From contig NZ_FNZK01000026.1 in the NCBI RefSeq assembly GCF_900109225.1, positions 1-53,676 on the forward strand: a stretch of 53,676 nucleotides of DNA. Direction: 5' to 3'. Under the pieces are notes generated by a model, which saw nothing but the letters and a program-made list of their open reading frames with translations, was not told the DNA's origin and did no database searches. The position numbers and the translations under genes are program-made. Within the stretch, counting starts at the first letter, position 1. Every line of letters begins with the position of its first letter. Positions 1 to 53,676 of the stretch are shown here, one piece after another. Source of the stretch: Propionispira arboris (lineage in GTDB: Bacteria > Bacillota > Negativicutes > Selenomonadales > Selenomonadaceae).

Positions 1-219
1 CATAAATCCGAATAAGATTGTTTTCAACATGCTGGTCGGGTTATACCTGATACGTCCAGCAAAGTGAGCTGGAACATTTTTCAGGTATTTCTCCAAGTCG
101 ATTTCCTCCATAAATCGGTCAAAAACCAGCACGGGATCACAGATATTCAGATAATCTGAAATAAACAGTGGCAAAACTGCCTGTTTTGTTTTAAAATAAT
201 GTATGTTTGAATTTTTCAT
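1..219 (-). CDS. IS transposase, N-terminal fragment (IS1182/IS5-like)
   Basis: The reverse strand reads an open 73-codon frame from an ATG at 217-219 to the window edge. It begins MKNSNIHYFKTKQ and contains CDPVLVFDRFMEEIDLEKYL followed by a region rich in RIRYNPTSMLKTILFG. This is the usual opening of transposases with the InsH-type N-terminal (DUF772) domain, as in IS1182 and IS5 relatives. Only the start is present, so completeness and exact family cannot be judged. No good ribosome site precedes the start, which is common for transposases. Confidence 0.7.
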   Translation of the reverse strand, partial: MKNSNIHYFKTKQAVLPLFISDYLNICDPVLVFDRFMEEIDLEKYLKNVPAHFAGRIRYNPTSMLKTILFGFM

Positions 220-242
220 GTGCTATGTAAAATTTTAACACA

Positions 243-290
243 AAAAGAGGATCAGCGGCTCTTTCGAGCTAGTGATCCTCTTTTGTTTTT
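243..290 (-). terminator. Bidirectional intrinsic terminator
   Basis: The arms GAGGATCA and TGATCCTC enclose a G+C-richer loop, with A/T runs on both sides (AAAA before, TTTTGTTTTT after). Read on the minus strand it closes the xylonate-type operon ending at 367. A second small stem (GGGGC/GCCCC then TTTTTT, 293-320) sits between it and the stop codon. Confidence 0.7.
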
Positions 291-366
291 ATAGGGGCAT
301 TATTTCACAGCCCCTTTTTTGCTGTTTTTCGTTATCACTACAATGTGTTTTATTGCATCAGTTTTA

Positions 367-1263
367 TTATTGCTGTTTATGAGCTTCCGTAAGGATGTTT
401 TTAATGTTTTGATATTGCGTATTTGTTACTTGTACGGTGGGAGCTTTTGTATAGGTAGACATTTCAAGTCCTTTTGCTTTCACAGCGGCTTTGATTCCTG
501 TGATAAATAAATCAGTTATATCGTAGAGTTTCATAAGGGTCGATACTTTCTGAGCACATATTTGAGTTGTAATAAAATCTTTATTTTCATAAGCTGTATG
601 CAAGGTGGTGAATAATAACGGATCAACATTTGTTAATCCGCATAAAACTCCATCACCACCTGATATTCGGTTCACCAAATAGTATTCGTCGAATCCAGAC
701 AAAATTGAAAAATCAGGACGGTCGGGTTTTATTTTTTGAATTAATTTTCTGGTGTGGCTTATAGTATCAACCGTATCTTTAATGCCTACAATATTTGGAT
801 ATTTCATGGCTAATTTGTATACTAAATCGGGTGTTAAATCATTGCCTGTTCTGGCAGGAAAGTTGTATAACACAATAGGTATGTCGACTTTTTCGGCAAT
901 TGTACCAAAATAAATTTCAGCAGCCGTATCTGTCGGTCCAAAATAATACGGCGATACAGCAACGGCGGCATCTGCACCAGAAGTTTTAGCGTACTGGGTC
1001 AGCTCAATTACCTCTTCCATTATGGTTCCACCGACGCCAATCATAACGGATACTCGTTTATTCACTGCTTTTATGGCAAAATCAATCATTTGTTTTTTTT
1101 CGTTCAGGGAAAAAGCAAAAAATTCGCCGAGACTGCCGAAAAACAAAATTCCATTGATGCCATTTTTAATTAAGTTATTGATATGTTTTTCCATAGCTGG
1201 AAAATTGAATGTCCCATCCTCGTGCAAAATCGTAATACTTGGTGTATAAATACCTTTAAACAT
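367..1263 (-). CDS. yjhH: 2-dehydro-3-deoxy-D-pentonate aldolase, DapA/NanA family (YjhH-like)
   Basis: Cytoplasmic class I aldolase of the dihydrodipicolinate synthase family. In the pathway suggested by its neighbours it should split 2-keto-3-deoxy-D-pentonate into pyruvate and glycolaldehyde. The 298 residues fit one TIM barrel. Visible landmarks are GSLGE (43-47), the catalytic Tyr133 in YNFPARTG and the Schiff-base Lys162 in GIKD. It is the third gene of a minus-strand operon, 30 bp after the GntP permease. The gene set aldolase, GntP permease, dehydratase and IclR regulator mirrors E. coli yjhHFG-yjhI and yagEFG, where the aldolase/dehydratase pair handles D-xylonate. DapA-family members differ in substrate, so the assignment rests largely on context. 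Confidence 0.8.
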   Translation of the reverse strand: MFKGIYTPSITILHEDGTFNFPAMEKHINNLIKNGINGILFFGSLGEFFAFSLNEKKQMIDFAIKAVNKRVSVMIGVGGTIMEEVIELTQYAKTSGADAAVAVSPYYFGPTDTAAEIYFGTIAEKVDIPIVLYNFPARTGNDLTPDLVYKLAMKYPNIVGIKDTVDTISHTRKLIQKIKPDRPDFSILSGFDEYYLVNRISGGDGVLCGLTNVDPLLFTTLHTAYENKDFITTQICAQKVSTLMKLYDITDLFITGIKAAVKAKGLEMSTYTKAPTVQVTNTQYQNIKNILTEAHKQQ

Positions 1264-1293
1264 AGCTAGTCCTCCTTAAATTTTGTATGTGTA

Positions 1294-2640
1294 TTAAACA
1301 AATAAGCTCAATAGTAAAATAAATAGCAAACCAGATACGGATACAATTGTTGATAGCAACGTCCAGGTGGCGAATGTTTCTTTTAGACTTAGACCGAAAT
1401 ATTCTTTTACCATCCAAAATCCGGCATCGTTTACATGCGAAGCTATTGCACTGCCAGCACCCGTGGCTAGTGTTACTAATGCCAAGTTGACATGGGAAGC
1501 GGCTAGCATGGGAATAACTAAGCCGGCGGTAGAAAGAGCAGCTACTGTTGCTGAACCTAACGATACACGCAAAATTGCGGCAACAATCCAGGCAAGCAGA
1601 ATGGGTGACATGGAGCTTCCTTGAAATAATAGAGCGATATAATCACCAACGCCGCCCGCAATAAGAACTTGTTTGAAAGCCCCGCCACCACCGATAATTA
1701 AAAGCATCATTCCGATGGAAGCGATTGATGATGAACAAGCCGACATTACTTCTTTTATAGGAATATTCCTGCGAATTCCCATTGTGTAAAATGCAAGGAG
1801 TAAAGATATAAGCATAGCAGTGGAAGGGTTTCCGATAAGATTTACAACTTTAAAAAAGAAACTATCGGGCATTCCTGCTGTGTTTTTTATGATTGAAAGT
1901 ATCGTTGCGAGTAACATTAAAATGACAGGGAATGTTGCCGTTAACAAACTGATGCCAAAGGCAGGTGTTTCTTCTAACTTTAAAACTTTTTGTTCACCCA
2001 ATGACGAAATATTACCGTCTTTCGTAAAAGCATTTGGTACAATTTTTTTTGCGAATTTTGTAAATACTGGACCTGCTAAAATCACGGATGGTATGGCAAC
2101 AATAATACCATATAATAAAACAGTTCCAATATCTGCACCATATTCGCCGGCAATGACAGTCGGTCCTGGGTGCGGTGGCAGGAATGCATGCGTTGCTAAT
2201 AAAGCAGCAAGCATTGGAATACCTAAATATAATGGTGAAACTTTTAATTCTTTTTCAATCGAAAAAACGATAGGGATTAATAAAACTAAACCTACTTCAA
2301 AGAACATTGCGACACCAACAATAAATGAGGAAACTACAACAGCCCATTGAATTCGTTTTTCACCAAATTTATGAATTAAAGTCAGGGCAATTCGTTTTGC
2401 TCCGCCCGAGTCAGCAATTAATTTGCCTAACATAGCGCCTAGCCCAAATATTAAAGCAATATGACCGAGTGTTCCGCCAATCCCGGATTCAATTGTCAAA
2501 ACTGTTTTTTCCATTGGTACACCTAAGGCCAAAGAGGCAATAAAAGAGATAATCAAAAGAGAAACAAAGGTATTCATTTTAAAGACAGAGATTAATACGA
2601 TTAAGAGTACTACACCCAGTGCTACAATAAATAATGGCAT
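1294..2640 (-). CDS. yjhF: GntP-family sugar-acid permease (YjhF-like)
   Basis: Inner-membrane proton symporter of the gluconate permease family, 448 residues, about the usual size. Nearly the whole chain is hydrophobic, with some 12 predicted spans. Family landmarks include the LATHAFLPPHPGP segment near residue 150-165 and ASHVNDAGFW near the C-terminus. It lies between the dehydratase (26 bp upstream) and the aldolase (30 bp downstream). By analogy with E. coli yjhF it should import the aldonic acid used by them, probably D-xylonate. The substrate is inferred from context; gluconate or another C5/C6 aldonate cannot be excluded. Confidence 0.85.
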   Translation of the reverse strand: MPLFIVALGVVLLIVLISVFKMNTFVSLLIISFIASLALGVPMEKTVLTIESGIGGTLGHIALIFGLGAMLGKLIADSGGAKRIALTLIHKFGEKRIQWAVVVSSFIVGVAMFFEVGLVLLIPIVFSIEKELKVSPLYLGIPMLAALLATHAFLPPHPGPTVIAGEYGADIGTVLLYGIIVAIPSVILAGPVFTKFAKKIVPNAFTKDGNISSLGEQKVLKLEETPAFGISLLTATFPVILMLLATILSIIKNTAGMPDSFFFKVVNLIGNPSTAMLISLLLAFYTMGIRRNIPIKEVMSACSSSIASIGMMLLIIGGGGAFKQVLIAGGVGDYIALLFQGSSMSPILLAWIVAAILRVSLGSATVAALSTAGLVIPMLAASHVNLALVTLATGAGSAIASHVNDAGFWMVKEYFGLSLKETFATWTLLSTIVSVSGLLFILLLSLFV

Positions 2641-2666
2641 AATAATCCTCCTGTTATGGCATATTT

Positions 2667-4643
2667 TTATTTTTTATCAGCTAATGCTTTTGATCCGGCC
2701 GCAAGGACTTCAATGATTTTATCTACATCATAAATACTACCCCGCCAGGTACCGCCACTTACCGATTGAAGAGCTGCCCATAATCTTGTGTCATCGGGAA
2801 GATCAGGGTCGGGTTGCAGCCCGGCGTGGATTTTACGTGCGGCTAAAACATCGGCTGCAGCTTCATAAGAAAGAGGATTATTCTCCGTTCCGATAAAATT
2901 AATGGAACCTTCAAGCCGTTGGGTATCAATGATAATTTCAATAATGTCGTTATTTTGTAATTTTCCAATTGGACCACCGACCAATGCTTCCGGACCGACA
3001 TGACCAAAACAGGCTCCTGTTGAAACACCAGAAAAACGTGCATCGGTAATGAGGGAAACATGTTTGCCAAAAGATAATTTTTTTAGTGCAGAGGTTAATT
3101 GATACGTTTCTTCCATTCCGGTTCCCATCGGACCTACACCACTGACAATCATAATATCTCCTGCTTGAATTTGTCCCCCGGTTTTAATCGCTTGAATTGC
3201 ATTCTTTTCAGATGTGAAAACTTTGGCTTTGCCTGTATGCCGGAATACCCCGTCCGTATCAATAACGGATGGATCAATCGCGGTTGATTTTACGACAGAA
3301 CCTTCGGGCGCAATATTGCCTATGGGGAATGTAACAGTTGAGGTTAGCCCTCTTACTTTTGCTTGGCTGGGACTCATAATAACTTCATCAGCAGCAATAT
3401 GATCAATGTCAAACAGGCGCTTTTTGCACTGGGCGCGTCTTGTGGATTTTTCCCACCAATCAAGATTTACGCCAAGGGTTTCGCCCGTAACCGTCAGAAC
3501 ATCCTCATGCAAAAGACCGAGCTTTCTTAAATGAAGCATAACTTCTGGAACACCTCCGGCTAAAAATACGGAGACTGTAGGATGATTAACTGGACCAATT
3601 GGCATAACACTCACTAAACGAGGGACTTTTTTATTAATTTTTGCCCAATCAGTGACGGTTGGAATTTTGCAGTTTGCCGCATGGGCAATGGCCGGAAGAT
3701 GAAGCAGCAAATTTGTTGATCCGCCAAAAGCTGCATGAATCACCATAGCATTTTCGATTGCTTTATCGGTGAGAATGTCTTTTGTTGTTATTTTCTGGTG
3801 TGCCATTTCTAAAGAAGCTCGGGCCGATTGTTTGGCGAGTTCTTCCCATATTGGCTGACCAGAAGGTGCTAATGCAGAGTGGGTTAATGCCAGTCCTAAG
3901 GCTTCGGCAATGACTTGAGAGGTTCCGGCTGTCCCCAAAAATTGACAGCCTCCACCGGCAGAAGCACAAGCTTTACAGCCTAGACGGGATGCATCTTCCA
4001 GAGATATTTCATTATTTGAAAATCTGGCGCCAATTGTTTGGATGGTGCCGGCATCTTCGCCTTCATTTGGCTGTAAAGTGGAACCGCCAGGCACAATAAT
4101 TGTTGGTAGATCATGCATAGCTGCCAGTGCCATCATCATAGCGGGCAGACCTTTGTCGCATGCTGCTACCCCAATTACGGCTTGCCGTGTTGGCAAGGAC
4201 CGAATTAAACGGCGAAATACAATTGCCGCATCATTGCGATAAGGCAGGGAATCAAACATTCCAGTTGTACCTTGGCTGCGACCGTCACATGGATCTGTCA
4301 CATAGGCAGCATGAGGTACACCACCGGACTTTTTTATTTCTGCGGCCGCCGCGCGCATTTGCAAACCTAATTCAAAGTGACCAGTATGTAAACCTACCGC
4401 AATAGGTGTACCATCATTGTCGCGAATTCCACCTTGTGTGCTCAGCAGTAGAATATCGTCACCGAGAAGCTTATCTGGATTCCAGCCCATTCCTGCATTT
4501 AAAGTCATACCAAATATATTCCCACTTGGTGAATTTTTTAATAATGATGGGGTTAATGGTAGTGAACCACGTGGACCGTTTGCATGAGTCGGAATATCAT
4601 ATAAAGTTGCAGATTCTTCTCCGTAAATTGTTTTCATTGACAT
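2667..4643 (-). CDS. yjhG: D-xylonate dehydratase, IlvD/EDD family (YjhG-like)
   Basis: Iron-sulfur dehydratase that removes water from D-xylonate to give 2-keto-3-deoxy-D-xylonate. The 658 residues match the long YjhG/YagF subgroup rather than IlvD (about 560) or Edd (about 600). Its N-terminal pattern ([22 protein letters not shown]) closely resembles E. coli YjhG as I recall it. Probable cluster ligands are Cys119 (DPCDGR), Cys162 (ACDKGLP) and Cys233 ([12 protein letters not shown]). The start has GGAGG seven bases upstream. It is the first gene of the operon, directly behind a promoter with a palindromic operator, so expression should be induced by the sugar acid or its breakdown product through the divergent IclR protein. 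Confidence 0.9.
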
Positions 4644-4693
4644 AATAATTCCTCCAATTCAATCGTTATTTGAAAATATGAATACTCATATTA

Positions 4694-4726
4694 TTCGTAT
4701 ATACAAATCTTATTTGTTTATACGAA
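4694..4726. promoter_or_regulatory. Palindromic operator, probably for the IclR regulator
   Basis: TTCGTATATACAAAT (4694-4708), spacer CTT, ATTTGTTTATACGAA (4712-4726): 14 of 15 positions pair. A weaker second palindrome, ATATGAATA (4676-4684) with TATTCGTAT (4692-4700), overlaps it. The site lies immediately downstream of the dehydratase promoter, a position that would block transcription. Binding by the divergent IclR protein is inferred. Confidence 0.7.
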
Positions 4727-4737
4727 ATATTAATTAA

Positions 4738-4765
4738 ATATTACTATATTCTAGCGAAATGTCAA
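4738..4765 (-). promoter_or_regulatory. Sigma-70 type promoter of the xylonate operon
   Basis: On the minus strand TTGACA (4765-4760), 16 bp spacer, TAATAT (4743-4738). A perfect -35 and a good -10, about 95 bp upstream of the dehydratase start. Confidence 0.65.
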
Positions 4766-4951
4766 GAGAATTCTGATTAATTCATAAATTCTGATTAACA
4801 ATTTAGTTTTGAACAAAAATATATAGAGAAGTGTTTTTCTGTGTTACAATAAAATTAATTGCGATTTAGTTTATATAAGAAATATATCGATAAATGTATC
4901 TATTGCTTAGCCTTATTTTTAAGGTATACAAGTAAATAAATGGAGGTCCAT

Positions 4952-5740
4952 ATGGCACATAAACCTACGGAGAGAGTATTAGATATTTTAAAGTTTTTAT
5001 CAGTTACACCAAAAGGGTTAACATTGACGGAACTTTCGGAAGCAAGTGCTGTGCCGAAAAGTACACTATACCCTATTATGCAAACGATGTTAATTCGTAA
5101 GTTTGTTTCGCTTGAAAAAAGTTCGCTAAAATATAAAATTGGTATTGCGGCTTTTTCGGTAGGGCTGTCTTATTCAAAAAATAAATATATATTAGATTTT
5201 ATAAAAAAAATCATGGTGAATATTGTTTCTCAAATCAATGAAACTTGCCAAATGGGTATATTAGATGAAAATAATGTAGTCTATATATTACGTGAAGACC
5301 CAGTAAAAGAAAGTGGATTTCGGTTGGTTTCACATATTGGAACGCGAATACCGGCTTATTGTACTGCACTTGGAAAGGCTTTATTGAGCGAATATGAAAT
5401 TGAAAAAATAAAAGAGCTTTATCCAGATGGATTAAAAGCCGTTACGAAAAAGACAGTAACCGATTTTGTTGTGTTAGAAGATCAACTAAAAACCATTCGT
5501 AAAACGCATATAGCAAAAGAGTTTGAAGAAGTGACGGAATTTTTATGCTGCTTTGCCGTTCCTTTGATTTCAAGCGGAAAAACGTTTGCGGCGATTAGCA
5601 TAAGTATTCCGAGCTTTAGAGCGAATGAAGAAAAAATAAATTTGGCGACTACATTATTATTACAAGCAAAAGAACAAATTGAGGCAACGAGTTTAAATAT
5701 TGATGCGGACTCTGTTAATAACTTTAGGCTAAATGATTAG
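4952..5740 (+). CDS. yjhI: IclR-family transcriptional regulator (YjhI-like)
   Basis: DNA-binding regulator with an N-terminal winged helix-turn-helix (about residues 5-65; TLTELSEASAVPKSTLYPIM) and a C-terminal ligand-binding domain (about 80-250; GTRIPAYCTALGKALLS is the family signature). I chose the ATG at 4952 because GGAGG (4942-4946) lies five bases before it; an upstream ATG at 4940 overlaps that ribosome site. The resulting 262 residues equal the length I recall for E. coli YjhI. It is divergent from the xylonate operon and probably senses a pathway intermediate and controls the shared 300 bp region. Confidence 0.85.
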   Translation: MAHKPTERVLDILKFLSVTPKGLTLTELSEASAVPKSTLYPIMQTMLIRKFVSLEKSSLKYKIGIAAFSVGLSYSKNKYILDFIKKIMVNIVSQINETCQMGILDENNVVYILREDPVKESGFRLVSHIGTRIPAYCTALGKALLSEYEIEKIKELYPDGLKAVTKKTVTDFVVLEDQLKTIRKTHIAKEFEEVTEFLCCFAVPLISSGKTFAAISISIPSFRANEEKINLATTLLLQAKEQIEATSLNIDADSVNNFRLND

Positions 5741-5858
5741 GTGGCATTATAGTATTATTATTGATATAGGTTTATGCTGCTAACTAATTATTAAGATTTG
5801 GTGATGTTTTTATCGTTAATGCAGTAATTGGGGTTAAAAAGTAACCTGAACGCTTTCT

Positions 5859-5917
5859 ATACCAATCAAAAAAGCTTTGCAAAATTTTGCAAAGCTTTTT
5901 TGATTGGTATTTTTTTA
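5859..5917. terminator. Long bidirectional terminator
   Basis: The perfect stem ATACCAATCAAAAAAGCTTT... folds onto its complement ending in GATTGGTAT (5859-5910) and is followed by a T run. It separates the convergent IclR and LevR-type genes and can serve both. Confidence 0.85.
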
Positions 5918-5957
5918 GCAGCGGGCTATTTTATATTTTGGTCAGGTGAACAATTAA

Positions 5958-8747
5958 TTATGCATGAACTTCTATTAATTTTATAATATAACAGACTTCA
6001 TCATCATTAATTTGTATATCATAGCTTTTTTCCAGCGAAGTTATAGCAGTACGTATGGTTGAAAAAATGACAAGATGGTCTTGCTTGAACTGACGAATAT
6101 TTTCAAAATAAATGGCATCTCTGTGAATACAACGATCGAGCATACAACCAAGATGAACAGTGAAATCCAACAGTTGTTCATCATTTTTTGAGGAATACTG
6201 TATGTCATTGATGAAGGTCTTTATGTGTTTGATTGCAACTTTGGGGTTGATATACTTTACATATTTTTCTAACAGCAAGCACGCTTTATCATAGATATCG
6301 TTGCTTTTTAATATGGTTAAATTTTCTTGCGGTGATGCTGGTAAACTTGTATTTAGTAAGGCCCAAAACTTTTTCCGACCAGATTCTTCCATAAGTTGAC
6401 CGATTGGGAAATAAGGAATATCAAGTTCTGGATCGATATTGCCAATAGCAGCAATGAAATTATGTGTTGCTTGTAGTTTGGAATATTCTTTTTTGACATC
6501 AAGATAATTTGTGACGATGATATCAAAAATTTGACGATACTTTTTTTGCAGGGTAGTTTCCAGAATATCTTTTACCATTTTACTGGCTCCTTCACCGGTT
6601 ATGCAAACCGAAAGGATAGCAAGTCTCCGATTGGCGGTAACAGGCAGAAACTTATTGCTTAGAATAGAGTTGTAAATGGTATCTAATTCATCTGTTTTGT
6701 ATAATACTTTGCGTAATAATTCAAGCGCTAAGGGGGTGGAAATTGATTCTATCACGCTGACTTGTATCCCCGTTTCTTCTGTAAGACGTTTGCCAAAATC
6801 AACAAGTGATCCCATATCAACCAACAGAAGCAGGCCTCTGCCACGATGGACAGAAATGGCAACACTGCGAAATTTTTTGTAGGTTTCGTCAATAGCAGTT
6901 GACAACGGCATATCGATAGCTTTTAACCAAGCTGTATTCAATAATGTATTGGCAACGGCAGCAATACTTGAGGCAGTTGAGTTACCGTGACAGATGATAA
7001 CAATGCCAATATAGTTATTGATTACTGCGTCAAGTTTGTTTTGGGATAAGAGTAAGGCTAAAAAGCCTTGTTCAGAAAGTGGAATCGAAGTATGAAAAAT
7101 TTTTTCGAGCTTTTTTATGATGGCTTGAGATACCTGAAATTCCTTGAGATGTTCGACTTGGATTTTGGATAATTGTGGTGTTGGCATAATTGGGTTGGTA
7201 TTCAATCGCTTTAATAAGGCATGAATGTGAAAACAAAGGCCGAAGATAAATTTATCTTTAAACTTTGTCGCTAGCTGATGTTCAGCAAATTCGACAAGTT
7301 TGACGGTAGTATCAACAATTTCTTTCGGAATAACTTTATAGAGAGTCTGTATGTTGGATTGAGTAGTGTGGATGTTTTTTAAAATGCAGCTAAAATATTC
7401 GTCGACATCTTTTTTTAATACTTCGTGAATCGTATCATTATTAAGTCCTTGGCGACGTAAATCTGTTAGTTTAGTTGACATCTGATCATAAATATCATTG
7501 TTAAGCAGCTCAAAAGGATAATCATTTTTTTCTTTGTCAGGAGAAATCACGATGTTTTCCGAGAACATGCTAAGATAATGTTTTGTTTCGCTGTCTAATT
7601 TTTCTAAATGGAACATACCTTCTTTGATATCCTTGTTTAGTAAAGAAAAATCGATATAGATTGTTTGGTTATCCTGTAGATATTGCAGAAAAGCATTCGC
7701 GCAAAGCAACTTAATTTCGGAGCGCAACTGTCCGATATTGCCAGTCTTGAAAGTGTAAATAGCGAGAGCTTTCAAAACTTCCGGTGCTAGAGTTATCGAG
7801 CGGTTTAAGTTTATGGATTCATACTTAAAAAAATGATCAACAATTTCAATGCGTTCAAAGATCGGTTTCTGATTAAATGTCGGAAGATTTATTGTAACGG
7901 GGATGCGACGTTTGAACGTTGTTAGCAAGCTGTCATTTGGATTTTCGGTTGTAGCGGCAATAATTAAAAGATTCGCTTTGCGCCTGGAAGAACTTTCTCC
8001 CAAACGATTGTATTCACCCTTATCCATTAGATAAAATAACATTTCTTGACCATCCGGCGGTAAGCGATGAATTTCGTCGAGAAAGAGGATGCCGCCATTT
8101 GCCTTTTCCACTAGGCCGACCTTATCTTGACTGGCTCCTGTAAAAGCGTTTTTGGTATGGCCAAATAGTTGGGAGAGCAACAGTTGTGGATTATTAAAAT
8201 AGTCAGCACAGTTGAACGTGACAAACGGGAATTCGTCGGATTTTTTTTTATGCACATGTAGACCATAGGCATGCATGGCGGCAGCAAAAGTTGTTTTACC
8301 AACACCACTAGCTCCAAGAAGTAACGTATGTAAACCATCTGGTGGATAAACGATGGCAGCCTTTGCTTGGCTGATTTGATTGGCTAAGCTTCCATTGCTG
8401 CCTAAAAGATGACTGAAAGGGTCATCTTTGGAAGAGCTTGCTTGCAAGATAGCAGTGAGTTCATTTAATGTATAGGTTTCTTTGCTTTCAGAGGAATGAT
8501 CTTGAAAAAACTTTTGAAAATTTTTCTTGGCGATGAATGTAACGGGGCGGCTGTTGATTTTGATGAGCTGTCCTTTTTTGTGCAGCTGGTTCAATATAGT
8601 GCTGGCATTGTTACGGACGATACCGAGTGCTTGCTGAATATCTTCGGCTTGAATTCCCAGTGGCTTGCGATCTTGTAAAGATTGAAACAGTGTTGTATAA
8701 GAACAATTTTTTTCGATAAAATCGAGAACTAAGTCAGAACTTTTCAT
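5958..8747 (-). CDS. levR: Sigma-54-dependent PTS regulator, LevR family
   Basis: Transcription activator for the divergent PTS operon. The 929 residues match LevR (about 935). Order of domains: N-terminal winged helix (1-75), AAA+ sigma-54 activation module (about 95-340) with Walker A GASGVGKT (145-152), the sigma-54 contact loop as NAFTGA (200-205, canonical GAFTGA) and Walker B LFLDE (221-225), a first PRD domain, a mannose-type IIA-like domain (about 575-700; VIICHGNSTASS carries the phosphorylatable His), a IIB-like segment, and a C-terminal PRD with conserved His residues near 865-880. Phosphorylation by HPr and by its cognate PTS should tune activity, so the operon is on when substrate drains phosphate from the IIB protein. 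The start has AAGGAG upstream. A sigma-54 promoter in the shared intergenic region supports the role. Confidence 0.92.
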   Translation of the reverse strand: MKSSDLVLDFIEKNCSYTTLFQSLQDRKPLGIQAEDIQQALGIVRNNASTILNQLHKKGQLIKINSRPVTFIAKKNFQKFFQDHSSESKETYTLNELTAILQASSSKDDPFSHLLGSNGSLANQISQAKAAIVYPPDGLHTLLLGASGVGKTTFAAAMHAYGLHVHKKKSDEFPFVTFNCADYFNNPQLLLSQLFGHTKNAFTGASQDKVGLVEKANGGILFLDEIHRLPPDGQEMLFYLMDKGEYNRLGESSSRRKANLLIIAATTENPNDSLLTTFKRRIPVTINLPTFNQKPIFERIEIVDHFFKYESINLNRSITLAPEVLKALAIYTFKTGNIGQLRSEIKLLCANAFLQYLQDNQTIYIDFSLLNKDIKEGMFHLEKLDSETKHYLSMFSENIVISPDKEKNDYPFELLNNDIYDQMSTKLTDLRRQGLNNDTIHEVLKKDVDEYFSCILKNIHTTQSNIQTLYKVIPKEIVDTTVKLVEFAEHQLATKFKDKFIFGLCFHIHALLKRLNTNPIMPTPQLSKIQVEHLKEFQVSQAIIKKLEKIFHTSIPLSEQGFLALLLSQNKLDAVINNYIGIVIICHGNSTASSIAAVANTLLNTAWLKAIDMPLSTAIDETYKKFRSVAISVHRGRGLLLLVDMGSLVDFGKRLTEETGIQVSVIESISTPLALELLRKVLYKTDELDTIYNSILSNKFLPVTANRRLAILSVCITGEGASKMVKDILETTLQKKYRQIFDIIVTNYLDVKKEYSKLQATHNFIAAIGNIDPELDIPYFPIGQLMEESGRKKFWALLNTSLPASPQENLTILKSNDIYDKACLLLEKYVKYINPKVAIKHIKTFINDIQYSSKNDEQLLDFTVHLGCMLDRCIHRDAIYFENIRQFKQDHLVIFSTIRTAITSLEKSYDIQINDDEVCYIIKLIEVHA

Positions 8748-8831
8748 AAAACAGGCTCCTTATAATAAAATCTTGTAGCGTTTCTTCTAATTTAATATAG
8801 AATACAGAAGATTTCAAATTTTATTTCAGAT

Positions 8832-8960
8832 TAGTGCATAATCTCTACAGAAATTGCTGAAAACTATTTTATAAAAGTTATGCAATTTTGAAATAAAATA
8901 ATTTAGTGCATAAAAACAGAAAATTCTAATAAATTATATGAGATAAAAGTGTATGCACTA
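8832..8960. promoter_or_regulatory. Putative upstream activator sites of the LevR-type protein
   Basis: Four copies of one half-site: TAGTGCATA at 8832-8840 and 8904-8912, its inverse TATGCACTA at 8952-8960, and a weaker inverse TATGCAATT at 8879-8887. They form two inverted pairs with centre distances of about 47-48 bp, just upstream of the -24/-12 promoter. Confidence 0.6.
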
Positions 8961-8962
8961 GA

Positions 8963-8980
8963 TTGGCATGGAATTTGCAA
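8963..8980 (+). promoter_or_regulatory. Sigma-54 (-24/-12) promoter
   Basis: TTGGCATGGAATTTGCAA has the invariant GG (8965-8966) and GC (8977-8978) exactly 10 bases apart. It matches the consensus YTGGCACGNNNNTTGCW at nearly every position. It lies about 60 bp upstream of the first PTS gene and opposite the LevR-type activator. Confidence 0.88.
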
Positions 8981-9038
8981 TTATATTAAGTGTTACAGGA
9001 GGTTTATTTAAAAGTTTTATAAAAAAAGGAGGTTTTAG

Positions 9039-9500
9039 ATGATGGCATCACTTTTACATGAAGAGCTTGTTTTGCTGAATTATCAAGCAGACAATGCAGA
9101 AACACTACTTAAAGAATTAGCTACAATTTTACAGCAGCAGGGATATGTTAAGGATAGCTATATACAAGCTATTCTTGCCAGGGAAAAAGAATTCCCTACT
9201 GGGTTGAATACGCCTGGGGTAAAATTGGCGATGCCGCATGCAGCACCAAAGCATGTTTATAAAGAGGCAATATTGGTGGCTAAACTGGCTCAGCCGGTTA
9301 TGTTTAAAGAAATGGGGAATAGTGGAAAAGATGTGGAGGCAAGTCTTATTTTTATGTTAGCAGTACAAGACCCCAAAAATCATTTGGATGCGCTAAGTAA
9401 ACTTATGTCTATTTTTTCGCAAAAAGAAAAATTACTGGAGGTGTATAATACTGTCGATAAAAAACGATTAATAGAAAAATTAAATGCAGTTTTAAATTGA
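9039..9500 (+). CDS. gatA: PTS IIA component, galactitol/fructose type
   Basis: Cytoplasmic phosphocarrier of the PTS, taking phosphate from HPr and passing it to the IIB protein encoded next. The 153 residues form one IIA(Fru/Ntr/Gat) domain; the phosphorylated His is His67 in AMPHAAPKH. The start follows a strong AAAGGAGG; either of two adjacent ATG codons could be used. It is the first gene of the sigma-54-controlled operon. The partners are clearly galactitol-type, hence the symbol, but the transported sugar or polyol is not known from sequence. Confidence 0.88.
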   Translation: MMASLLHEELVLLNYQADNAETLLKELATILQQQGYVKDSYIQAILAREKEFPTGLNTPGVKLAMPHAAPKHVYKEAILVAKLAQPVMFKEMGNSGKDVEASLIFMLAVQDPKNHLDALSKLMSIFSQKEKLLEVYNTVDKKRLIEKLNAVLN

Positions 9501-9520
9501 TGAAAAGGAGTGTACGTAAA

Positions 9521-9802
9521 ATGAAAAGAATTTATGTGGCTTGTGGTTCAGGTGTTGCTACATCACAGACGGTGGCATCCAAAATTAGTAGTATGTGTGA
9601 AGATGAAGGATTAGATGTCGCCATTGAAGCAGTAGACATAAAATCGTTGGAAAACATTATTGACCAATGTGATATCTATGTGTCCATTGTTTCTAATGAC
9701 GCAAATATTTTTGATAAACCGACAGTTAGTGGAATTCCTTTCTTGACAGGTATTGGCATGGATGATGAATGGGAAAAACTAAAGAGTTTTATTGAATTAT
9801 AA
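9521..9802 (+). CDS. gatB: PTS IIB component, galactitol type
   Basis: Small phosphocarrier (93 residues) with the P-loop-like active site CGSGVATS; Cys8 is the phosphorylated residue. It hands phosphate to the sugar bound in the IIC permease. I chose the ATG at 9521, which gives the family's usual opening MKRIYVACGSG and has AAAGGAG at 9504-9510; earlier in-frame ATGs overlap the end of the IIA gene and the ribosome site. A stem-loop follows it before the IIC gene. Confidence 0.88.
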   Translation: MKRIYVACGSGVATSQTVASKISSMCEDEGLDVAIEAVDIKSLENIIDQCDIYVSIVSNDANIFDKPTVSGIPFLTGIGMDDEWEKLKSFIEL

Positions 9803-9810
9803 AAAAATAG

Positions 9811-9829
9811 CCCTCTCGAAAAGAGAGGG
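9811..9829 (+). promoter_or_regulatory. Stem-loop between IIB and IIC genes
   Basis: CCCTCTC (9811-9817) pairs with GAGAGGG (9823-9829) around a GAAAA-type loop. No T run follows, so it is more likely an mRNA processing or stability element than a terminator; it could adjust the IIB to IIC ratio. Confidence 0.5.
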
Positions 9830-9923
9830 ATGATCCTAAAATATACCGGATCAAATATAAACACATTTTGATTATAACATATATTTAAAATTTATAGATA
9901 AAAAAGTGAGGTGCCTTAAAATT

Positions 9924-11273
9924 ATGGATGCTATATTGAATTATATATTAGGGCTCGGAGCCGCAATCTTTTTACCAGTAATTATGATCATTCTGGGACT
10001 ATGCATGGGCATGAAGGTTAAAAAAGCTATAACTGCGGGTGTGACATTGGGTATTGCATTTACAGGTATGAACGTAGTTTTAGGCTTTATGTTTGATGCT
10101 ATTAGTCCAGCAGCGAAAGCATTAGTTGAAATGACGGGGATACAGCTAACCGCAATTGATGTTGGTTGGGCACCAATTGCTTCGATTGCATGGGCTTGGC
10201 CTTATGCTGTCTTAATGTTTCCTTTTCAGATTGCAATAAACTTAATTATGCTTGCTTTGAATCGGACAAATTGTTTGAATGTAGATTTATGGAATGTATG
10301 GGGAAAAATTTTTATAGCTTCTATGGTAACGTATGTTTCCGGTAGTTTGATTTTTGGTTTTATTGCCGCAGGAATTCAAGTTATACTGGAACTTTTAAAT
10401 GGAGATTTGATACAAAAACAATTATATCAGTTCACTAAAATACCAGGTGTCACTTGTACCCATCCAATGTTTTTACAGACACCGGTTCTTTGTGCATTTA
10501 ATCGTATTCTTGATTTTATTCCCGGAATTAATAAAATTAATTTAGATTCTAAAGGGTTAAAAGATAAACTGGGAATTTTTGGGGAAAACAGTATTATGGG
10601 GTTGCTTGTTGGTGCACTTATTGCTGGAATCGGCGGGTATGATTTTAAAGGTATTGCGACAACAGCTATTCAGGTTGCTACAGCAATGGTTTTATTCCCG
10701 ATGGTTGCAAAGTTATTTATGCAGGCGTTGGCACCTATCGCTGATGCTGCCAGTACTTTTATGAAAAACAAATTTAAAGGAAGAGAATTTTATATTGGGT
10801 TGGATTGGCCGTTTATAGCTGGACAATCTGAAGTGTGGGTTGCTGCAATTATTATTGTCCCAGTCGAATTATTATTGGCGATTGTCATGAGTCAAATGGG
10901 ACTTAATAATTTAATTCCTCTGGCTTCCATTATTAATGTGGCGGTTACAGTGCCAGCACTTATTGCAGGAAACGGAAATTTACTTAGAATGATCCTAATT
11001 TCGATTATGGCGACACCAATTTATCTATTAGTTGCGACCAGTTTTGCTCCAGTAATGACAAAAATGGCGATAGCAACCAATGCGCTGCAAGTTCAATCTG
11101 GACAATTTATCGGCTGGCTTGCATTTGAAGCACCTGAACTTAGATGGGGTTTGGCACATGCATTTAATGGAGAAGTAACCGGAATTGCTGTAATTATAGC
11201 TTTAGCATTGGCCTTTGTTTGGTACTTTAAACGTATGATAGTTATTAATAAAACGTTGGATGATAAAAAATAA
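9924..11273 (+). CDS. gatC: PTS IIC permease, galactitol type
   Basis: Membrane channel of the PTS, 449 residues, mostly hydrophobic. It opens with MDAILNYILGLGAAIFLPVIM, the usual GatC N-terminus, and contains the GVTLGIAFTGMN segment and, near the C-terminus, APELRWGLAHAFNGE. The ATG at 9924 follows GTGAGGTG at a good distance; an upstream in-frame GTG at 9906 lies inside that ribosome site. Family members move galactitol, other hexitols or pentitols and some ketoses as phosphates. With an aldolase and a DhaKL pair downstream, a polyol or ketose that ends as dihydroxyacetone phosphate and an aldehyde is likely (inference). Confidence 0.88.
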   Translation: MDAILNYILGLGAAIFLPVIMIILGLCMGMKVKKAITAGVTLGIAFTGMNVVLGFMFDAISPAAKALVEMTGIQLTAIDVGWAPIASIAWAWPYAVLMFPFQIAINLIMLALNRTNCLNVDLWNVWGKIFIASMVTYVSGSLIFGFIAAGIQVILELLNGDLIQKQLYQFTKIPGVTCTHPMFLQTPVLCAFNRILDFIPGINKINLDSKGLKDKLGIFGENSIMGLLVGALIAGIGGYDFKGIATTAIQVATAMVLFPMVAKLFMQALAPIADAASTFMKNKFKGREFYIGLDWPFIAGQSEVWVAAIIIVPVELLLAIVMSQMGLNNLIPLASIINVAVTVPALIAGNGNLLRMILISIMATPIYLLVATSFAPVMTKMAIATNALQVQSGQFIGWLAFEAPELRWGLAHAFNGEVTGIAVIIALALAFVWYFKRMIVINKTLDDKK

Positions 11274-11290
11274 TTTAGGAGGATATTCAG

Positions 11291-11956
11291 ATGTTAGATA
11301 AGTTAAAACAAGAAGTTGTAAAGTATGCATTAGAAGCAGATCGTTCAGGATTATGTAAACATAGATCCGGTAATTTTAGTATGCGTGATCCTAAAACTGG
11401 ATATGTATGTATTACACCAACGGGGGTTGATCGGGCAGAACTGAGTTATCATGATATTGTTGTGATAGATCTGGATGCTAAGGTTATTGAAGCGGAGACA
11501 GGTCTTAGACCGACGAGTGAAACGCTTATGCATTTGGCCGCATATAAAATGCGTCAGGATGTAAATGCAGTGGCACATACACATTCTAGATTTGCTACAT
11601 CTTTTTCCATCCTAAAGAAGCCAATTCCGGCGATTGTTTATGAGGTTGCTAACCTTGGCTGTAAAAATGGCTATATTCCAGTAGCTGACTATGGACGACC
11701 AGGAACGCCGGAATTGGCTGAAAGAACGGTGGCTCAGCTAAAAATTTCTGATGTCGTTTTAATGGAAAGTCATGGCGTAATTGCTGTTGATGCGGATATA
11801 AAAGAAGCCTTGCTAAAGGCCCATTATGTAGAAGAAATGGCGGAAATTTATTATCGTACACTTACGTTGACCGGTGGGACGGAGCCGCATGTTGTGCCGC
11901 TGGAAGAACTGCAGAAATGGGAATACCCAAAAGAAATTCAATTGCTGCCTAAATAA
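11291..11956 (+). CDS. Class II aldolase, FucA/AraD family
   Basis: Zinc-dependent aldolase or epimerase of the fuculose-phosphate aldolase family, 221 residues. Zinc ligands are His96 and His98 (AHTHSRFA) and His161 (MESHG); Glu77 in RPTSE fits the catalytic acid. FucA-type enzymes split a ketose 1-phosphate into dihydroxyacetone phosphate and an aldehyde such as lactaldehyde or glycolaldehyde. It follows the IIC gene by 17 bp with GGAGG upstream, so it probably acts on the phosphorylated product of this PTS or of the following kinase. The family also includes ribulose-5-phosphate epimerases, so the reaction is not certain. Confidence 0.85.
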   Translation: MLDKLKQEVVKYALEADRSGLCKHRSGNFSMRDPKTGYVCITPTGVDRAELSYHDIVVIDLDAKVIEAETGLRPTSETLMHLAAYKMRQDVNAVAHTHSRFATSFSILKKPIPAIVYEVANLGCKNGYIPVADYGRPGTPELAERTVAQLKISDVVLMESHGVIAVDADIKEALLKAHYVEEMAEIYYRTLTLTGGTEPHVVPLEELQKWEYPKEIQLLPK

Positions 11957-12011
11957 GCATACTATATAGAACGCATTAAAGAAATTACATCCAGTCTATC
12001 AGTCTGCCAGA

Positions 12012-12070
12012 AATGGGGTATAGGGCATCGTTTGCTTCCTACGTAACGCCACGGAGCCCTATACCCCATT
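12012..12070. repeat. Long perfect hairpin between aldolase and dhaK
   Basis: AATGGGGTATAGGGC (12012-12026) pairs perfectly with GCCCTATACCCCATT (12056-12070), extended by CAG/CTG outside one mismatch. The loop is 29 nt. There is no T run, so it should not act as a simple terminator; it may limit read-through, protect the upstream mRNA, or be a small palindromic repeat. Confidence 0.6.
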
Positions 12071-12141
12071 CCTGACGATTGCCATATAAAATGTTTAATG
12101 CCGTATATATAGTATCTTTTATAAAATTGGAGGTATGGGAT

Positions 12142-13146
12142 ATGAAAAAACTCATCAATAAAGCGGAAGATTTCGCTCGAGAAACGATAGAGGGGATTGT
12201 TTTAGCTCATCCAGAGAGTTTGAAAATGTTGAATGAAAATCATCATTGTGTGGTGCGGGCTGATGAAAAAAAACAAGGAAAGGTGGCCATTGCAACCGGA
12301 GGCGGATCGGGTCATCTGCCTTTGTTTTTAGGGTATGTAGGCAAGGGCTTGGCAGATGGGGTCAGCGTGGGAAATGTATTTGCCTCACCGAGTGCGGAGG
12401 TAATGCATGATATCGATAAGGCTATTCACGCTGGAGCAGGTGTATTGCATCTTTATGGGAACTATGGTGGTGATATCATGAATTTTGGGATGGCGGCAGA
12501 CCTTGCGGAAATGGAAGATATTGAAGTTACCGAGGTGCTGGGGTGTGATGATGTAGCTTCTGCACCAAAAGGCAAAGAAAGTAAACGCCGTGGTGTGGCC
12601 GGATTGCTATTTGCTTATAAGATTGCTGGTGCGGCTGCCGAAGACATGCTTTCTTTAGCCGAGGTAACACGTGTTGCACAAAAGACGGTTGATAATACAC
12701 GAACGATGGGAGTTGCCCTTACACCTTGTATTGTTCCCGAAGCCGGCAAAGCTACGTTCAGTATTGGTGAAGATGAAATGGAAATTGGTATGGGAATTCA
12801 TGGTGAACCAGGGATTAACCGTACGAAGCTAAAGCCAATAGATGAAGTTGTTGCAGAAATAACGAATAAGATTCTCTCTGATTTGTCATTTGAAGATGGC
12901 AGTGAAGTGTCTGTGCTGGTCAATGGATTAGGCGGAACTCCTAAAGAAGAACTATATATTGCCTATCGGCAGGTTTATAAGATTTTACAAGGAAAAGGTA
13001 TTAAAATTTATCGTAAATATATCGGAGAATATGCGACTTCATTGGAAATGGCAGGTATGTCAGTCAGTTTATTGAGGCTTGATGATGAATTGAAAAAATA
13101 TATAGACAGGCCATGCTATTCACCATTTTTTGAACAATCTCGCTAA
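12142..13146 (+). CDS. dhaK: Dihydroxyacetone kinase-like, substrate-binding subunit DhaK
   Basis: DhaK subunit, 334 residues, which holds the keto substrate as a covalent hemiaminal on a histidine. That residue is His220 in GMGIHGEPG; the phosphate-binding GGGSGH is at 53-58. The ATG at 12142 has GGAGG (12129-12133) eight bases upstream; the frame is open further upstream but without a ribosome site. DhaL follows directly, but no DhaM phosphocarrier lies nearby, so the pair uses either a DhaM encoded elsewhere or ATP. Relatives phosphorylate other short ketoses (erythruloses, for example), so dihydroxyacetone is only one possible substrate. Confidence 0.85.
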   Translation: MKKLINKAEDFARETIEGIVLAHPESLKMLNENHHCVVRADEKKQGKVAIATGGGSGHLPLFLGYVGKGLADGVSVGNVFASPSAEVMHDIDKAIHAGAGVLHLYGNYGGDIMNFGMAADLAEMEDIEVTEVLGCDDVASAPKGKESKRRGVAGLLFAYKIAGAAAEDMLSLAEVTRVAQKTVDNTRTMGVALTPCIVPEAGKATFSIGEDEMEIGMGIHGEPGINRTKLKPIDEVVAEITNKILSDLSFEDGSEVSVLVNGLGGTPKEELYIAYRQVYKILQGKGIKIYRKYIGEYATSLEMAGMSVSLLRLDDELKKYIDRPCYSPFFEQSR

Positions 13147-13160
13147 TGGAGGAAACTGTT

Positions 13161-13817
13161 ATGGAAAAAATAACAAAATCTGGATTAAAAACTATTTTAA
13201 AAAATATCATGGATATTATGGAAGAGGAAAAACAATTTCTTATTGAATTGGATGGTTCAATGGGGGATGGCGATTTGGGGCTAACCATGTGTTCTGGTTT
13301 TCAGGCGATATATAAGGAAATAGATAATATCGAGGATGAAGATTTAGGTAAGGTAATTATGAAGCTTGGCATGAAAATGAATGCAACAGTTCCATCAACG
13401 ATGGGGACTTTGCTTTCAACTTGTTTTGTGAAAGCAGCACCAAAAGCTAAAGGGAAGACAGAACTTACTTTGCAGGATTTTGCAGCTATGGGGAAAGCTG
13501 GAGTAGATGGCATTATGGTGAGGGGCAAAAGTAAGGTTGGCGACAAAACGATGTTGGATGCCTTGATTCCAGCAGTAGAAGCTTTAGAACTGGCAGTTAT
13601 TTCTGGTAAGTCAATGAAATCAGGGCAGCAAGATGCTTTAGCAGCGGCTGAAATCGGTGTAGAAAAAACGAAGACAATGCAGTCAGTACATGGACGAGCT
13701 GCTTATTATGCGGAAAAATCAATTGGCAGGCAAGATCCGGGGGCTACGGCGGTTATGTTTATTATTAAAGGAATTGTTAGAGGCTGTGAGAAACTGAATA
13801 AAAATTACCACATCTAG
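13161..13817 (+). CDS. dhaL: Dihydroxyacetone kinase-like, nucleotide-binding subunit DhaL
   Basis: Nucleotide-holding subunit of the DhaKL kinase, 218 residues. The metal-binding acidic motif is DGSMGDGDLG (Asp31, Asp36, Asp38) and the family segment GRAAYYAEKSIGRQDPGA is near the C-terminus. The ATG at 13161 has GGAGG (13148-13152) right after the dhaK stop, so the two genes are translationally close. It ends the sigma-54 operon; a strong terminator follows at 13872. Confidence 0.87.
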   Translation: MEKITKSGLKTILKNIMDIMEEEKQFLIELDGSMGDGDLGLTMCSGFQAIYKEIDNIEDEDLGKVIMKLGMKMNATVPSTMGTLLSTCFVKAAPKAKGKTELTLQDFAAMGKAGVDGIMVRGKSKVGDKTMLDALIPAVEALELAVISGKSMKSGQQDALAAAEIGVEKTKTMQSVHGRAAYYAEKSIGRQDPGATAVMFIIKGIVRGCEKLNKNYHI

Positions 13818-13871
13818 TGACAATTGTAAAAATGTATTTGAATAAGTGATCGGGGCTATTATGAAATATGT

Positions 13872-13916
13872 AAAAACCTCCAAATGAATTCTACCAGATT
13901 CATTTTGGAGGTTTTT
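13872..13916 (+). terminator. Terminator of the galactitol-type PTS operon
   Basis: AAAAACCTCCAAATGAAT and ATTCATTTTGGAGGTTTTT pair around an 8 nt loop and end in a T run. The stem is nearly symmetrical and could also work in reverse. Confidence 0.85.
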
Positions 13917-13972
13917 ACTGTAGGCAATAATAGATGCAGCTAGGGCGTCGATTGGTTTGTATTATAATACTA

Positions 13973-14002
13973 TTGACAATATATAATGTGACTTGTTATA
14001 TT
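13973..14002 (+). promoter_or_regulatory. Promoter of the P-loop kinase gene
   Basis: TTGACA (13973-13978) and TATATT (13997-14002) with an 18 bp spacer, about 65 bp upstream of the ATG at 14067. Confidence 0.5.
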
Positions 14003-14066
14003 GTTTATGGATGTATTCATGAAGTGGCTCTTAAATTTATTTGCTATAGAATAGGAGCAGCATGAA

Positions 14067-14672
14067 ATGAAAAAGACCTTGGTTTTATTAGCTGGATACC
14101 CAGGAACGGGAAAATCTTATTTATGTAGTATGATTTTGAAGCTGGAAAAACGTTTTTTTGTTTTATCACCAGATGAAATTAAAGAAAAATTTTGGGATGA
14201 ATATGGTTTTGATAATGAAACGGAAAAACAAAATGATATTGCGATGAGTTGGCAATATTATTATAAAAAAATGGAAGAATGCATGCAGGATGATATTTCG
14301 ATCATTTCGGATTATCCTTTTAGTATTAAACAGAAGGCAGCATTGCAGGAACGAATCGAAAAATATGGTTATCAAGTTGTGACAATACGGTTATTAGCTG
14401 ATTTAGATATCTTGTTTGAGCGACAGAAAAAGAGGGATTTGGATGACCAGCGTCATTTGGGACATATTTTGAGTGCTTATCATAAGGGTGATGTTTTAAA
14501 AGATCGTTATAAGGCAGATTCACTGGTTACGCGTGATGAATTTATGAATCGCTGCCGGACACGCGGGTATGATACTTTTTGTTTGGGCTATTTAATTGAG
14601 TTGAATGTAAGTGACTTTAGCCAAGTTGATTATTCAGGCGCAATGGAAAAGCTCGCACTGCTTATAAAATAA
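14067..14672 (+). CDS. P-loop nucleotide-dependent kinase of unknown substrate
   Basis: Single-domain protein of 201 residues with Walker A GYPGTGKS (10-17), followed by LSPDEIKEKFW, a pattern seen in zeta-toxin/T4 kinase-like and small-metabolite kinases. An acidic ISDYP segment near residue 75-80 could be the Walker B-like element, and the basic stretch ERQKKRD near 115 looks like a lid. It is a single transcription unit with its own promoter and a terminator at 14744. Similar stand-alone kinases occur beside PTS operons, so it may phosphorylate a sugar or polyol, but nothing here proves this. Confidence 0.6.
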   Translation: MKKTLVLLAGYPGTGKSYLCSMILKLEKRFFVLSPDEIKEKFWDEYGFDNETEKQNDIAMSWQYYYKKMEECMQDDISIISDYPFSIKQKAALQERIEKYGYQVVTIRLLADLDILFERQKKRDLDDQRHLGHILSAYHKGDVLKDRYKADSLVTRDEFMNRCRTRGYDTFCLGYLIELNVSDFSQVDYSGAMEKLALLIK

Positions 14673-14743
14673 AATTCTTGTGTAAGCTCAGCGAAATGGT
14701 ACGGCTGCATGGTGAAAAAATGGACAGATTTTTAATAGATGGT

Positions 14744-14803
14744 ACGCTCTCTTTGGGGAACAGTCGAAATATGGCTGCTTTTTCATAGAGAGCGTTTTGT
14801 TTT
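14744..14803 (+). terminator. Terminator after the P-loop kinase
   Basis: ACGCTCTCT (14744-14752) pairs with AGAGAGCGT (14787-14795), followed by TTTTGTTTT. Confidence 0.7.
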
Positions 14804-14883
14804 AGAATTTTATATATAAGGAGATGAATGCTGGTGCGTAAGCATGAAATCATAATTTTTATAGATAGGTTAATCATGGTGCT

Positions 14884-14923
14884 TAGGCATTATATTTCCG
14901 CAAGGGCGGAAATACAATGCCTA
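14884..14923. promoter_or_regulatory. Large palindrome upstream of the PRD regulator
   Basis: TAGGCATTATATTTCCGC (14884-14901) and GCGGAAATACAATGCCTA (14906-14923) pair at 17 of 18 positions around AAGG. It ends about 20 bp before a TATAAT at 14945-14950 that lacks a good -35. The position suits an activator or autoregulatory site; as RNA it would be a stable hairpin without a T run. Confidence 0.5.
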
Positions 14924-14977
14924 GGAAACCTGAAAAAGGAATTGTATAATACAAACATAGCAAGAAGGAGAGACATT

Positions 14978-16927
14978 ATGAATACATCCAGCAAGAGAAT
15001 ATTGAAAATAATTAAAATATTTGATGCAAGTAAAAAATTATTGGATAGTAGTAAATTAGCGCTTTTATTAGGTGTAAGTTCCAGAACAGTACGTAGTGAT
15101 ATGAAAGAAGTCAATTCACTTTTGAAAAATTATGGGGCTGTAATTCAATCTGAAACTGGGTTGGGATATTTATTAAAAATAACGGATGCGAAAAAGTATC
15201 AGGAGTTTAAAGGACAACATCTTAATTTCAGAAAAGCGGATTACGTTACGGATCAAATTGTGCCAACCGATCATAATGATCGTATATTTTTTATCATTAC
15301 AAAACTACTGACCTTCTCGCTTCATCAAAAAATTGTCAATCAGCTGGAACTTGCTGACGAATTGTTTATTAGTTTATCAACACTGAAGTCTTACTGGAAA
15401 GATATCAAAAAAAGCCTGGCCAGATTTAATCTGCAGCTTGTTGCGGATCGATCAAATGGCGTAAGAATTGAGGGCGATGAGGCCCAGATTCGTCATTGCA
15501 TCTCAGAGTATATTTTCAATAAAGATGATTTGGTAGATTTGGAAAATAATAAATTTTATGCCAATGTTTTCTCGATAGAAGAAGTTGAAACGGTAACTGG
15601 TATTTTGCTCAAAGTTATTTCAAAGTACAATATTTATTTGACGGATACTGCTTTTAGAGGCTTGATTGTTCATATCGTGATTGTTTTAAAACGGGCTGAT
15701 ATTAAAAATACCCTTGAATATAGTGGCGATGAGATGAAAGAACTTAGTAAGACCCTTGATTTTGTTGTTGCGAATGAAATTACGCAGGAAATAGCAGAAA
15801 AAATGTGTGTAGATATTAGCGACGAAGTTTTTTATCTTACCAAGCATTTTATGTCGAGTAAAAAATTCATGAAAGATGGCAGTAATGCTGATAAGGGTGA
15901 ATATAAGGGCCTTATTGAAAATATCTTGGCGACGATCAAGTGTGATATTGGCATTGATTTTTCGGCAGATGAAGAATTATTATCAGGGCTTACGATTCAT
16001 TTAGGCGCAGCGGTAAATCGTTTGAAGTTTAATATGAATATTCGAAATGATATTTTAGCGACCGTGAAAAAAAGTTATCCATTAGCTTTTGAAATCGCTA
16101 TTGCGGCCAGTAAAGTTATGGAAAAAGCAGAAAATCTCAAGACGAATGAAAATGAAATTGGTTTTCTGGCCGTTCATTTTGGTGCAGCTCTCGAAAGAAA
16201 TAGTTGTAAAGAAAAAACGGCTATTGTGGTTTGTGGAGCCGGAGCGGCAACGGCAATGCTATTAAAAAGTAAGCTGCAGCGCCGCTTTGGCGGATATCTT
16301 CAAATCGTAAAGATCTGTCCATCGTATGCCATTACCGAAGAACTGGCTCAAACTGTAAATTATATATTTACAACAGTACCACTTAAAAATATTATTTCGA
16401 CAAAAGTGATTCAAGTAGATCCAATTCTTACAGAAGAAGATTTGGAGGTTTTGAATCAGGTGATTACAACCGGCAGTGATGGCGGGGATACTATACGATA
16501 TAATGACTTTTTTAAACGCGATTTATTTTTCTCGAAATTAGCAGCGTATTCAAAATTTGAGGTTTTGGAGAAGCTGACTAATAGAATGATTCGAGAGGGT
16601 TATATCGATGAAAAGGTAAAAAAATCTATTTTTGACAGAGAACGTATGGCATCAACAGAGCTGGGGGGGCTTATTGCAATCCCACATGCACTGGAAAATA
16701 ATATGGAACAGCCATCCATTGCAATTGCAATATTAGAGAATCAAATTGTTTGGAATGCAGAGAAAGTACAAGTTGTTTTTCTGATCAGTATATCGAAAAC
16801 AAAATATGATATATGGGAACCTGTTTTTAAAAAAATTTATCGTTATTTTGTAATGAACATGGGGGTAAATGATCTTATTCGAGAACCCGATTTTGATGTT
16901 CTTATGAAAAATTTATCAATGGCATAA
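14978..16927 (+). CDS. PRD-containing transcriptional activator (BglG/MtlR-like)
   Basis: Regulator of the ascorbate-type PTS genes that follow. From the ATG at 14978 (GAAGGAG seven bases upstream) it has 649 residues; the frame runs open for 150 bp more but through a palindrome. Domains: N-terminal helix-turn-helix (about 1-65; LLGVSSRTVRSDM) and a second helical region, two PRDs (about 165-395), a galactitol-type IIB-like domain (VVCGAGAATAMLL, about 410-490) and a C-terminal IIA-like domain (about 500-649) with His in LIAIPHALE. This is the MtlR/LicR plan of a DNA-binding activator, not an RNA antiterminator. HPr and the cognate PTS should phosphorylate the PRD and IIA/IIB sites. Confidence 0.87.
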   Translation: MNTSSKRILKIIKIFDASKKLLDSSKLALLLGVSSRTVRSDMKEVNSLLKNYGAVIQSETGLGYLLKITDAKKYQEFKGQHLNFRKADYVTDQIVPTDHNDRIFFIITKLLTFSLHQKIVNQLELADELFISLSTLKSYWKDIKKSLARFNLQLVADRSNGVRIEGDEAQIRHCISEYIFNKDDLVDLENNKFYANVFSIEEVETVTGILLKVISKYNIYLTDTAFRGLIVHIVIVLKRADIKNTLEYSGDEMKELSKTLDFVVANEITQEIAEKMCVDISDEVFYLTKHFMSSKKFMKDGSNADKGEYKGLIENILATIKCDIGIDFSADEELLSGLTIHLGAAVNRLKFNMNIRNDILATVKKSYPLAFEIAIAASKVMEKAENLKTNENEIGFLAVHFGAALERNSCKEKTAIVVCGAGAATAMLLKSKLQRRFGGYLQIVKICPSYAITEELAQTVNYIFTTVPLKNIISTKVIQVDPILTEEDLEVLNQVITTGSDGGDTIRYNDFFKRDLFFSKLAAYSKFEVLEKLTNRMIREGYIDEKVKKSIFDRERMASTELGGLIAIPHALENNMEQPSIAIAILENQIVWNAEKVQVVFLISISKTKYDIWEPVFKKIYRYFVMNMGVNDLIREPDFDVLMKNLSMA

Positions 16928-16987
16928 AAAGCATTTCTGACGCAGCCGAAGCGTTAGACAAAATTCCTTTATATTGGAGTGTTAGGT

Positions 16988-17452
16988 ATGATTCGTGATG
17001 TGATACAGGATAGTCATATTTTACTAAATATGAGTCCAAAAGATTGGCAAGAAAGCATCCGCTTAGTGGCACAGCCACTACTTAAAGAAAAATATATTAC
17101 GCAAAATTATATTGAGGCAATGGTTAATGCGGTTAAACAATATGGTGCTTATATCGTTGTCGGCAAAGGCGTGGCACTTGCCCATGCGAGACCTGAAGAA
17201 GGTGTTCAAAAGTTAGGGCTTAGTGTGATGACATTAAAAGACCCAATTGCTTTCGGCAATCAGGAAAATGATCCTGTAAAACTGATATTTTGCCTGGCAG
17301 CCATTGATTCGAAGGCTCATTTGGATATTATGCGTTCTATCGTTCATATAATTAATGAAAATTGGAAAATAAATGAAATTGTGGCACAAAAAAACTTAAT
17401 GGATTTTAAAAAGACACTGGAGAAAATTGAAGAAAATAGTAAAAATGACTAA
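16988..17452 (+). CDS. ulaC: PTS IIA component, ascorbate type
   Basis: Cytoplasmic phosphocarrier of 154 residues with the active-site His66 in KGVALAHARPE, the UlaC/SgaA signature (galactitol-type IIAs read MPHA instead). I use the ATG at 16988, with TTGGAG eight bases before it; a GTG at 16979 overlaps the ribosome site. It starts 60 bp after the PRD regulator and is probably co-transcribed with it. A 6 bp stem (GCCTTG/CAAGGC, 17468-17493) lies in the 153 bp before the IIB gene. Confidence 0.85.
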   Translation: MIRDVIQDSHILLNMSPKDWQESIRLVAQPLLKEKYITQNYIEAMVNAVKQYGAYIVVGKGVALAHARPEEGVQKLGLSVMTLKDPIAFGNQENDPVKLIFCLAAIDSKAHLDIMRSIVHIINENWKINEIVAQKNLMDFKKTLEKIEENSKND

Positions 17453-17605
17453 CTTGTAAAGAGCACAGCCTTGTTGATGACGATTAGCAAGGCATATGTT
17501 GAAAAATCAGTTTAACAATAATTGTTGTAAAATTGTGAAAATATAAGTGAGAGATATATTGGATGCGATTCAGCTGAATATTAAAATAAATAGGAGTGTG
17601 TTGAA

Positions 17606-17914
17606 ATGAAAAAGAAAATAAAGATTTTAATGGTTTGCGGGGCAGGTCTGGGGAGTAGTTTTGCTTGTCAGATGAGCGTGGAAGATGTTTTGAATAAGTT
17701 AGGGGTGGAAGCTGATTTAGATCATTGTGATATTTCATCAGCAGTGTCAATGCATCCAGATCTTATTCTGACGGCATCTAATTTCAAATCACAGTTTGAA
17801 AAATTTACGATAAATCCAGCGGAAACAAACATTATTTATTTGACGAACATTGTTGGTAAAAAAGAAATCGAAGAAAAACTGGTACCTATATTGAAAGAAA
17901 AAGGCATTATGTAA
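17606..17914 (+). CDS. ulaB: PTS IIB component, ascorbate type
   Basis: Small phosphocarrier, 102 residues, with active-site Cys11 in VCGAGLGSSF, the typical UlaB loop. It carries phosphate from the IIA to the UlaA-type permease. It is preceded by a 153 bp gap containing the small palindrome AACAATAATTGTT (17514-17526), which may be a regulatory site. The IIC gene follows 24 bp later. Confidence 0.87.
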   Translation: MKKKIKILMVCGAGLGSSFACQMSVEDVLNKLGVEADLDHCDISSAVSMHPDLILTASNFKSQFEKFTINPAETNIIYLTNIVGKKEIEEKLVPILKEKGIM

Positions 17915-17938
17915 CAGAAGAAAGAGGGGGTTTTTTCT

Positions 17939-19219
17939 ATGAGTGTTATTAATTTCATAATCAATAATATTTTGACGCAGGCGGGTATTACGTTGGCACT
18001 GATTGCATTACTTGGACTCGTATTGCAGAGAAAATCAATCGGGCAAACAATCGCTGGTACATTTAAGACGTTGCTGGGGTTTCAGGTGTTATCCGCAGGT
18101 TCAGCGATTATCGTTGCTAGTTTGATCTATTTTGGCAAGATCTTTACACAAGGATTCCATATGCAGGGCATTATTCCTTCCATTGAAGCAATTAATGGAC
18201 AGGCCATGAATGAACTTGGGTTGGGCAGTCCCATTGCATTTACGTTTTTAGCTATTTTTGTTGTCAATATTATTATTGCTCGTTTCACGAAATGGAAATA
18301 TGTCTTTTTAACGGGGCAGGCTATTTTATGGATGGCTACAATGTGTACAGCATTTGGTTATTTTGCCGGACTTAGAGGTTTTATGCTGGTTGCTGTTGGT
18401 GGGGTTATCGGCGGGATCTTTGCTGTAGCAATGCCTGCAATGGCGCAGCCAATTGTTCGTAAGATTACGGGTAATAATGATATTGCCTTAGGTCATTTTT
18501 GCACCATCGGGTATTTATTTGAAGCAGGCGTTGCTAAACTTGTCGGTAACCCTAAACAATCTGTAGAAAAGATTGAACTTCCGAAGGCTTTTGAATTTTT
18601 ACAAGATACGTATTTGTCCGTTATGGTTATTATGGTTCCTCTTTATCTAATTACCGCTTTTTTTGCTGGTGAGGAATTTTGTCAACCGATTGCAGGAAAT
18701 ACAAATTACTTGGTACATTCATTTTTACAGGCTATTCAATTTGTTGTAGGTGTTTATGTACTACTAGCGGGTGTTCGTTTAATTTTAGGAGAAATCGTTC
18801 CGGCTTTTCGCGGCATTGCCATGAAAATTGTTCCAGATGCTATTCCGGCACTGGATTGTCCGGTACTTTTCCCCTTCTCTCCCAATGCGGTTATCGTGGG
18901 GTTTGTTACGACAACAATCGGTACGGTCATTGCTATGTTCGTGCTGCCGAGTTTTGGTCTGGCGATGATCTTGCCAGGGATGCTCACGAATTTCTTTGCC
19001 GGTGGTACCGCGGGAATTTTCGGTAATGCTGTTGGCGGTAAACGAGGAGCGATTATCGGCGGAATTGCCCATGGGTTCTTTATTACGCTGCTGCCAGCCT
19101 TGCTTGTGACAATTTTTAATACATTAGGTTTTGTTAATGCGACGGCAACGGATGTTGATACGATTTCGGCAGCGTTATTGTATGCATGGATTATAATGCC
19201 GCTTATGACTTTGCTGTAA
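17939..19219 (+). CDS. ulaA: PTS IIC permease, ascorbate type (UlaA/SgaT family)
   Basis: Integral membrane permease of 426 residues with about 11 spans. Family features include the N-terminal ITLALIALLGLVLQRKS, the GTFKTLLGFQVL segment and the IGTVIAMFVLPSFGLAMILPG region. UlaA itself imports ascorbate as the 6-phosphate, but many relatives carry other sugars. The following class II bisphosphate aldolase and the absence of any UlaG lactonase or UlaD decarboxylase argue against ascorbate and for a ketose or polyol degraded through a bisphosphate. Confidence 0.85.
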   Translation: MSVINFIINNILTQAGITLALIALLGLVLQRKSIGQTIAGTFKTLLGFQVLSAGSAIIVASLIYFGKIFTQGFHMQGIIPSIEAINGQAMNELGLGSPIAFTFLAIFVVNIIIARFTKWKYVFLTGQAILWMATMCTAFGYFAGLRGFMLVAVGGVIGGIFAVAMPAMAQPIVRKITGNNDIALGHFCTIGYLFEAGVAKLVGNPKQSVEKIELPKAFEFLQDTYLSVMVIMVPLYLITAFFAGEEFCQPIAGNTNYLVHSFLQAIQFVVGVYVLLAGVRLILGEIVPAFRGIAMKIVPDAIPALDCPVLFPFSPNAVIVGFVTTTIGTVIAMFVLPSFGLAMILPGMLTNFFAGGTAGIFGNAVGGKRGAIIGGIAHGFFITLLPALLVTIFNTLGFVNATATDVDTISAALLYAWIIMPLMTLL

Positions 19220-19241
19220 TGTAATAAGGGGGGACTTAAAA

Positions 19242-19628
19242 ATGTTCTTTTGGAATAACAATAAGAAAAAGCAAGAAGTACCTGTAATCGAAAAAGTTGA
19301 AGTGGCAGATATAGAAAAACTGAAAGAAAAAATAGAATGTTTAGAAACCGATTTAACAGCAGCGTTGGGAAAAGACAGAATCGCTTGCCTCAATGCTTTA
19401 GGAAGTGCATATATGGAGATACAAGATACAGAGCAAGCGATTCATTACTATGAAATAAGTTTGGAAGAAGATACAGTTTTTGGTAAAGCTTGTACGGATC
19501 TTATGAGTCTATACAATATTAAGCGTCGGGAAGCCGCTGTGGCAAAAGATGATGAGCAGCTTCAATTGTATTTAAATAAAATAGATAATTTGATGCAAAC
19601 TACAAAAACCATTATGCGTAAAGTATGA
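19242..19628 (+). CDS. TPR-like small protein
   Basis: Cytoplasmic protein of 128 residues. The N-terminus is charged and coiled-coil-like (residues 15-45), and residues 50-90 form one or two tetratricopeptide-type repeats (LGSAYMEIQDTEQAIHYYE is a clear TPR half). It sits in the operon between the permease (22 bp before, strong AAGGGGGG site) and the aldolase, with no catalytic motif. It may be a scaffold or a regulator that binds a PTS component or the aldolase; this is speculation. Confidence 0.7.
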   Translation: MFFWNNNKKKQEVPVIEKVEVADIEKLKEKIECLETDLTAALGKDRIACLNALGSAYMEIQDTEQAIHYYEISLEEDTVFGKACTDLMSLYNIKRREAAVAKDDEQLQLYLNKIDNLMQTTKTIMRKV

Positions 19629-19671
19629 AGGAATAAGGAGTTAGTCAGGATCTACGAGAGGATGACAGTAT

Positions 19672-20514
19672 ATGTACAAGACATTAAAAGAAGTTTTAGA
19701 GCAGGCAGAAAAATTTAATTTTACAGTAGGGTCCTTTAATATGCATAACATGGAAATGCTGCCCGCCATGATTATGGCAGCGAAGGAAATGGGATCACCG
19801 ATTATCATTCAAACGAGTGCTGGAACAGCTAAATATATAGGTTATGGTGTTATTGCCAGTGTATGTAAATACATGGCAGATTATGAAGATGTGGATGTGG
19901 TACTGCATCTCGATCATGCAGCAAAATTTGACGATATTCGCACGGCGATTGAAGCCGGGTACAGTTCTGTAATGTTTGACGGGTCAGCCTTGCCGTTCAA
20001 AGAAAATATTCTTCGGACAAGAGCGGTTGTTGAATATGCTCATAAACGCGGGGTATCGGTAGAGGCAGAACTCGGAACGATTGGCGGAACAGAAGAAGGT
20101 GTTCACGTAAGTGCAGAAAACATGGTTTATACTGATCCGAAAGCTGCCAAGATTTTTGTTGAAGCGACAGGAATTGATGCTTTGGCAGTAGGTGTTGGGA
20201 CCAACCATGGACAATATAAATCAAAGACAGAACTTAATTTTCCATTGTTAAAAGAAATCAATGAAACCATTGATACTCCATTGGTCATCCATGGCGGAAC
20301 GGGCGTAAAAGAAGAAGATATCCATCAGTGTACAAATTATGGTGTTCGAAAATTTAATGTAGGAACGGAACTTCTTGTAGGCTGGACGGAAGCGGCTCAA
20401 AAAATGTTTGGACAGACAAAGGTTAATGCCTCACTTCGCAATAATATAGTTCCCTGCAATGATGTTGTTAAGGATGTAATCAAAAGAAAGATCGGTATAT
20501 TTTTAAATCTATAG
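19672..20514 (+). CDS. Class II ketose-bisphosphate aldolase (GatY/FbaA family)
   Basis: Zinc-dependent aldolase of 280 residues that splits a ketose 1,6-bisphosphate (fructose, tagatose or a related sugar) into dihydroxyacetone phosphate and glyceraldehyde 3-phosphate. Visible residues: Asp81 and His82 in HLDHA, His179 in TNHGQY, His207 in VIHGGTG, and Glu133. Length fits KbaY/GatY/FbaA short forms. Last gene of the ascorbate-type PTS operon. No dedicated 1-phosphate kinase is encoded in the cluster, unless the P-loop kinase at 14067 fills that role. Confidence 0.87.
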   Translation: MYKTLKEVLEQAEKFNFTVGSFNMHNMEMLPAMIMAAKEMGSPIIIQTSAGTAKYIGYGVIASVCKYMADYEDVDVVLHLDHAAKFDDIRTAIEAGYSSVMFDGSALPFKENILRTRAVVEYAHKRGVSVEAELGTIGGTEEGVHVSAENMVYTDPKAAKIFVEATGIDALAVGVGTNHGQYKSKTELNFPLLKEINETIDTPLVIHGGTGVKEEDIHQCTNYGVRKFNVGTELLVGWTEAAQKMFGQTKVNASLRNNIVPCNDVVKDVIKRKIGIFLNL

Positions 20515-20550
20515 GAATTCAATATAGACAGTTCTTTGAAATGGTATAAA

Positions 20551-20610
20551 AATATAAGCCCGGCTTACTTTATCTTAAAAAATAAAGGAGGCTGGGCTTA
20601 TAATATTTTT
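20551..20610 (+). terminator. Probable terminator of the ascorbate-type PTS operon
   Basis: AATATAAGCCC (20551-20561) pairs with GGGCTTATAATATT (20594-20607), leading into TTTTT. The 32 nt loop is long, so efficiency is uncertain. Confidence 0.5.
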
Positions 20611-20757
20611 ATGAAAATGAAAAAGATTGTAGCGAGTTATACGAGTTATGATGAACAAAAGTTTAGTGCGATGGCGTATAATATTTTTTATAGTAGTGAA
20701 CTATTGGCGCAGGTACCTCGTATAAATATAGAGGATATGTATAATCAGAAAAGCTGA
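20611..20757 (+). CDS. Possible 48-residue hypothetical protein
   Basis: An ATG directly after the T run of the preceding hairpin opens a frame of 48 codons (MKMKKIVASYTSYDEQ...). I do not recognise it and there is no ribosome site at the right distance; GGAGG at 20587-20591 is 19 bases away and inside the hairpin loop. It may be chance, or a small gene whose ribosome site is controlled by the hairpin. Confidence 0.2.
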   Translation: MKMKKIVASYTSYDEQKFSAMAYNIFYSSELLAQVPRINIEDMYNQKS

Positions 20758-20805
20758 ATGATGCAATATAAGTAAACTTTGCGGATTTCTTTAGGAGGTA
20801 GTATT

Positions 20806-21363
20806 ATTTCTGATGAAGAACTGGCTGTGCAGCTCCAGGCGGGGAATGAAACAGCTTTGGAAGAATTGGTTTCTCGGTATCATGCAAAGATATTTTCCTA
20901 TGTATATCGGATGAGTAAAAACCATCATACCAGCAATGATATTACACAGGATGTGTTTATTAAAATGTGCCGGAATATAAAAAAATATAGTACGTGCTAT
21001 TCGTTTAAAACATGGATTTATACGATTGCTGCTAATACATATAAAGACTATTTAAAAAGTTCCTATGTGCAAAAGACGGTTATGGGGTTGTCTGTTAGGG
21101 AGGACACATTGCTGGATGAAAATACCCCGGAGGATTATTTGCAGAAGCAGGATGATCGGGAGATGGTTGCCGAGGCACTGGGCTGCTTGAGTGATGGTTG
21201 CCGCGAAGTTATTATCTTGCGATTTTATGAAGAATTAAAACTTGAGGAAATAGCAATGGTGCTTCATATTCCCGTTGGTACAGTAAAATCAAGGCTATTT
21301 AATGGACTGCGATCACTTAAAAGCTTATTTAAGGAAGGCGGCGAAGAATTTGGACGAGCATAG
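20806..21363 (+). CDS. ECF-type RNA polymerase sigma factor, apparent ATT start
   Basis: Sigma-70 family factor of the extracytoplasmic-function group, about 185 residues. Region 2 (about 10-75; AKIFSYVYRMSKN... DITQDVFIKMCRN) and region 4 (about 125-180; LKLEEIAMVLHIPVGTVKSRLF) are complete. No ATG, GTG or TTG lies at a proper distance from the perfect TTAGGAGG (20791-20798). The in-frame ATT at 20806 does (7 bases), and starting there gives the family's usual SDEELAVQLQAGNETALEELV opening; a TTG at 20779 has no ribosome site. It heads an operon with a membrane protein and an ABC exporter-like set, which it probably controls. Confidence 0.85.
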   Translation: MSDEELAVQLQAGNETALEELVSRYHAKIFSYVYRMSKNHHTSNDITQDVFIKMCRNIKKYSTCYSFKTWIYTIAANTYKDYLKSSYVQKTVMGLSVREDTLLDENTPEDYLQKQDDREMVAEALGCLSDGCREVIILRFYEELKLEEIAMVLHIPVGTVKSRLFNGLRSLKSLFKEGGEEFGRA

Positions 21364-22183
21364 AGATATTTTAAAGGAAATCGGAAGAGAAACAGATGAG
21401 GAATGGCTGTCAGTATTGGACAAGCTGTCAAGTTATACTGTTGCAAAACCATCAGCATTGATGACAGAAGAGTTAGTAAGGCGTTTGAAGGATGTTGTTT
21501 TACAGGAAAAAATCCCTGAAACTATAGAAAATAGCTTTTTCAAAAAGAGTCAGATTGAGACACCGCATCCGACGATAGGACATTTGTTCAAAGCACAGAT
21601 GCGAATATTAACTTGGAAATTTATTATAGTGACCAGTATTTTGCTTTTTGGGGGTATAGGTTTGACAAAAGGCGATGGTTCCTTGCTTTTTTTGATAAAT
21701 GGAGCCCCGATATTAGCATCATTAACACTTTTATATGAACATCGGTCAAAATTTTATAAGATGGAAGAAATGGAGGCAGCTTGTCCGTTTTCGCCAGCGT
21801 ATGTAGCTGCCGCGCGAATTCTTGTGACTTTAATGTATACTGGATTGCTTTGTTTTGTGGCAACAGTGTTAATTGATGCTTCGGCCTTTGCCATGTTTAC
21901 AGGGAAAAAAATTCTGCTGGGAAATATGATCTTAGCTTGGCTGGTGCCAATGGTGTTTTTTCTGGGAATAACCCTGGTGCTTTCTTTGCGTGCGGGCATT
22001 GGTTATGGTTCTTTTGCTACCTATATATTATGGCTGATACAGCTTATGTGTGAACAAAATAAATATTTTAAAGGGTTTGAATATCAATGGCTTCAAGAAA
22101 TGCCTTTGTTATTTTTATGTATAGGGATCCTAATGATTTTACTGTATATACGTTATTCAAATAGAGTGAAATGTGTATGTTAA
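21350..22183 (+). CDS. Membrane protein of the sigma-ABC operon, possible anti-sigma partner
   Basis: A soluble helical N-terminus (about 1-85) is followed by six or so hydrophobic spans (about 90-275), 277 residues from the TTG at 21350. That start overlaps the sigma gene end by 14 bp and gives LDEHRDILKEIGRETDEEW, an amphipathic helical start; an earlier ATG at 21302 would overlap region 4 of the sigma gene. No zinc-finger (HXXXCXXC) anti-sigma motif is visible. Position immediately after the sigma gene suggests that the cytoplasmic tail restrains the sigma factor or that the protein is a subunit of the ABC complex. Start and role are uncertain. Confidence 0.6.
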   Translation: MDEHRDILKEIGRETDEEWLSVLDKLSSYTVAKPSALMTEELVRRLKDVVLQEKIPETIENSFFKKSQIETPHPTIGHLFKAQMRILTWKFIIVTSILLFGGIGLTKGDGSLLFLINGAPILASLTLLYEHRSKFYKMEEMEAACPFSPAYVAAARILVTLMYTGLLCFVATVLIDASAFAMFTGKKILLGNMILAWLVPMVFFLGITLVLSLRAGIGYGSFATYILWLIQLMCEQNKYFKGFEYQWLQEMPLLFLCIGILMILLYIRYSNRVKCVC

Positions 22184-22202
22184 AGATAGATGAGGGGATT
22201 TT

Positions 22203-23078
22203 ATGCTGGAAATAGAAGCAATTACGAAGTATTTTGCAAAAGAGCTGGTGTTAGATCGTGTCAGCACTTGCCTGCCAAGAGGTCTGCATGTGTTGACAGG
22301 GCCGAACGGAGCAGGCAAGACAACACTGCTGCGCATTTTAGCGGGTATACTTCCGATGACGAGTGGACATATAGAATTAAATGGAATTGGGCAGGCTGAA
22401 GACAGTCAATTTAGAACTCATATTGGTTATGTGCCACAGTCATTTGGCGTTTATCCAGAAATGACACCTGATAAGTTTTTGCTTTATTTTGCAGATTTAA
22501 AAGGTTTTTCTCGATCTGCAGCCAGGATAAGGGTTGCAGAAGTTATGGAACTTGTTAGAATACAATCATTTCGCAAGGAAAAACTCGGTATTTGGACGAA
22601 GGGGATGCGACAGAAAATAGGAATTGCCCAAGCTTTACTAAATGATCCGGCACTACTGCTTATGGATGAACCATTATCGGGGTTGGATACTGAGGACCGT
22701 TCTTATTTTTACGAACTGTTTTCGTATTTAGCGAAAAAGAGAATTGTTATATTGAGTAGTCATATTGTGACGGAATTGGATCCGTTTGTAGATCGGATTA
22801 TGTTGCTATACGAGCGGAAACTGCAATTTGACGGAATTGCCAGTGAAATGATTCAACTTGTTAGTGGTAAAGTATGGTCTGCTTCGGTAACGGAGGCTGA
22901 ATGGAATCGCAAAAAAAACAATTTTCCAGTAAGCCGTTTCAAATTTCATAATGGCATGTATGAGGTGCGTTTGCTTTGTGAAAGCAGACCAGATTTGAAA
23001 CGAGTCTTTTCAGTGCAGGCAGGGTTAGAAGATGCTTATATCAATTTTATAGCGAAACATGGAGATTTTGGAAAATGA
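22203..23078 (+). CDS. ABC transporter ATPase, first of two
   Basis: ATP-binding subunit of 291 residues: Walker A GPNGAGKTT (about 36-44), signature WTKGMRQKIGIAQAL in place of LSGGQ, Walker B LLLMDEP, and switch His in LSSHI. The KGMRQ-type signature is common in ABC-2 type exporters of Firmicutes. The C-terminal 80 residues are a family-specific extension. It starts 19 bp after the membrane protein with GAGGGG upstream and overlaps the next ATPase gene by 4 bp (ATGA), so the two are translationally coupled and probably form a heterodimer. Confidence 0.9.
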   Translation: MLEIEAITKYFAKELVLDRVSTCLPRGLHVLTGPNGAGKTTLLRILAGILPMTSGHIELNGIGQAEDSQFRTHIGYVPQSFGVYPEMTPDKFLLYFADLKGFSRSAARIRVAEVMELVRIQSFRKEKLGIWTKGMRQKIGIAQALLNDPALLLMDEPLSGLDTEDRSYFYELFSYLAKKRIVILSSHIVTELDPFVDRIMLLYERKLQFDGIASEMIQLVSGKVWSASVTEAEWNRKKNNFPVSRFKFHNGMYEVRLLCESRPDLKRVFSVQAGLEDAYINFIAKHGDFGK

Positions 23079-23800
23079 TAGAAGTCAAAAATCTAACGAA
23101 ACAATATAAAGATAAGGTTGTATTACGGGATATTAATTGGACGATCGGCAGTGGGGTATTTGGGCTATTGGGGGAAAATGGTGCGGGGAAAAGTACTTTT
23201 TTAAAACTATTAGCAACACTGCTCGAGCCGACAAGTGGGGAAATTATTATCGACGGAAAAGATTTGGGGACAGAAAAAAGTGAAGTTCGCAAACAATTGG
23301 GATATTTGCCGCAGGAATTTGATTTTTATTCACGTCTGACTGGTTTTGAGATGCTTGATTATTTTGCGGTGCTCAAAGGTATGCTGCAAAAAGAAATTCG
23401 TCATGATCATATTTATCATTTGATGACGACATTTAATTTGTTGAAAGTCAAAGATAAACGAATTTCAAACTATTCGTATGGCATGAAGCAGCGATTGGGG
23501 ATTATTCAGGCAATGCTTGGCAATCCCAAACTTTTGATTTTGGATGAGCCGACGGTTGGTCTTGATCTGGTTGAGTGCAATAGGATTCACCATATCATCA
23601 GTGAATTAGGGAAAAATAGAACCATTATTTACTCAACACATATTTTTGCTGATATAGAAGCATGCTGCACAGATGTATCCATACTACATAAGGGAGACAT
23701 GGTTTTTCATGATAGTGTGGATAAACTGGCAATGGGATTTTCTAATATAACGGAAGGCTATATAGCAATGCTGAAAACATGGAAAGGAACAGATGTATGA
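23075..23800 (+). CDS. ABC transporter ATPase, second of two
   Basis: ATP-binding subunit of 241 residues with Walker A GENGAGKST (about 34-42), signature YSYGMKQRLGIIQAM, Walker B LLILDEPTVGLD and switch His in YSTHI. It is more canonical than the first ATPase. It overlaps both neighbours by the ATGA arrangement, which ties its translation to the first ATPase and to the permease. Confidence 0.9.
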   Translation: MIEVKNLTKQYKDKVVLRDINWTIGSGVFGLLGENGAGKSTFLKLLATLLEPTSGEIIIDGKDLGTEKSEVRKQLGYLPQEFDFYSRLTGFEMLDYFAVLKGMLQKEIRHDHIYHLMTTFNLLKVKDKRISNYSYGMKQRLGIIQAMLGNPKLLILDEPTVGLDLVECNRIHHIISELGKNRTIIYSTHIFADIEACCTDVSILHKGDMVFHDSVDKLAMGFSNITEGYIAMLKTWKGTDV

Positions 23801-26142
23801 ATATCATAATGGCGATTGTTCGGCAGGAGATCTTTTTTGAACTAAAAGGTTTTGGCTATTGGATATTAGTCTTATTGACCAACAGTTTGTTACTTTATTC
23901 GTTGTTTGAAGATCAACATATTGTTTTGCGAGCAATAGAGCTCTACTATGTGTTTTTTGTGTTTTGGAATGTTGGAATCATTTCCCGGGATGCGAATAAG
24001 GGGACGCTGACATTTTTGCAAGTGTTACCATTGAATGGAGTGCCAGTTCTGAGCGCACGTTTTTTGGCAAGCTTTTTGCTGCTGTTGCTGTTGGGCGTAG
24101 AACTTTTTCTTGTTTCTCTATCTGTGCGGGCGTTTGATTTTCCCAATCAAGTATCCTTCGACAATTTGTTTTTTAGTTATTGGGTCAATTATATTATTGT
24201 GTGTATAAATTCGATTTCAGTGGTTTTATTTATCGATATGCTTAGTGGAGCTAATCATTTTCGCACGATGGGCTTAACCTTATTGTATTGTATTATTCAT
24301 GTGGGGGTAGATGGTGATATAACAACAGCACTGCCTTATTGGCTGCCACCCTGTAATTTTGCAGTGAATTTAGCCGTGACGAATGTTCCTTCGCAGGTTA
24401 CGGGACTTTTTCCGAATGGTAAGCTGCTTGGAGCAATACTTAGCGAACAGCTTGGTTTGGCCGGCGTGCTTTTGGGGGTAAGCTGTTATGTTTATAGCAA
24501 GCGCTGTTTTGAACAACGTCGTCGCTATGTTTATGTTGTTTTGGTGCTCATAGCAGCAAGTGCTTTTTTCTGCGGGGCATATAAACTTAGTGCGGAATAT
24601 GAAAGCCGCGAACAAAGTTACAAAGAAGCCATTGCTGCTACTGAAATTGATGCACAGGATACAAGCTTGGGGGCACAGCTGCTGGAGACGCTTGAATATA
24701 AAATGTCCGTTCAGTTGTTAACAGGAGAGCACTCAATGCAGTGTCAAACTCAACTGATTTTGAGTAATGAAACCGGAAGAGCTGTTCGGACAATCCCATT
24801 TACGCTTAAAAATTATTATAAGATCGAAAAAATAATCGACAATACAGGAAAGAAACTGATTTGGCGTAGAACCGGTGATTTTCTTGAGGTTGATTTGCCG
24901 AGTCCTTTGCCTAGTGGTGAACAGCAATCCATCCAGATTGATTATCACGGAAAGGTTAGAGAATGGTTTACGAACTATGATGCTGAGCCGCGTGGGTTTA
25001 TCAATTTTATATCGCCGGAAATGACGCTCTTGCGATCAGGAGAGGCTTGGTACCCTATTGTGGGAAAATACAAATTGGCGGATATCCTTGAATGTCCACA
25101 ATATGTAGGAAAAGTTGAACAGGTATTAAAGAGCCAAAAAGCAGTCCACAGACCAGTTGCTTTTGCTATAAAAGTCAAAACAGATCAACCGATGGAGATT
25201 GTTACTGGCTTGCCAATACTTAGTACGGAGAATTTAAAAAATGGACAGGAGGTCGACTTTGCGAGCGATTCGGCACAGGATATTTTTATTCTGGCGGCTC
25301 CCTATAAAAAAACTGCTGCCGCAGATTTACCGGTATACTCTGCGGCCTTGCATGCGTTCAGCGCTGCAACAATACAGGAGCAAGTTAGACTGCGGTTGGA
25401 TTTTTATGAAAAGTGGATTCCGTTAAGTGGTCCTCATTATTTTCCAATCGTGGAAATACCGGACTTTCTATTAAACAATTGGCTGGGACAATCTCCAGAA
25501 TATAAACGAATCAGCTTGCAAAATTCTATTATGATTGCCGAAAGCTATTTTTATTTATTTCCGCGGGAGGATACGGACGAATTAGAATTGCAAAAACTAC
25601 ATTTTGAAGAATCCGTCCTGTTTCTATGGTGGCCGCGATTTAGCACGACCGATCCAGGCAGCATTGATGCGGGGCTGCTGTCTTATATGTATGTATTATA
25701 TGAGGAAAATATTTTAGGAAAAGATTATTATGAGTCTGTTCGACAGTCGTGGCTGCAGAGCGAACCAGTAAGCCAAATAGCCAATGCCGGCATTGATCCA
25801 GATAGAAAACATGTTGGCGGGGATAATGTTATGGTGAAAGAAGTCTTTTTATTGCTTGATGATATCCGGCGGTCGGATTTAGGAGATGCTGGGGTAAAAG
25901 TTTATCTGCAAGAAATACATGCCCGCTCGATATCACTGGAAAATAGAGACTTAAACTGGACAGATGTGTTGCAGGCATTGGATTCTTGTGAAAAGAATCT
26001 GCAAATAACAGGTTATTCCGTGGAACAAATTCAAGCGGCTACAGAAGCTTCTCGGCAACGGGCATTGCACATGCAGCAATGGGATGAAAAAGATGGATCA
26101 AATCAAAAAAGGGAGCCATCCGTGCAGTTGAATATTCGGTAA
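23797..26142 (+). CDS. ABC-2 type permease fused to a degenerate M1-peptidase-like domain
   Basis: Protein of 781 residues from the ATG at 23797 (GGAAAGGAA seven bases upstream, 4 bp overlap with the ATPase gene). Residues 1-265 contain about six to seven membrane spans of ABC-2 type. The rest, probably outside the membrane, has the beta-rich N-domain and helical catalytic layout of M1 aminopeptidases (GEAWYPIVGKY, FLLNNWLGQSPEYKRISLQN). At the position of the zinc site HEXXH-WW this protein reads FEESVLFLWW (about residue 603), and the downstream WLxEGL Glu is Ala (SIDAGLLSY). All zinc ligands are therefore gone, so it probably binds but does not cut peptides. It may be a sensor or efflux unit for antimicrobial peptides or a cell-envelope stress signal, linked to the sigma factor. 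Confidence 0.8.
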   Translation: MNIIMAIVRQEIFFELKGFGYWILVLLTNSLLLYSLFEDQHIVLRAIELYYVFFVFWNVGIISRDANKGTLTFLQVLPLNGVPVLSARFLASFLLLLLLGVELFLVSLSVRAFDFPNQVSFDNLFFSYWVNYIIVCINSISVVLFIDMLSGANHFRTMGLTLLYCIIHVGVDGDITTALPYWLPPCNFAVNLAVTNVPSQVTGLFPNGKLLGAILSEQLGLAGVLLGVSCYVYSKRCFEQRRRYVYVVLVLIAASAFFCGAYKLSAEYESREQSYKEAIAATEIDAQDTSLGAQLLETLEYKMSVQLLTGEHSMQCQTQLILSNETGRAVRTIPFTLKNYYKIEKIIDNTGKKLIWRRTGDFLEVDLPSPLPSGEQQSIQIDYHGKVREWFTNYDAEPRGFINFISPEMTLLRSGEAWYPIVGKYKLADILECPQYVGKVEQVLKSQKAVHRPVAFAIKVKTDQPMEIVTGLPILSTENLKNGQEVDFASDSAQDIFILAAPYKKTAAADLPVYSAALHAFSAATIQEQVRLRLDFYEKWIPLSGPHYFPIVEIPDFLLNNWLGQSPEYKRISLQNSIMIAESYFYLFPREDTDELELQKLHFEESVLFLWWPRFSTTDPGSIDAGLLSYMYVLYEENILGKDYYESVRQSWLQSEPVSQIANAGIDPDRKHVGGDNVMVKEVFLLLDDIRRSDLGDAGVKVYLQEIHARSISLENRDLNWTDVLQALDSCEKNLQITGYSVEQIQAATEASRQRALHMQQWDEKDGSNQKREPSVQLNIR

Positions 26143-26182
26143 GAAAGGCATGAAATTAAAAACAGACAAAACTCTTCGTTAA

Positions 26183-26240
26183 ACCTTGGAGGCATTAATA
26201 ACACGGGAACTGGTGATGGAAATTGAACCTACAATCAGGC
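26183..26240 (-). other. Degenerate tRNA-Thr 3'-end relic
   Basis: CTTGGAGGCATTAATAACAC plus the following GGTGATGGAAATTGAACCTAC resembles the tRNA-Thr(CGU) 3' end and its downstream terminator arm at 47961-48010 (CTCGGAGGCATTGATAACAC, then GATGATAGGAATTGAACCTAC). About one base in six differs, and the anticodon half is unrecognisable. Confidence 0.5.
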
Positions 26241-26440
26241 AGCATAAAGAATGAAATATGCTAAGTGTGCTGAAAAATTCTTGGATACATTGATTCTATT
26301 TGATTTAATGCATTTTTGTATTTTTTGTGTATACGCTAAATTTTATTATTTTAAATAAAAGCGCACTGATTTTGTTGTTTTACCTGAGCTGGAGTCGTAT
26401 TATATATTCAAACTTTAAAAGAGCATACCAGATTAGAATA

Positions 26441-26487
26441 AAGTATAGCCACAATTCCTTGAAAAATAAGAAATTGTGGCTATACTT
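26441..26487. terminator. Convergent terminator between ABC operon and terC
   Basis: AAGTATAGCCACAATT (26441-26456) and AATTGTGGCTATACTT (26472-26487) pair perfectly; T-rich on both sides. Confidence 0.75.
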
Positions 26488-26509
26488 ATATCTTTTGTAA
26501 TTAAACTAT

Positions 26510-27292
26510 TTACGAATCGGTCGAAGAAGTACTATCTGATTTTATTTTATCGTTTGATATTTCGAGGTGTGGTTGATGAAGTTTGACCGGATTACTCTTC
26601 CTGATTTTCATGTTTAATATTTCAATCATGATTGAGAAGCCCATTGCGAAATAGATATATCCTTTTGGAATATGCATATCAAGACCGTCACCAATAAGTG
26701 CTACGCCTATTAAAAGTAAAAAACTTAAGGCCAGCATCTTGATAGTTGGGTGCTGTTCCACAAATATACTGATTTTTTCGGAAAACACCATCATAAAAAC
26801 AACAGCAATGATAACTGCCGCAATCATGATACCCAATTGTTGTGCCATACCTAATGCGGTAATGATTGAGTCAAGCGAAAAAACAACATCCAAAAGCAAT
26901 ATCTGGAAAATCACAGATTTGAAGGTTGCTCCAACGCGATTAGGTGCAGCCATCTCCTCTCCTTCCAGCTTTTCGTGGATTTCCATGGTGCTTTTCCATA
27001 TCAGAAACAATCCACCAATAATAAGAATCAAATCACGTCCGGAAATTTCATTGCCAACGACAGTAAATAGTGGGATGGTAAGTCCCATTAACCAAGTAAA
27101 TGAAAAAAGAAGTGCTATGCGTATAAACATTGCCAGCCCCAGCCCGACGCGTCGGGCTTTGGTTTGGAGATGATAGGGGAGTTTACTTGCTTGAATTGAG
27201 ATGAAAATTACATTATCAATTCCGAGTACAATTTCCAGAGTAGTTAGGGTCACCAATGCTATCCAGGCCTGTGGATCAGTCAACCATTCCAT
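26510..27292 (-). CDS. TerC-family membrane protein
   Basis: Integral membrane protein of 260 residues with about seven spans, of the TerC/YgdQ family. Landmarks: TLEIVLGIDNVIFI near residue 20-33 and the repeat VVFSLDSIITALGMA near residue 135-150, each with the conserved Asp. The C-terminal 30 residues are polar (EISNDKIKSDSTSSTDS). TerC relatives have been tied to manganese export, metal loading of exported enzymes and tellurite resistance. No yybP-ykoY manganese riboswitch was seen in the 190 bp upstream, only a small palindrome. Confidence 0.85.
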   Translation of the reverse strand: MEWLTDPQAWIALVTLTTLEIVLGIDNVIFISIQASKLPYHLQTKARRVGLGLAMFIRIALLFSFTWLMGLTIPLFTVVGNEISGRDLILIIGGLFLIWKSTMEIHEKLEGEEMAAPNRVGATFKSVIFQILLLDVVFSLDSIITALGMAQQLGIMIAAVIIAVVFMMVFSEKISIFVEQHPTIKMLALSFLLLIGVALIGDGLDMHIPKGYIYFAMGFSIMIEILNMKIRKSNPVKLHQPHLEISNDKIKSDSTSSTDS

Positions 27293-27378
27293 TGCGTCAT
27301 CTCCTCATATAATAATGAATTATGTGAATCTATCAAACAAAGTTTTCTATTCAGGCAATTGTATATACTTTCTATCTT

Positions 27379-27392
27379 ACTACAAATGTAGT
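27379..27392. promoter_or_regulatory. Palindrome upstream of terC
   Basis: ACTACAAATGTAGT is a perfect inverted repeat containing TACAAATGTA, the TACANNTGTA form bound by BlaI/MecI/CopY repressors. It lies about 90 bp upstream of the TerC start, near a weak TATACA element. No such repressor gene is in the window, so it is only a candidate. Confidence 0.3.
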
Positions 27393-27483
27393 TGATGCGA
27401 AATGATGTTTGTAATTTATTTAATATGTAACAAAGAAAAATAATCAGTATGGCAGATGTCCACTGCAATGCTAGCGGAAACAA

Positions 27484-28323
27484 TTATAGCTCGTGGCATG
27501 TTCGTAGGGGGACTGATTTTTTACAGGCACCGGGAGTCTGACCAGTTCTTTTTTTAAACAATCGACTGAAATAATATGGATCAGTGTAACCCACGCAATG
27601 TGAAACTTCTGCTATTGAATATTGATGCCGGTAAAGTAATTCCTGTGCCCGCTGAATTCGCAAGCTAATAATATATTGATTGGGGCTTATACCTTTAAAT
27701 TTACGAAATAAATAGGTGAACTGTTTACATCCCAGACCATAATTTTCTGCGATGGCTGGTATGGTCAAGTTTTTTGTATAGTGCAAGTCTATGAATTTTA
27801 TGGCTTCTTGGATTAAAAGCCGACTTTTTTCATTATCAGTATCTAAGTTTTTCGGTAGAATTTCCACCCAGATATTTGCCAATAATGCCTGCGCCTTTTG
27901 GTTGGTAAACTGTCCAGGGATAGAGCATTGCATATAAATTTGTAATAAAAGATCATAAAGATGCGGCGTAAAAGAGATGTCACTTTCATAATGGGAATCG
28001 GCATATTGCAGGAGGGGGATGTTGTCTTCACGGTGGTATTGTATGACGATATAGTCCCAATACTCCTGCCCAATGACCTCTTTATCTAGTTGCATGTTTG
28101 GTGTAAAATGAAATATTTTCCCCGGCTCCATTTCATATAGAACTTTGTCAAAATGCATGTTTGCTCGTCCACACAAGGGAATGAGCAAACCATACGCTGG
28201 GGGTGTTTTGGCTCCAAAATATTTACTACCAGGAGCGACTACATTTCGTTGAACGCGTAAGACGTGGAAAACAGCTTGTCTGTAATAGTTTATAACTTGT
28301 TTTATATCGAGTATTTGGCGCAT
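27484..28323 (-). CDS. AraC-family regulator, probably of siderophore uptake
   Basis: Transcription regulator of 279 residues. The N-terminal 150 residues form a cupin-like ligand domain; the C-terminal 100 hold two helix-turn-helix units (LTIPAIAENYGLGCKQFTYLFRKFKGISPNQYI and the AraC signature ending in YFSRLFKKRTGQTP). It is divergent from the TonB-dependent receptor and has a Fur box 26 bp upstream of its start, so it is likely iron-regulated and activates the receptor operon when a ferric siderophore is present, as known for YbtA/PchR/Btr types. AAGGAG lies 11 bases before the ATG. Confidence 0.85.
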   Translation of the reverse strand: MRQILDIKQVINYYRQAVFHVLRVQRNVVAPGSKYFGAKTPPAYGLLIPLCGRANMHFDKVLYEMEPGKIFHFTPNMQLDKEVIGQEYWDYIVIQYHREDNIPLLQYADSHYESDISFTPHLYDLLLQIYMQCSIPGQFTNQKAQALLANIWVEILPKNLDTDNEKSRLLIQEAIKFIDLHYTKNLTIPAIAENYGLGCKQFTYLFRKFKGISPNQYIISLRIQRAQELLYRHQYSIAEVSHCVGYTDPYYFSRLFKKRTGQTPGACKKSVPLRTCHEL

Positions 28324-28348
28324 CAGATCATAGACTCCTTCTTGAAAC

Positions 28349-28361
28349 GATAATCATTATC
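28349..28361. promoter_or_regulatory. Fur box of the AraC-type gene
   Basis: GATAATCATTATC is a perfect palindrome matching the core of the Fur consensus, close upstream of the AraC-family start. Confidence 0.8.
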
Positions 28362-28472
28362 AATTTATCAAAAAATAGAATTGTTGTCAACTAAATGTCG
28401 AAAATAAATAAATTTTTATAGCATTGCTTTATTGATTGGGAAAATATGCAGGTGTTTTGAGGAAAAAATCCA

Positions 28473-28501
28473 TTTACATTACCGGTGTATATTGTTAAAA
28501 T
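28473..28501 (+). promoter_or_regulatory. Promoter of the TonB receptor operon
   Basis: TTTACA (28473-28478), 17 bp, TAAAAT (28496-28501). The Fur box begins 17 bp downstream. Confidence 0.65.
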
Positions 28502-28518
28502 AGCGACATACTAACTGG

Positions 28519-28533
28519 TGATAATTATTATCA
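28519..28533. promoter_or_regulatory. Fur box of the TonB receptor operon
   Basis: TGATAATTATTATCA is a perfect 7-1-7 Fur site, between the promoter and the ribosome site of the receptor gene. Confidence 0.88.
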
Positions 28534-28551
28534 TTGAGAGGAGAGATTATA

Positions 28552-30786
28552 TTGAATAGATTGTCAAAACATAAAAAAAAAGTCTTATATGCATTAGTGG
28601 GCAGCAGCTTAGTATTGCAAACACCCGCAGTTGTATACGCAGATGAAACGGAGACTGCGGCTGAACCTGTGCAGCAAAGCAACGCCAGCAAAGAAATTAG
28701 GCAGGAAAAAGCAGCGGGAAATGAATTTTCCTTTGAGGGAATCACTGTTTTTGCAAAACGTGAAGAAAAGAAAAAAGATGCGGAAGATACATATGTGGGC
28801 GGGAAACTTTCAAAAAAAGCTAATGTCGGAATTTTAGGTAGTGCCGATATTTTTTCGATTCCATTTAATATTACGAGCTATACAGCCCAAGAAATTGAAT
28901 CGAAACAAGCAAGAACGCTTTCGGATATTTTGCTTGACGATTCATCCGTACGATTTACGACATCGAGTGGACATATGAATGAAAACTATACCATTCGTGG
29001 ATTTGATGTTACAGCAGATGACCTGAGTTTGAATGGTCTATATGGTCTTGCTCCCTCGGGGCATGTGCCGACGGAATTTATCGATCGAGTCGAAGTTTTA
29101 AAAGGGCCGAGTGCACTTTTGAATGGTACGCCGCCAGGGGGATCGGTTGGCGGTACAGTAAATATTGTTACGAAAAAAGCCGGGTCAGAGTCTGTTACAC
29201 GTCTTACGACGGATTATGCATCGGGTTCGCAGATGGGGTTGCATTTGGACCTTGGACGGCGTTTTGGGGAAGCAAAAGAATGGGGAATCCGCCTAAACGC
29301 TGCAACGCGCGATGGGCAAACTGGTGTTGACGGGCAAAAGAAAGAGCGGGCTTTTGGCTCAATTAATGTCGATTATCAAGGGCAAAATTGGCGAATGTAT
29401 CTTGATGCATTTGATAATGAAGAAAAATTCAAAAATGGTTCTTCGATGATGGTGAATTTTAAAAATTCTGTTACAGCAATTCCCGATGCACCGGAGGGGG
29501 ATGTTAATGCTTTCAAAGGTGCCAATGCAAGTCTCGAAAATAAAGGGGCAATGCTGCGTGGTGAATATGATCTTAGTAAGAATTTGACGGCATATGCTGG
29601 TATCGGCTACCTTGAAAATACATATGAAGGTTTTATAAACTCAACGCATGCTAGAGGCGTTGATTCCGAGGGGAATTATACGGGCTATACTACATATATC
29701 AATGGATATTCGAATAATGTATCAGCTGAAGCTGGTCTGCGCCAGAGCTTTAAGACAGGGATGGTAAATCATAAAATGGTTATGAGTGCTACGCGCCTGG
29801 AGACAGAGAGCGGGTCGGCTTACACCGAAAGCGCACGCTATGCGTCCAATATTTATCATCCGGTTATCCCATTGCTTGTTGCAGTTGCATCGGATGCACC
29901 CAAAACGGCAGAAAGTACCTTGAACAGTATTGCTTTTGCGGATACTTTGTCTTTTGGCGGAGATAAATACAATCTGACATTAGGTGTACGCAACCAGACG
30001 ATTGAAAGTAAAAATTACAATCGTTCCACAGGAGCAAGGACAGCTTCTTACAATAAAAATGCCGTAACCCCGGCGATTGCGTTTGTTTTTAAACCATGGG
30101 ACAAACCAGTTTCTTTTTATGCAAATTATATCGAGGGTTTAAGCAAAGGTAGTACGGTTACCGATACAGCGGCAGCGAATTATGGTGAGGTATTTGCACC
30201 GTTTAAAACAAAACAAGCAGAAGTTGGCGTGAAGTGGGAAAATGGAACATTTGCTAATACGTTGAGCTTTTTCCAAATTAAGAAACCAAGCCTTTTGAAA
30301 GACAGTTTGAGCAATACCTATAATGAATCTGGAAAACAGCGAAATCGTGGGATTGAATGGAGTGCTTTTGGCAACCTAAATAACGAAGTGTCCATTTTAG
30401 GTGGTATCACCTATATGCGTGGAGTGCAGACTCATACGCAAAGTGGAACCAATGATGGAAAAACAGCGTATGGAGTTCCGGTTTGGCAAGCAAATGTTAG
30501 TTTCGAATATGCCGTACCACATGTGCAAGGTTTGAGTTTTGATACACGCCTGGTTTATACAGGATCGCAGTATACAAACAATAATAATACAGCGAAAATT
30601 CCTTCCTGGATGCGATTCGATGCCGGGCTGCAGTATAAAACGTCATTGCAGGGAAATCCGACTACGCTGCGCTTTAGCGTGGAAAATCTAACAAATAAAA
30701 ATTATTGGTCAGGCTTGTTTAGAGAAGATTATTTGACGATAGGCAATGGACGTACATATAAGTTATCGATGTCAATTGATTTGTAA
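28552..30786 (+). CDS. TonB-dependent ferric siderophore receptor
   Basis: Outer-membrane receptor of 744 residues. From the TTG at 28552 (GGAGAG six bases upstream; no ATG is available) it has a signal peptide of about 28 residues ending VVYA before DETE. The plug domain spans about 100-230 (SIPFNITSYTAQEIESKQ, RVEVLKGPSALLNGTPPGG, GTVNIVTKKA), followed by a 22-strand barrel. The closing strand ends SMSIDL rather than in an aromatic residue. The spread of plug motifs fits ferric siderophore receptors of the FhuA/FecA/FpvA sort. It proves a diderm envelope. Iron repression follows from the perfect Fur box upstream. Confidence 0.93.
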   Translation: MNRLSKHKKKVLYALVGSSLVLQTPAVVYADETETAAEPVQQSNASKEIRQEKAAGNEFSFEGITVFAKREEKKKDAEDTYVGGKLSKKANVGILGSADIFSIPFNITSYTAQEIESKQARTLSDILLDDSSVRFTTSSGHMNENYTIRGFDVTADDLSLNGLYGLAPSGHVPTEFIDRVEVLKGPSALLNGTPPGGSVGGTVNIVTKKAGSESVTRLTTDYASGSQMGLHLDLGRRFGEAKEWGIRLNAATRDGQTGVDGQKKERAFGSINVDYQGQNWRMYLDAFDNEEKFKNGSSMMVNFKNSVTAIPDAPEGDVNAFKGANASLENKGAMLRGEYDLSKNLTAYAGIGYLENTYEGFINSTHARGVDSEGNYTGYTTYINGYSNNVSAEAGLRQSFKTGMVNHKMVMSATRLETESGSAYTESARYASNIYHPVIPLLVAVASDAPKTAESTLNSIAFADTLSFGGDKYNLTLGVRNQTIESKNYNRSTGARTASYNKNAVTPAIAFVFKPWDKPVSFYANYIEGLSKGSTVTDTAAANYGEVFAPFKTKQAEVGVKWENGTFANTLSFFQIKKPSLLKDSLSNTYNESGKQRNRGIEWSAFGNLNNEVSILGGITYMRGVQTHTQSGTNDGKTAYGVPVWQANVSFEYAVPHVQGLSFDTRLVYTGSQYTNNNNTAKIPSWMRFDAGLQYKTSLQGNPTTLRFSVENLTNKNYWSGLFREDYLTIGNGRTYKLSMSIDL

Positions 30787-30795
30787 GGTGGCTTT

Positions 30796-31125
30796 ATGCA
30801 GATAAAAAAAATAAAGACAGAATGGGTCTGTGTGGAAGAACTTCTCTTTCACACAAGCCCTGTACTTGTGATGCTTATGCGGTTTTTAGCTGCAATAGCA
30901 GGTGGTATAAGTTTGACGTATTTTATGGAAAAGATCTTGTCACTTGCCAATTTATTCGGAGCCTTGGAGACGATTTTTCTTTGCGAGTGGCTTGCCCCCA
31001 TTTTTTATGTATTCGGGTTATGGTATGCATTTTCGGTTGTAAACGTGGCGTTGGTATGGAGAAATTTTTTATTCGTTACGCTCGTCAGTAGATTGATTGT
31101 CGGTGGATTTTATTTGTTTCAGTGA
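30796..31125 (+). CDS. Small membrane protein of the iron-uptake operon
   Basis: Protein of 109 residues with three predicted spans (about 22-45, 55-80, 85-108). I recognise no family. It starts 9 bp after the receptor gene and overlaps the upstream region of the PepSY gene. Small proteins in this place are common in Fur-regulated receptor/PepSY operons and may help couple the inner membrane to uptake or iron reduction. Confidence 0.65.
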   Translation: MQIKKIKTEWVCVEELLFHTSPVLVMLMRFLAAIAGGISLTYFMEKILSLANLFGALETIFLCEWLAPIFYVFGLWYAFSVVNVALVWRNFLFVTLVSRLIVGGFYLFQ

Positions 31126-31142
31126 AGGAGGTTATCGAGACG

Positions 31143-32633
31143 ATGCGTGATTTTCACACGTGGGGTGGTCTTTTTTTTGGTTGGCTGTTGTTTATCGTAT
31201 TTTTTACGGGAACATTGTCTGTTTTTGCACCTGAAATTACCTATTGGATGACGCCAGAAGCACGCGTGGCGGCAGCTAATCATGGACAGGCTCTGCAAGC
31301 AGCTGAAAAAGCCTTACAGGAAAATGCCTCTGATGCAGATATGTGGTTTGTGATTTTGCCGCAAGGACGGACAAAGTCACTGGAAATTTCCTGGCAAAAG
31401 AATGGACAGAAATTTGAGCGGTACGTACATCCCGAAACAGGTGAAACGTTAAACGTTCGCCAAACAAAAGGGGGCGAATTCTTCGCAGAATTTCATTACC
31501 AGTTGCACCATGAGCCACTTGGAATCTGGATTGTTAGCATTGCTGGTGGTATGATGATCATGGCGATTTTTTCAGGTATTGCAATTCGAAAAAAAGTGAT
31601 CTTTGATTTTTTTTCTTTTCGTTGGCGAAAGAATTTTTTTAGTATTCATACAATGAGTGGAGTAATGACGTTGCCGTTTGTCGTGATCATTACTTATACG
31701 GGGCTTGTTATGGCGTTTACAGAAGTGATGCCTGTTGCGCTGCATACGTTTTACAAAAACGAAGGTGGATTTTGGACGGAATTTCTACAAAGTGTTGAGC
31801 GGCCGAAAAGTCAGGTATGGGCGAAATTATATCCACTAGCAGAACTTTTACCAGTGGCGGAACAAGAACTGGGCGAAGGGCAGTTGGCATTTGTTCAAAT
31901 CAAACAGCCAAATACAGAAAATGCAGTTATTCATTTTATGCGCCGTGTAGATGATCGGATGCTGGCCATTACAGACCGTGCTAGTTTTGATGGTGTAACA
32001 GGGCAATGGCTTATTACAAAAAATACATGGGATACCCAGGCTGTAATTGTTCGGTCGATGGTTGGGCTTCATATTGCAAAGTTTGGCGGCTATCCAATGG
32101 CTTGGGGATATTTTTTATTTGGACTGATTAGCAGCGGTATGATTGCTACGGGCTTGGTTTTTTTCACAATAAAGCGCCGATTAGTATATGAAAGAGCAAG
32201 CGCTGGAACACAAAATTTTTTCAAAAAAGTTGAGTCTTTTAATATTGCGGTAGTTTGTGGTTGTATCGTAGCTGTCAGTGCCTATTTTTGGGCAAATCGA
32301 CTATTGCCACTATCACTGAACGGGCGCGAAGATATGGAAGTGGGGATCTTTTTTCTTGCCTGGGGGATCATGATATGTCATGCTTTTCGGCGGTCAGTTA
32401 AAGTGGCGTGGGTTGAGCAATTAAAAATTAGTGCCACTTTATTTTTTATATTACCATTTTTTAGTGTCTGGAAAACTTCGGAAAAATTTTGGTACCTACT
32501 TTCTACAGGAGAATGGATGAGCATCGCGGTAGAGCTGGTTTTTTTCTTGGCGGCGATTATTTTATGGGCAGCAGCACATAAATTAAATAAACAATGGAAA
32601 TTGAATCATAAAAATGAGTTTCTTTCCGAATAA
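31143..32633 (+). CDS. PepSY-associated transmembrane protein, siderophore uptake
   Basis: Inner-membrane protein of 496 residues with four or more spans and a large periplasmic part. It opens RDFHTWGGLFFGWLLFIVFFTGTLSVF, the usual PepSY_TM start with its conserved His and Trp, and has further paired His (HYQLHHEPLG, SIHTMSG, VGLHIAKFGG) suited to haem binding. Such proteins are thought to reduce ferric siderophores at the inner membrane. I use the ATG at 31143 with AAGGAGG 11 bases upstream; a GTG at 31122 lies before that ribosome site. Confidence 0.85.
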   Translation: MRDFHTWGGLFFGWLLFIVFFTGTLSVFAPEITYWMTPEARVAAANHGQALQAAEKALQENASDADMWFVILPQGRTKSLEISWQKNGQKFERYVHPETGETLNVRQTKGGEFFAEFHYQLHHEPLGIWIVSIAGGMMIMAIFSGIAIRKKVIFDFFSFRWRKNFFSIHTMSGVMTLPFVVIITYTGLVMAFTEVMPVALHTFYKNEGGFWTEFLQSVERPKSQVWAKLYPLAELLPVAEQELGEGQLAFVQIKQPNTENAVIHFMRRVDDRMLAITDRASFDGVTGQWLITKNTWDTQAVIVRSMVGLHIAKFGGYPMAWGYFLFGLISSGMIATGLVFFTIKRRLVYERASAGTQNFFKKVESFNIAVVCGCIVAVSAYFWANRLLPLSLNGREDMEVGIFFLAWGIMICHAFRRSVKVAWVEQLKISATLFFILPFFSVWKTSEKFWYLLSTGEWMSIAVELVFFLAAIILWAAAHKLNKQWKLNHKNEFLSE

Positions 32634-32637
32634 TAAA

Positions 32638-32672
32638 GGACGCATGCCTGGGATTTTGCCAGATATGCGTCC
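32638..32672 (-). terminator. Hairpin between convergent PepSY and GGDEF genes
   Basis: GGACGCAT and ATGCGTCC pair around a 19 nt loop. T-rich sequence follows only on the minus strand, so it serves the GGDEF gene mainly. Confidence 0.5.
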
Positions 32673-32697
32673 ATTGCTTCGTGGGGTTTTGATCAAA

Positions 32698-33312
32698 TCA
32701 ACAAATTGTGCTTTTGTTTTTCCCCGACTTTTTGGAGTTGTACATCGCATTATCACTACGCGTTAGAATGGAATCTACGGTGTCGCCTTTTTTTATTTTT
32801 GTTATTCCCCAGCTTAATGTAATGTCTTGAAAGTGATTATTTATTTGGATGTTTGTTAAACTTAGACGGATTTTATTTTCAATTATTTTTGCCTGTTCCG
32901 TGTTAAGATCTTCTAATATAATTAAAAACTCTTCTCCACCTAAACGTCCCGCAAAACTGTTTTTTGGTATGGATTCTTTGATTGTTTTGGAAACAGTAAT
33001 TAAAACCTGATCACCGCTCGTGTGCCCATAGGTGTCATTCACTTTTTTGAAATAGTCAATATCGCCAAACATAATACAGGTGTCATAAATGGTTGGGTCA
33101 ATTGTCGTGATGAAATAATTTAATTTATCTTGAATAAATTTGCGAGAAAATAAACCTGTTAAATAATCCGTATTTAACATTTGTGAAAATTTTTTATTCA
33201 CACAGTTCAATTCATAATTTTTTTGTTCTAATTCTCGATTGCAATTCGCTAATTCATTATTTAATTTTGAAATGATGGCGTAGATATGTTCGGCTTTCTT
33301 AGAATAATGCAC
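32698..33312 (-). CDS. Diguanylate cyclase (GGDEF) with coiled-coil N-terminus
   Basis: Protein of 204 residues. Residues 8-45 form a coiled coil (KLNNELANCNRELEQKNYEL), and the rest is a complete GGDEF domain: DYLTGLFSRKF (49-59), metal-binding GDIDYFKK (83-90), active site GGEEF (125-129). It should make cyclic di-GMP once dimerised. The RxxD inhibition site five residues before GGEEF is absent. There is no sensor domain of its own; the cobalamin-binding protein encoded 30 bp upstream in the same operon is the obvious candidate sensor. Confidence 0.9.
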   Translation of the reverse strand: MHYSKKAEHIYAIISKLNNELANCNRELEQKNYELNCVNKKFSQMLNTDYLTGLFSRKFIQDKLNYFITTIDPTIYDTCIMFGDIDYFKKVNDTYGHTSGDQVLITVSKTIKESIPKNSFAGRLGGEEFLIILEDLNTEQAKIIENKIRLSLTNIQINNHFQDITLSWGITKIKKGDTVDSILTRSDNAMYNSKKSGKNKSTIC

Positions 33313-33342
33313 AGAGCAGCCTCCTTAGATAATCTTATCTGG

Positions 33343-34446
33343 TTATAATACCACTGCTTTTTCATTCGTAGCAGTGTTCTTTTTTAGGTTACACCAGTGA
33401 TTATTGGCTAGATTTAAAAATTCTTCGGCATTTCTTGCAAGATTGTCAGCTTTTAATTTGATCCAGATATCAGGAGCGTAATTAAATATATTTCCGCCGA
33501 CAATGACTAATGTACTGGGTGGCGTACGTTTCTTTATAGACTGAATGATCTCAAATGCATTCGCTAGATTATAGGGCATTGAAATACTGAGTCCGATTAT
33601 ATCAGGTTTTAGAAGATCTATTTCTTTTAATAATAAATTTGTTTCCGTATTACTGCCTAAATAATGCACATCCCAACCATCCGATTCTAAGAGATCGGCC
33701 GACATTCTCGCACCAATTTCATGATATTCATTAAAAATTGTAGCTAAAATAGCGGTTCCTTTTTTGTGATCACCCAATACATATTGGCTGTATAATGCCG
33801 TCATGATATTTATAACGATTGCAGACGCCAAATGCTCTTGAGCAACACTGATTTTTTGCGTTTCCCACAAATAACCAATATCGTATAAGCAAGGCTGAAT
33901 TACAGTGAGATAAAAATCTTTTAACGTCTCTTTATCATGTACGTGGTTTTCAGTTAAATCTAATGCGGTTGTTTTTTCTCCTGCTAAAATTATTTGTAAA
34001 AACTGATCTTTTAGCATAGTGTTACTAGATATTGATTGATTTTTCAATAAATTTATATTTGATTCAGCAATTTTTATAAAATTTTTATGGTTTTTTATGA
34101 GTGAATCATATACATTTATCAATTCGGTATTATCATGTTGGGAAATGTTTTTCTGAATCGCATATTTCCAAGCTTTAAATTCACACAGGATCGTATTGTA
34201 ATTTTTTCCTGTTCTATACCACCAAATAACTAAGTATGTCAGAAGGTTATAATCTGCATATTGAAAAATATTTGACATATAGTTAAAATGTATTTCTTGA
34301 TATAGATAATTTGTAGTTTGTTTACGGTTTAAATATCGTATAGCATCAGCAAGTAGAAATTGTTTTTTTTCTTTTAACAATAATAAAGAATCTAAAGAAA
34401 CTGGTTTTAAATGAAATAAAAATTTTTTATACTGGCTTGAAAACAT
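33343..34446 (-). CDS. Cobalamin-binding protein with CarH-type photoreceptor signature
   Basis: Protein of 367 residues from the second ATG (34446), because the first (34455) abuts the GGGGAG ribosome site. Residues about 145-215 form the four-helix cap of B12 photoreceptors, with Trp194, nine residues, then Glu204-His205, the Wx9EH pattern of CarH that covers adenosylcobalamin. Residues about 230-350 are a B12-binding Rossmann fold with ExHxxG (Glu240, His242, Gly245), where His242 should be the lower axial ligand, plus SISM and VGGN. The N-terminal 130 residues are helical and not the MerR-type DNA-binding domain, so this is not a CarH repressor. Its partner is probably the diguanylate cyclase downstream. 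Confidence 0.85.
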   Translation of the reverse strand: MFSSQYKKFLFHLKPVSLDSLLLLKEKKQFLLADAIRYLNRKQTTNYLYQEIHFNYMSNIFQYADYNLLTYLVIWWYRTGKNYNTILCEFKAWKYAIQKNISQHDNTELINVYDSLIKNHKNFIKIAESNINLLKNQSISSNTMLKDQFLQIILAGEKTTALDLTENHVHDKETLKDFYLTVIQPCLYDIGYLWETQKISVAQEHLASAIVINIMTALYSQYVLGDHKKGTAILATIFNEYHEIGARMSADLLESDGWDVHYLGSNTETNLLLKEIDLLKPDIIGLSISMPYNLANAFEIIQSIKKRTPPSTLVIVGGNIFNYAPDIWIKLKADNLARNAEEFLNLANNHWCNLKKNTATNEKAVVL

Positions 34447-34622
34447 ATAAAACATCTCCCCATATTTGATGCTTTATTAAACTTACTTTGATTATTAGAC
34501 AAATATATCGATTTTCCTTTAAAAATAAATGCTCGAGTATTATTTTGTTGAATGCAGGAGCATTTTGATCAAATTGAAAGAAAAATGGGTATGTGTTATA
34601 TTTGATAGATGGAGGGATGAAA

Positions 34623-35147
34623 ATGGTATTACTGGTGATTGATGTACAAAAGTTGATCGTAACGGAGAAACTGTACAAATTTGATTTGTTTGTTTCCAAT
34701 ATCAAAAAATTGATATGTGCAGCCAGAAAAAATAAGCTTGAGATAATCTATGTACGCCATGATGATGGTGCAGGCTGTGAGTTGACAAAAGGAACCGATG
34801 GATTTGAAATCTACGATGAATTTAAACCATTTTCCCAAGAAAAAATATTTGATAAGTCAGTTAACAGTGCTTTTAGAGATACAGGTTTATTGGATTATTT
34901 AAAAAATAAAAATGAAAAAGAAGTAATCGTCGTAGGTCTTCAAACAGACTATTGTATTGATGCAACGGTGAAATGCGGCTTTGAACATGGCTTTAACATA
35001 ACCATACCAACGTATGCAAATTCAACGGTTGATAATGATTTTATGACTTCGGAACAGAGCTATAAGTATTACAATGAATATATGTGGAACACCAGATATG
35101 CTTCTTGTATTTCAATGGATGAAACCCTTAATAAAATGGAAGAATAA
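34623..35147 (+). CDS. Isochorismatase-like cysteine hydrolase
   Basis: Cytoplasmic hydrolase of 174 residues from the ATG at 34623 (GGAGGG six bases upstream; an ATG at 34617 abuts that site). The catalytic triad is visible: Asp in LLVIDVQ (residue 7 region), Lys in FDKSVNSAF, and Cys in QTDYCIDAT. The family includes nicotinamidases, isochorismatases and N-carbamoylsarcosine amidases; the substrate cannot be told. It is divergent from the cobalamin-binding protein, sharing a 176 bp region, and appears monocistronic. Confidence 0.8.
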   Translation: MVLLVIDVQKLIVTEKLYKFDLFVSNIKKLICAARKNKLEIIYVRHDDGAGCELTKGTDGFEIYDEFKPFSQEKIFDKSVNSAFRDTGLLDYLKNKNEKEVIVVGLQTDYCIDATVKCGFEHGFNITIPTYANSTVDNDFMTSEQSYKYYNEYMWNTRYASCISMDETLNKMEE

Positions 35148-35435
35148 ATTGATTTTTCGTGAACAAAAAAACTCCCTAATGGATTTGAATGTAGTATAAT
35201 TCTTACCAATTTGGAAGCTTTTTATTTTTTACGACAGGTATTTTGCTTAACCCGTAGCTGGGCCATAGGTTGATGGTTCATTAGAGGCGAAAAGTTTATG
35301 CTTAGAAAACGATAGGATGTTTTCTCATTTGCTTAGGCTATGTCTTTGCAGAATGGAATTTGTTGCAATAAAAGAGCAACTGGAACGTCAGTATAATTAG
35401 AAGGTAATCTTATATAAATAGGAAGGTGAATCATT
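35148..35435. other. Intergenic region without recognised gene
   Basis: A 288 bp gap before the peroxidase gene. It contains a weak stem (AGAAAAC/GTTTTCT, near 35305-35325) and no riboswitch or promoter that I can name. Confidence 0.4.
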
Positions 35436-35912
35436 ATGGAAATTTATGATTTTGAAGTTCCTACTGCGACGGGCAAGATAAAATCGTTAGCTGAATATCA
35501 AGGAAAAGTTTTACTGATCGTTAATACGGCGAGCAACTGTGGTTTTACTCCACAATATAAAGAATTAGAAGAACTATATCAGAAATATAAACAGAGAAAT
35601 TTTATGGTTTTAGGGTTTCCTTGCAATCAATTTCGCAAGCAAGAACCAGGGACGAATGAAGAAATTCAAAAATTTTGCCAAGTCAATTATGGTGTTACTT
35701 TTCCGGTATTTGGAAAAATTGATGTGAAGGGTGAAAATGCTCATGCGTTATTTACGTATTTAACTAAGCAGGCTCCCGGCTGGCTGGGGGATTCGGTCAA
35801 ATGGAATTTTACAAAATTTCTGGTAGATTCTCAGGGGAAAGTAAGAAATAGGTATGCTCCGATAACGAGTCCACATAAATTTGCAGCCGATATAGAAAAA
35901 ATATTGGATTAA
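35436..35912 (+). CDS. Glutathione peroxidase family thiol peroxidase
   Basis: Cytoplasmic peroxidase of 158 residues. The catalytic residues are Cys in NTASNCGFTPQY (a cysteine, not selenocysteine, version), Gln within LGFPCNQF and Trp within VKWNFTKF. Bacterial Cys-type enzymes of this family usually reduce organic hydroperoxides with thioredoxin. It is a single gene with AGGAAGG upstream. Confidence 0.9.
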   Translation: MEIYDFEVPTATGKIKSLAEYQGKVLLIVNTASNCGFTPQYKELEELYQKYKQRNFMVLGFPCNQFRKQEPGTNEEIQKFCQVNYGVTFPVFGKIDVKGENAHALFTYLTKQAPGWLGDSVKWNFTKFLVDSQGKVRNRYAPITSPHKFAADIEKILD

Positions 35913-35980
35913 TCGATATGCAGCTATGCTCTGCAGCGTGGCTGGTAACAGTTGTCTTTCAAGGGGGAAATGAACTCTTT

Positions 35981-36826
35981 CTATAAAGAGACTGCTTTCG
36001 TACGAAATGCTTCGATCATTTCACTCGTGAGACTTATTTGCAATAGATCTTCTTGCGGAATATTTTCACGGTCTTTCCAAATCGCAAGAGATAACTTATC
36101 TTCTTGAAGCGTTACGTTATCATCACCATCAAGTTCAGCAAAAAAACCTGCAAGTAAAGTATTAGAAAAAGGCCATGGCTGACTTTTATAATATGTAAGG
36201 TTTTTTATTTTTAAGCCCACTTCTTCCATCACTTCACGGCGAACCGTTTCTTCGAAACTTTCACCGATTTCGGCAAATCCAGCAATAAGAGCATGACGTG
36301 CATGGTTGCGATTCGCATATTTGGTAAGTAATAAACGGTCATCATTATATACACCAACAATGATGGCTGGGAAAATTGTCGGATAAACTTGAAGACCACA
36401 ATTTTCGCAGTGGAGCATACGCTCTTTGCTGGATTTTTTCATAAGTTTTCCGCAATGACTACAATATCTATGTTGTGTATACCATTGGCTTAATTGATAC
36501 CCAACAATTCCGGCAAAAGAACGCCAGCATTCAGATTCTGAACGTAATTGTTGGATATTAGCATATGCCCAACCAGAGATATTATTAAGATGGGGATTAT
36601 TTACAAGGAAATAATTTGTGCTATCAATTGTGAATAAAAATTGAGCATTTTCGATAAGTTTAGGATAGGTCGATGAGAAGTCGGAAAAACGTGGATAGCA
36701 TAGATGATCGCTGTTTTCGCGGATCAAAATATTGTTTTTTTCGTAAGTTAGAAAAATATCATTGTTGCTGGCTTGTTTGTTTTCAAATTTATTATTGAAT
36801 ACTTTGGGCGCTATATCTTGAATCAT
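35981..36826 (-). CDS. nudC: NAD(H) pyrophosphatase NudC
   Basis: Nudix hydrolase of 281 residues from the ATG at 36826 (GGAGG upstream); the open frame extends 84 bp further but across the HxlR gene end. It has a CxxC...CxxC zinc site (CSHCGKL and LHCENCGLQ), the Nudix box GFAEIGESFEETVRREVMEE, and the NudC hallmark SQPWPF shortly after. It cleaves NADH to NMNH and AMP and can remove NAD caps from RNA. It follows the HxlR gene by 16 bp on the same strand. Confidence 0.9.
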   Translation of the reverse strand: MIQDIAPKVFNNKFENKQASNNDIFLTYEKNNILIRENSDHLCYPRFSDFSSTYPKLIENAQFLFTIDSTNYFLVNNPHLNNISGWAYANIQQLRSESECWRSFAGIVGYQLSQWYTQHRYCSHCGKLMKKSSKERMLHCENCGLQVYPTIFPAIIVGVYNDDRLLLTKYANRNHARHALIAGFAEIGESFEETVRREVMEEVGLKIKNLTYYKSQPWPFSNTLLAGFFAELDGDDNVTLQEDKLSLAIWKDRENIPQEDLLQISLTSEMIEAFRTKAVSL

Positions 36827-36842
36827 AACAATCCTCCATATA

Positions 36843-37196
36843 CTATTTTTTTTCTTGTGTTTTGGAGAAATTAAAGACTTCTTTGGACCAGATTCGTGAC
36901 CATTCACCAAAGGGCCGCAATAACTCCATCAGCTCTTTGCCTCTGATGGTTAATTGGTACCCATCAAGGGTACGCTCTATAATATCAGCGGCTCTCAATT
37001 CTTTGATACGACTGTTTAATATTGAAGGAGAAATGGATTCGCATCTTTCCTGAAGTTCTCTGAATGTGGTCGGACCTTTCTGTAAATTCCAGATGATACC
37101 CATAGCCCAATTTCTACCTAAAAAATCAAAAAGTGCCATGATTGGAATTCCAGATTTTGAGCCTCGAACCGGCTTACCGGGACATGGAATCGACAT
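36843..37196 (-). CDS. HxlR-family transcriptional regulator
   Basis: Winged-helix regulator of 117 residues from the ATG at 37196 (GAGGAGG seven bases upstream). Typical content: LGRNWAMGIIWNLQKGPTTFRELQE and SPSILNSRIKELRAADIIERT. HxlR proteins often respond to aldehydes or redox stress, using a cysteine; Cys residues are at positions 5 and about 52. It lies between nudC and a tautomerase gene on one strand and may control both. Confidence 0.85.
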   Translation of the reverse strand: MSIPCPGKPVRGSKSGIPIMALFDFLGRNWAMGIIWNLQKGPTTFRELQERCESISPSILNSRIKELRAADIIERTLDGYQLTIRGKELMELLRPFGEWSRIWSKEVFNFSKTQEKK

Positions 37197-37282
37197 AGTA
37201 TTCCTCCTCGGATAAATTAAATTTTTGTGAATAGCCAGCATCTTTTATTATAAAAGATGCTGGCTCTAGAATAATTATTGTA

Positions 37283-37477
37283 TTACTTATTTGCTAACTT
37301 TTCAACTAATGGTTGTCCGGAAATACCAATACTGTCAGGGTCATATTCTTCAATAAAGACAGTAAAAGAACTTGGTTGTGAATTCGTAACTTCAACTGCA
37401 GCGGCAGTTAATTTTTCAATTAATAATTTTTTCGTTTCTGGTTTTGTTTTTTTCATTTGCATTGTAATTACTGGCAT
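37283..37477 (-). CDS. 4-oxalocrotonate tautomerase family enzyme
   Basis: Small enzyme of 64 residues; after removal of the initiator Met the catalytic Pro1 (PVITMQMKK) is exposed, and Arg-type residues are partly replaced. Oligomers of this family tautomerise keto-acids or act on aldehydes. It has its own promoter overlapped by a palindrome, and the HxlR gene follows 87 bp downstream. Confidence 0.8.
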   Translation of the reverse strand: MPVITMQMKKTKPETKKLLIEKLTAAAVEVTNSQPSSFTVFIEEYDPDSIGISGQPLVEKLANK

Positions 37478-37508
37478 AAAAACACATCCTTCGTAAATTT
37501 TATTGCAT

Positions 37509-37533
37509 GCATGCTATAGATATTATAGCATGC
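37509..37533. promoter_or_regulatory. Palindromic operator over the tautomerase promoter
   Basis: GCATGCTATA (37509-37518) and TATAGCATGC (37524-37533) are a perfect inverted repeat covering the -10 element; a candidate site for the HxlR protein. Confidence 0.55.
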
Positions 37534-37550
37534 TATTGTTTTGATAGCAA
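37522..37550 (-). promoter_or_regulatory. Promoter of the tautomerase gene
   Basis: On the minus strand TTGCTA (37550-37545), 17 bp, TATAAT (37527-37522), about 45 bp before the ATG. Confidence 0.7.
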
Positions 37551-37621
37551 TATTGTTTTTTATTTACTGTAATATATTCCTTGAAAATGCTCTCAACCCT
37601 GCTAACATACATATACATTAC

Positions 37622-37663
37622 GATTGATTACTAAGTTTTTGAATGGAATCAATGTTTATGGTT
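37622..37663 (-). repeat. Relic of the KilA-N gene 3' end
   Basis: About 40 bp are almost identical to the KilA-N gene end at 48207-48248 (ACTAAGTTTTTGAATGGAAT shared, one mismatch before it). No further homology follows on either side. Confidence 0.65.
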
Positions 37664-37684
37664 GTATACGCTGTTTGGTTTTAT

Positions 37685-37784
37685 GGTTCTTTCCAACTTT
37701 AGTTGAAAGAATCTATTAAGCAATAATAAAAGCTAAACTATCATAGTGAAAATTATAGAAAATCAACTAATGTTGGAAAGAACC
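37685..37784. repeat. 100 bp element with 22 bp inverted ends
   Basis: GGTTCTTTCCAACTTTAGTT with GA (37685-37706) is repeated inverted at 37763-37784 with one mismatch; the 56 bp between is A/T-rich. It resembles a miniature inverted-repeat element or a long RNA hairpin. Confidence 0.5.
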
Positions 37785-37858
37785 GATTTTACGCTTACAA
37801 TAGTTCCTTTTATACAAATAAGTAAGAATGAAATAAAATTAAAAATCTATAAAATATA

Positions 37859-37887
37859 TTGACATTTATCAGGTACCTTATTATAAT
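37859..37887 (+). promoter_or_regulatory. Promoter of the MarR gene
   Basis: Consensus TTGACA (37859-37864), 17 bp, TATAAT (37882-37887). Confidence 0.88.
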
Positions 37888-37905
37888 GATATTAAGGTAC
37901 CTGAT
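37868..37905. promoter_or_regulatory. Operator pair over the MarR promoter
   Basis: ATCAGGTACCTTA (37868-37880) and TAAGGTACCTGAT (37893-37905) are inverted copies, each containing the palindrome AGGTACCT. They flank the -10 box, so binding would block transcription; autorepression by the MarR protein is likely. Confidence 0.75.
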
Positions 37906-37931
37906 GATAATGATATAAGGAGAGATTAGTT

Positions 37932-38477
37932 ATGGAAAAAGAAAAAATCACTTTAATGGAGCAGCTTATTATTTTGAGTCGTTTAATGATGTACAGACAC
38001 CATCACATGAAAGGAAATCATATGCATAGTCCTTATCACGGACAGGGAAGAGTTCTTTCTTTGCTTAAAATAGAACCTAAAATGAGTCAAAAGAAACTTT
38101 CTTTTTTACTTGGGATACGGCCTCAATCTATGGGGGAATTATTAGGAAAACTTGAACAAAATGGCGATATTACGAGGACTCAATCAGAAGAGGATCGTCG
38201 TTCATTGGATATTGAATTGACAGAAAAGGGAATGGAAGCAGCAACAGCAAATGAAAATTTTCTGAAATGTGACCAAAATACAGAAGAAATTTTTAAGTGT
38301 CTTAACGAGGAAGAACAGAAAAATCTAGCAGATTATATGGACAGAATGATTACGCTATTAAAAGATGAAATGCCGGAGGCACAAGATGCTTTACTGAAAC
38401 ATCATCACGATGATGATCATCACGAAAATCACGGGCACCATATGAAAGGTTGCATGCATAACTTGAAAAGATTTTAG
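37932..38477 (+). CDS. His-rich MarR-family regulator
   Basis: MarR-type winged-helix repressor of 181 residues (DNA-binding part about 40-105: MSQKKLSFLLGIRPQSMGELLGKLEQNG, wing with EEDRRSLDI). Unusual are a His cluster at the N-terminus (YRHHHMKGNHMHSPYHG, about 22-38) and a His/Asp-rich tail (KHHHDDDHHENHGHHMKGC, about 156-174). These suggest binding of a metal such as nickel, zinc or copper. It has a perfect promoter overlapped by an operator, and is followed by a Fur-family gene. Confidence 0.88.
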   Translation: MEKEKITLMEQLIILSRLMMYRHHHMKGNHMHSPYHGQGRVLSLLKIEPKMSQKKLSFLLGIRPQSMGELLGKLEQNGDITRTQSEEDRRSLDIELTEKGMEAATANENFLKCDQNTEEIFKCLNEEEQKNLADYMDRMITLLKDEMPEAQDALLKHHHDDDHHENHGHHMKGCMHNLKRF

Positions 38478-38627
38478 TAAGTTATGGTTAAATCATATCA
38501 ATTTAATTGGCATACAGGGCGAGCTGATTTGATGAGCAGTGGATACTGTTTGTTTGTAAAGGAAAGAATGAAATAATCGAGTGCAGTTGTTTTTTAGCAG
38601 TATGTGGGTTGGGAGGGGGCGGCACAA

Positions 38628-39062
38628 GTGACGGTCAGTGATTTAAAGCAAATTATAAATGGAAAGTATAAAATGACTCGACAACGTGAAATCGTTTTTA
38701 ATTCGATGAATAATAAACCACATCTTCATTTTACTGTAGAAGATATATTGGATATTGTGCATGAGGCTCATCCGGAAATTGGAGTGGCAACTATATACAG
38801 AACATTGCAAATATTTATACAAGTAGGTATTGTCCAAAGACTGGATTTATTGAATAGACGAGCATACTATGAAATATCTGAACAAAAGCATCATCATATG
38901 ATTTGCCTGTCATGTGGGGCAATTGTTGAAGTAACTGATGAAGCAACTGAGGAGGTGCTGAATATGGTTAAGAGAAAGAAGCAAGTTTTAAATGATTTTC
39001 GAGTAGTGGATTGCCAAATATATTTTTATGGTTACTGTAAAAATTGTCAAGCGATAAGGTGA
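38628..39062 (+). CDS. Fur-family (PerR-like) metalloregulator
   Basis: DNA-binding metalloregulator of 144 residues from the GTG at 38628, which has GGGAGGGGG eight bases upstream. It has the Fur winged helix (MTRQREIVFNSM... GVATIYRTLQIFIQVGIVQRLD), the HHHMICLSCG segment and a second CxxC (YCKNCQ) for structural zinc. PerR-like residues cannot be separated from Fur or Zur by eye. It follows the His-rich MarR gene and could take part in peroxide or metal control of the nearby genes. Confidence 0.85.
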   Translation: MTVSDLKQIINGKYKMTRQREIVFNSMNNKPHLHFTVEDILDIVHEAHPEIGVATIYRTLQIFIQVGIVQRLDLLNRRAYYEISEQKHHHMICLSCGAIVEVTDEATEEVLNMVKRKKQVLNDFRVVDCQIYFYGYCKNCQAIR

Positions 39063-39330
39063 TCATGCTAACTACACAGGGAGTTAAGGTTGATATGGGG
39101 GAATATGATACGTTCGGCATTCCAGCGACAATCTTAACGAATTATTTGCTCGAAAACGGGATTATTCCGGAAATCAAGGGAGTTCCTTTGGGGAAAAGCA
39201 GCTGGAAAGGTTTTGTTGGCTTCGTGGGGCGTTGTACAGTCTTTATGCGTTGCATGCCTGCGGCTTTACAGTAATGATATGTATGGTGCAATGATTACCT
39301 TCGCCGGATGGACTTTATATGGATTTGTTT
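39059..39330 (+). pseudogene. Relic of an Orn/Lys/Arg decarboxylase C-terminal region
   Basis: Directly after the Fur-family stop the frame reads VIMLTTQGVKVDMGEYDTFG followed by IPATILTNYLLENGIIPE, the C-terminal domain pattern of PLP-dependent ornithine/lysine/arginine decarboxylases. It has no start, is cut on both sides and continues into unrelated frame-broken coding-like sequence (39190-39330). The catalytic part is absent. Confidence 0.6.
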
Positions 39331-39413
39331 CGAAACGTTTTGATTTAATCTCCTCGTTCACAGATCGACATATTTCAATTAGCTTACCAACCATATGTTT
39401 GTATATTTTACAG

Positions 39414-39461
39414 AAAAAACACTTTCAGATAGCGGTAATGCCGTGCTGAAAGTGTTTTTTT
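39414..39461 (+). terminator. Intrinsic terminator
   Basis: AAAAAACACTTTCAG pairs with CTGAAAGTGTTTTTTT around a G+C-containing loop; active in both directions. Confidence 0.75.
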
Positions 39462-39636
39462 GCTGTTCTATAATTTAGTGAGAAATTGACTGGGGTCAAT
39501 AAATTCAATATTTGAATTTAAATATAGTAGACGACCCAGATCGTTCATTCGTAGCATGCAAGACAGCAAAGGAAAATGACGAAAACAGTCAGAGAAAAAT
39601 GATCATGAATATTTAAAGAATATTTAAAAAATTATC

Positions 39637-39681
39637 TTGACATGGGAATGTTCCCATAACTTAAGATGATGTTATCTTAAG
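39637..39681 (+). promoter_or_regulatory. Promoter/operator region of the beta-glucoside cluster
   Basis: TTGACA (39637-39642) is followed by ATGGGAATGTTCCCAT (39642-39657), a LacI-type palindrome, and by CTTAAGAT (39660-39667) with inverse ATCTTAAG (39674-39681). A weak -10 (TAAGAT) overlaps the latter. The LacI-family protein encoded at 44659 is the likely ligand-controlled repressor. Confidence 0.6.
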
Positions 39682-39706
39682 AATATAAATAAGGAGGTAG
39701 AAAGGT

Positions 39707-41101
39707 ATGTCAAGGAATGCATTAAAAATAGTTACTATCGGTGGGGGTTCTAGTTATACTCCGGAATTAATAGAAGGTTATATTAAGCGTAGTGATCAAT
39801 TGCCTATTAAAGAAATTTGGTTAGTTGATATTTTAGAAGGAAAAGAAAAGTTGGAAATAGTTGGAGCCATGGCCAGGAGAATGGTCAAAGCTGCAAATTT
39901 GGATTGGGATATTCATTTGACAATAGATAGATGTAAAGCGCTGAAAGATGCTGATTTTGTGTCTACCCAGTTTAGAGTAGGTTTTTTACAATCACGTATA
40001 AAAGATGAAAGAATACCTAATTCTTATGGAATGATTGGTCAGGAGACGAATGGTGCTGGTGGTATATTTAAGGCTTTTCGATCGATTCCAGTAATTCTTG
40101 ATATAGTTAAAGATATGAAGGAATTATGCCCGGATGCTTGGCTAATTAACTTTACGAATCCAAGCGGAATGCTTACAGAAGCTATTGTTTCCTATGGGCA
40201 TTGGAATAAAGTCATCGGTTTATGTAATGTACCAGTTATGGCAATGATTAGTGAACCAAAATTGATTGAGAAAACGTTAGATGAACTTACGTATAAATTT
40301 GCAGGGCTTGATCATTTCCATTGGCATCGCGTTTGGGATAACACTGGTAAAGAAATGACATTGGAAATCATCAGTAAAATGTATGATGGTGAAGATGCTG
40401 GTTTACCTAAAAATATTTTTAATGTTCCATTCTTTAGGGAACAATTAACTCAAATGAAAATGATTCCATGCGGTTATCATAGATACTATTACCGTCAGGA
40501 AGAAATGCTCAAACATGGCTTGGAAGAGTATGAAAGTGAAAAAGGTACACGTGGGCAGCAGGTTATGAAGATTGAAAAAGAGCTGTTTGAGTTGTATAAA
40601 GATCCTAAACTGGATTATAAGCCTAAACAGTTGTCAGAACGAGGCGGCGCACATTATTCTGATGCAGCTTGTGAAGCTATTGCGTCTGTTTATGGGAACA
40701 AGAAAACACAAATGGTTGTATCTACTGTAAATAATGGTGCTGTTCCGGATTTGCCTAACGATCAGATAGTGGAAGTTTCTTCACAAATCGGTGCATCTGG
40801 TGCTGTTCCAATGGTCTTTGGTCCTTTTTCACCAGCAGAACGAGGCTGGCTGCAAGTGATGAAGAATATGGAGTTGATAATAGTTCAAGCAGCTGTAACG
40901 GGTGATTATGGTTTAGCTTTACAAGCGTTTATATTAAATCCGCTTATTCCAAGTGGGCAGAAAGCGAAGGATTTACTAGATGAAATGCTAGTGGCAAATA
41001 AAAAATATCTACCACAGTTTTCTGGAAAAATCAAGGAATTGCTAGATGCTGGTGTAAAAGTACATGATCAGGTAGCTGCAAATATCGATAATACAATTTA
41101 A
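39707..41101 (+). CDS. 6-phospho-beta-glucosidase, glycoside hydrolase family 4
   Basis: NAD- and metal-dependent glycosidase of 464 residues that cleaves imported beta-glucoside 6-phosphates by a redox-elimination mechanism. The NAD-binding GGGSSYTPEL is at 12-21; the family segments QTNGAGGIFKAFR, INFTNPSGMLTEA and GLCNVP (metal-binding Cys) follow. This composition fits LicH/CelF/BglT-type phospho-beta-glucosidases rather than alpha-specific ones (from memory of the family). First gene of the cluster, with AGGAGG upstream and the operator region before it. Confidence 0.88.
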   Translation: MSRNALKIVTIGGGSSYTPELIEGYIKRSDQLPIKEIWLVDILEGKEKLEIVGAMARRMVKAANLDWDIHLTIDRCKALKDADFVSTQFRVGFLQSRIKDERIPNSYGMIGQETNGAGGIFKAFRSIPVILDIVKDMKELCPDAWLINFTNPSGMLTEAIVSYGHWNKVIGLCNVPVMAMISEPKLIEKTLDELTYKFAGLDHFHWHRVWDNTGKEMTLEIISKMYDGEDAGLPKNIFNVPFFREQLTQMKMIPCGYHRYYYRQEEMLKHGLEEYESEKGTRGQQVMKIEKELFELYKDPKLDYKPKQLSERGGAHYSDAACEAIASVYGNKKTQMVVSTVNNGAVPDLPNDQIVEVSSQIGASGAVPMVFGPFSPAERGWLQVMKNMELIIVQAAVTGDYGLALQAFILNPLIPSGQKAKDLLDEMLVANKKYLPQFSGKIKELLDAGVKVHDQVAANIDNTI

Positions 41102-41431
41102 TTTGTAATTAGATAATTCGTGTATTTATGACAACGGAGAGTGATAATCTAAAAAAGTTGGTATATACACGGGAGGGTGATGATTAATTTATAGTCTTTG
41201 GCAATGCAGTATGATAGAGTATGCGAAGGGTTCTATAAATTAATCAACCCTTAAAAAATAATAGAAATATAAAAGTATGTATAAATTTCATTAATTAATA
41301 TTTGAAAATTTCGATAATTGTTGCAATCATAGCTTTTCGTCATAAAAATTTGAGTTATCGGTTCATATTGTTTTAATTAAGAAACTTTATATTTTGAGTT
41401 TTAAGTTTACTTGGAGAAAGAAGGGTTTATT
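41102..41431. other. Intergenic region with long imperfect hairpin
   Basis: A 330 bp gap before the PTS gene. Sequence at 41175-41194 pairs with CTATAAATTAATCAACCC (41233-41250), 13 bp perfect plus a bulged continuation, then TTAAAAAA. It might be a leaky terminator or attenuator that lowers PTS expression relative to the glucosidase. No BglG-type RNA-binding regulator is present. Confidence 0.4.
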
Positions 41432-43273
41432 TTGAAACAAGAAAATATATCTAATCTAATTATAGAAAATGTTGGCGGTATTGAAAATGTTGTAAACCTC
41501 TATCATTGTATGACTAGATTGAGATTTATTTTAAAAGATCAAAAAAAATTTAATGCGGAAGCATTAAAGAATATACCAGGTGTTATAAATATAGTACAAT
41601 CTGGAGCAGAGTCACAAATTATTATTGGTGCAGAAGTCGATACGTTTTATAATGATTTATTAAAACAAGGGTTAGAGAATTTTAGTGATTGTTCAAGTAA
41701 CCAAGAAAAACAAAAATTCAATATTAGAGAGATATTTCAAAAAGGATTGACCGCACTGGCTGGAATTATGGCGCCTATTTTACCTATTTTGATTGCCGGT
41801 GGTATGGTAAAAGTTGTGCTTGCATTGCTGGTGCTTTCGGGAATGAGTCGTGATTCGCAAAATTATAAGATACTTTATTTTATTTCGGATGCTACTTTTT
41901 ATTTTTTACCGTTTTTCATTGCCAATAGTTTTGCAACGAGAATTAAGACCAATAATTATATGGCAATGGTTATAGCAGGGATACTGCTTCATCCTAATTT
42001 TATGAGCATGGTTAGTGCGGGTAAAGCAGTTTCTTTCTTTGATTTGCCAGTGCGATTAGTATCCTATAGTGCAACGGTTATTCCTATTATTTTTGCTGTT
42101 TGGTTTATGAGCTATGTGGAAAAGGTTGTGGACAAATACACGCCTAAATTAATCAAGACGATGTTTAGACCATTATTAACCCTTTTAATAACAGCCCCTG
42201 TGGTTTTAATTGTAATTGGGCCTTTAGGTGGATACTTAGGTGAAGGTCTTTACTATGTTATACAAATACTCAATGAAAATGTTCCTTGGGCTGTACCGAT
42301 GTTAATGGGAACCTTTTCACCGTTACTGGTAATGGCTGGTATGCATTTATCGATAACACCGTTTGCTATCTTGTCAGTGTCTAGATTTGGCTATGAAACA
42401 CTTATGGGTCCAGGGATGCTTGGCAGCAATATTGCACAAGGTGGTGCTTCACTAGCAATCGCATTTAAAGAAAAGCGGATAGAAAAACGTGAAGTGGCCA
42501 TTTCAGCAGGAATTACAGCTTTATCAGGAATAACGGAACCTGCACTTTATGGTGTAACGGTAAAATATAAAAGAGCGTTGCTCTGTGTTATGGTTTCAGG
42601 GGGTATTGCGGGTCTTTATGCCGGAATAACCGGTGTTGTAAGATATGCTATTGCTTCAGCAAGCTTTTTGTCTTTGCCAGTTTTTATTGGTGACAATCCT
42701 AATAATATAATCAATGCAATTATTACAGCAATGATAGCATTAGTCCTTTCTTTTGTATTGACTTATGTGTTTGTTCCAGTAGAAAGTGTTGCAGAAGAAA
42801 CAAAAAAAGAAGTAGAAAATGGTAAAGAAGAAGTTAAAAATGTAGTGGCAGGTACATTGATTCCATTGCAAGATGTTAAAGATGAAGCATTTTCATCAGG
42901 AACTCTAGGGGGCGGAGCAGCGATAATACCACAGGAAGGAGCGATACATTCTCCTGTTGATGGCGTACTATCAATGGTATACCCTACTGGTCATGCGATT
43001 GGGATCACTAGTAAAAGTGGCAAAGAAATATTGATTCATATTGGTATAGATACTGTAAAGCTGGAAGGAGAAGGGTTTAAGTCACATATAAAAACTGGAA
43101 TGGAAGTCAAAAAAGGTGATTTGTTGATCGAGGTTGATTTAAATCTTCTGAAAGAAAAAGGTTATGATACGACAGTCATTATTGTCATATTGAATCGTGT
43201 AATGGATAATCTAATAATCACAAAAAAAGACAGGTTGACGATCCAGGATACATTGTTAGAAATTATTGATTAA
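41432..43273 (+). CDS. bglP: PTS beta-glucoside IIBCA permease (BglP-like)
   Basis: Membrane sugar transporter of 613 residues from the TTG at 41432 (AAGGG six bases upstream), which gives the normal BglP opening. Domains in order: IIB (1-90; Cys26 in HCMTRLRF), IIC (about 100-450, about ten spans), charged linker (VAEETKKEVENGKEE), and IIA (about 480-613; PVDGVLSM and the active His in ILIHIGIDTVKLEG). It imports and phosphorylates a beta-glucoside at the 6-position for the GH4 enzyme. The following sugar-acid dehydratase hints at an acidic glucoside. Confidence 0.9.
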   Translation: MKQENISNLIIENVGGIENVVNLYHCMTRLRFILKDQKKFNAEALKNIPGVINIVQSGAESQIIIGAEVDTFYNDLLKQGLENFSDCSSNQEKQKFNIREIFQKGLTALAGIMAPILPILIAGGMVKVVLALLVLSGMSRDSQNYKILYFISDATFYFLPFFIANSFATRIKTNNYMAMVIAGILLHPNFMSMVSAGKAVSFFDLPVRLVSYSATVIPIIFAVWFMSYVEKVVDKYTPKLIKTMFRPLLTLLITAPVVLIVIGPLGGYLGEGLYYVIQILNENVPWAVPMLMGTFSPLLVMAGMHLSITPFAILSVSRFGYETLMGPGMLGSNIAQGGASLAIAFKEKRIEKREVAISAGITALSGITEPALYGVTVKYKRALLCVMVSGGIAGLYAGITGVVRYAIASASFLSLPVFIGDNPNNIINAIITAMIALVLSFVLTYVFVPVESVAEETKKEVENGKEEVKNVVAGTLIPLQDVKDEAFSSGTLGGGAAIIPQEGAIHSPVDGVLSMVYPTGHAIGITSKSGKEILIHIGIDTVKLEGEGFKSHIKTGMEVKKGDLLIEVDLNLLKEKGYDTTVIIVILNRVMDNLIITKKDRLTIQDTLLEIID

Positions 43274-43367
43274 AACGAAAATAGTCACAACTGTAAAGTA
43301 GTATTTTGTTATTGCAAAGTGTATAACCATAGTTTTAGTACAACGATTAAGTTCAGGAGGAATATTT

Positions 43368-44540
43368 ATGAAGATTACAGATGTAGAAATATTTTGTGCG
43401 GACTTTGATAAAACAGCACCAAATGAACCGATTTTTATAAGAATAAATACGGATGAGGGGATCAGCGGTTTTGGTGAAGCAGGTGTAGCTTATGGAAATG
43501 CTAAACTAGGAGGTATCGGGCAAGTTCAAGATTTTGCTAAATTGATTATAGGTGAAAATCCTTTCTGTATCGAAAAAATTTGGGATCGTTTATACAGAGA
43601 TACTTTCTGGGGACAAGGTGGTGGTACACTAATTTTTGCGGCCATGAGTGCAATTGATATTGCTCTTTGGGATATTAAGGGTAAGGCATTAAATGTTCCT
43701 GTTTATGAATTGTTAGGTGGGAAAACCCGTGATAAAATAAGAGCATATGCTAGTCAAATTCAGTTTGGTTGGGGGAAGAAGGCGCTTCCTCTCGGCGGTG
43801 TAGAAGCGTATGGCTTAGCTGCTCAGAAAGCTGTTGCAGATGGTTATACAGCGATTAAAGTCGATCCATTGCAGCGTGATGAAAATGGTAATAAAAATTA
43901 CAGAAATGATGGGTTGTTAACGTTTGACAAATTAAAATTGTGTCGTGATAGATTAGTAGCCATAAGAAAAGCTGTTGGAGATAAAGTAGATATTATTTTG
44001 GAATTGCATGCCAAGACAGATATTAATGCAGCATTTCAAATTAGCAAGTTGATCGAAGATTTAAATATCTATTATATGGAAGAAGCATGTGGTTCTTTGA
44101 ATCCACAATTAAGTAAAGAACTGAAAAATAAAGTAAATGTTCCCTTAGCTGCTGGTGAGAGGATTTATTCACGTTATGGATTTAAGCCTTTTTTAGAAAA
44201 TCGCTCTTTAGATGTAATTCAACCAGATCTTGCTACTTGCGGAGGAATATCTGAGTGTAAAAAAATATGTGATATGGCTAGAATATATGATGTTTTAGTT
44301 CAACCGCATGTATGTGGTGGACCTATTTCCTGTGCAGCGGCAATACAAATAGAAGCAGTAATTCCTAATTTTTGCATCCATGAACACCATATAGGTAATT
44401 TAAGTGATTTTACAAGAAGCTTGGGTGTTTATGATGATCAGCCTGTTAATGGCTATATTACAGTACCAGACCGACCGGGACTAGGTCAGGAAATTCCTGC
44501 TGATATTTTGGCGAAATGCAGCAAAAAAAAGATAGTCTAA
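43368..44540 (+). CDS. Sugar-acid dehydratase, enolase superfamily (ManD/RspA-like)
   Basis: Protein of 390 residues with an enolase-type N-terminal cap and a TIM barrel. Likely metal ligands are Glu212 (LELH), Glu238 (MEEAC) and Glu264 (AAGER), with His214 and His314 (QPHVCGGP) as acid/base residues. This E/D-x-H plus second His layout is that of the mannonate/gluconate dehydratase (ManD) group rather than mandelate racemase (from memory). It should dehydrate a C6 aldonate to 2-keto-3-deoxygluconate. It has AGGAGG upstream and ends the cluster at a strong terminator. In E. coli-like relatives the true activity ranges from good to negligible, so the substrate is open. Confidence 0.8.
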   Translation: MKITDVEIFCADFDKTAPNEPIFIRINTDEGISGFGEAGVAYGNAKLGGIGQVQDFAKLIIGENPFCIEKIWDRLYRDTFWGQGGGTLIFAAMSAIDIALWDIKGKALNVPVYELLGGKTRDKIRAYASQIQFGWGKKALPLGGVEAYGLAAQKAVADGYTAIKVDPLQRDENGNKNYRNDGLLTFDKLKLCRDRLVAIRKAVGDKVDIILELHAKTDINAAFQISKLIEDLNIYYMEEACGSLNPQLSKELKNKVNVPLAAGERIYSRYGFKPFLENRSLDVIQPDLATCGGISECKKICDMARIYDVLVQPHVCGGPISCAAAIQIEAVIPNFCIHEHHIGNLSDFTRSLGVYDDQPVNGYITVPDRPGLGQEIPADILAKCSKKKIV

Positions 44541-44554
44541 TATATAATTGATGT

Positions 44555-44605
44555 AAAAAAAGCAGTACTCCATCTATATAAAAATACATGGAGAACTGCT
44601 TTTTT
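44555..44605. terminator. Convergent terminator of the beta-glucoside cluster and lacI-type gene
   Basis: AAAAAAAGCAGTACTCCAT pairs with ATGGAGAACTGCTTTTTT with one mismatch; T runs on both strands. Confidence 0.85.
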
Positions 44606-44658
44606 ATGCGTGTTTATAAAATATCTTATAGCAAAGATAACAAGCATGGATATTTTTG

Positions 44659-45621
44659 CTAGCAAGTTTCTCTAAACACCAATTTTGGATTGATTTTCTT
44701 GTATGTAAGCTTTGTATTATTTAAGTTATTATGAATATAGTAAAATGCATTGATGGCTTGTTTTTCAAGAAATGTATCTACTGTAGATATATTCAGTAAA
44801 CGTCCGAACGTGCTATTATCAAAACCAAAGATAGCACAATCTTTAGGTACTTGATAGCCGTTTTCTTTAAGTATAGAAATGAATTCAGTAGCAACATAAT
44901 CAGAATATATTACAACTGTTTTGGGGGCTTCTTTTCCGGCTGCAATCCATTTATGGGCGGCATCAATGCCAGCATCTTTTTGCTCAGTATAAAATAATAT
45001 CCAATCATTATTCATGGAATGAGTTTTTTCAAAGGTTTGTATTGCTTCTAAACGAGCTTGGGTATTAGAATTTTTTTCACAATTTAAAATGTGACCGACA
45101 AAGCGTGTTCCTTTGGCATAGATATATTCTAAGATTTGCATGTATAGGGGAAAATGATCAATATAGGATGAATAGATCTTATCCGATTTAATTCGACGCC
45201 AAGTTGCAATGGGGCCAAACTTTGTATATGGAATGATTTTATCCCAATCATTTATTTTTGCTAACAAAAATAAACCATCTAGAGAGCGCGTGGCCAATAG
45301 ATTAAGAGCCTTTAATTCATCTTGGGGAGTTCCTGTAAAATATATGTTTACACGATAGTTATATGACTTGGCGGTATTGGCAAAATAATTTATAAAATCT
45401 CCGGCCGTAGGATGATAATTATTTACTAAAAAGCCTATGGTATTAGTGCGTTGATACTTCATCTGGCGAGCAATTTGATTTGGGATATAGTTCAATTCGT
45501 TTATTGCATCTAAAACACGAGAACGAGTTCCCTCACTGACATAACCATGCTCACTAATAACTCTGGAAACGGTAGATTTAGAAGTCTTTGCTAATTTTGC
45601 TATGTCAAATATAGTGGCCAA
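44659..45621 (-). CDS. LacI-family repressor
   Basis: Regulator of 320 residues with the N-terminal helix-turn-helix and hinge (IFDIAKLAKTSKSTVSRVIS; NYIPNQIARQMK) and a periplasmic-binding-protein-like ligand domain. The start codon is TTG (45619-45621) with a modest AAGAAG site. It is convergent with the beta-glucoside cluster, whose promoter carries a palindromic site, so it probably represses that cluster and is released by the imported substrate or its product. Confidence 0.87.
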   Translation of the reverse strand: MATIFDIAKLAKTSKSTVSRVISEHGYVSEGTRSRVLDAINELNYIPNQIARQMKYQRTNTIGFLVNNYHPTAGDFINYFANTAKSYNYRVNIYFTGTPQDELKALNLLATRSLDGLFLLAKINDWDKIIPYTKFGPIATWRRIKSDKIYSSYIDHFPLYMQILEYIYAKGTRFVGHILNCEKNSNTQARLEAIQTFEKTHSMNNDWILFYTEQKDAGIDAAHKWIAAGKEAPKTVVIYSDYVATEFISILKENGYQVPKDCAIFGFDNSTFGRLLNISTVDTFLEKQAINAFYYIHNNLNNTKLTYKKINPKLVFRETC

Positions 45622-45649
45622 TGAATCATCTTCTTTCTCGAATTTACTA

Positions 45650-45696
45650 GGGAGCTGATGATGGGATTCAAACCTACGATCTGCTTATTACGAATG
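45650..45696 (-). other. tRNA-Thr(CGU) 3' fragment (att-like), second copy
   Basis: The minus strand reads from anticodon loop CATTCGTAATAAG through the T-arm to the acceptor end AGCTCC. It differs from the copy at 47980-48026 at several T-arm bases and in the final CCA. The 5' half of the tRNA is missing, as expected for a phage or island attachment core. Confidence 0.7.
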
Positions 45697-45876
45697 ATGT
45701 AAGGACTATTTGTGATCATTGTAAATTGATAGAAAATCATTGATTTTGATTAGAAGTTTATTGTCATTGGGGGAGTACCGTTTAGGCTTGCTTCCTGAAT
45801 TTTTGAATAGCTTTGAGCGGATTCTTTCTTTTGTTGATATAATCATAGCATGATATCGAGCTGAAATATAGAGCTT
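45697..45876 (-). repeat. Deleted copy of the KilA-N module
   Basis: 45697-45747 matches 48027-48077; 45747-45810 matches the KilA-N gene end (GGGGGAGTACCGTTTAGG, AATAGCTTTGAGC); 45834-45876 matches the sequence upstream of the KilA-N gene at about 49074-49115 (GATATAATCATAGCAT). The gene body is gone. The first deletion joins two CATTGATTTT repeats (48068-48077 and 48159-48168 in the intact copy). Confidence 0.7.
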
Positions 45877-46248
45877 ACGTTAAATGAACGGAGACTGTCG
45901 GCTGCAAAAAAATGACAGGGAGGCTTGCACCATGAAAACTAATATAAAGAATTTGCGTGTAGTTTATTTTTATTTTTTATTTGTTCTACGAATGGTTGCA
46001 ATTTATCAACGGTTCCACTTGAAGATACAAAGCGTATGTGGTGTGTTTGATATCTTCACTCCTTACCAACGGGTTGAACAAGTAAATCGAGGCGAACAAA
46101 TCATAGAGGAAAGGCAGGGCCATTTTGGGTTCCAACGTAAGGCTCAGAAAACGGACTGGGGAAAATGTACTATTTTTCCATATATTAAAAGCATTAAACA
46201 AAATTGTGGAGAAAAAGTATAAAAACATATTTTCGTGGAGGTACAGCC

Positions 46249-46605
46249 GTGATAAAAGTCATTACATATTTGCTTGTCATAGTGATTCTAGGTTTCACAA
46301 GACCCGCATTTGCTGCTCCCAAATGGATGACGATGATCGAACTACCGATGCTGACCTATCAGATTGATCAGGAAACGGTTGGAATTACCGGTAAAGATAA
46401 GGATGATCGTCAGATGGATGTAGGGATAAAACTGGTGAACAAGAACCAGGGTGGGGCAGACAAACACACCATTACGCGGCTGTTTAAGGGGAATTCCAGC
46501 CTGGGGATTGTCCATTACGCCATGAAATCGTTAATGACACCGGAAAAACGGGATGTAGGGTTCAGCATCATAGAAGGAGTCAAATATTCCGATCATCCAC
46601 TATAA
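46249..46605 (+). CDS. Hypothetical secreted protein
   Basis: Frame of 118 codons from a GTG at 46249 with GGAGG upstream. It starts with a clear signal peptide (VITYLLVIVILGFTRPAFA, cleavage before APKW). The remaining 95 residues (WMTMIELPMLTYQID, MDVGIKLVNKNQGG, FSIIEGVKYSDHPL) are unlike anything I can name; alternating hydrophobic segments suggest beta structure. It may be a truncated periplasmic protein. It lies between two copies of the module scars, so it is probably accessory DNA. Confidence 0.5.
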   Translation: MIKVITYLLVIVILGFTRPAFAAPKWMTMIELPMLTYQIDQETVGITGKDKDDRQMDVGIKLVNKNQGGADKHTITRLFKGNSSLGIVHYAMKSLMTPEKRDVGFSIIEGVKYSDHPL

Positions 46606-46650
46606 TATCAGGAGAAACGATAATGCTTTTGCCGTTGAAAAATAGTGTCA

Positions 46651-46775
46651 CGATGTACTTTATTTCTATAATCATAGCATAATAGTAAGTAAAAATAAGG
46701 ACTTGGCAAATCGCCAAGTCCTTATTTTTACGCTAAATTACTATGTGTTTTTATATAATGAGATACTTCCGAATT
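46651..46775 (-). repeat. Third partial copy of the module: hairpin and excisionase-like gene end
   Basis: 46651-46690 matches 49062-49103 (CGATGTACTT, ATAATCATAGCATAAT). The perfect hairpin AAAAATAAGGACTTGGC / GCCAAGTCCTTATTTTT (46691-46707, 46713-46729) matches the hairpin at 49104-49140. Behind it the minus strand still encodes YIKTHSNLA and a stop, the C-terminus of the helix-turn-helix protein (intact copy YIKKQNNLA). Confidence 0.75.
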
Positions 46776-46827
46776 ATTTTCTCTATTGTACTATATTTTT
46801 CGGATTTCTCATTTTAAATTGATCTAT

Positions 46828-47742
46828 TTATATTCTAGCAGCAATTCGTACTGCTGCAGCCATACCTCCATCACCATAACTCGGAGATTTCATGAACTTC
46901 TTCGACGCATCACTAAGATTCGAATTTAAAATTTGTTTTTTCATTTCGCTTTCCCATGCGTATAGTCGAGATATGGAGATTGCTTCCAAATCAAGCATCA
47001 CATCGACCATATGCTTAGCATATGCATTAGAATGTTTTTCCATCAGATACTTCATTAATTCTAATCTCTTATCCATACTGCGGACATTCGATGATGCCGG
47101 TACTGTGCGATAGTCAATCAAAGCTTCTTCTACGATTGCAATACGAGCCTTTGGCGAAGTCTCAAGTAGCCGGAGAAAATAATCCCAATCTTCAAATCCC
47201 GTACGCATCGTTTCATCATATCCACCGCATTTTCTCCATGCTTCACAGCGCATGATATGCGTTGCAGGACAGCAATTATGAGAAAGAAACTTTCGAATAT
47301 CACCACCTGATGGGCATACGATACTTTGGAGTACGCCGAATGTCTTCATCCATGAAGATACAGCGACAATTTCAGAGGATTTCTTAATATGAGGTAATGC
47401 TTGTTCCACAAAAGACGGTTCCAGTTTATCATCTCCATCTAGAACCAATGCAAATGTAGTATTTGCGAGTTGGATGCCGGTATTTCTTGCCGCAGAAACG
47501 CCAGAATTTTTCTGTCGATGAACCATAATTGGAACTTGGTTTACCATTGATTCTAACCCTCTTATGATGTCCAGCGATTTTTCGTCCGTCGATCCATCAT
47601 CAACGATGATGATTTTATCCGGCAAGATGGTTTGATTCAATAACGACTTTAAGGCCTCTTGAATCATCTCTCCTTGATTAAAGCTTGTAACTACAGCCGT
47701 TAGCTGTGATGCACATCGATTCGTGTTTGAAGAAATTTCCAT
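46828..47742 (-). CDS. Glycosyltransferase family 2
   Basis: Cytoplasmic, membrane-near glycosyltransferase of 304 residues from the ATG at 47742 (GGAGG four bases upstream; the frame is open for 12 codons more). GT-A fold landmarks: LTAVVTSFNQGEMIQEALKS, the nucleotide-binding IIIVDDGSTD, SAARNTGI, and the metal-binding LDGDD. FEDWDYFLRL further on is typical of GT2 enzymes for polysaccharide or protein glycosylation. It is alone among module scars, on the strand of the KilA-N gene, so it may have come as cargo. Acceptor unknown. Confidence 0.85.
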   Translation of the reverse strand: MEISSNTNRCASQLTAVVTSFNQGEMIQEALKSLLNQTILPDKIIIVDDGSTDEKSLDIIRGLESMVNQVPIMVHRQKNSGVSAARNTGIQLANTTFALVLDGDDKLEPSFVEQALPHIKKSSEIVAVSSWMKTFGVLQSIVCPSGGDIRKFLSHNCCPATHIMRCEAWRKCGGYDETMRTGFEDWDYFLRLLETSPKARIAIVEEALIDYRTVPASSNVRSMDKRLELMKYLMEKHSNAYAKHMVDVMLDLEAISISRLYAWESEMKKQILNSNLSDASKKFMKSPSYGDGGMAAAVRIAARI

Positions 47743-47900
47743 TTTACCTCCGTTTATGCTGCTTTTGCCTGCCAGCATCCATCGCTTTTTCCATTTGATT
47801 TGTTTTTTGAATCCATAATTTTATTATAATACTTAATGCGTATTCTCTCAATCACCTTCCAGCAGTGCACGATTTTGCCTGAATACTGATTGGTTAGGTT

Positions 47901-47922
47901 TTAAGACGCAAAATAAGGCGCA
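47901..47922. repeat. Direct repeats, possible integrase arm sites (left)
   Basis: TTAAGACGCA and AATAAGGCGCA follow each other, copies of an AAGRCGCA motif also present at 48140-48160. Confidence 0.45.
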
Positions 47923-47947
47923 GAATTTAAATTGGAACAACAAAAAA

Positions 47948-47968
47948 GCCTCCGAAAACCTCGGAGGC
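47948..47968 (-). terminator. Terminator downstream of the tRNA-Thr fragment
   Basis: GCCTCCGA (47948-47955) and TCGGAGGC (47961-47968); on the minus strand TTTTTT follows. It looks like the original tRNA terminator. Confidence 0.75.
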
Positions 47969-47979
47969 ATTGATAACAC

Positions 47980-48026
47980 TGGAGCTGATGATAGGAATTG
48001 AACCTACGACCTGCTTATTACGAATG
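47980..48026 (-). other. tRNA-Thr(CGU) 3' fragment (att-like), best copy
   Basis: The minus strand reads anticodon loop TTCGTAA (anticodon CGU), 3' anticodon arm, variable loop AGGTC, T-arm GTAGG-TTCAATT-CCTAT, acceptor strand CATCAGC, T and CCA. The sequence before the anticodon does not pair, and the D-arm and 5' acceptor strand are absent. This is the typical recombination core left in a tRNA gene by a tyrosine integrase. Confidence 0.8.
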
Positions 48027-48139
48027 ACGTAAGGACTATTTGTGATTATTGTAGATTGATAGGAAATCATTGATTTTACTGGCTTTACGGGGGTCAGGAT
48101 TGGTGAATGTTGGTTTGAAATGGCAATGGTTTTTAAATG

Positions 48140-48160
48140 TTAAGGCGCAAATAAGGCGCA
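48140..48160. repeat. Direct repeats, possible integrase arm sites (right)
   Basis: TTAAGGCGCA and AATAAGGCGCA, the same motif and spacing as at 47901-47922, on the other side of the tRNA core. Confidence 0.45.
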
Positions 48161-48202
48161 TTGATTTTGATTAGGCGTCGATTGTTATTGGGGGAGTACC
48201 GT

Positions 48203-49048
48203 TTAGGATTGCTTACTAAGTTTTTGAATGGAATCAATGTTTATGGTTTGAATAGCTTTGAGCTGATCAATGGCCATTTTATTTAAAAGATCAAGTCTTT
48301 GCTCTTGGGGGATATTTTCTTTAATAAGTATGGCATTATAGCTTTCCAGGTTAGCGAGAACTAATAGTTGATGAAGTGAAGCACAATCTCTGATGTTACC
48401 TTTAGCTTTAGGATACTCGTCTCGCCACTCTTTAGCTGTTTTGCCAAACAAAGCTACATTTAAGACATCGGCTTCGTTGGCATAGGTCATGGACTTTTGT
48501 TTCGGTGCTAGTTTTTGGGGAATCAGGTTTTCTTTTATGGCATCCGTATGAATTTTATAATTTAGCTTTGCAATTTCACGGTTTAAGTTCCAACCAAGTG
48601 CTAATTTACTGCTTGCATCGCTTTTTATTCGTTGATAGTCTTTTATAATATAGAGCTTAAATTCAGCTGAAACCCATGAGGCAAATTCAAAGGCAATATC
48701 ACTATGGGCATAGGTTCCGCCGTATCGCCCGGATTTTGAAATCATGCCGATTGCATTAGTAGAGCTGATCCATTTTTGTGGAGATAGAGTAAAAGCGTTT
48801 AGACCAGCTCCTTTTCTAAAGGCGTCGAATTCGACCCCTTTAAAATTAGGATTATGGAGTTGTTCCCACAATCCGAGAAATTCTAAGGTATCTTTGGTTC
48901 TAAGCCAATTTTTAACAACATCTTTTGGTTCTTCACTTTTATAACGTGCAATATCTGTTAATGAAATGAAATCATTTTGAAAATCTTCCGAGAATATAGA
49001 GATTTCTATTCCTTTTGCATGGAGCGTTTCTTTATTTTGTTTAGCCAT
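48203..49048 (-). CDS. KilA-N domain protein, phage antirepressor type
   Basis: DNA-binding protein of 281 residues from the ATG at 49048 (GGAGG six bases upstream). The KilA-N domain covers about 10-115 (ISLTDIARYK, NPNFKGVEFDAFR, FTLSPQKWISSTNAIGM, GGTYAHSDIAFEFASWVS). The C-terminal half is helical (LNREIAKLNYKIHTDAI; EADVLNVALFGKTAKEWRDE). Family members are common in prophages and small islands and act in lysogeny control or genome handling. It is paired with the small helix-turn-helix gene upstream and lies next to the tRNA-Thr core, so the three form one module, copied and decayed elsewhere in the window. Confidence 0.87.
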   Translation of the reverse strand: MAKQNKETLHAKGIEISIFSEDFQNDFISLTDIARYKSEEPKDVVKNWLRTKDTLEFLGLWEQLHNPNFKGVEFDAFRKGAGLNAFTLSPQKWISSTNAIGMISKSGRYGGTYAHSDIAFEFASWVSAEFKLYIIKDYQRIKSDASSKLALGWNLNREIAKLNYKIHTDAIKENLIPQKLAPKQKSMTYANEADVLNVALFGKTAKEWRDEYPKAKGNIRDCASLHQLLVLANLESYNAILIKENIPQEQRLDLLNKMAIDQLKAIQTINIDSIQKLSKQS

Positions 49049-49103
49049 AAGATCCTCCGTCCGATGTACTTTACTGATATAATCATAGCATAATATTAAG
49101 TCG

Positions 49104-49140
49104 AAATATAGGACTTGGCAAATCGCCAAGTTCTATATTT
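49104..49140 (-). terminator. Terminator hairpin of the excisionase-like gene
   Basis: AAATATAGGACTTGGC (49104-49119) and GCCAAGTTCTATATTT (49125-49140) around AAATC. It overlaps the stop codon of the helix-turn-helix gene and is retained in all copies of the module. Confidence 0.75.
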
Positions 49141-49324
49141 ACGCTAAATTATTTTGTTTTTTAATATATTCGATAACCCCTTGTTTAGGGATTTTCCAGA
49201 TGCGGTTAGATCGGGAACATTTTAGTTCATCGGATGCTAATAATTTATAAGCAGCGTTTTTACCGATGGAAAGCATTTCACAAAGCTCTTCTACGGTTAC
49301 TAGATCGTTATATTGTTCAAACAT
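49139..49324 (-). CDS. Excisionase-like helix-turn-helix protein
   Basis: Small DNA-binding protein of 61 residues of the MerR-like/excisionase (HTH_17) type: VTVEELCEMLSIGKNAAYKLL, then IWKIPKQGVIEYI. Such proteins assist excision or repress early genes of integrative elements. GGAGG lies ten bases before the ATG. It is followed by a hairpin and then by the KilA-N gene. Two decayed copies exist at 46729-46775 and 52682-52831. Confidence 0.87.
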   Translation of the reverse strand: MFEQYNDLVTVEELCEMLSIGKNAAYKLLASDELKCSRSNRIWKIPKQGVIEYIKKQNNLA

Positions 49325-49826
49325 GATTGTTTTACCTCCAGTTTTGTTATATTACTTAAATGTTTATTGAAAAAAGCATTGCATGTATAAGTTGCAATAA
49401 ACTTATACAACGTAAGAAAAATGAATATATTGCCATATAATCATCTTAAGTCATCATGGTGTTTATATAATCTTGGATTGAAGATTATATAAAATAAACT
49501 TTGCTGTATTTTATGGCTCTTATGGCATACAGAAATTTAAACGAATGAGAAATCAGATACTTTATATGGCTGCATAAAAATAGAAAATAGCGAAGGGAAA
49601 TCCCCTCGCTAAAAACTCACTTTATGTTTTACCACAACACTTGACAAAGAACCGGAATTTATCTTTTTTACCGCCTGGGGCTACTTAATAACGAGTCCTC
49701 TAGAAACTTCATAACATGGGGGAGAGGAAAAGCTAGAAGATCTAGAAATTGTTGAGGCGCAGTTTGTTCTATTAATATACAGACTAATAAACGTTGAAAA
49801 ATTCAGCATGAATTACGAGAATATAG
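49325..49826. other. Intergenic region, no recognised gene
   Basis: About 500 bp, A/T-rich. Only one clear structure: TAGCGAAGGG/CCCCTCGCTA (49588-49611), which on the minus strand is followed by a T-rich run and may be a terminator. Confidence 0.4.
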
Positions 49827-50034
49827 TATAATAAAAAATATCTATGTTTGCTTAGGAAGGACTACCCTTGCGGTCCATGGGTGAACCACCAGCTCAACTC
49901 AGCGAAGCAGATAAAGGGGGGATGCCTTATGATATATACAGGCATAAAAAATTTAATAAAAAACATTAAATTTGCAGGAATTACAGTGAATTTTGGTATT
50001 CTTGGATTGAACTTCGCTGGGGGTTCTTCCTAAG
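49827..50034 (+). ncRNA. Strongly structured RNA with paired ends
   Basis: After TATAAT (49827-49832) the RNA can fold as follows. P1: CTTAGGAA (49851-49858) with TTCCTAAG (50027-50034). Hairpin H1: GGACT (49859-49863) with GGTCC (49872-49876). P2: GAACCACCAGC (49883-49893) with GCTGGGGGTTC (50016-50026), one mismatch, stacked on P1. An alternative to P2 pairs CAGCGAAG (49900-49907) with CTTCGCTG (50012-50019). Hairpin H2: ATGCCT (49922-49927) with AGGCAT (49940-49945). Hairpin H3: AAATTTAAT (49949-49957) with ATTAAATTT (49965-49973). The class is unknown to me. It may be a type I toxin mRNA, the two ends of a defunct IS200/IS605-like element, or a retron-like RNA (no reverse transcriptase gene is present). 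Confidence 0.55.
49929..50033 (+). CDS. Candidate 34-residue hydrophobic peptide inside the structured RNA
   Basis: ATG at 49929 with AAAGGGGGG seven bases upstream. The peptide MIYTGIKNLIKNIKFAGITV... has a cationic amphipathic first half and a hydrophobic, Gly-rich second half, a composition like small membrane toxins. The ribosome site lies between the P2 left arm and hairpin H2, and the stop codon lies within the P1 right arm, so folding would hide or expose it. It could also be chance. Confidence 0.35.
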   Translation: MIYTGIKNLIKNIKFAGITVNFGILGLNFAGGSS

Positions 50035-50433
50035 TAAATATTGAATAGTATAAGAGCTTTTTTTGATTTTATGAAATAAATTTATGGTTAGCGATTATAA
50101 ATCGCCCTTTGAGATTATATGCGAAGGAAAAATCTCTGTAGGTTGGATCTTCTATGATAATTTATAGAGCTAAAATTTTTTTGTCACTTAACCTTAGCTG
50201 AACTATAAAATATATTTTATACATGTCAAGAAAAGTCGTTGGAACATTATAAGTGCTGGATATCGTGAGTAGCTGCAATTTATGATGGGATAGTGAGTGT
50301 TCCGAAGGTTGCTGAGGAAAATGTGGAATATAAGTAAAGTTAATTAGATTTATTTGGAAAGATAATAATATATGATATAGCTATCTATTGAAATGGTTGA
50401 AAAAAGCAGTTAGTGTTAGCGAGGAGAATTAAA

Positions 50434-51981
50434 ATGCCTAAAACAATGACACAATTTGAGCTACTTATATCGTGCCCGTCTGATGTACAGCAAGAATTAC
50501 ATCTTATAAAAGAAACAGTTGAAACTTTTAATAAAATTTTTGGTTCAGTAAATAATGCTAGGATAGAAGTACTTCATTGGTCATCTGGCGCATATCCTGA
50601 ATCAGGAGACCATCCTCAAAAAATACTCAATAAGCAAATTGTTTTTTCTTGTGATGCGGCTGTCGCGGTGTTTTGGACAAAATTTGGGACCCCGACGGAT
50701 GCATATAGTTCGGGTACAGAAGAGGAAATAGAAGAACTTATAAAAAGTGGTAAGCAAGTATTTTTATATTTTAGCGATTGCCCTCTTAAGCCATCTGAAA
50801 TTGATAATGAACAGTATAAAAAAGTACTAGCTTTTAGGGAAAAATATAAAGATAAAGGACTGTATTGGACATATTCTAATCTGGATGATTTTAAAAAAGA
50901 TTTTCTTAATCACTTATCTTTGCATTTTTTGAAGATGTTTGGGGAAGGAACTGACTTTAGAGCGAAAAGTAAATTATGTATTAACGGTGTATGTGATAGA
51001 ATTCCCAAAGATCCACCAACTGCATTTCATACCAATTTTTTAAATTCGCCATATATGATAAACATGAAACAATCTATTATTGATAATATTGAAGAGATAA
51101 AAAATATTAGATTGTTTATTAAAATTAACAAGGAAAAGAAAAACGATGCTATAATGATGCCTGAGATATGGCAACAACAGATAAAAGCTATTAACAACAT
51201 TTTTCCTTCTGAGCCTGCGAAGGTTGACGATTGTAAAGATGCCATTAATATTTTTATTGAACAGAATCACATTGATATACAAAATGATTTTTACTGTTTG
51301 GGAAATTTGATGATAATACAAAGTCCTATGGGTGGTGGACTATATGGAATGGAGCCAAGTAAATCAGAAACAGGAAGTGATGAAGAAAAGAAAAAGTATG
51401 AACTAATAAGAAACGTGAAACAGAAGATTGACAAGTTTATGCAATTAACTAGATATTTTGTTGAGCTTGATGCTAATGTTTATCTTAATCTTGCGCTCTG
51501 TAATATTGGGACGGATTTTGATGAAGATATTGATGTCAAACTATTTATTAATAAAAATCACCTTTGCGTACGTAAGCAACTGCCTATTCCAGAGGACGAT
51601 ATTCTTAATGTGGCAAATGAAATATTTGAACTTGTCTATAAACCGAAAAAGACGGTTGCAATAGATGAATATTATGATTATGATATAAGACCTAAAGGCT
51701 TTAGCATTCCACATCTGAATGGATTTGGACCGTCTTATAATGAAATAATTGAAAGTAAAAGAAATGATTTTAACAATAACTGCAAAACTATTTTCTGTTA
51801 TGAATATTTTGAAGACGATGAGTGTGATATAGTTTGCTATAATCAAAAATATCTTAAACAGAATACCAACAGTTTTTTTCCTTCGTATCTTGTGTTTAAA
51901 GATTTTCCAGAACAAATAAGATATAAAATTACTTCTAAAAGATCTCCCAATATTATTGAAGGAGAATTGATTTGCAAATAA
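50434..51981 (+). CDS. DUF4062-like putative defence/effector protein
   Basis: Protein of 515 residues from the ATG at 50434 (GAGGAG seven bases upstream; the frame is open for seven codons more). Residues about 8-118 resemble the DUF4062/TIR-like fold: FELLISCPSDVQQE, a conserved W and YPESGDHPQKILNKQI, AVFWTKFGTPT, SGTEEEIEELIKSGKQVFLYFS. Such domains are N-terminal modules of many nucleotide-acting or signalling defence proteins. The remaining 400 residues, rich in Lys, Asn and Asp, belong to no family I know. Its A/T content is higher than that of the metabolic genes, it stands alone, and it lies between two tRNA-linked scars, all signs of horizontal transfer. Antiphage function is inference. 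Confidence 0.6.
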   Translation: MPKTMTQFELLISCPSDVQQELHLIKETVETFNKIFGSVNNARIEVLHWSSGAYPESGDHPQKILNKQIVFSCDAAVAVFWTKFGTPTDAYSSGTEEEIEELIKSGKQVFLYFSDCPLKPSEIDNEQYKKVLAFREKYKDKGLYWTYSNLDDFKKDFLNHLSLHFLKMFGEGTDFRAKSKLCINGVCDRIPKDPPTAFHTNFLNSPYMINMKQSIIDNIEEIKNIRLFIKINKEKKNDAIMMPEIWQQQIKAINNIFPSEPAKVDDCKDAINIFIEQNHIDIQNDFYCLGNLMIIQSPMGGGLYGMEPSKSETGSDEEKKKYELIRNVKQKIDKFMQLTRYFVELDANVYLNLALCNIGTDFDEDIDVKLFINKNHLCVRKQLPIPEDDILNVANEIFELVYKPKKTVAIDEYYDYDIRPKGFSIPHLNGFGPSYNEIIESKRNDFNNNCKTIFCYEYFEDDECDIVCYNQKYLKQNTNSFFPSYLVFKDFPEQIRYKITSKRSPNIIEGELICK

Positions 51982-52015
51982 ACTGACGTGACAATATTAA
52001 AATATGCAGGGCAAT

Positions 52016-52042
52016 GAGGACAATTCGTTGTCTTGTTTTTTG
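52016..52042 (+). terminator. Terminator of the DUF4062-like gene
   Basis: AGGACAA (52017-52023), UUCG tetraloop, TTGTCTT (52028-52034), then GTTTTTT. Confidence 0.8.
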
Positions 52043-52089
52043 TAGTTATTGCAACGTGCAAATAATGCTGCATTTAAGGGTGGAAATAT

Positions 52090-52200
52090 TTGAAAAGTAA
52101 AAGCAACTTAATGATATTTGATCAGCATATAAATCGCCATTTTGGGCGTAGCCGTTATTATGTTGTTGATACGGTAGAGAAATATGAAATATTTAAATAG
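52090..52200 (+). CDS. Possible 36-residue protein or gene remnant
   Basis: A TTG start with GGGTGG upstream opens 36 codons including NRHFGRSRYYVVDTVEKYEI. The composition looks coding and may be the end of a lost gene, but I cannot identify it. Confidence 0.25.
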   Translation: MKSKSNLMIFDQHINRHFGRSRYYVVDTVEKYEIFK

Positions 52201-52403
52201 GTTTAAGGCTTAATTAGTTTTTGTCTGATTTTTATAATTGATGATTATTATGAAAGACTCATTGTTGAATGAAATATGAATTTGCAAAAAACTATTGATA
52301 GTACCAATTTTTCACCGTTATATATAATTCGATATACATAGATGAATTCTTGATTTACAATCGGGTGTAAGCTGTCAAAGGGGTTAAGAAACATCTTTGG
52401 ATA

Positions 52404-52458
52404 ACTCGAAATCAATTGTATCGCAAGGTACCGTGGATTCGAATCAAACCCTCGCTGA
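52404..52458 (+). other. Degenerate tRNA-Ser(CGA) 3' fragment
   Basis: The sequence follows a serine tRNA from the anticodon loop (CTCGAAA) through a long variable arm (GTATC-GCAA-GGTAC) to the T-arm (CCGTGGATTCGAATC) and acceptor (CCCTCGC). The T-stem no longer pairs fully and the end is not CCA, so it is a relic of an integration site, not a gene. A T run after a small CGCG stem (52488-52507) may be the old terminator. Confidence 0.6.
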
Positions 52459-52532
52459 TAGTAGTAATTTCAAGGATTCGCGTGGCTTGCGCGGAGCTTT
52501 TTTTATTGCATAAAAATAGAGCAGAAAAGCGC

Positions 52533-52576
52533 TTTTGACAATATTTTGACAACATCCGATAAAATGGATGTTGTCA
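52533..52576. repeat. Direct and inverted repeats beside the tRNA-Ser relic
   Basis: TTTTGACAA occurs at 52533-52541 and 52544-52552, 11 bp apart; TGACAACATCC (52547-52557) is inverted at 52566-52576. They lie where integrase arm sites would be expected. Confidence 0.4.
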
Positions 52577-52681
52577 TTTTAAATTTAAAACTTAAATTTA
52601 TCGGATAGAAATTAAAAATAGTGTAACAGATGGAACTTTATTTATACTGTGGGACTTGGCAAGAATACAAAGTCCTAATTT

Positions 52682-52831
52682 TTACACTAAATTACTTTGT
52701 GTTTTTATGTATGCAATAATACCCTGTTTGGGAATTTTCCAGACATGGTTATACCGAAAGCACTTTAGCTGTCCAGATGCTAGTAATTTGTAAGCCGCGT
52801 TTTTACCGATGGAAAGCATTTCACAAAACTC
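52682..52831 (-). pseudogene. 5'-truncated copy of the excisionase-like gene
   Basis: The minus strand encodes EFCEMLSIGKNAAYKLLASG and continues to PKQGIIAYIKTQSNLV and a stop. About three quarters of the residues match the intact protein at 49139-49324. The first 13 or so codons are missing; foreign sequence (the IS110 relic) begins at 52832. A weak version of the module hairpin (GGGACTTGGC) precedes it at 52652. Confidence 0.8.
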
Positions 52832-52833
52832 TA

Positions 52834-52996
52834 AAAACAGATAAAACGGAGGCTATCGCCAGCGTCAAAAAACGCTTACTGCCCAGAATTTAATCACATA
52901 CAGGCTGTGTTAGAGAAAGCAAATATAAAACTAGCAAGCGTAATTACCAATATTGATGGTAAAACCGGGTTAAGTATTTTAACTGCAATTATATAA
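52834..52996 (+). pseudogene. IS110-family transposase relic
   Basis: Two short pieces in different frames: KTDKTEAIASVKKRL (from 52834) and FNHIQAVLEKANIKLASVI followed by a stop at 52996. The second matches the middle of IS110-type transposases (VLEKANIKLASV... GKTGLSIL). Both ends and the catalytic motifs are missing. Confidence 0.6.
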
Positions 52997-53353
52997 TTAA
53001 AAGAAGGATATATAAATAAGTATAGAGAATGGCTGAAAAAGATGGTTTTGTATAATTACTAAAAAATATATGATTTGAGAGTAAATAAACACTCAAGGTA
53101 AGCAATTTTCAAAATTTTTAATTTAGATGATGCTGATGTAATTCGCCGTTAGCAGTATATTGAGAATTTTATCGTTGTAATAGCGAAAACAGACCTGAAC
53201 TTTTTAAAAAATAAAAGGTTTAGGTCTGTTATATAGTTTGGATAGAATGTTGCAAGAGTTATATTAATTAAAGAAAAAATGTAAATAATTGATCGAAATA
53301 CTTTTAGAGTATGGCGGTGTGAAAAGCTTAATGATAAATAACACAGTATATGG

Positions 53354-53420
53354 TGTATTTTGCAAGTGAAAATTCCTCACTTTTGCAAAAGTTTTTCCTC
53401 ACCTATATGGGTGGGGAATT
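53354..53420. mobile_element. Probable end of an IS21-family element
   Basis: A TG-starting end near 53354 followed by two copies of TTCCTCAC (53373-53380, 53395-53402) 22 bp apart, just outside the IstB gene. IS21 elements carry such repeated transposase-binding motifs at their ends. The exact border is uncertain. Confidence 0.5.
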
Positions 53421-53676
53421 TTATCCATCTTGCCGCATAAGCGAATCGCGCATGCGGTTGCTAGGGCCATCGTAAAGCAAGAGATAACTATGGTGTACCA
53501 GCCGATCAATTATGGCTGCGGTCATTTGTTCATCATAAAAAATACTCACCCAGCGGCTGAACTCAAGATTGGTTGTCAAAACAACGTTCCTGCGCTCATA
53601 GCTGTCGGAAATAACTTGAAACAGCAATTGTGCAGCTTCTCTGTCCAATGGCACATAACCCCATTCATCACAGATT
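53421..53676 (-). CDS. istB: IstB-like transposition helper ATPase, C-terminal part (IS21 family)
   Basis: The frame enters from the window edge and ends at 53421. It begins with the Walker B region CDEWGYVPLDREAAQLLFQ and continues with YERRNVVLTTNLEFSRW, DEQMTAAIIDRLVHHSYLL and a C-terminal RMRDS, all typical of IstB/DnaC-like ATPases. The N-terminal Walker A and the IstA gene must lie beyond the window. Confidence 0.88.
   Translation of the reverse strand, partial: ICDEWGYVPLDREAAQLLFQVISDSYERRNVVLTTNLEFSRWVSIFYDEQMTAAIIDRLVHHSYLLLYDGPSNRMRDSLMRQDG

Follow-up and report, generated by a model that had tools for sequence, protein, structure and literature searches.

The window analysed here, a 53,676-nt stretch of DNA from Propionispira arboris, carries on its minus strand two adjacent genes with the layout of an operon. 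The upstream gene (33343..34455) encodes a B12-binding protein of 370 amino acids, composed of a probable globin/phycobiliprotein-like N-terminal domain (34048..34455, about residues 1-136), a helical B12-binding_2 cap (33793..34011, residues 149-221) and a B12-binding Rossmann domain (33466..33756, residues 234-330). An alternative ATG at 34446, corresponding to Met4, is preferred over the start at 34455 because a GGGGAG motif lies 9 nt before it and abuts the upstream ATG. Residues are numbered below from 34455; counting from 34446 turns W197, E207, H208 and H245 into W194, E204, H205 and H242. The downstream gene (32698..33312, minus strand) codes for a diguanylate cyclase of 204 amino acids that starts with a GTG preceded, seven nt ahead, by the ribosome-binding site AAGGAGG. 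This site lies in the 30-nt gap between the two genes (33313..33342, minus strand), whose sequence is the same in P. raffinosivorans. A hairpin followed by a T-rich tail downstream of the cyclase gene (32638..32672, minus strand; -20.7 kcal/mol, z -3.94) is probably the operon terminator; it is missing from the list of a simple scanner. The promoter scan returned 18 sites for 12.8 expected in shuffled sequences and was not used as evidence. Genes for a TonB-dependent receptor and a PepSY-type membrane protein occupy positions 28534-32633 of the window, convergent with the operon, and adjoin the B12/cyclase pair in P. raffinosivorans too.

Pfam recognises both the cap (B12-binding_2, 2.5e-13) and the Rossmann domain (B12-binding, 8.3e-18). 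Nine residues separate Trp197 from E207-H208 in the cap, and the NEYHEIG segment of the Rossmann domain contains the ExHxxG site (EYHEIG) with His245 as the predicted lower ligand. The Wx9EH cap and the ExHxxG histidine described in the first-pass annotation are thus confirmed, with residue numbers that are exact for the start at 34446. The absence of a DNA-binding domain also noted there is borne out by the Pfam search, which found no MerR domain, and by the CarH model NF052513, whose score of 50.6 bits falls far short of the cut-off at 400. The same annotation had taken the protein for a CarH-like photoreceptor. The cap and the His site agree with this, but photocobilins, not CarH, are the closest known relatives by sequence and structure. 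In the sequence search against solved proteins, photocobilin entries 8j2x (3.2e-16) and 8j2y (2.7e-10) precede CarH 5c8a (4.8e-5). The AF2 model of the whole protein is confident (pLDDT 90.8, pTM 0.89) and comes closest, among solved proteins, to SasPcob, a photocobilin (8j2x, 209 columns at an rmsd of 2.1), and to CtMerR; CarH domains match too, and methionine synthase and MttC fit with a larger deviation.

The N-terminal region of about 140 amino acids, overlooked in the first-pass annotation, is conserved through the B12-protein family (alignment of 37 rows) and is probably a globin/phycobiliprotein-like domain. Its fold was assessed on residues 1-150 of a representative relative (L033), the domain of the window protein being modelled within the whole protein. 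The L033 model (pLDDT 97) had globins or phycobiliproteins as all 50 structural matches listed. It aligned to the DosC globin with Z 14.0 (rmsd 2.4, 133 residues), to smURFP with Z 13.9 and to residues 227-346 of SasPcob 8j2x with Z 12.2 (rmsd 2.5, 116 residues), values to be read against the best Z near 14 that helical models can reach as background. Because of this background, and because Foldseek gave nothing below E 0.001 for this domain (best 0.039), the globin-like fold is graded as probable and not as certain. In the 37-row alignment the Propionispira protein is devoid of the family's IGxNPLxxMYDNH stretch and of most of the YxxHGFSYDYF stretch. Eighteen loci with an ORF limited to the B12 domain were inspected, and in 11 of them each half has a gene of its own, the B12 part of about 210-250 aa lying next to the globin-like part of about 143-190 aa (L052, L053, L055, L056, L057, L059, L061, L062, L064, L068 and L074, mostly Bacteroidales). 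Apparent frameshifts or stops, due to sequencing error or decay, break the B12 gene into two or three ORFs in L017, L025 and L087.

The distribution of the B12 protein is sparse. Its closest named relative, with 94% identity, belongs to P. raffinosivorans DSM 20765 (L015). Among 100 relatives' genomes, 11 had any match at 1e-10, the whole protein being present at high identity in the same-genus genome only and at 28-32% identity in two further genomes of the class. The full-length protein occurs in two of the 61 genomes of the window's family group (f1), both of its genus; the five other genomes of this group with a match have frames of ~800 aa, from their size presumably methionine synthase, that match in their C-terminal part only. 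A sample of 300 genomes of the class yielded 77 with a match at 1e-20. The whole core protein is found in G000, G075, G081 and G127, a more distant one in G197 and G266, and nearly all remaining matches are C-terminal parts of ~800 aa frames. In two phylum samples searched at E 1e-50 the protein was matched in 19 of 297 and 13 of 299 genomes, B12-domain-only matches counted. Further genomes, chosen as carriers, have one copy each (12 of 12 at E 1e-40).

The product of the second gene is a GGDEF protein (Pfam, 2.3e-38) with an intact GGEEF active site. It begins with a signalling helix (33208..33273, minus strand; residues 14-35, within ISKLNNELANCNRELEQKNYELN; profile match 1.4e-10). The genome encodes 18 GGDEF proteins, of which this B12-adjacent one alone carries the helix; the other 17 give no match at E 10. 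The first-pass annotation saw a coiled coil as the sole input of the cyclase; indeed no other input domain is present, but the coil is not a generic one, being a specific helix with the motif LNNELANxxRELxxKNxEL (consensus MSKLNNELANLTRELQKKNRELEEANAKIKRL) shared with the partners of related B12 proteins. These partners are organised as a PAS-like region, then the helix, then a GGDEF domain, a Cys-rich end or a histidine kinase. The PAS-like region, carried by most core partners, is weak in Pfam (best E 0.00097, under cut-offs) and the Propionispira cyclase starts at the helix without it. The qualification of the enzyme as sensorless therefore holds for the Propionispira version and not for the majority of its counterparts. 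A wrong start concealing a PAS domain was rejected, the intergenic space being just 30 nt. As annotated at first pass, the cyclase gene lies 30 bp from the B12 gene and its product has no inhibition site: the sequence context IPKNSFAGRL lacks the RxxD motif, which is optional among diguanylate cyclases. RxxD is kept in 25 of 29 distinct helix-GGDEF ORFs and absent in the two of Propionispira and in L156 and L157.

Phylogenetic co-occurrence, put forward in the first-pass annotation as a way to probe the link between the two proteins, is found well beyond the genus. Core members of the B12 family were defined by a score of at least 300 (45 distinct, 44 of them with at least 400 nt downstream). 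In 36 of these 44 relatives the gene that directly follows the B12 gene encodes a helix partner, a count in which related genes are not independent events. Its output is a GGDEF domain in 19, a Cys-rich end in 16 and a kinase in 1. Of the 24 partners that went into the helix profile, 23 belong to the 44 core loci; among the remaining 21 core loci the helix partner was found in 13, the two Propionispira included. As a control, the 283 other same-strand neighbour pairs of loci L015-L094 had the helix downstream in 0 cases, a GGDEF domain in 9 and a Cys-rich end in 1, and chance pairing was rejected on this comparison. GGDEF is downstream in 16 of the 68 pairs of L015-L094 that start with a B12-family ORF. 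Across the examined loci, which are partly redundant, 73 of 4353 ORFs match the helix and 67 of the 73 lie directly downstream of a B12 ORF by the rule applied. Coordinates indicate that those of L047, L147, L049, L070 and L134 overlap the B12 gene beyond this rule, and that of L140 is upstream. The named core loci with a helix partner belong to at least 11 NCBI phyla, mostly as metagenome-assembled genomes, and the output type changes at least six times on a quick tree. Gene order thus supports the view that the B12 protein and the helix partner form a conserved two-gene unit.

Eight of the 44 core loci have no helix partner by the rule (L005, L006, L016, L030, L032, L080, L098 and L134), which counts against an action of the B12 protein on this helix. 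L005, L006 and L098 belong to the window's own class, and in L134 an overlapping frame contains a helix ORF. In the wider set of relatives (150-300 bits) the helix is present in 9 of 20 loci; six of the 11 without it adjoin a GGDEF or kinase gene (L065, L072, L073, L083, L089 and L159), so the helix would not be the sole route to an output. No ORF in the examined loci combines the B12 family with the helix or with GGDEF, a further point against control of the partner in trans. Other neighbours were seen beside partnerless genes: an HD-domain gene (HD-GYP-type) just upstream of the B12 gene in L005 (189-1307), a GGDEF gene overlapping the start of the B12 gene in L016 (4946-5815), and a divergent CheB/CheR-type chemotaxis gene beside the Sporomusaceae member L006 (2761-3915).

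We favour, with modest confidence, the hypothesis that the operon encodes a two-protein switch in which a B12 sensor acts in trans on the helix of its partner and sets cyclase activity. The B12 protein would bind adenosylcobalamin in the His-on mode via His245, the adenosyl group being held by Trp197 and Glu207. An altered state of this group would alter the cap and the globin-like domain, and the protein would signal by direct contact with a dimeric helix at the cyclase N-terminus. The helix would determine how the two GGDEF domains are placed relative to each other and thereby how fast c-di-GMP is made. Since the cyclase has neither a sensor domain of its own nor an RxxD site, it would be controlled mainly by the B12 protein. 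Adenosylcobalamin binding is expected by analogy with the relatives; the protein contact and its effect on the cyclase we infer. That neighbouring relatives of the pair occur in very different bacteria suggests that the B12 protein switches the cyclase. The hypothesis is supported by the pairing and its control, by the confinement of the helix to one GGDEF protein of the genome and by the recurrence of sensorless partners, as well as by the photocobilin-like arrangement of cap and Rossmann domain, the dN/dS values given below and the presence of an adenosyltransferase gene. The host genome (4.26 Mb) codes for this adenosyltransferase, 18 GGDEF domains and one PilZ domain, which makes both the cofactor and a c-di-GMP target plausible. 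Control of cyclases by B12 proteins, including separate proteins in vitro, is already published: separate photocobilins alter AbDGC activity in a direction that depends on the bound chromophores, and a fused cyclase is activated by light (PMC10979010). In LOV cyclases, coiled coils set GGDEF activity (PMC12805367).

Two accounts keep this wiring and differ in the signal, so that the likelihoods we attach to them overlap with that of the switch and do not sum to one. The signature reported for light-responsive B12 domains (SignatureFinder) comprises GxxW, EH, GxxH and GxxxP (PMC11796333). All 37 family rows have GxxW (G194 to W197, GYLW in Propionispira) and EH, a conservation that is not independent evidence because 32 of the rows come from a scan whose patterns, built on WE..IS.A and EHLA, selected those residues. 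The first position of GxxH is Asn in 30 of the 37 rows (NExH; NEYH in Propionispira), Gly in 5, Asp in 1 and Ser in 1. Asn being the family norm, its reading as a loss specific to Propionispira was rejected. The proline of GxxxP is present in 35 of 37 rows and replaced by Glu (GSNTE) in the two Propionispira rows only. Propionispira differs therefore at two of the four elements, Gly to Asn and Pro to Glu, and the case for light-dependent control made in the first-pass annotation, though GxxW and EH are kept, is weaker than assumed. In CtMerR the Gly works via its main chain and the corresponding Pro is part of a contact with the neighbouring monomer (PMC11796333), from which Asn may be tolerated and the loss of Pro may weaken a dimer contact. 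The position of TtCarH His132 is Glu in 34 of 37 rows (Glu198 in Propionispira), making a TtCarH-type bis-His state through the residue after Trp impossible. Biliverdin appears unlikely as a second chromophore, judging from gene content and alignment: a search of 19 carrier genomes for heme oxygenase PF01126, that of P. arboris included, found it in 0 (the control detected it in 3 of 14 known genomes), and no column of the N-domain alignment has Cys in more than 4 of 37 rows, so that no Cys-rich column is present.

It is a serious possibility, though of somewhat less than even chances, that the switch responds not to light but to the supply of cofactor, such as adenosyl- as against other cobalamins, or to redox state, such as exposure to oxygen. 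The missing heme oxygenase, which leaves no obvious bilin, and the departures at GxxH, GxxxP and the His132 position go in this direction, and many core members are from lineages usually regarded as anaerobic. Effective monomerisation of TtCarH itself needed oxygen (PMC11796333). However, the Trp and Glu-His pocket and, in other members, GxxxP are the elements in contact with the adenosyl group of light receptors (PMC11796333), and AbDPcob activity was raised by light and not by exchanging adenosyl for other ligands (PMC10979010). A CarH-type light receptor, whose dark oligomer would disassemble in the light to release or activate the cyclase, appears rather unlikely. It can draw on GxxW, EH and the His ligand, invariant in the 37 rows largely by selection, and on the structural match to CarH domains. 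It has to accommodate the Glu after Trp, the Glu in place of the GxxxP proline, the lack of a DNA-binding domain and a CarH-model score far under the cut-off.

The Propionispira pair could also be a decaying remnant, with parts of both proteins gone and signalling abolished. Relative to the family, the N-terminal stretches, the proline, the PAS-like region and RxxD are missing, and the branch leading to the B12 protein is long (1.48 on the quick tree). Both frames are nonetheless open in the two Propionispira species, the same pair being present in P. raffinosivorans (L004/L015), which also makes assembly contamination unlikely. The dN/dS between the two species is 0.20 for the B12 gene and 0.07 for the cyclase gene, the latter resting on 2 amino-acid-changing and 7 silent differences; by this comparison both genes are under purifying selection. 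With GGEEF intact, the gap and ribosome-binding site identical and the cap residues kept, decay is improbable. The sensorless partners counted above in favour of the switch, with a helix almost at the N-terminus that leaves no room for a sensor, adjoin B12 genes on a second branch of the tree (L138, L139, L141, L154 and L155). That of L139 is a GGDEF protein of 214 aa; those of L138 and L154 have HisKA/HATPase domains in Pfam, and L141 and L155 are likewise sensorless by sequence. The long branch and the loss of the two N-terminal stretches and of the GxxxP proline imply that coupling by the Propionispira B12 protein may differ from that of its family. As those stretches and the PAS-like region are missing together, the two may touch each other in other species, a guess from one genus. 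Finally, a corrinoid methyl-carrier protein with an unrelated neighbour is very improbable: it would fit the weak matches to methyltransferase corrinoid proteins and the second B12-type ORF and possible methyltransferase, as we presume from its sequence, upstream of the B12 sensor gene in L029 (2233-3907), but the closest solved relatives are photocobilins, the Trp/Glu-His cap is like that of adenosylcobalamin receptors and the partner is conserved across phyla.

The switch in trans that we favour has parallels in several known systems. The photocobilins SasPcob (8j2w/8j2x), the best match of the B12 protein among solved proteins by both sequence and structure, and AbDPcob (8j2y) likewise join a B12 domain to a globin-like domain (PMC10979010). 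AbDPcob is fused to its cyclase, whereas the Propionispira cyclase is encoded separately and bears a specific helix. In the Propionispira protein and its family, unlike in SasPcob and AbDPcob, the globin-like domain precedes the B12 domain, and the family differs from photocobilins also by the lack of a Cys-rich N-domain column and of heme oxygenase in the 19 carrier genomes searched; predicted photocobilin relatives have the B12 domain at either end (PMC10979010). CarH/LitR proteins (TtCarH, 5c8d) share the cap, the Rossmann fold, the Trp, the Glu-His pair and the His ligand. Propionispira departs from them by the absence of a MerR domain, by Glu for His132, NExH for GxxH and GSNTE for GxxxP, and by its separate partner gene, so the first-pass view of a design unlike that of the CarH repressor stands. 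The photoglobin family of Schneider et al. 2022 (PMC8717448) is reported to consist of non-heme globins that are linked, within signalling proteins, with B12 domains. The signalling helix described as connecting input to output domains in many signalling proteins (PMC1592074) is alike by description only; the helix found here is marked by a specific motif that goes with a neighbouring B12 gene, and it can serve as the sole input region. The titles and abstract starts of the papers listed for cobalamin photoreceptors, photoglobins, photocobilins and B12/c-di-GMP do not report the pair of B12 gene and helix partner, which the photoglobin paper (PMC8717448) may already contain.

More tentatively, the pair could represent a general two-protein B12 cassette present in at least 11 phyla, in which a bilin-free globin-B12 protein docks on one helix with interchangeable cyclase, histidine-kinase or Cys-rich outputs; Propionispira would have its minimal form, with the helix as sole cyclase input. 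The specific helix of the conserved neighbour is a likely target for such B12 proteins, and the Propionispira genes offer a minimal pair for testing. If light or the adenosylcobalamin state sets c-di-GMP through a separate cyclase of 204 aa, this would be a simple natural two-part switch that links B12 chemistry, in bacteria without known light responses, to behaviour under c-di-GMP control. The Cys-rich end of partners, labelled Cys-rich/zinc-ribbon-like from its Cys spacing, reads IPICxxCKxIRDDxGYW...FSHGICPxC and had no Pfam family over the motif in the seven partners scanned. Partners of this type are the downstream genes in L021, L022, L026, L029, L031, L033, L035, L039, L041, L045, L054 and L075.
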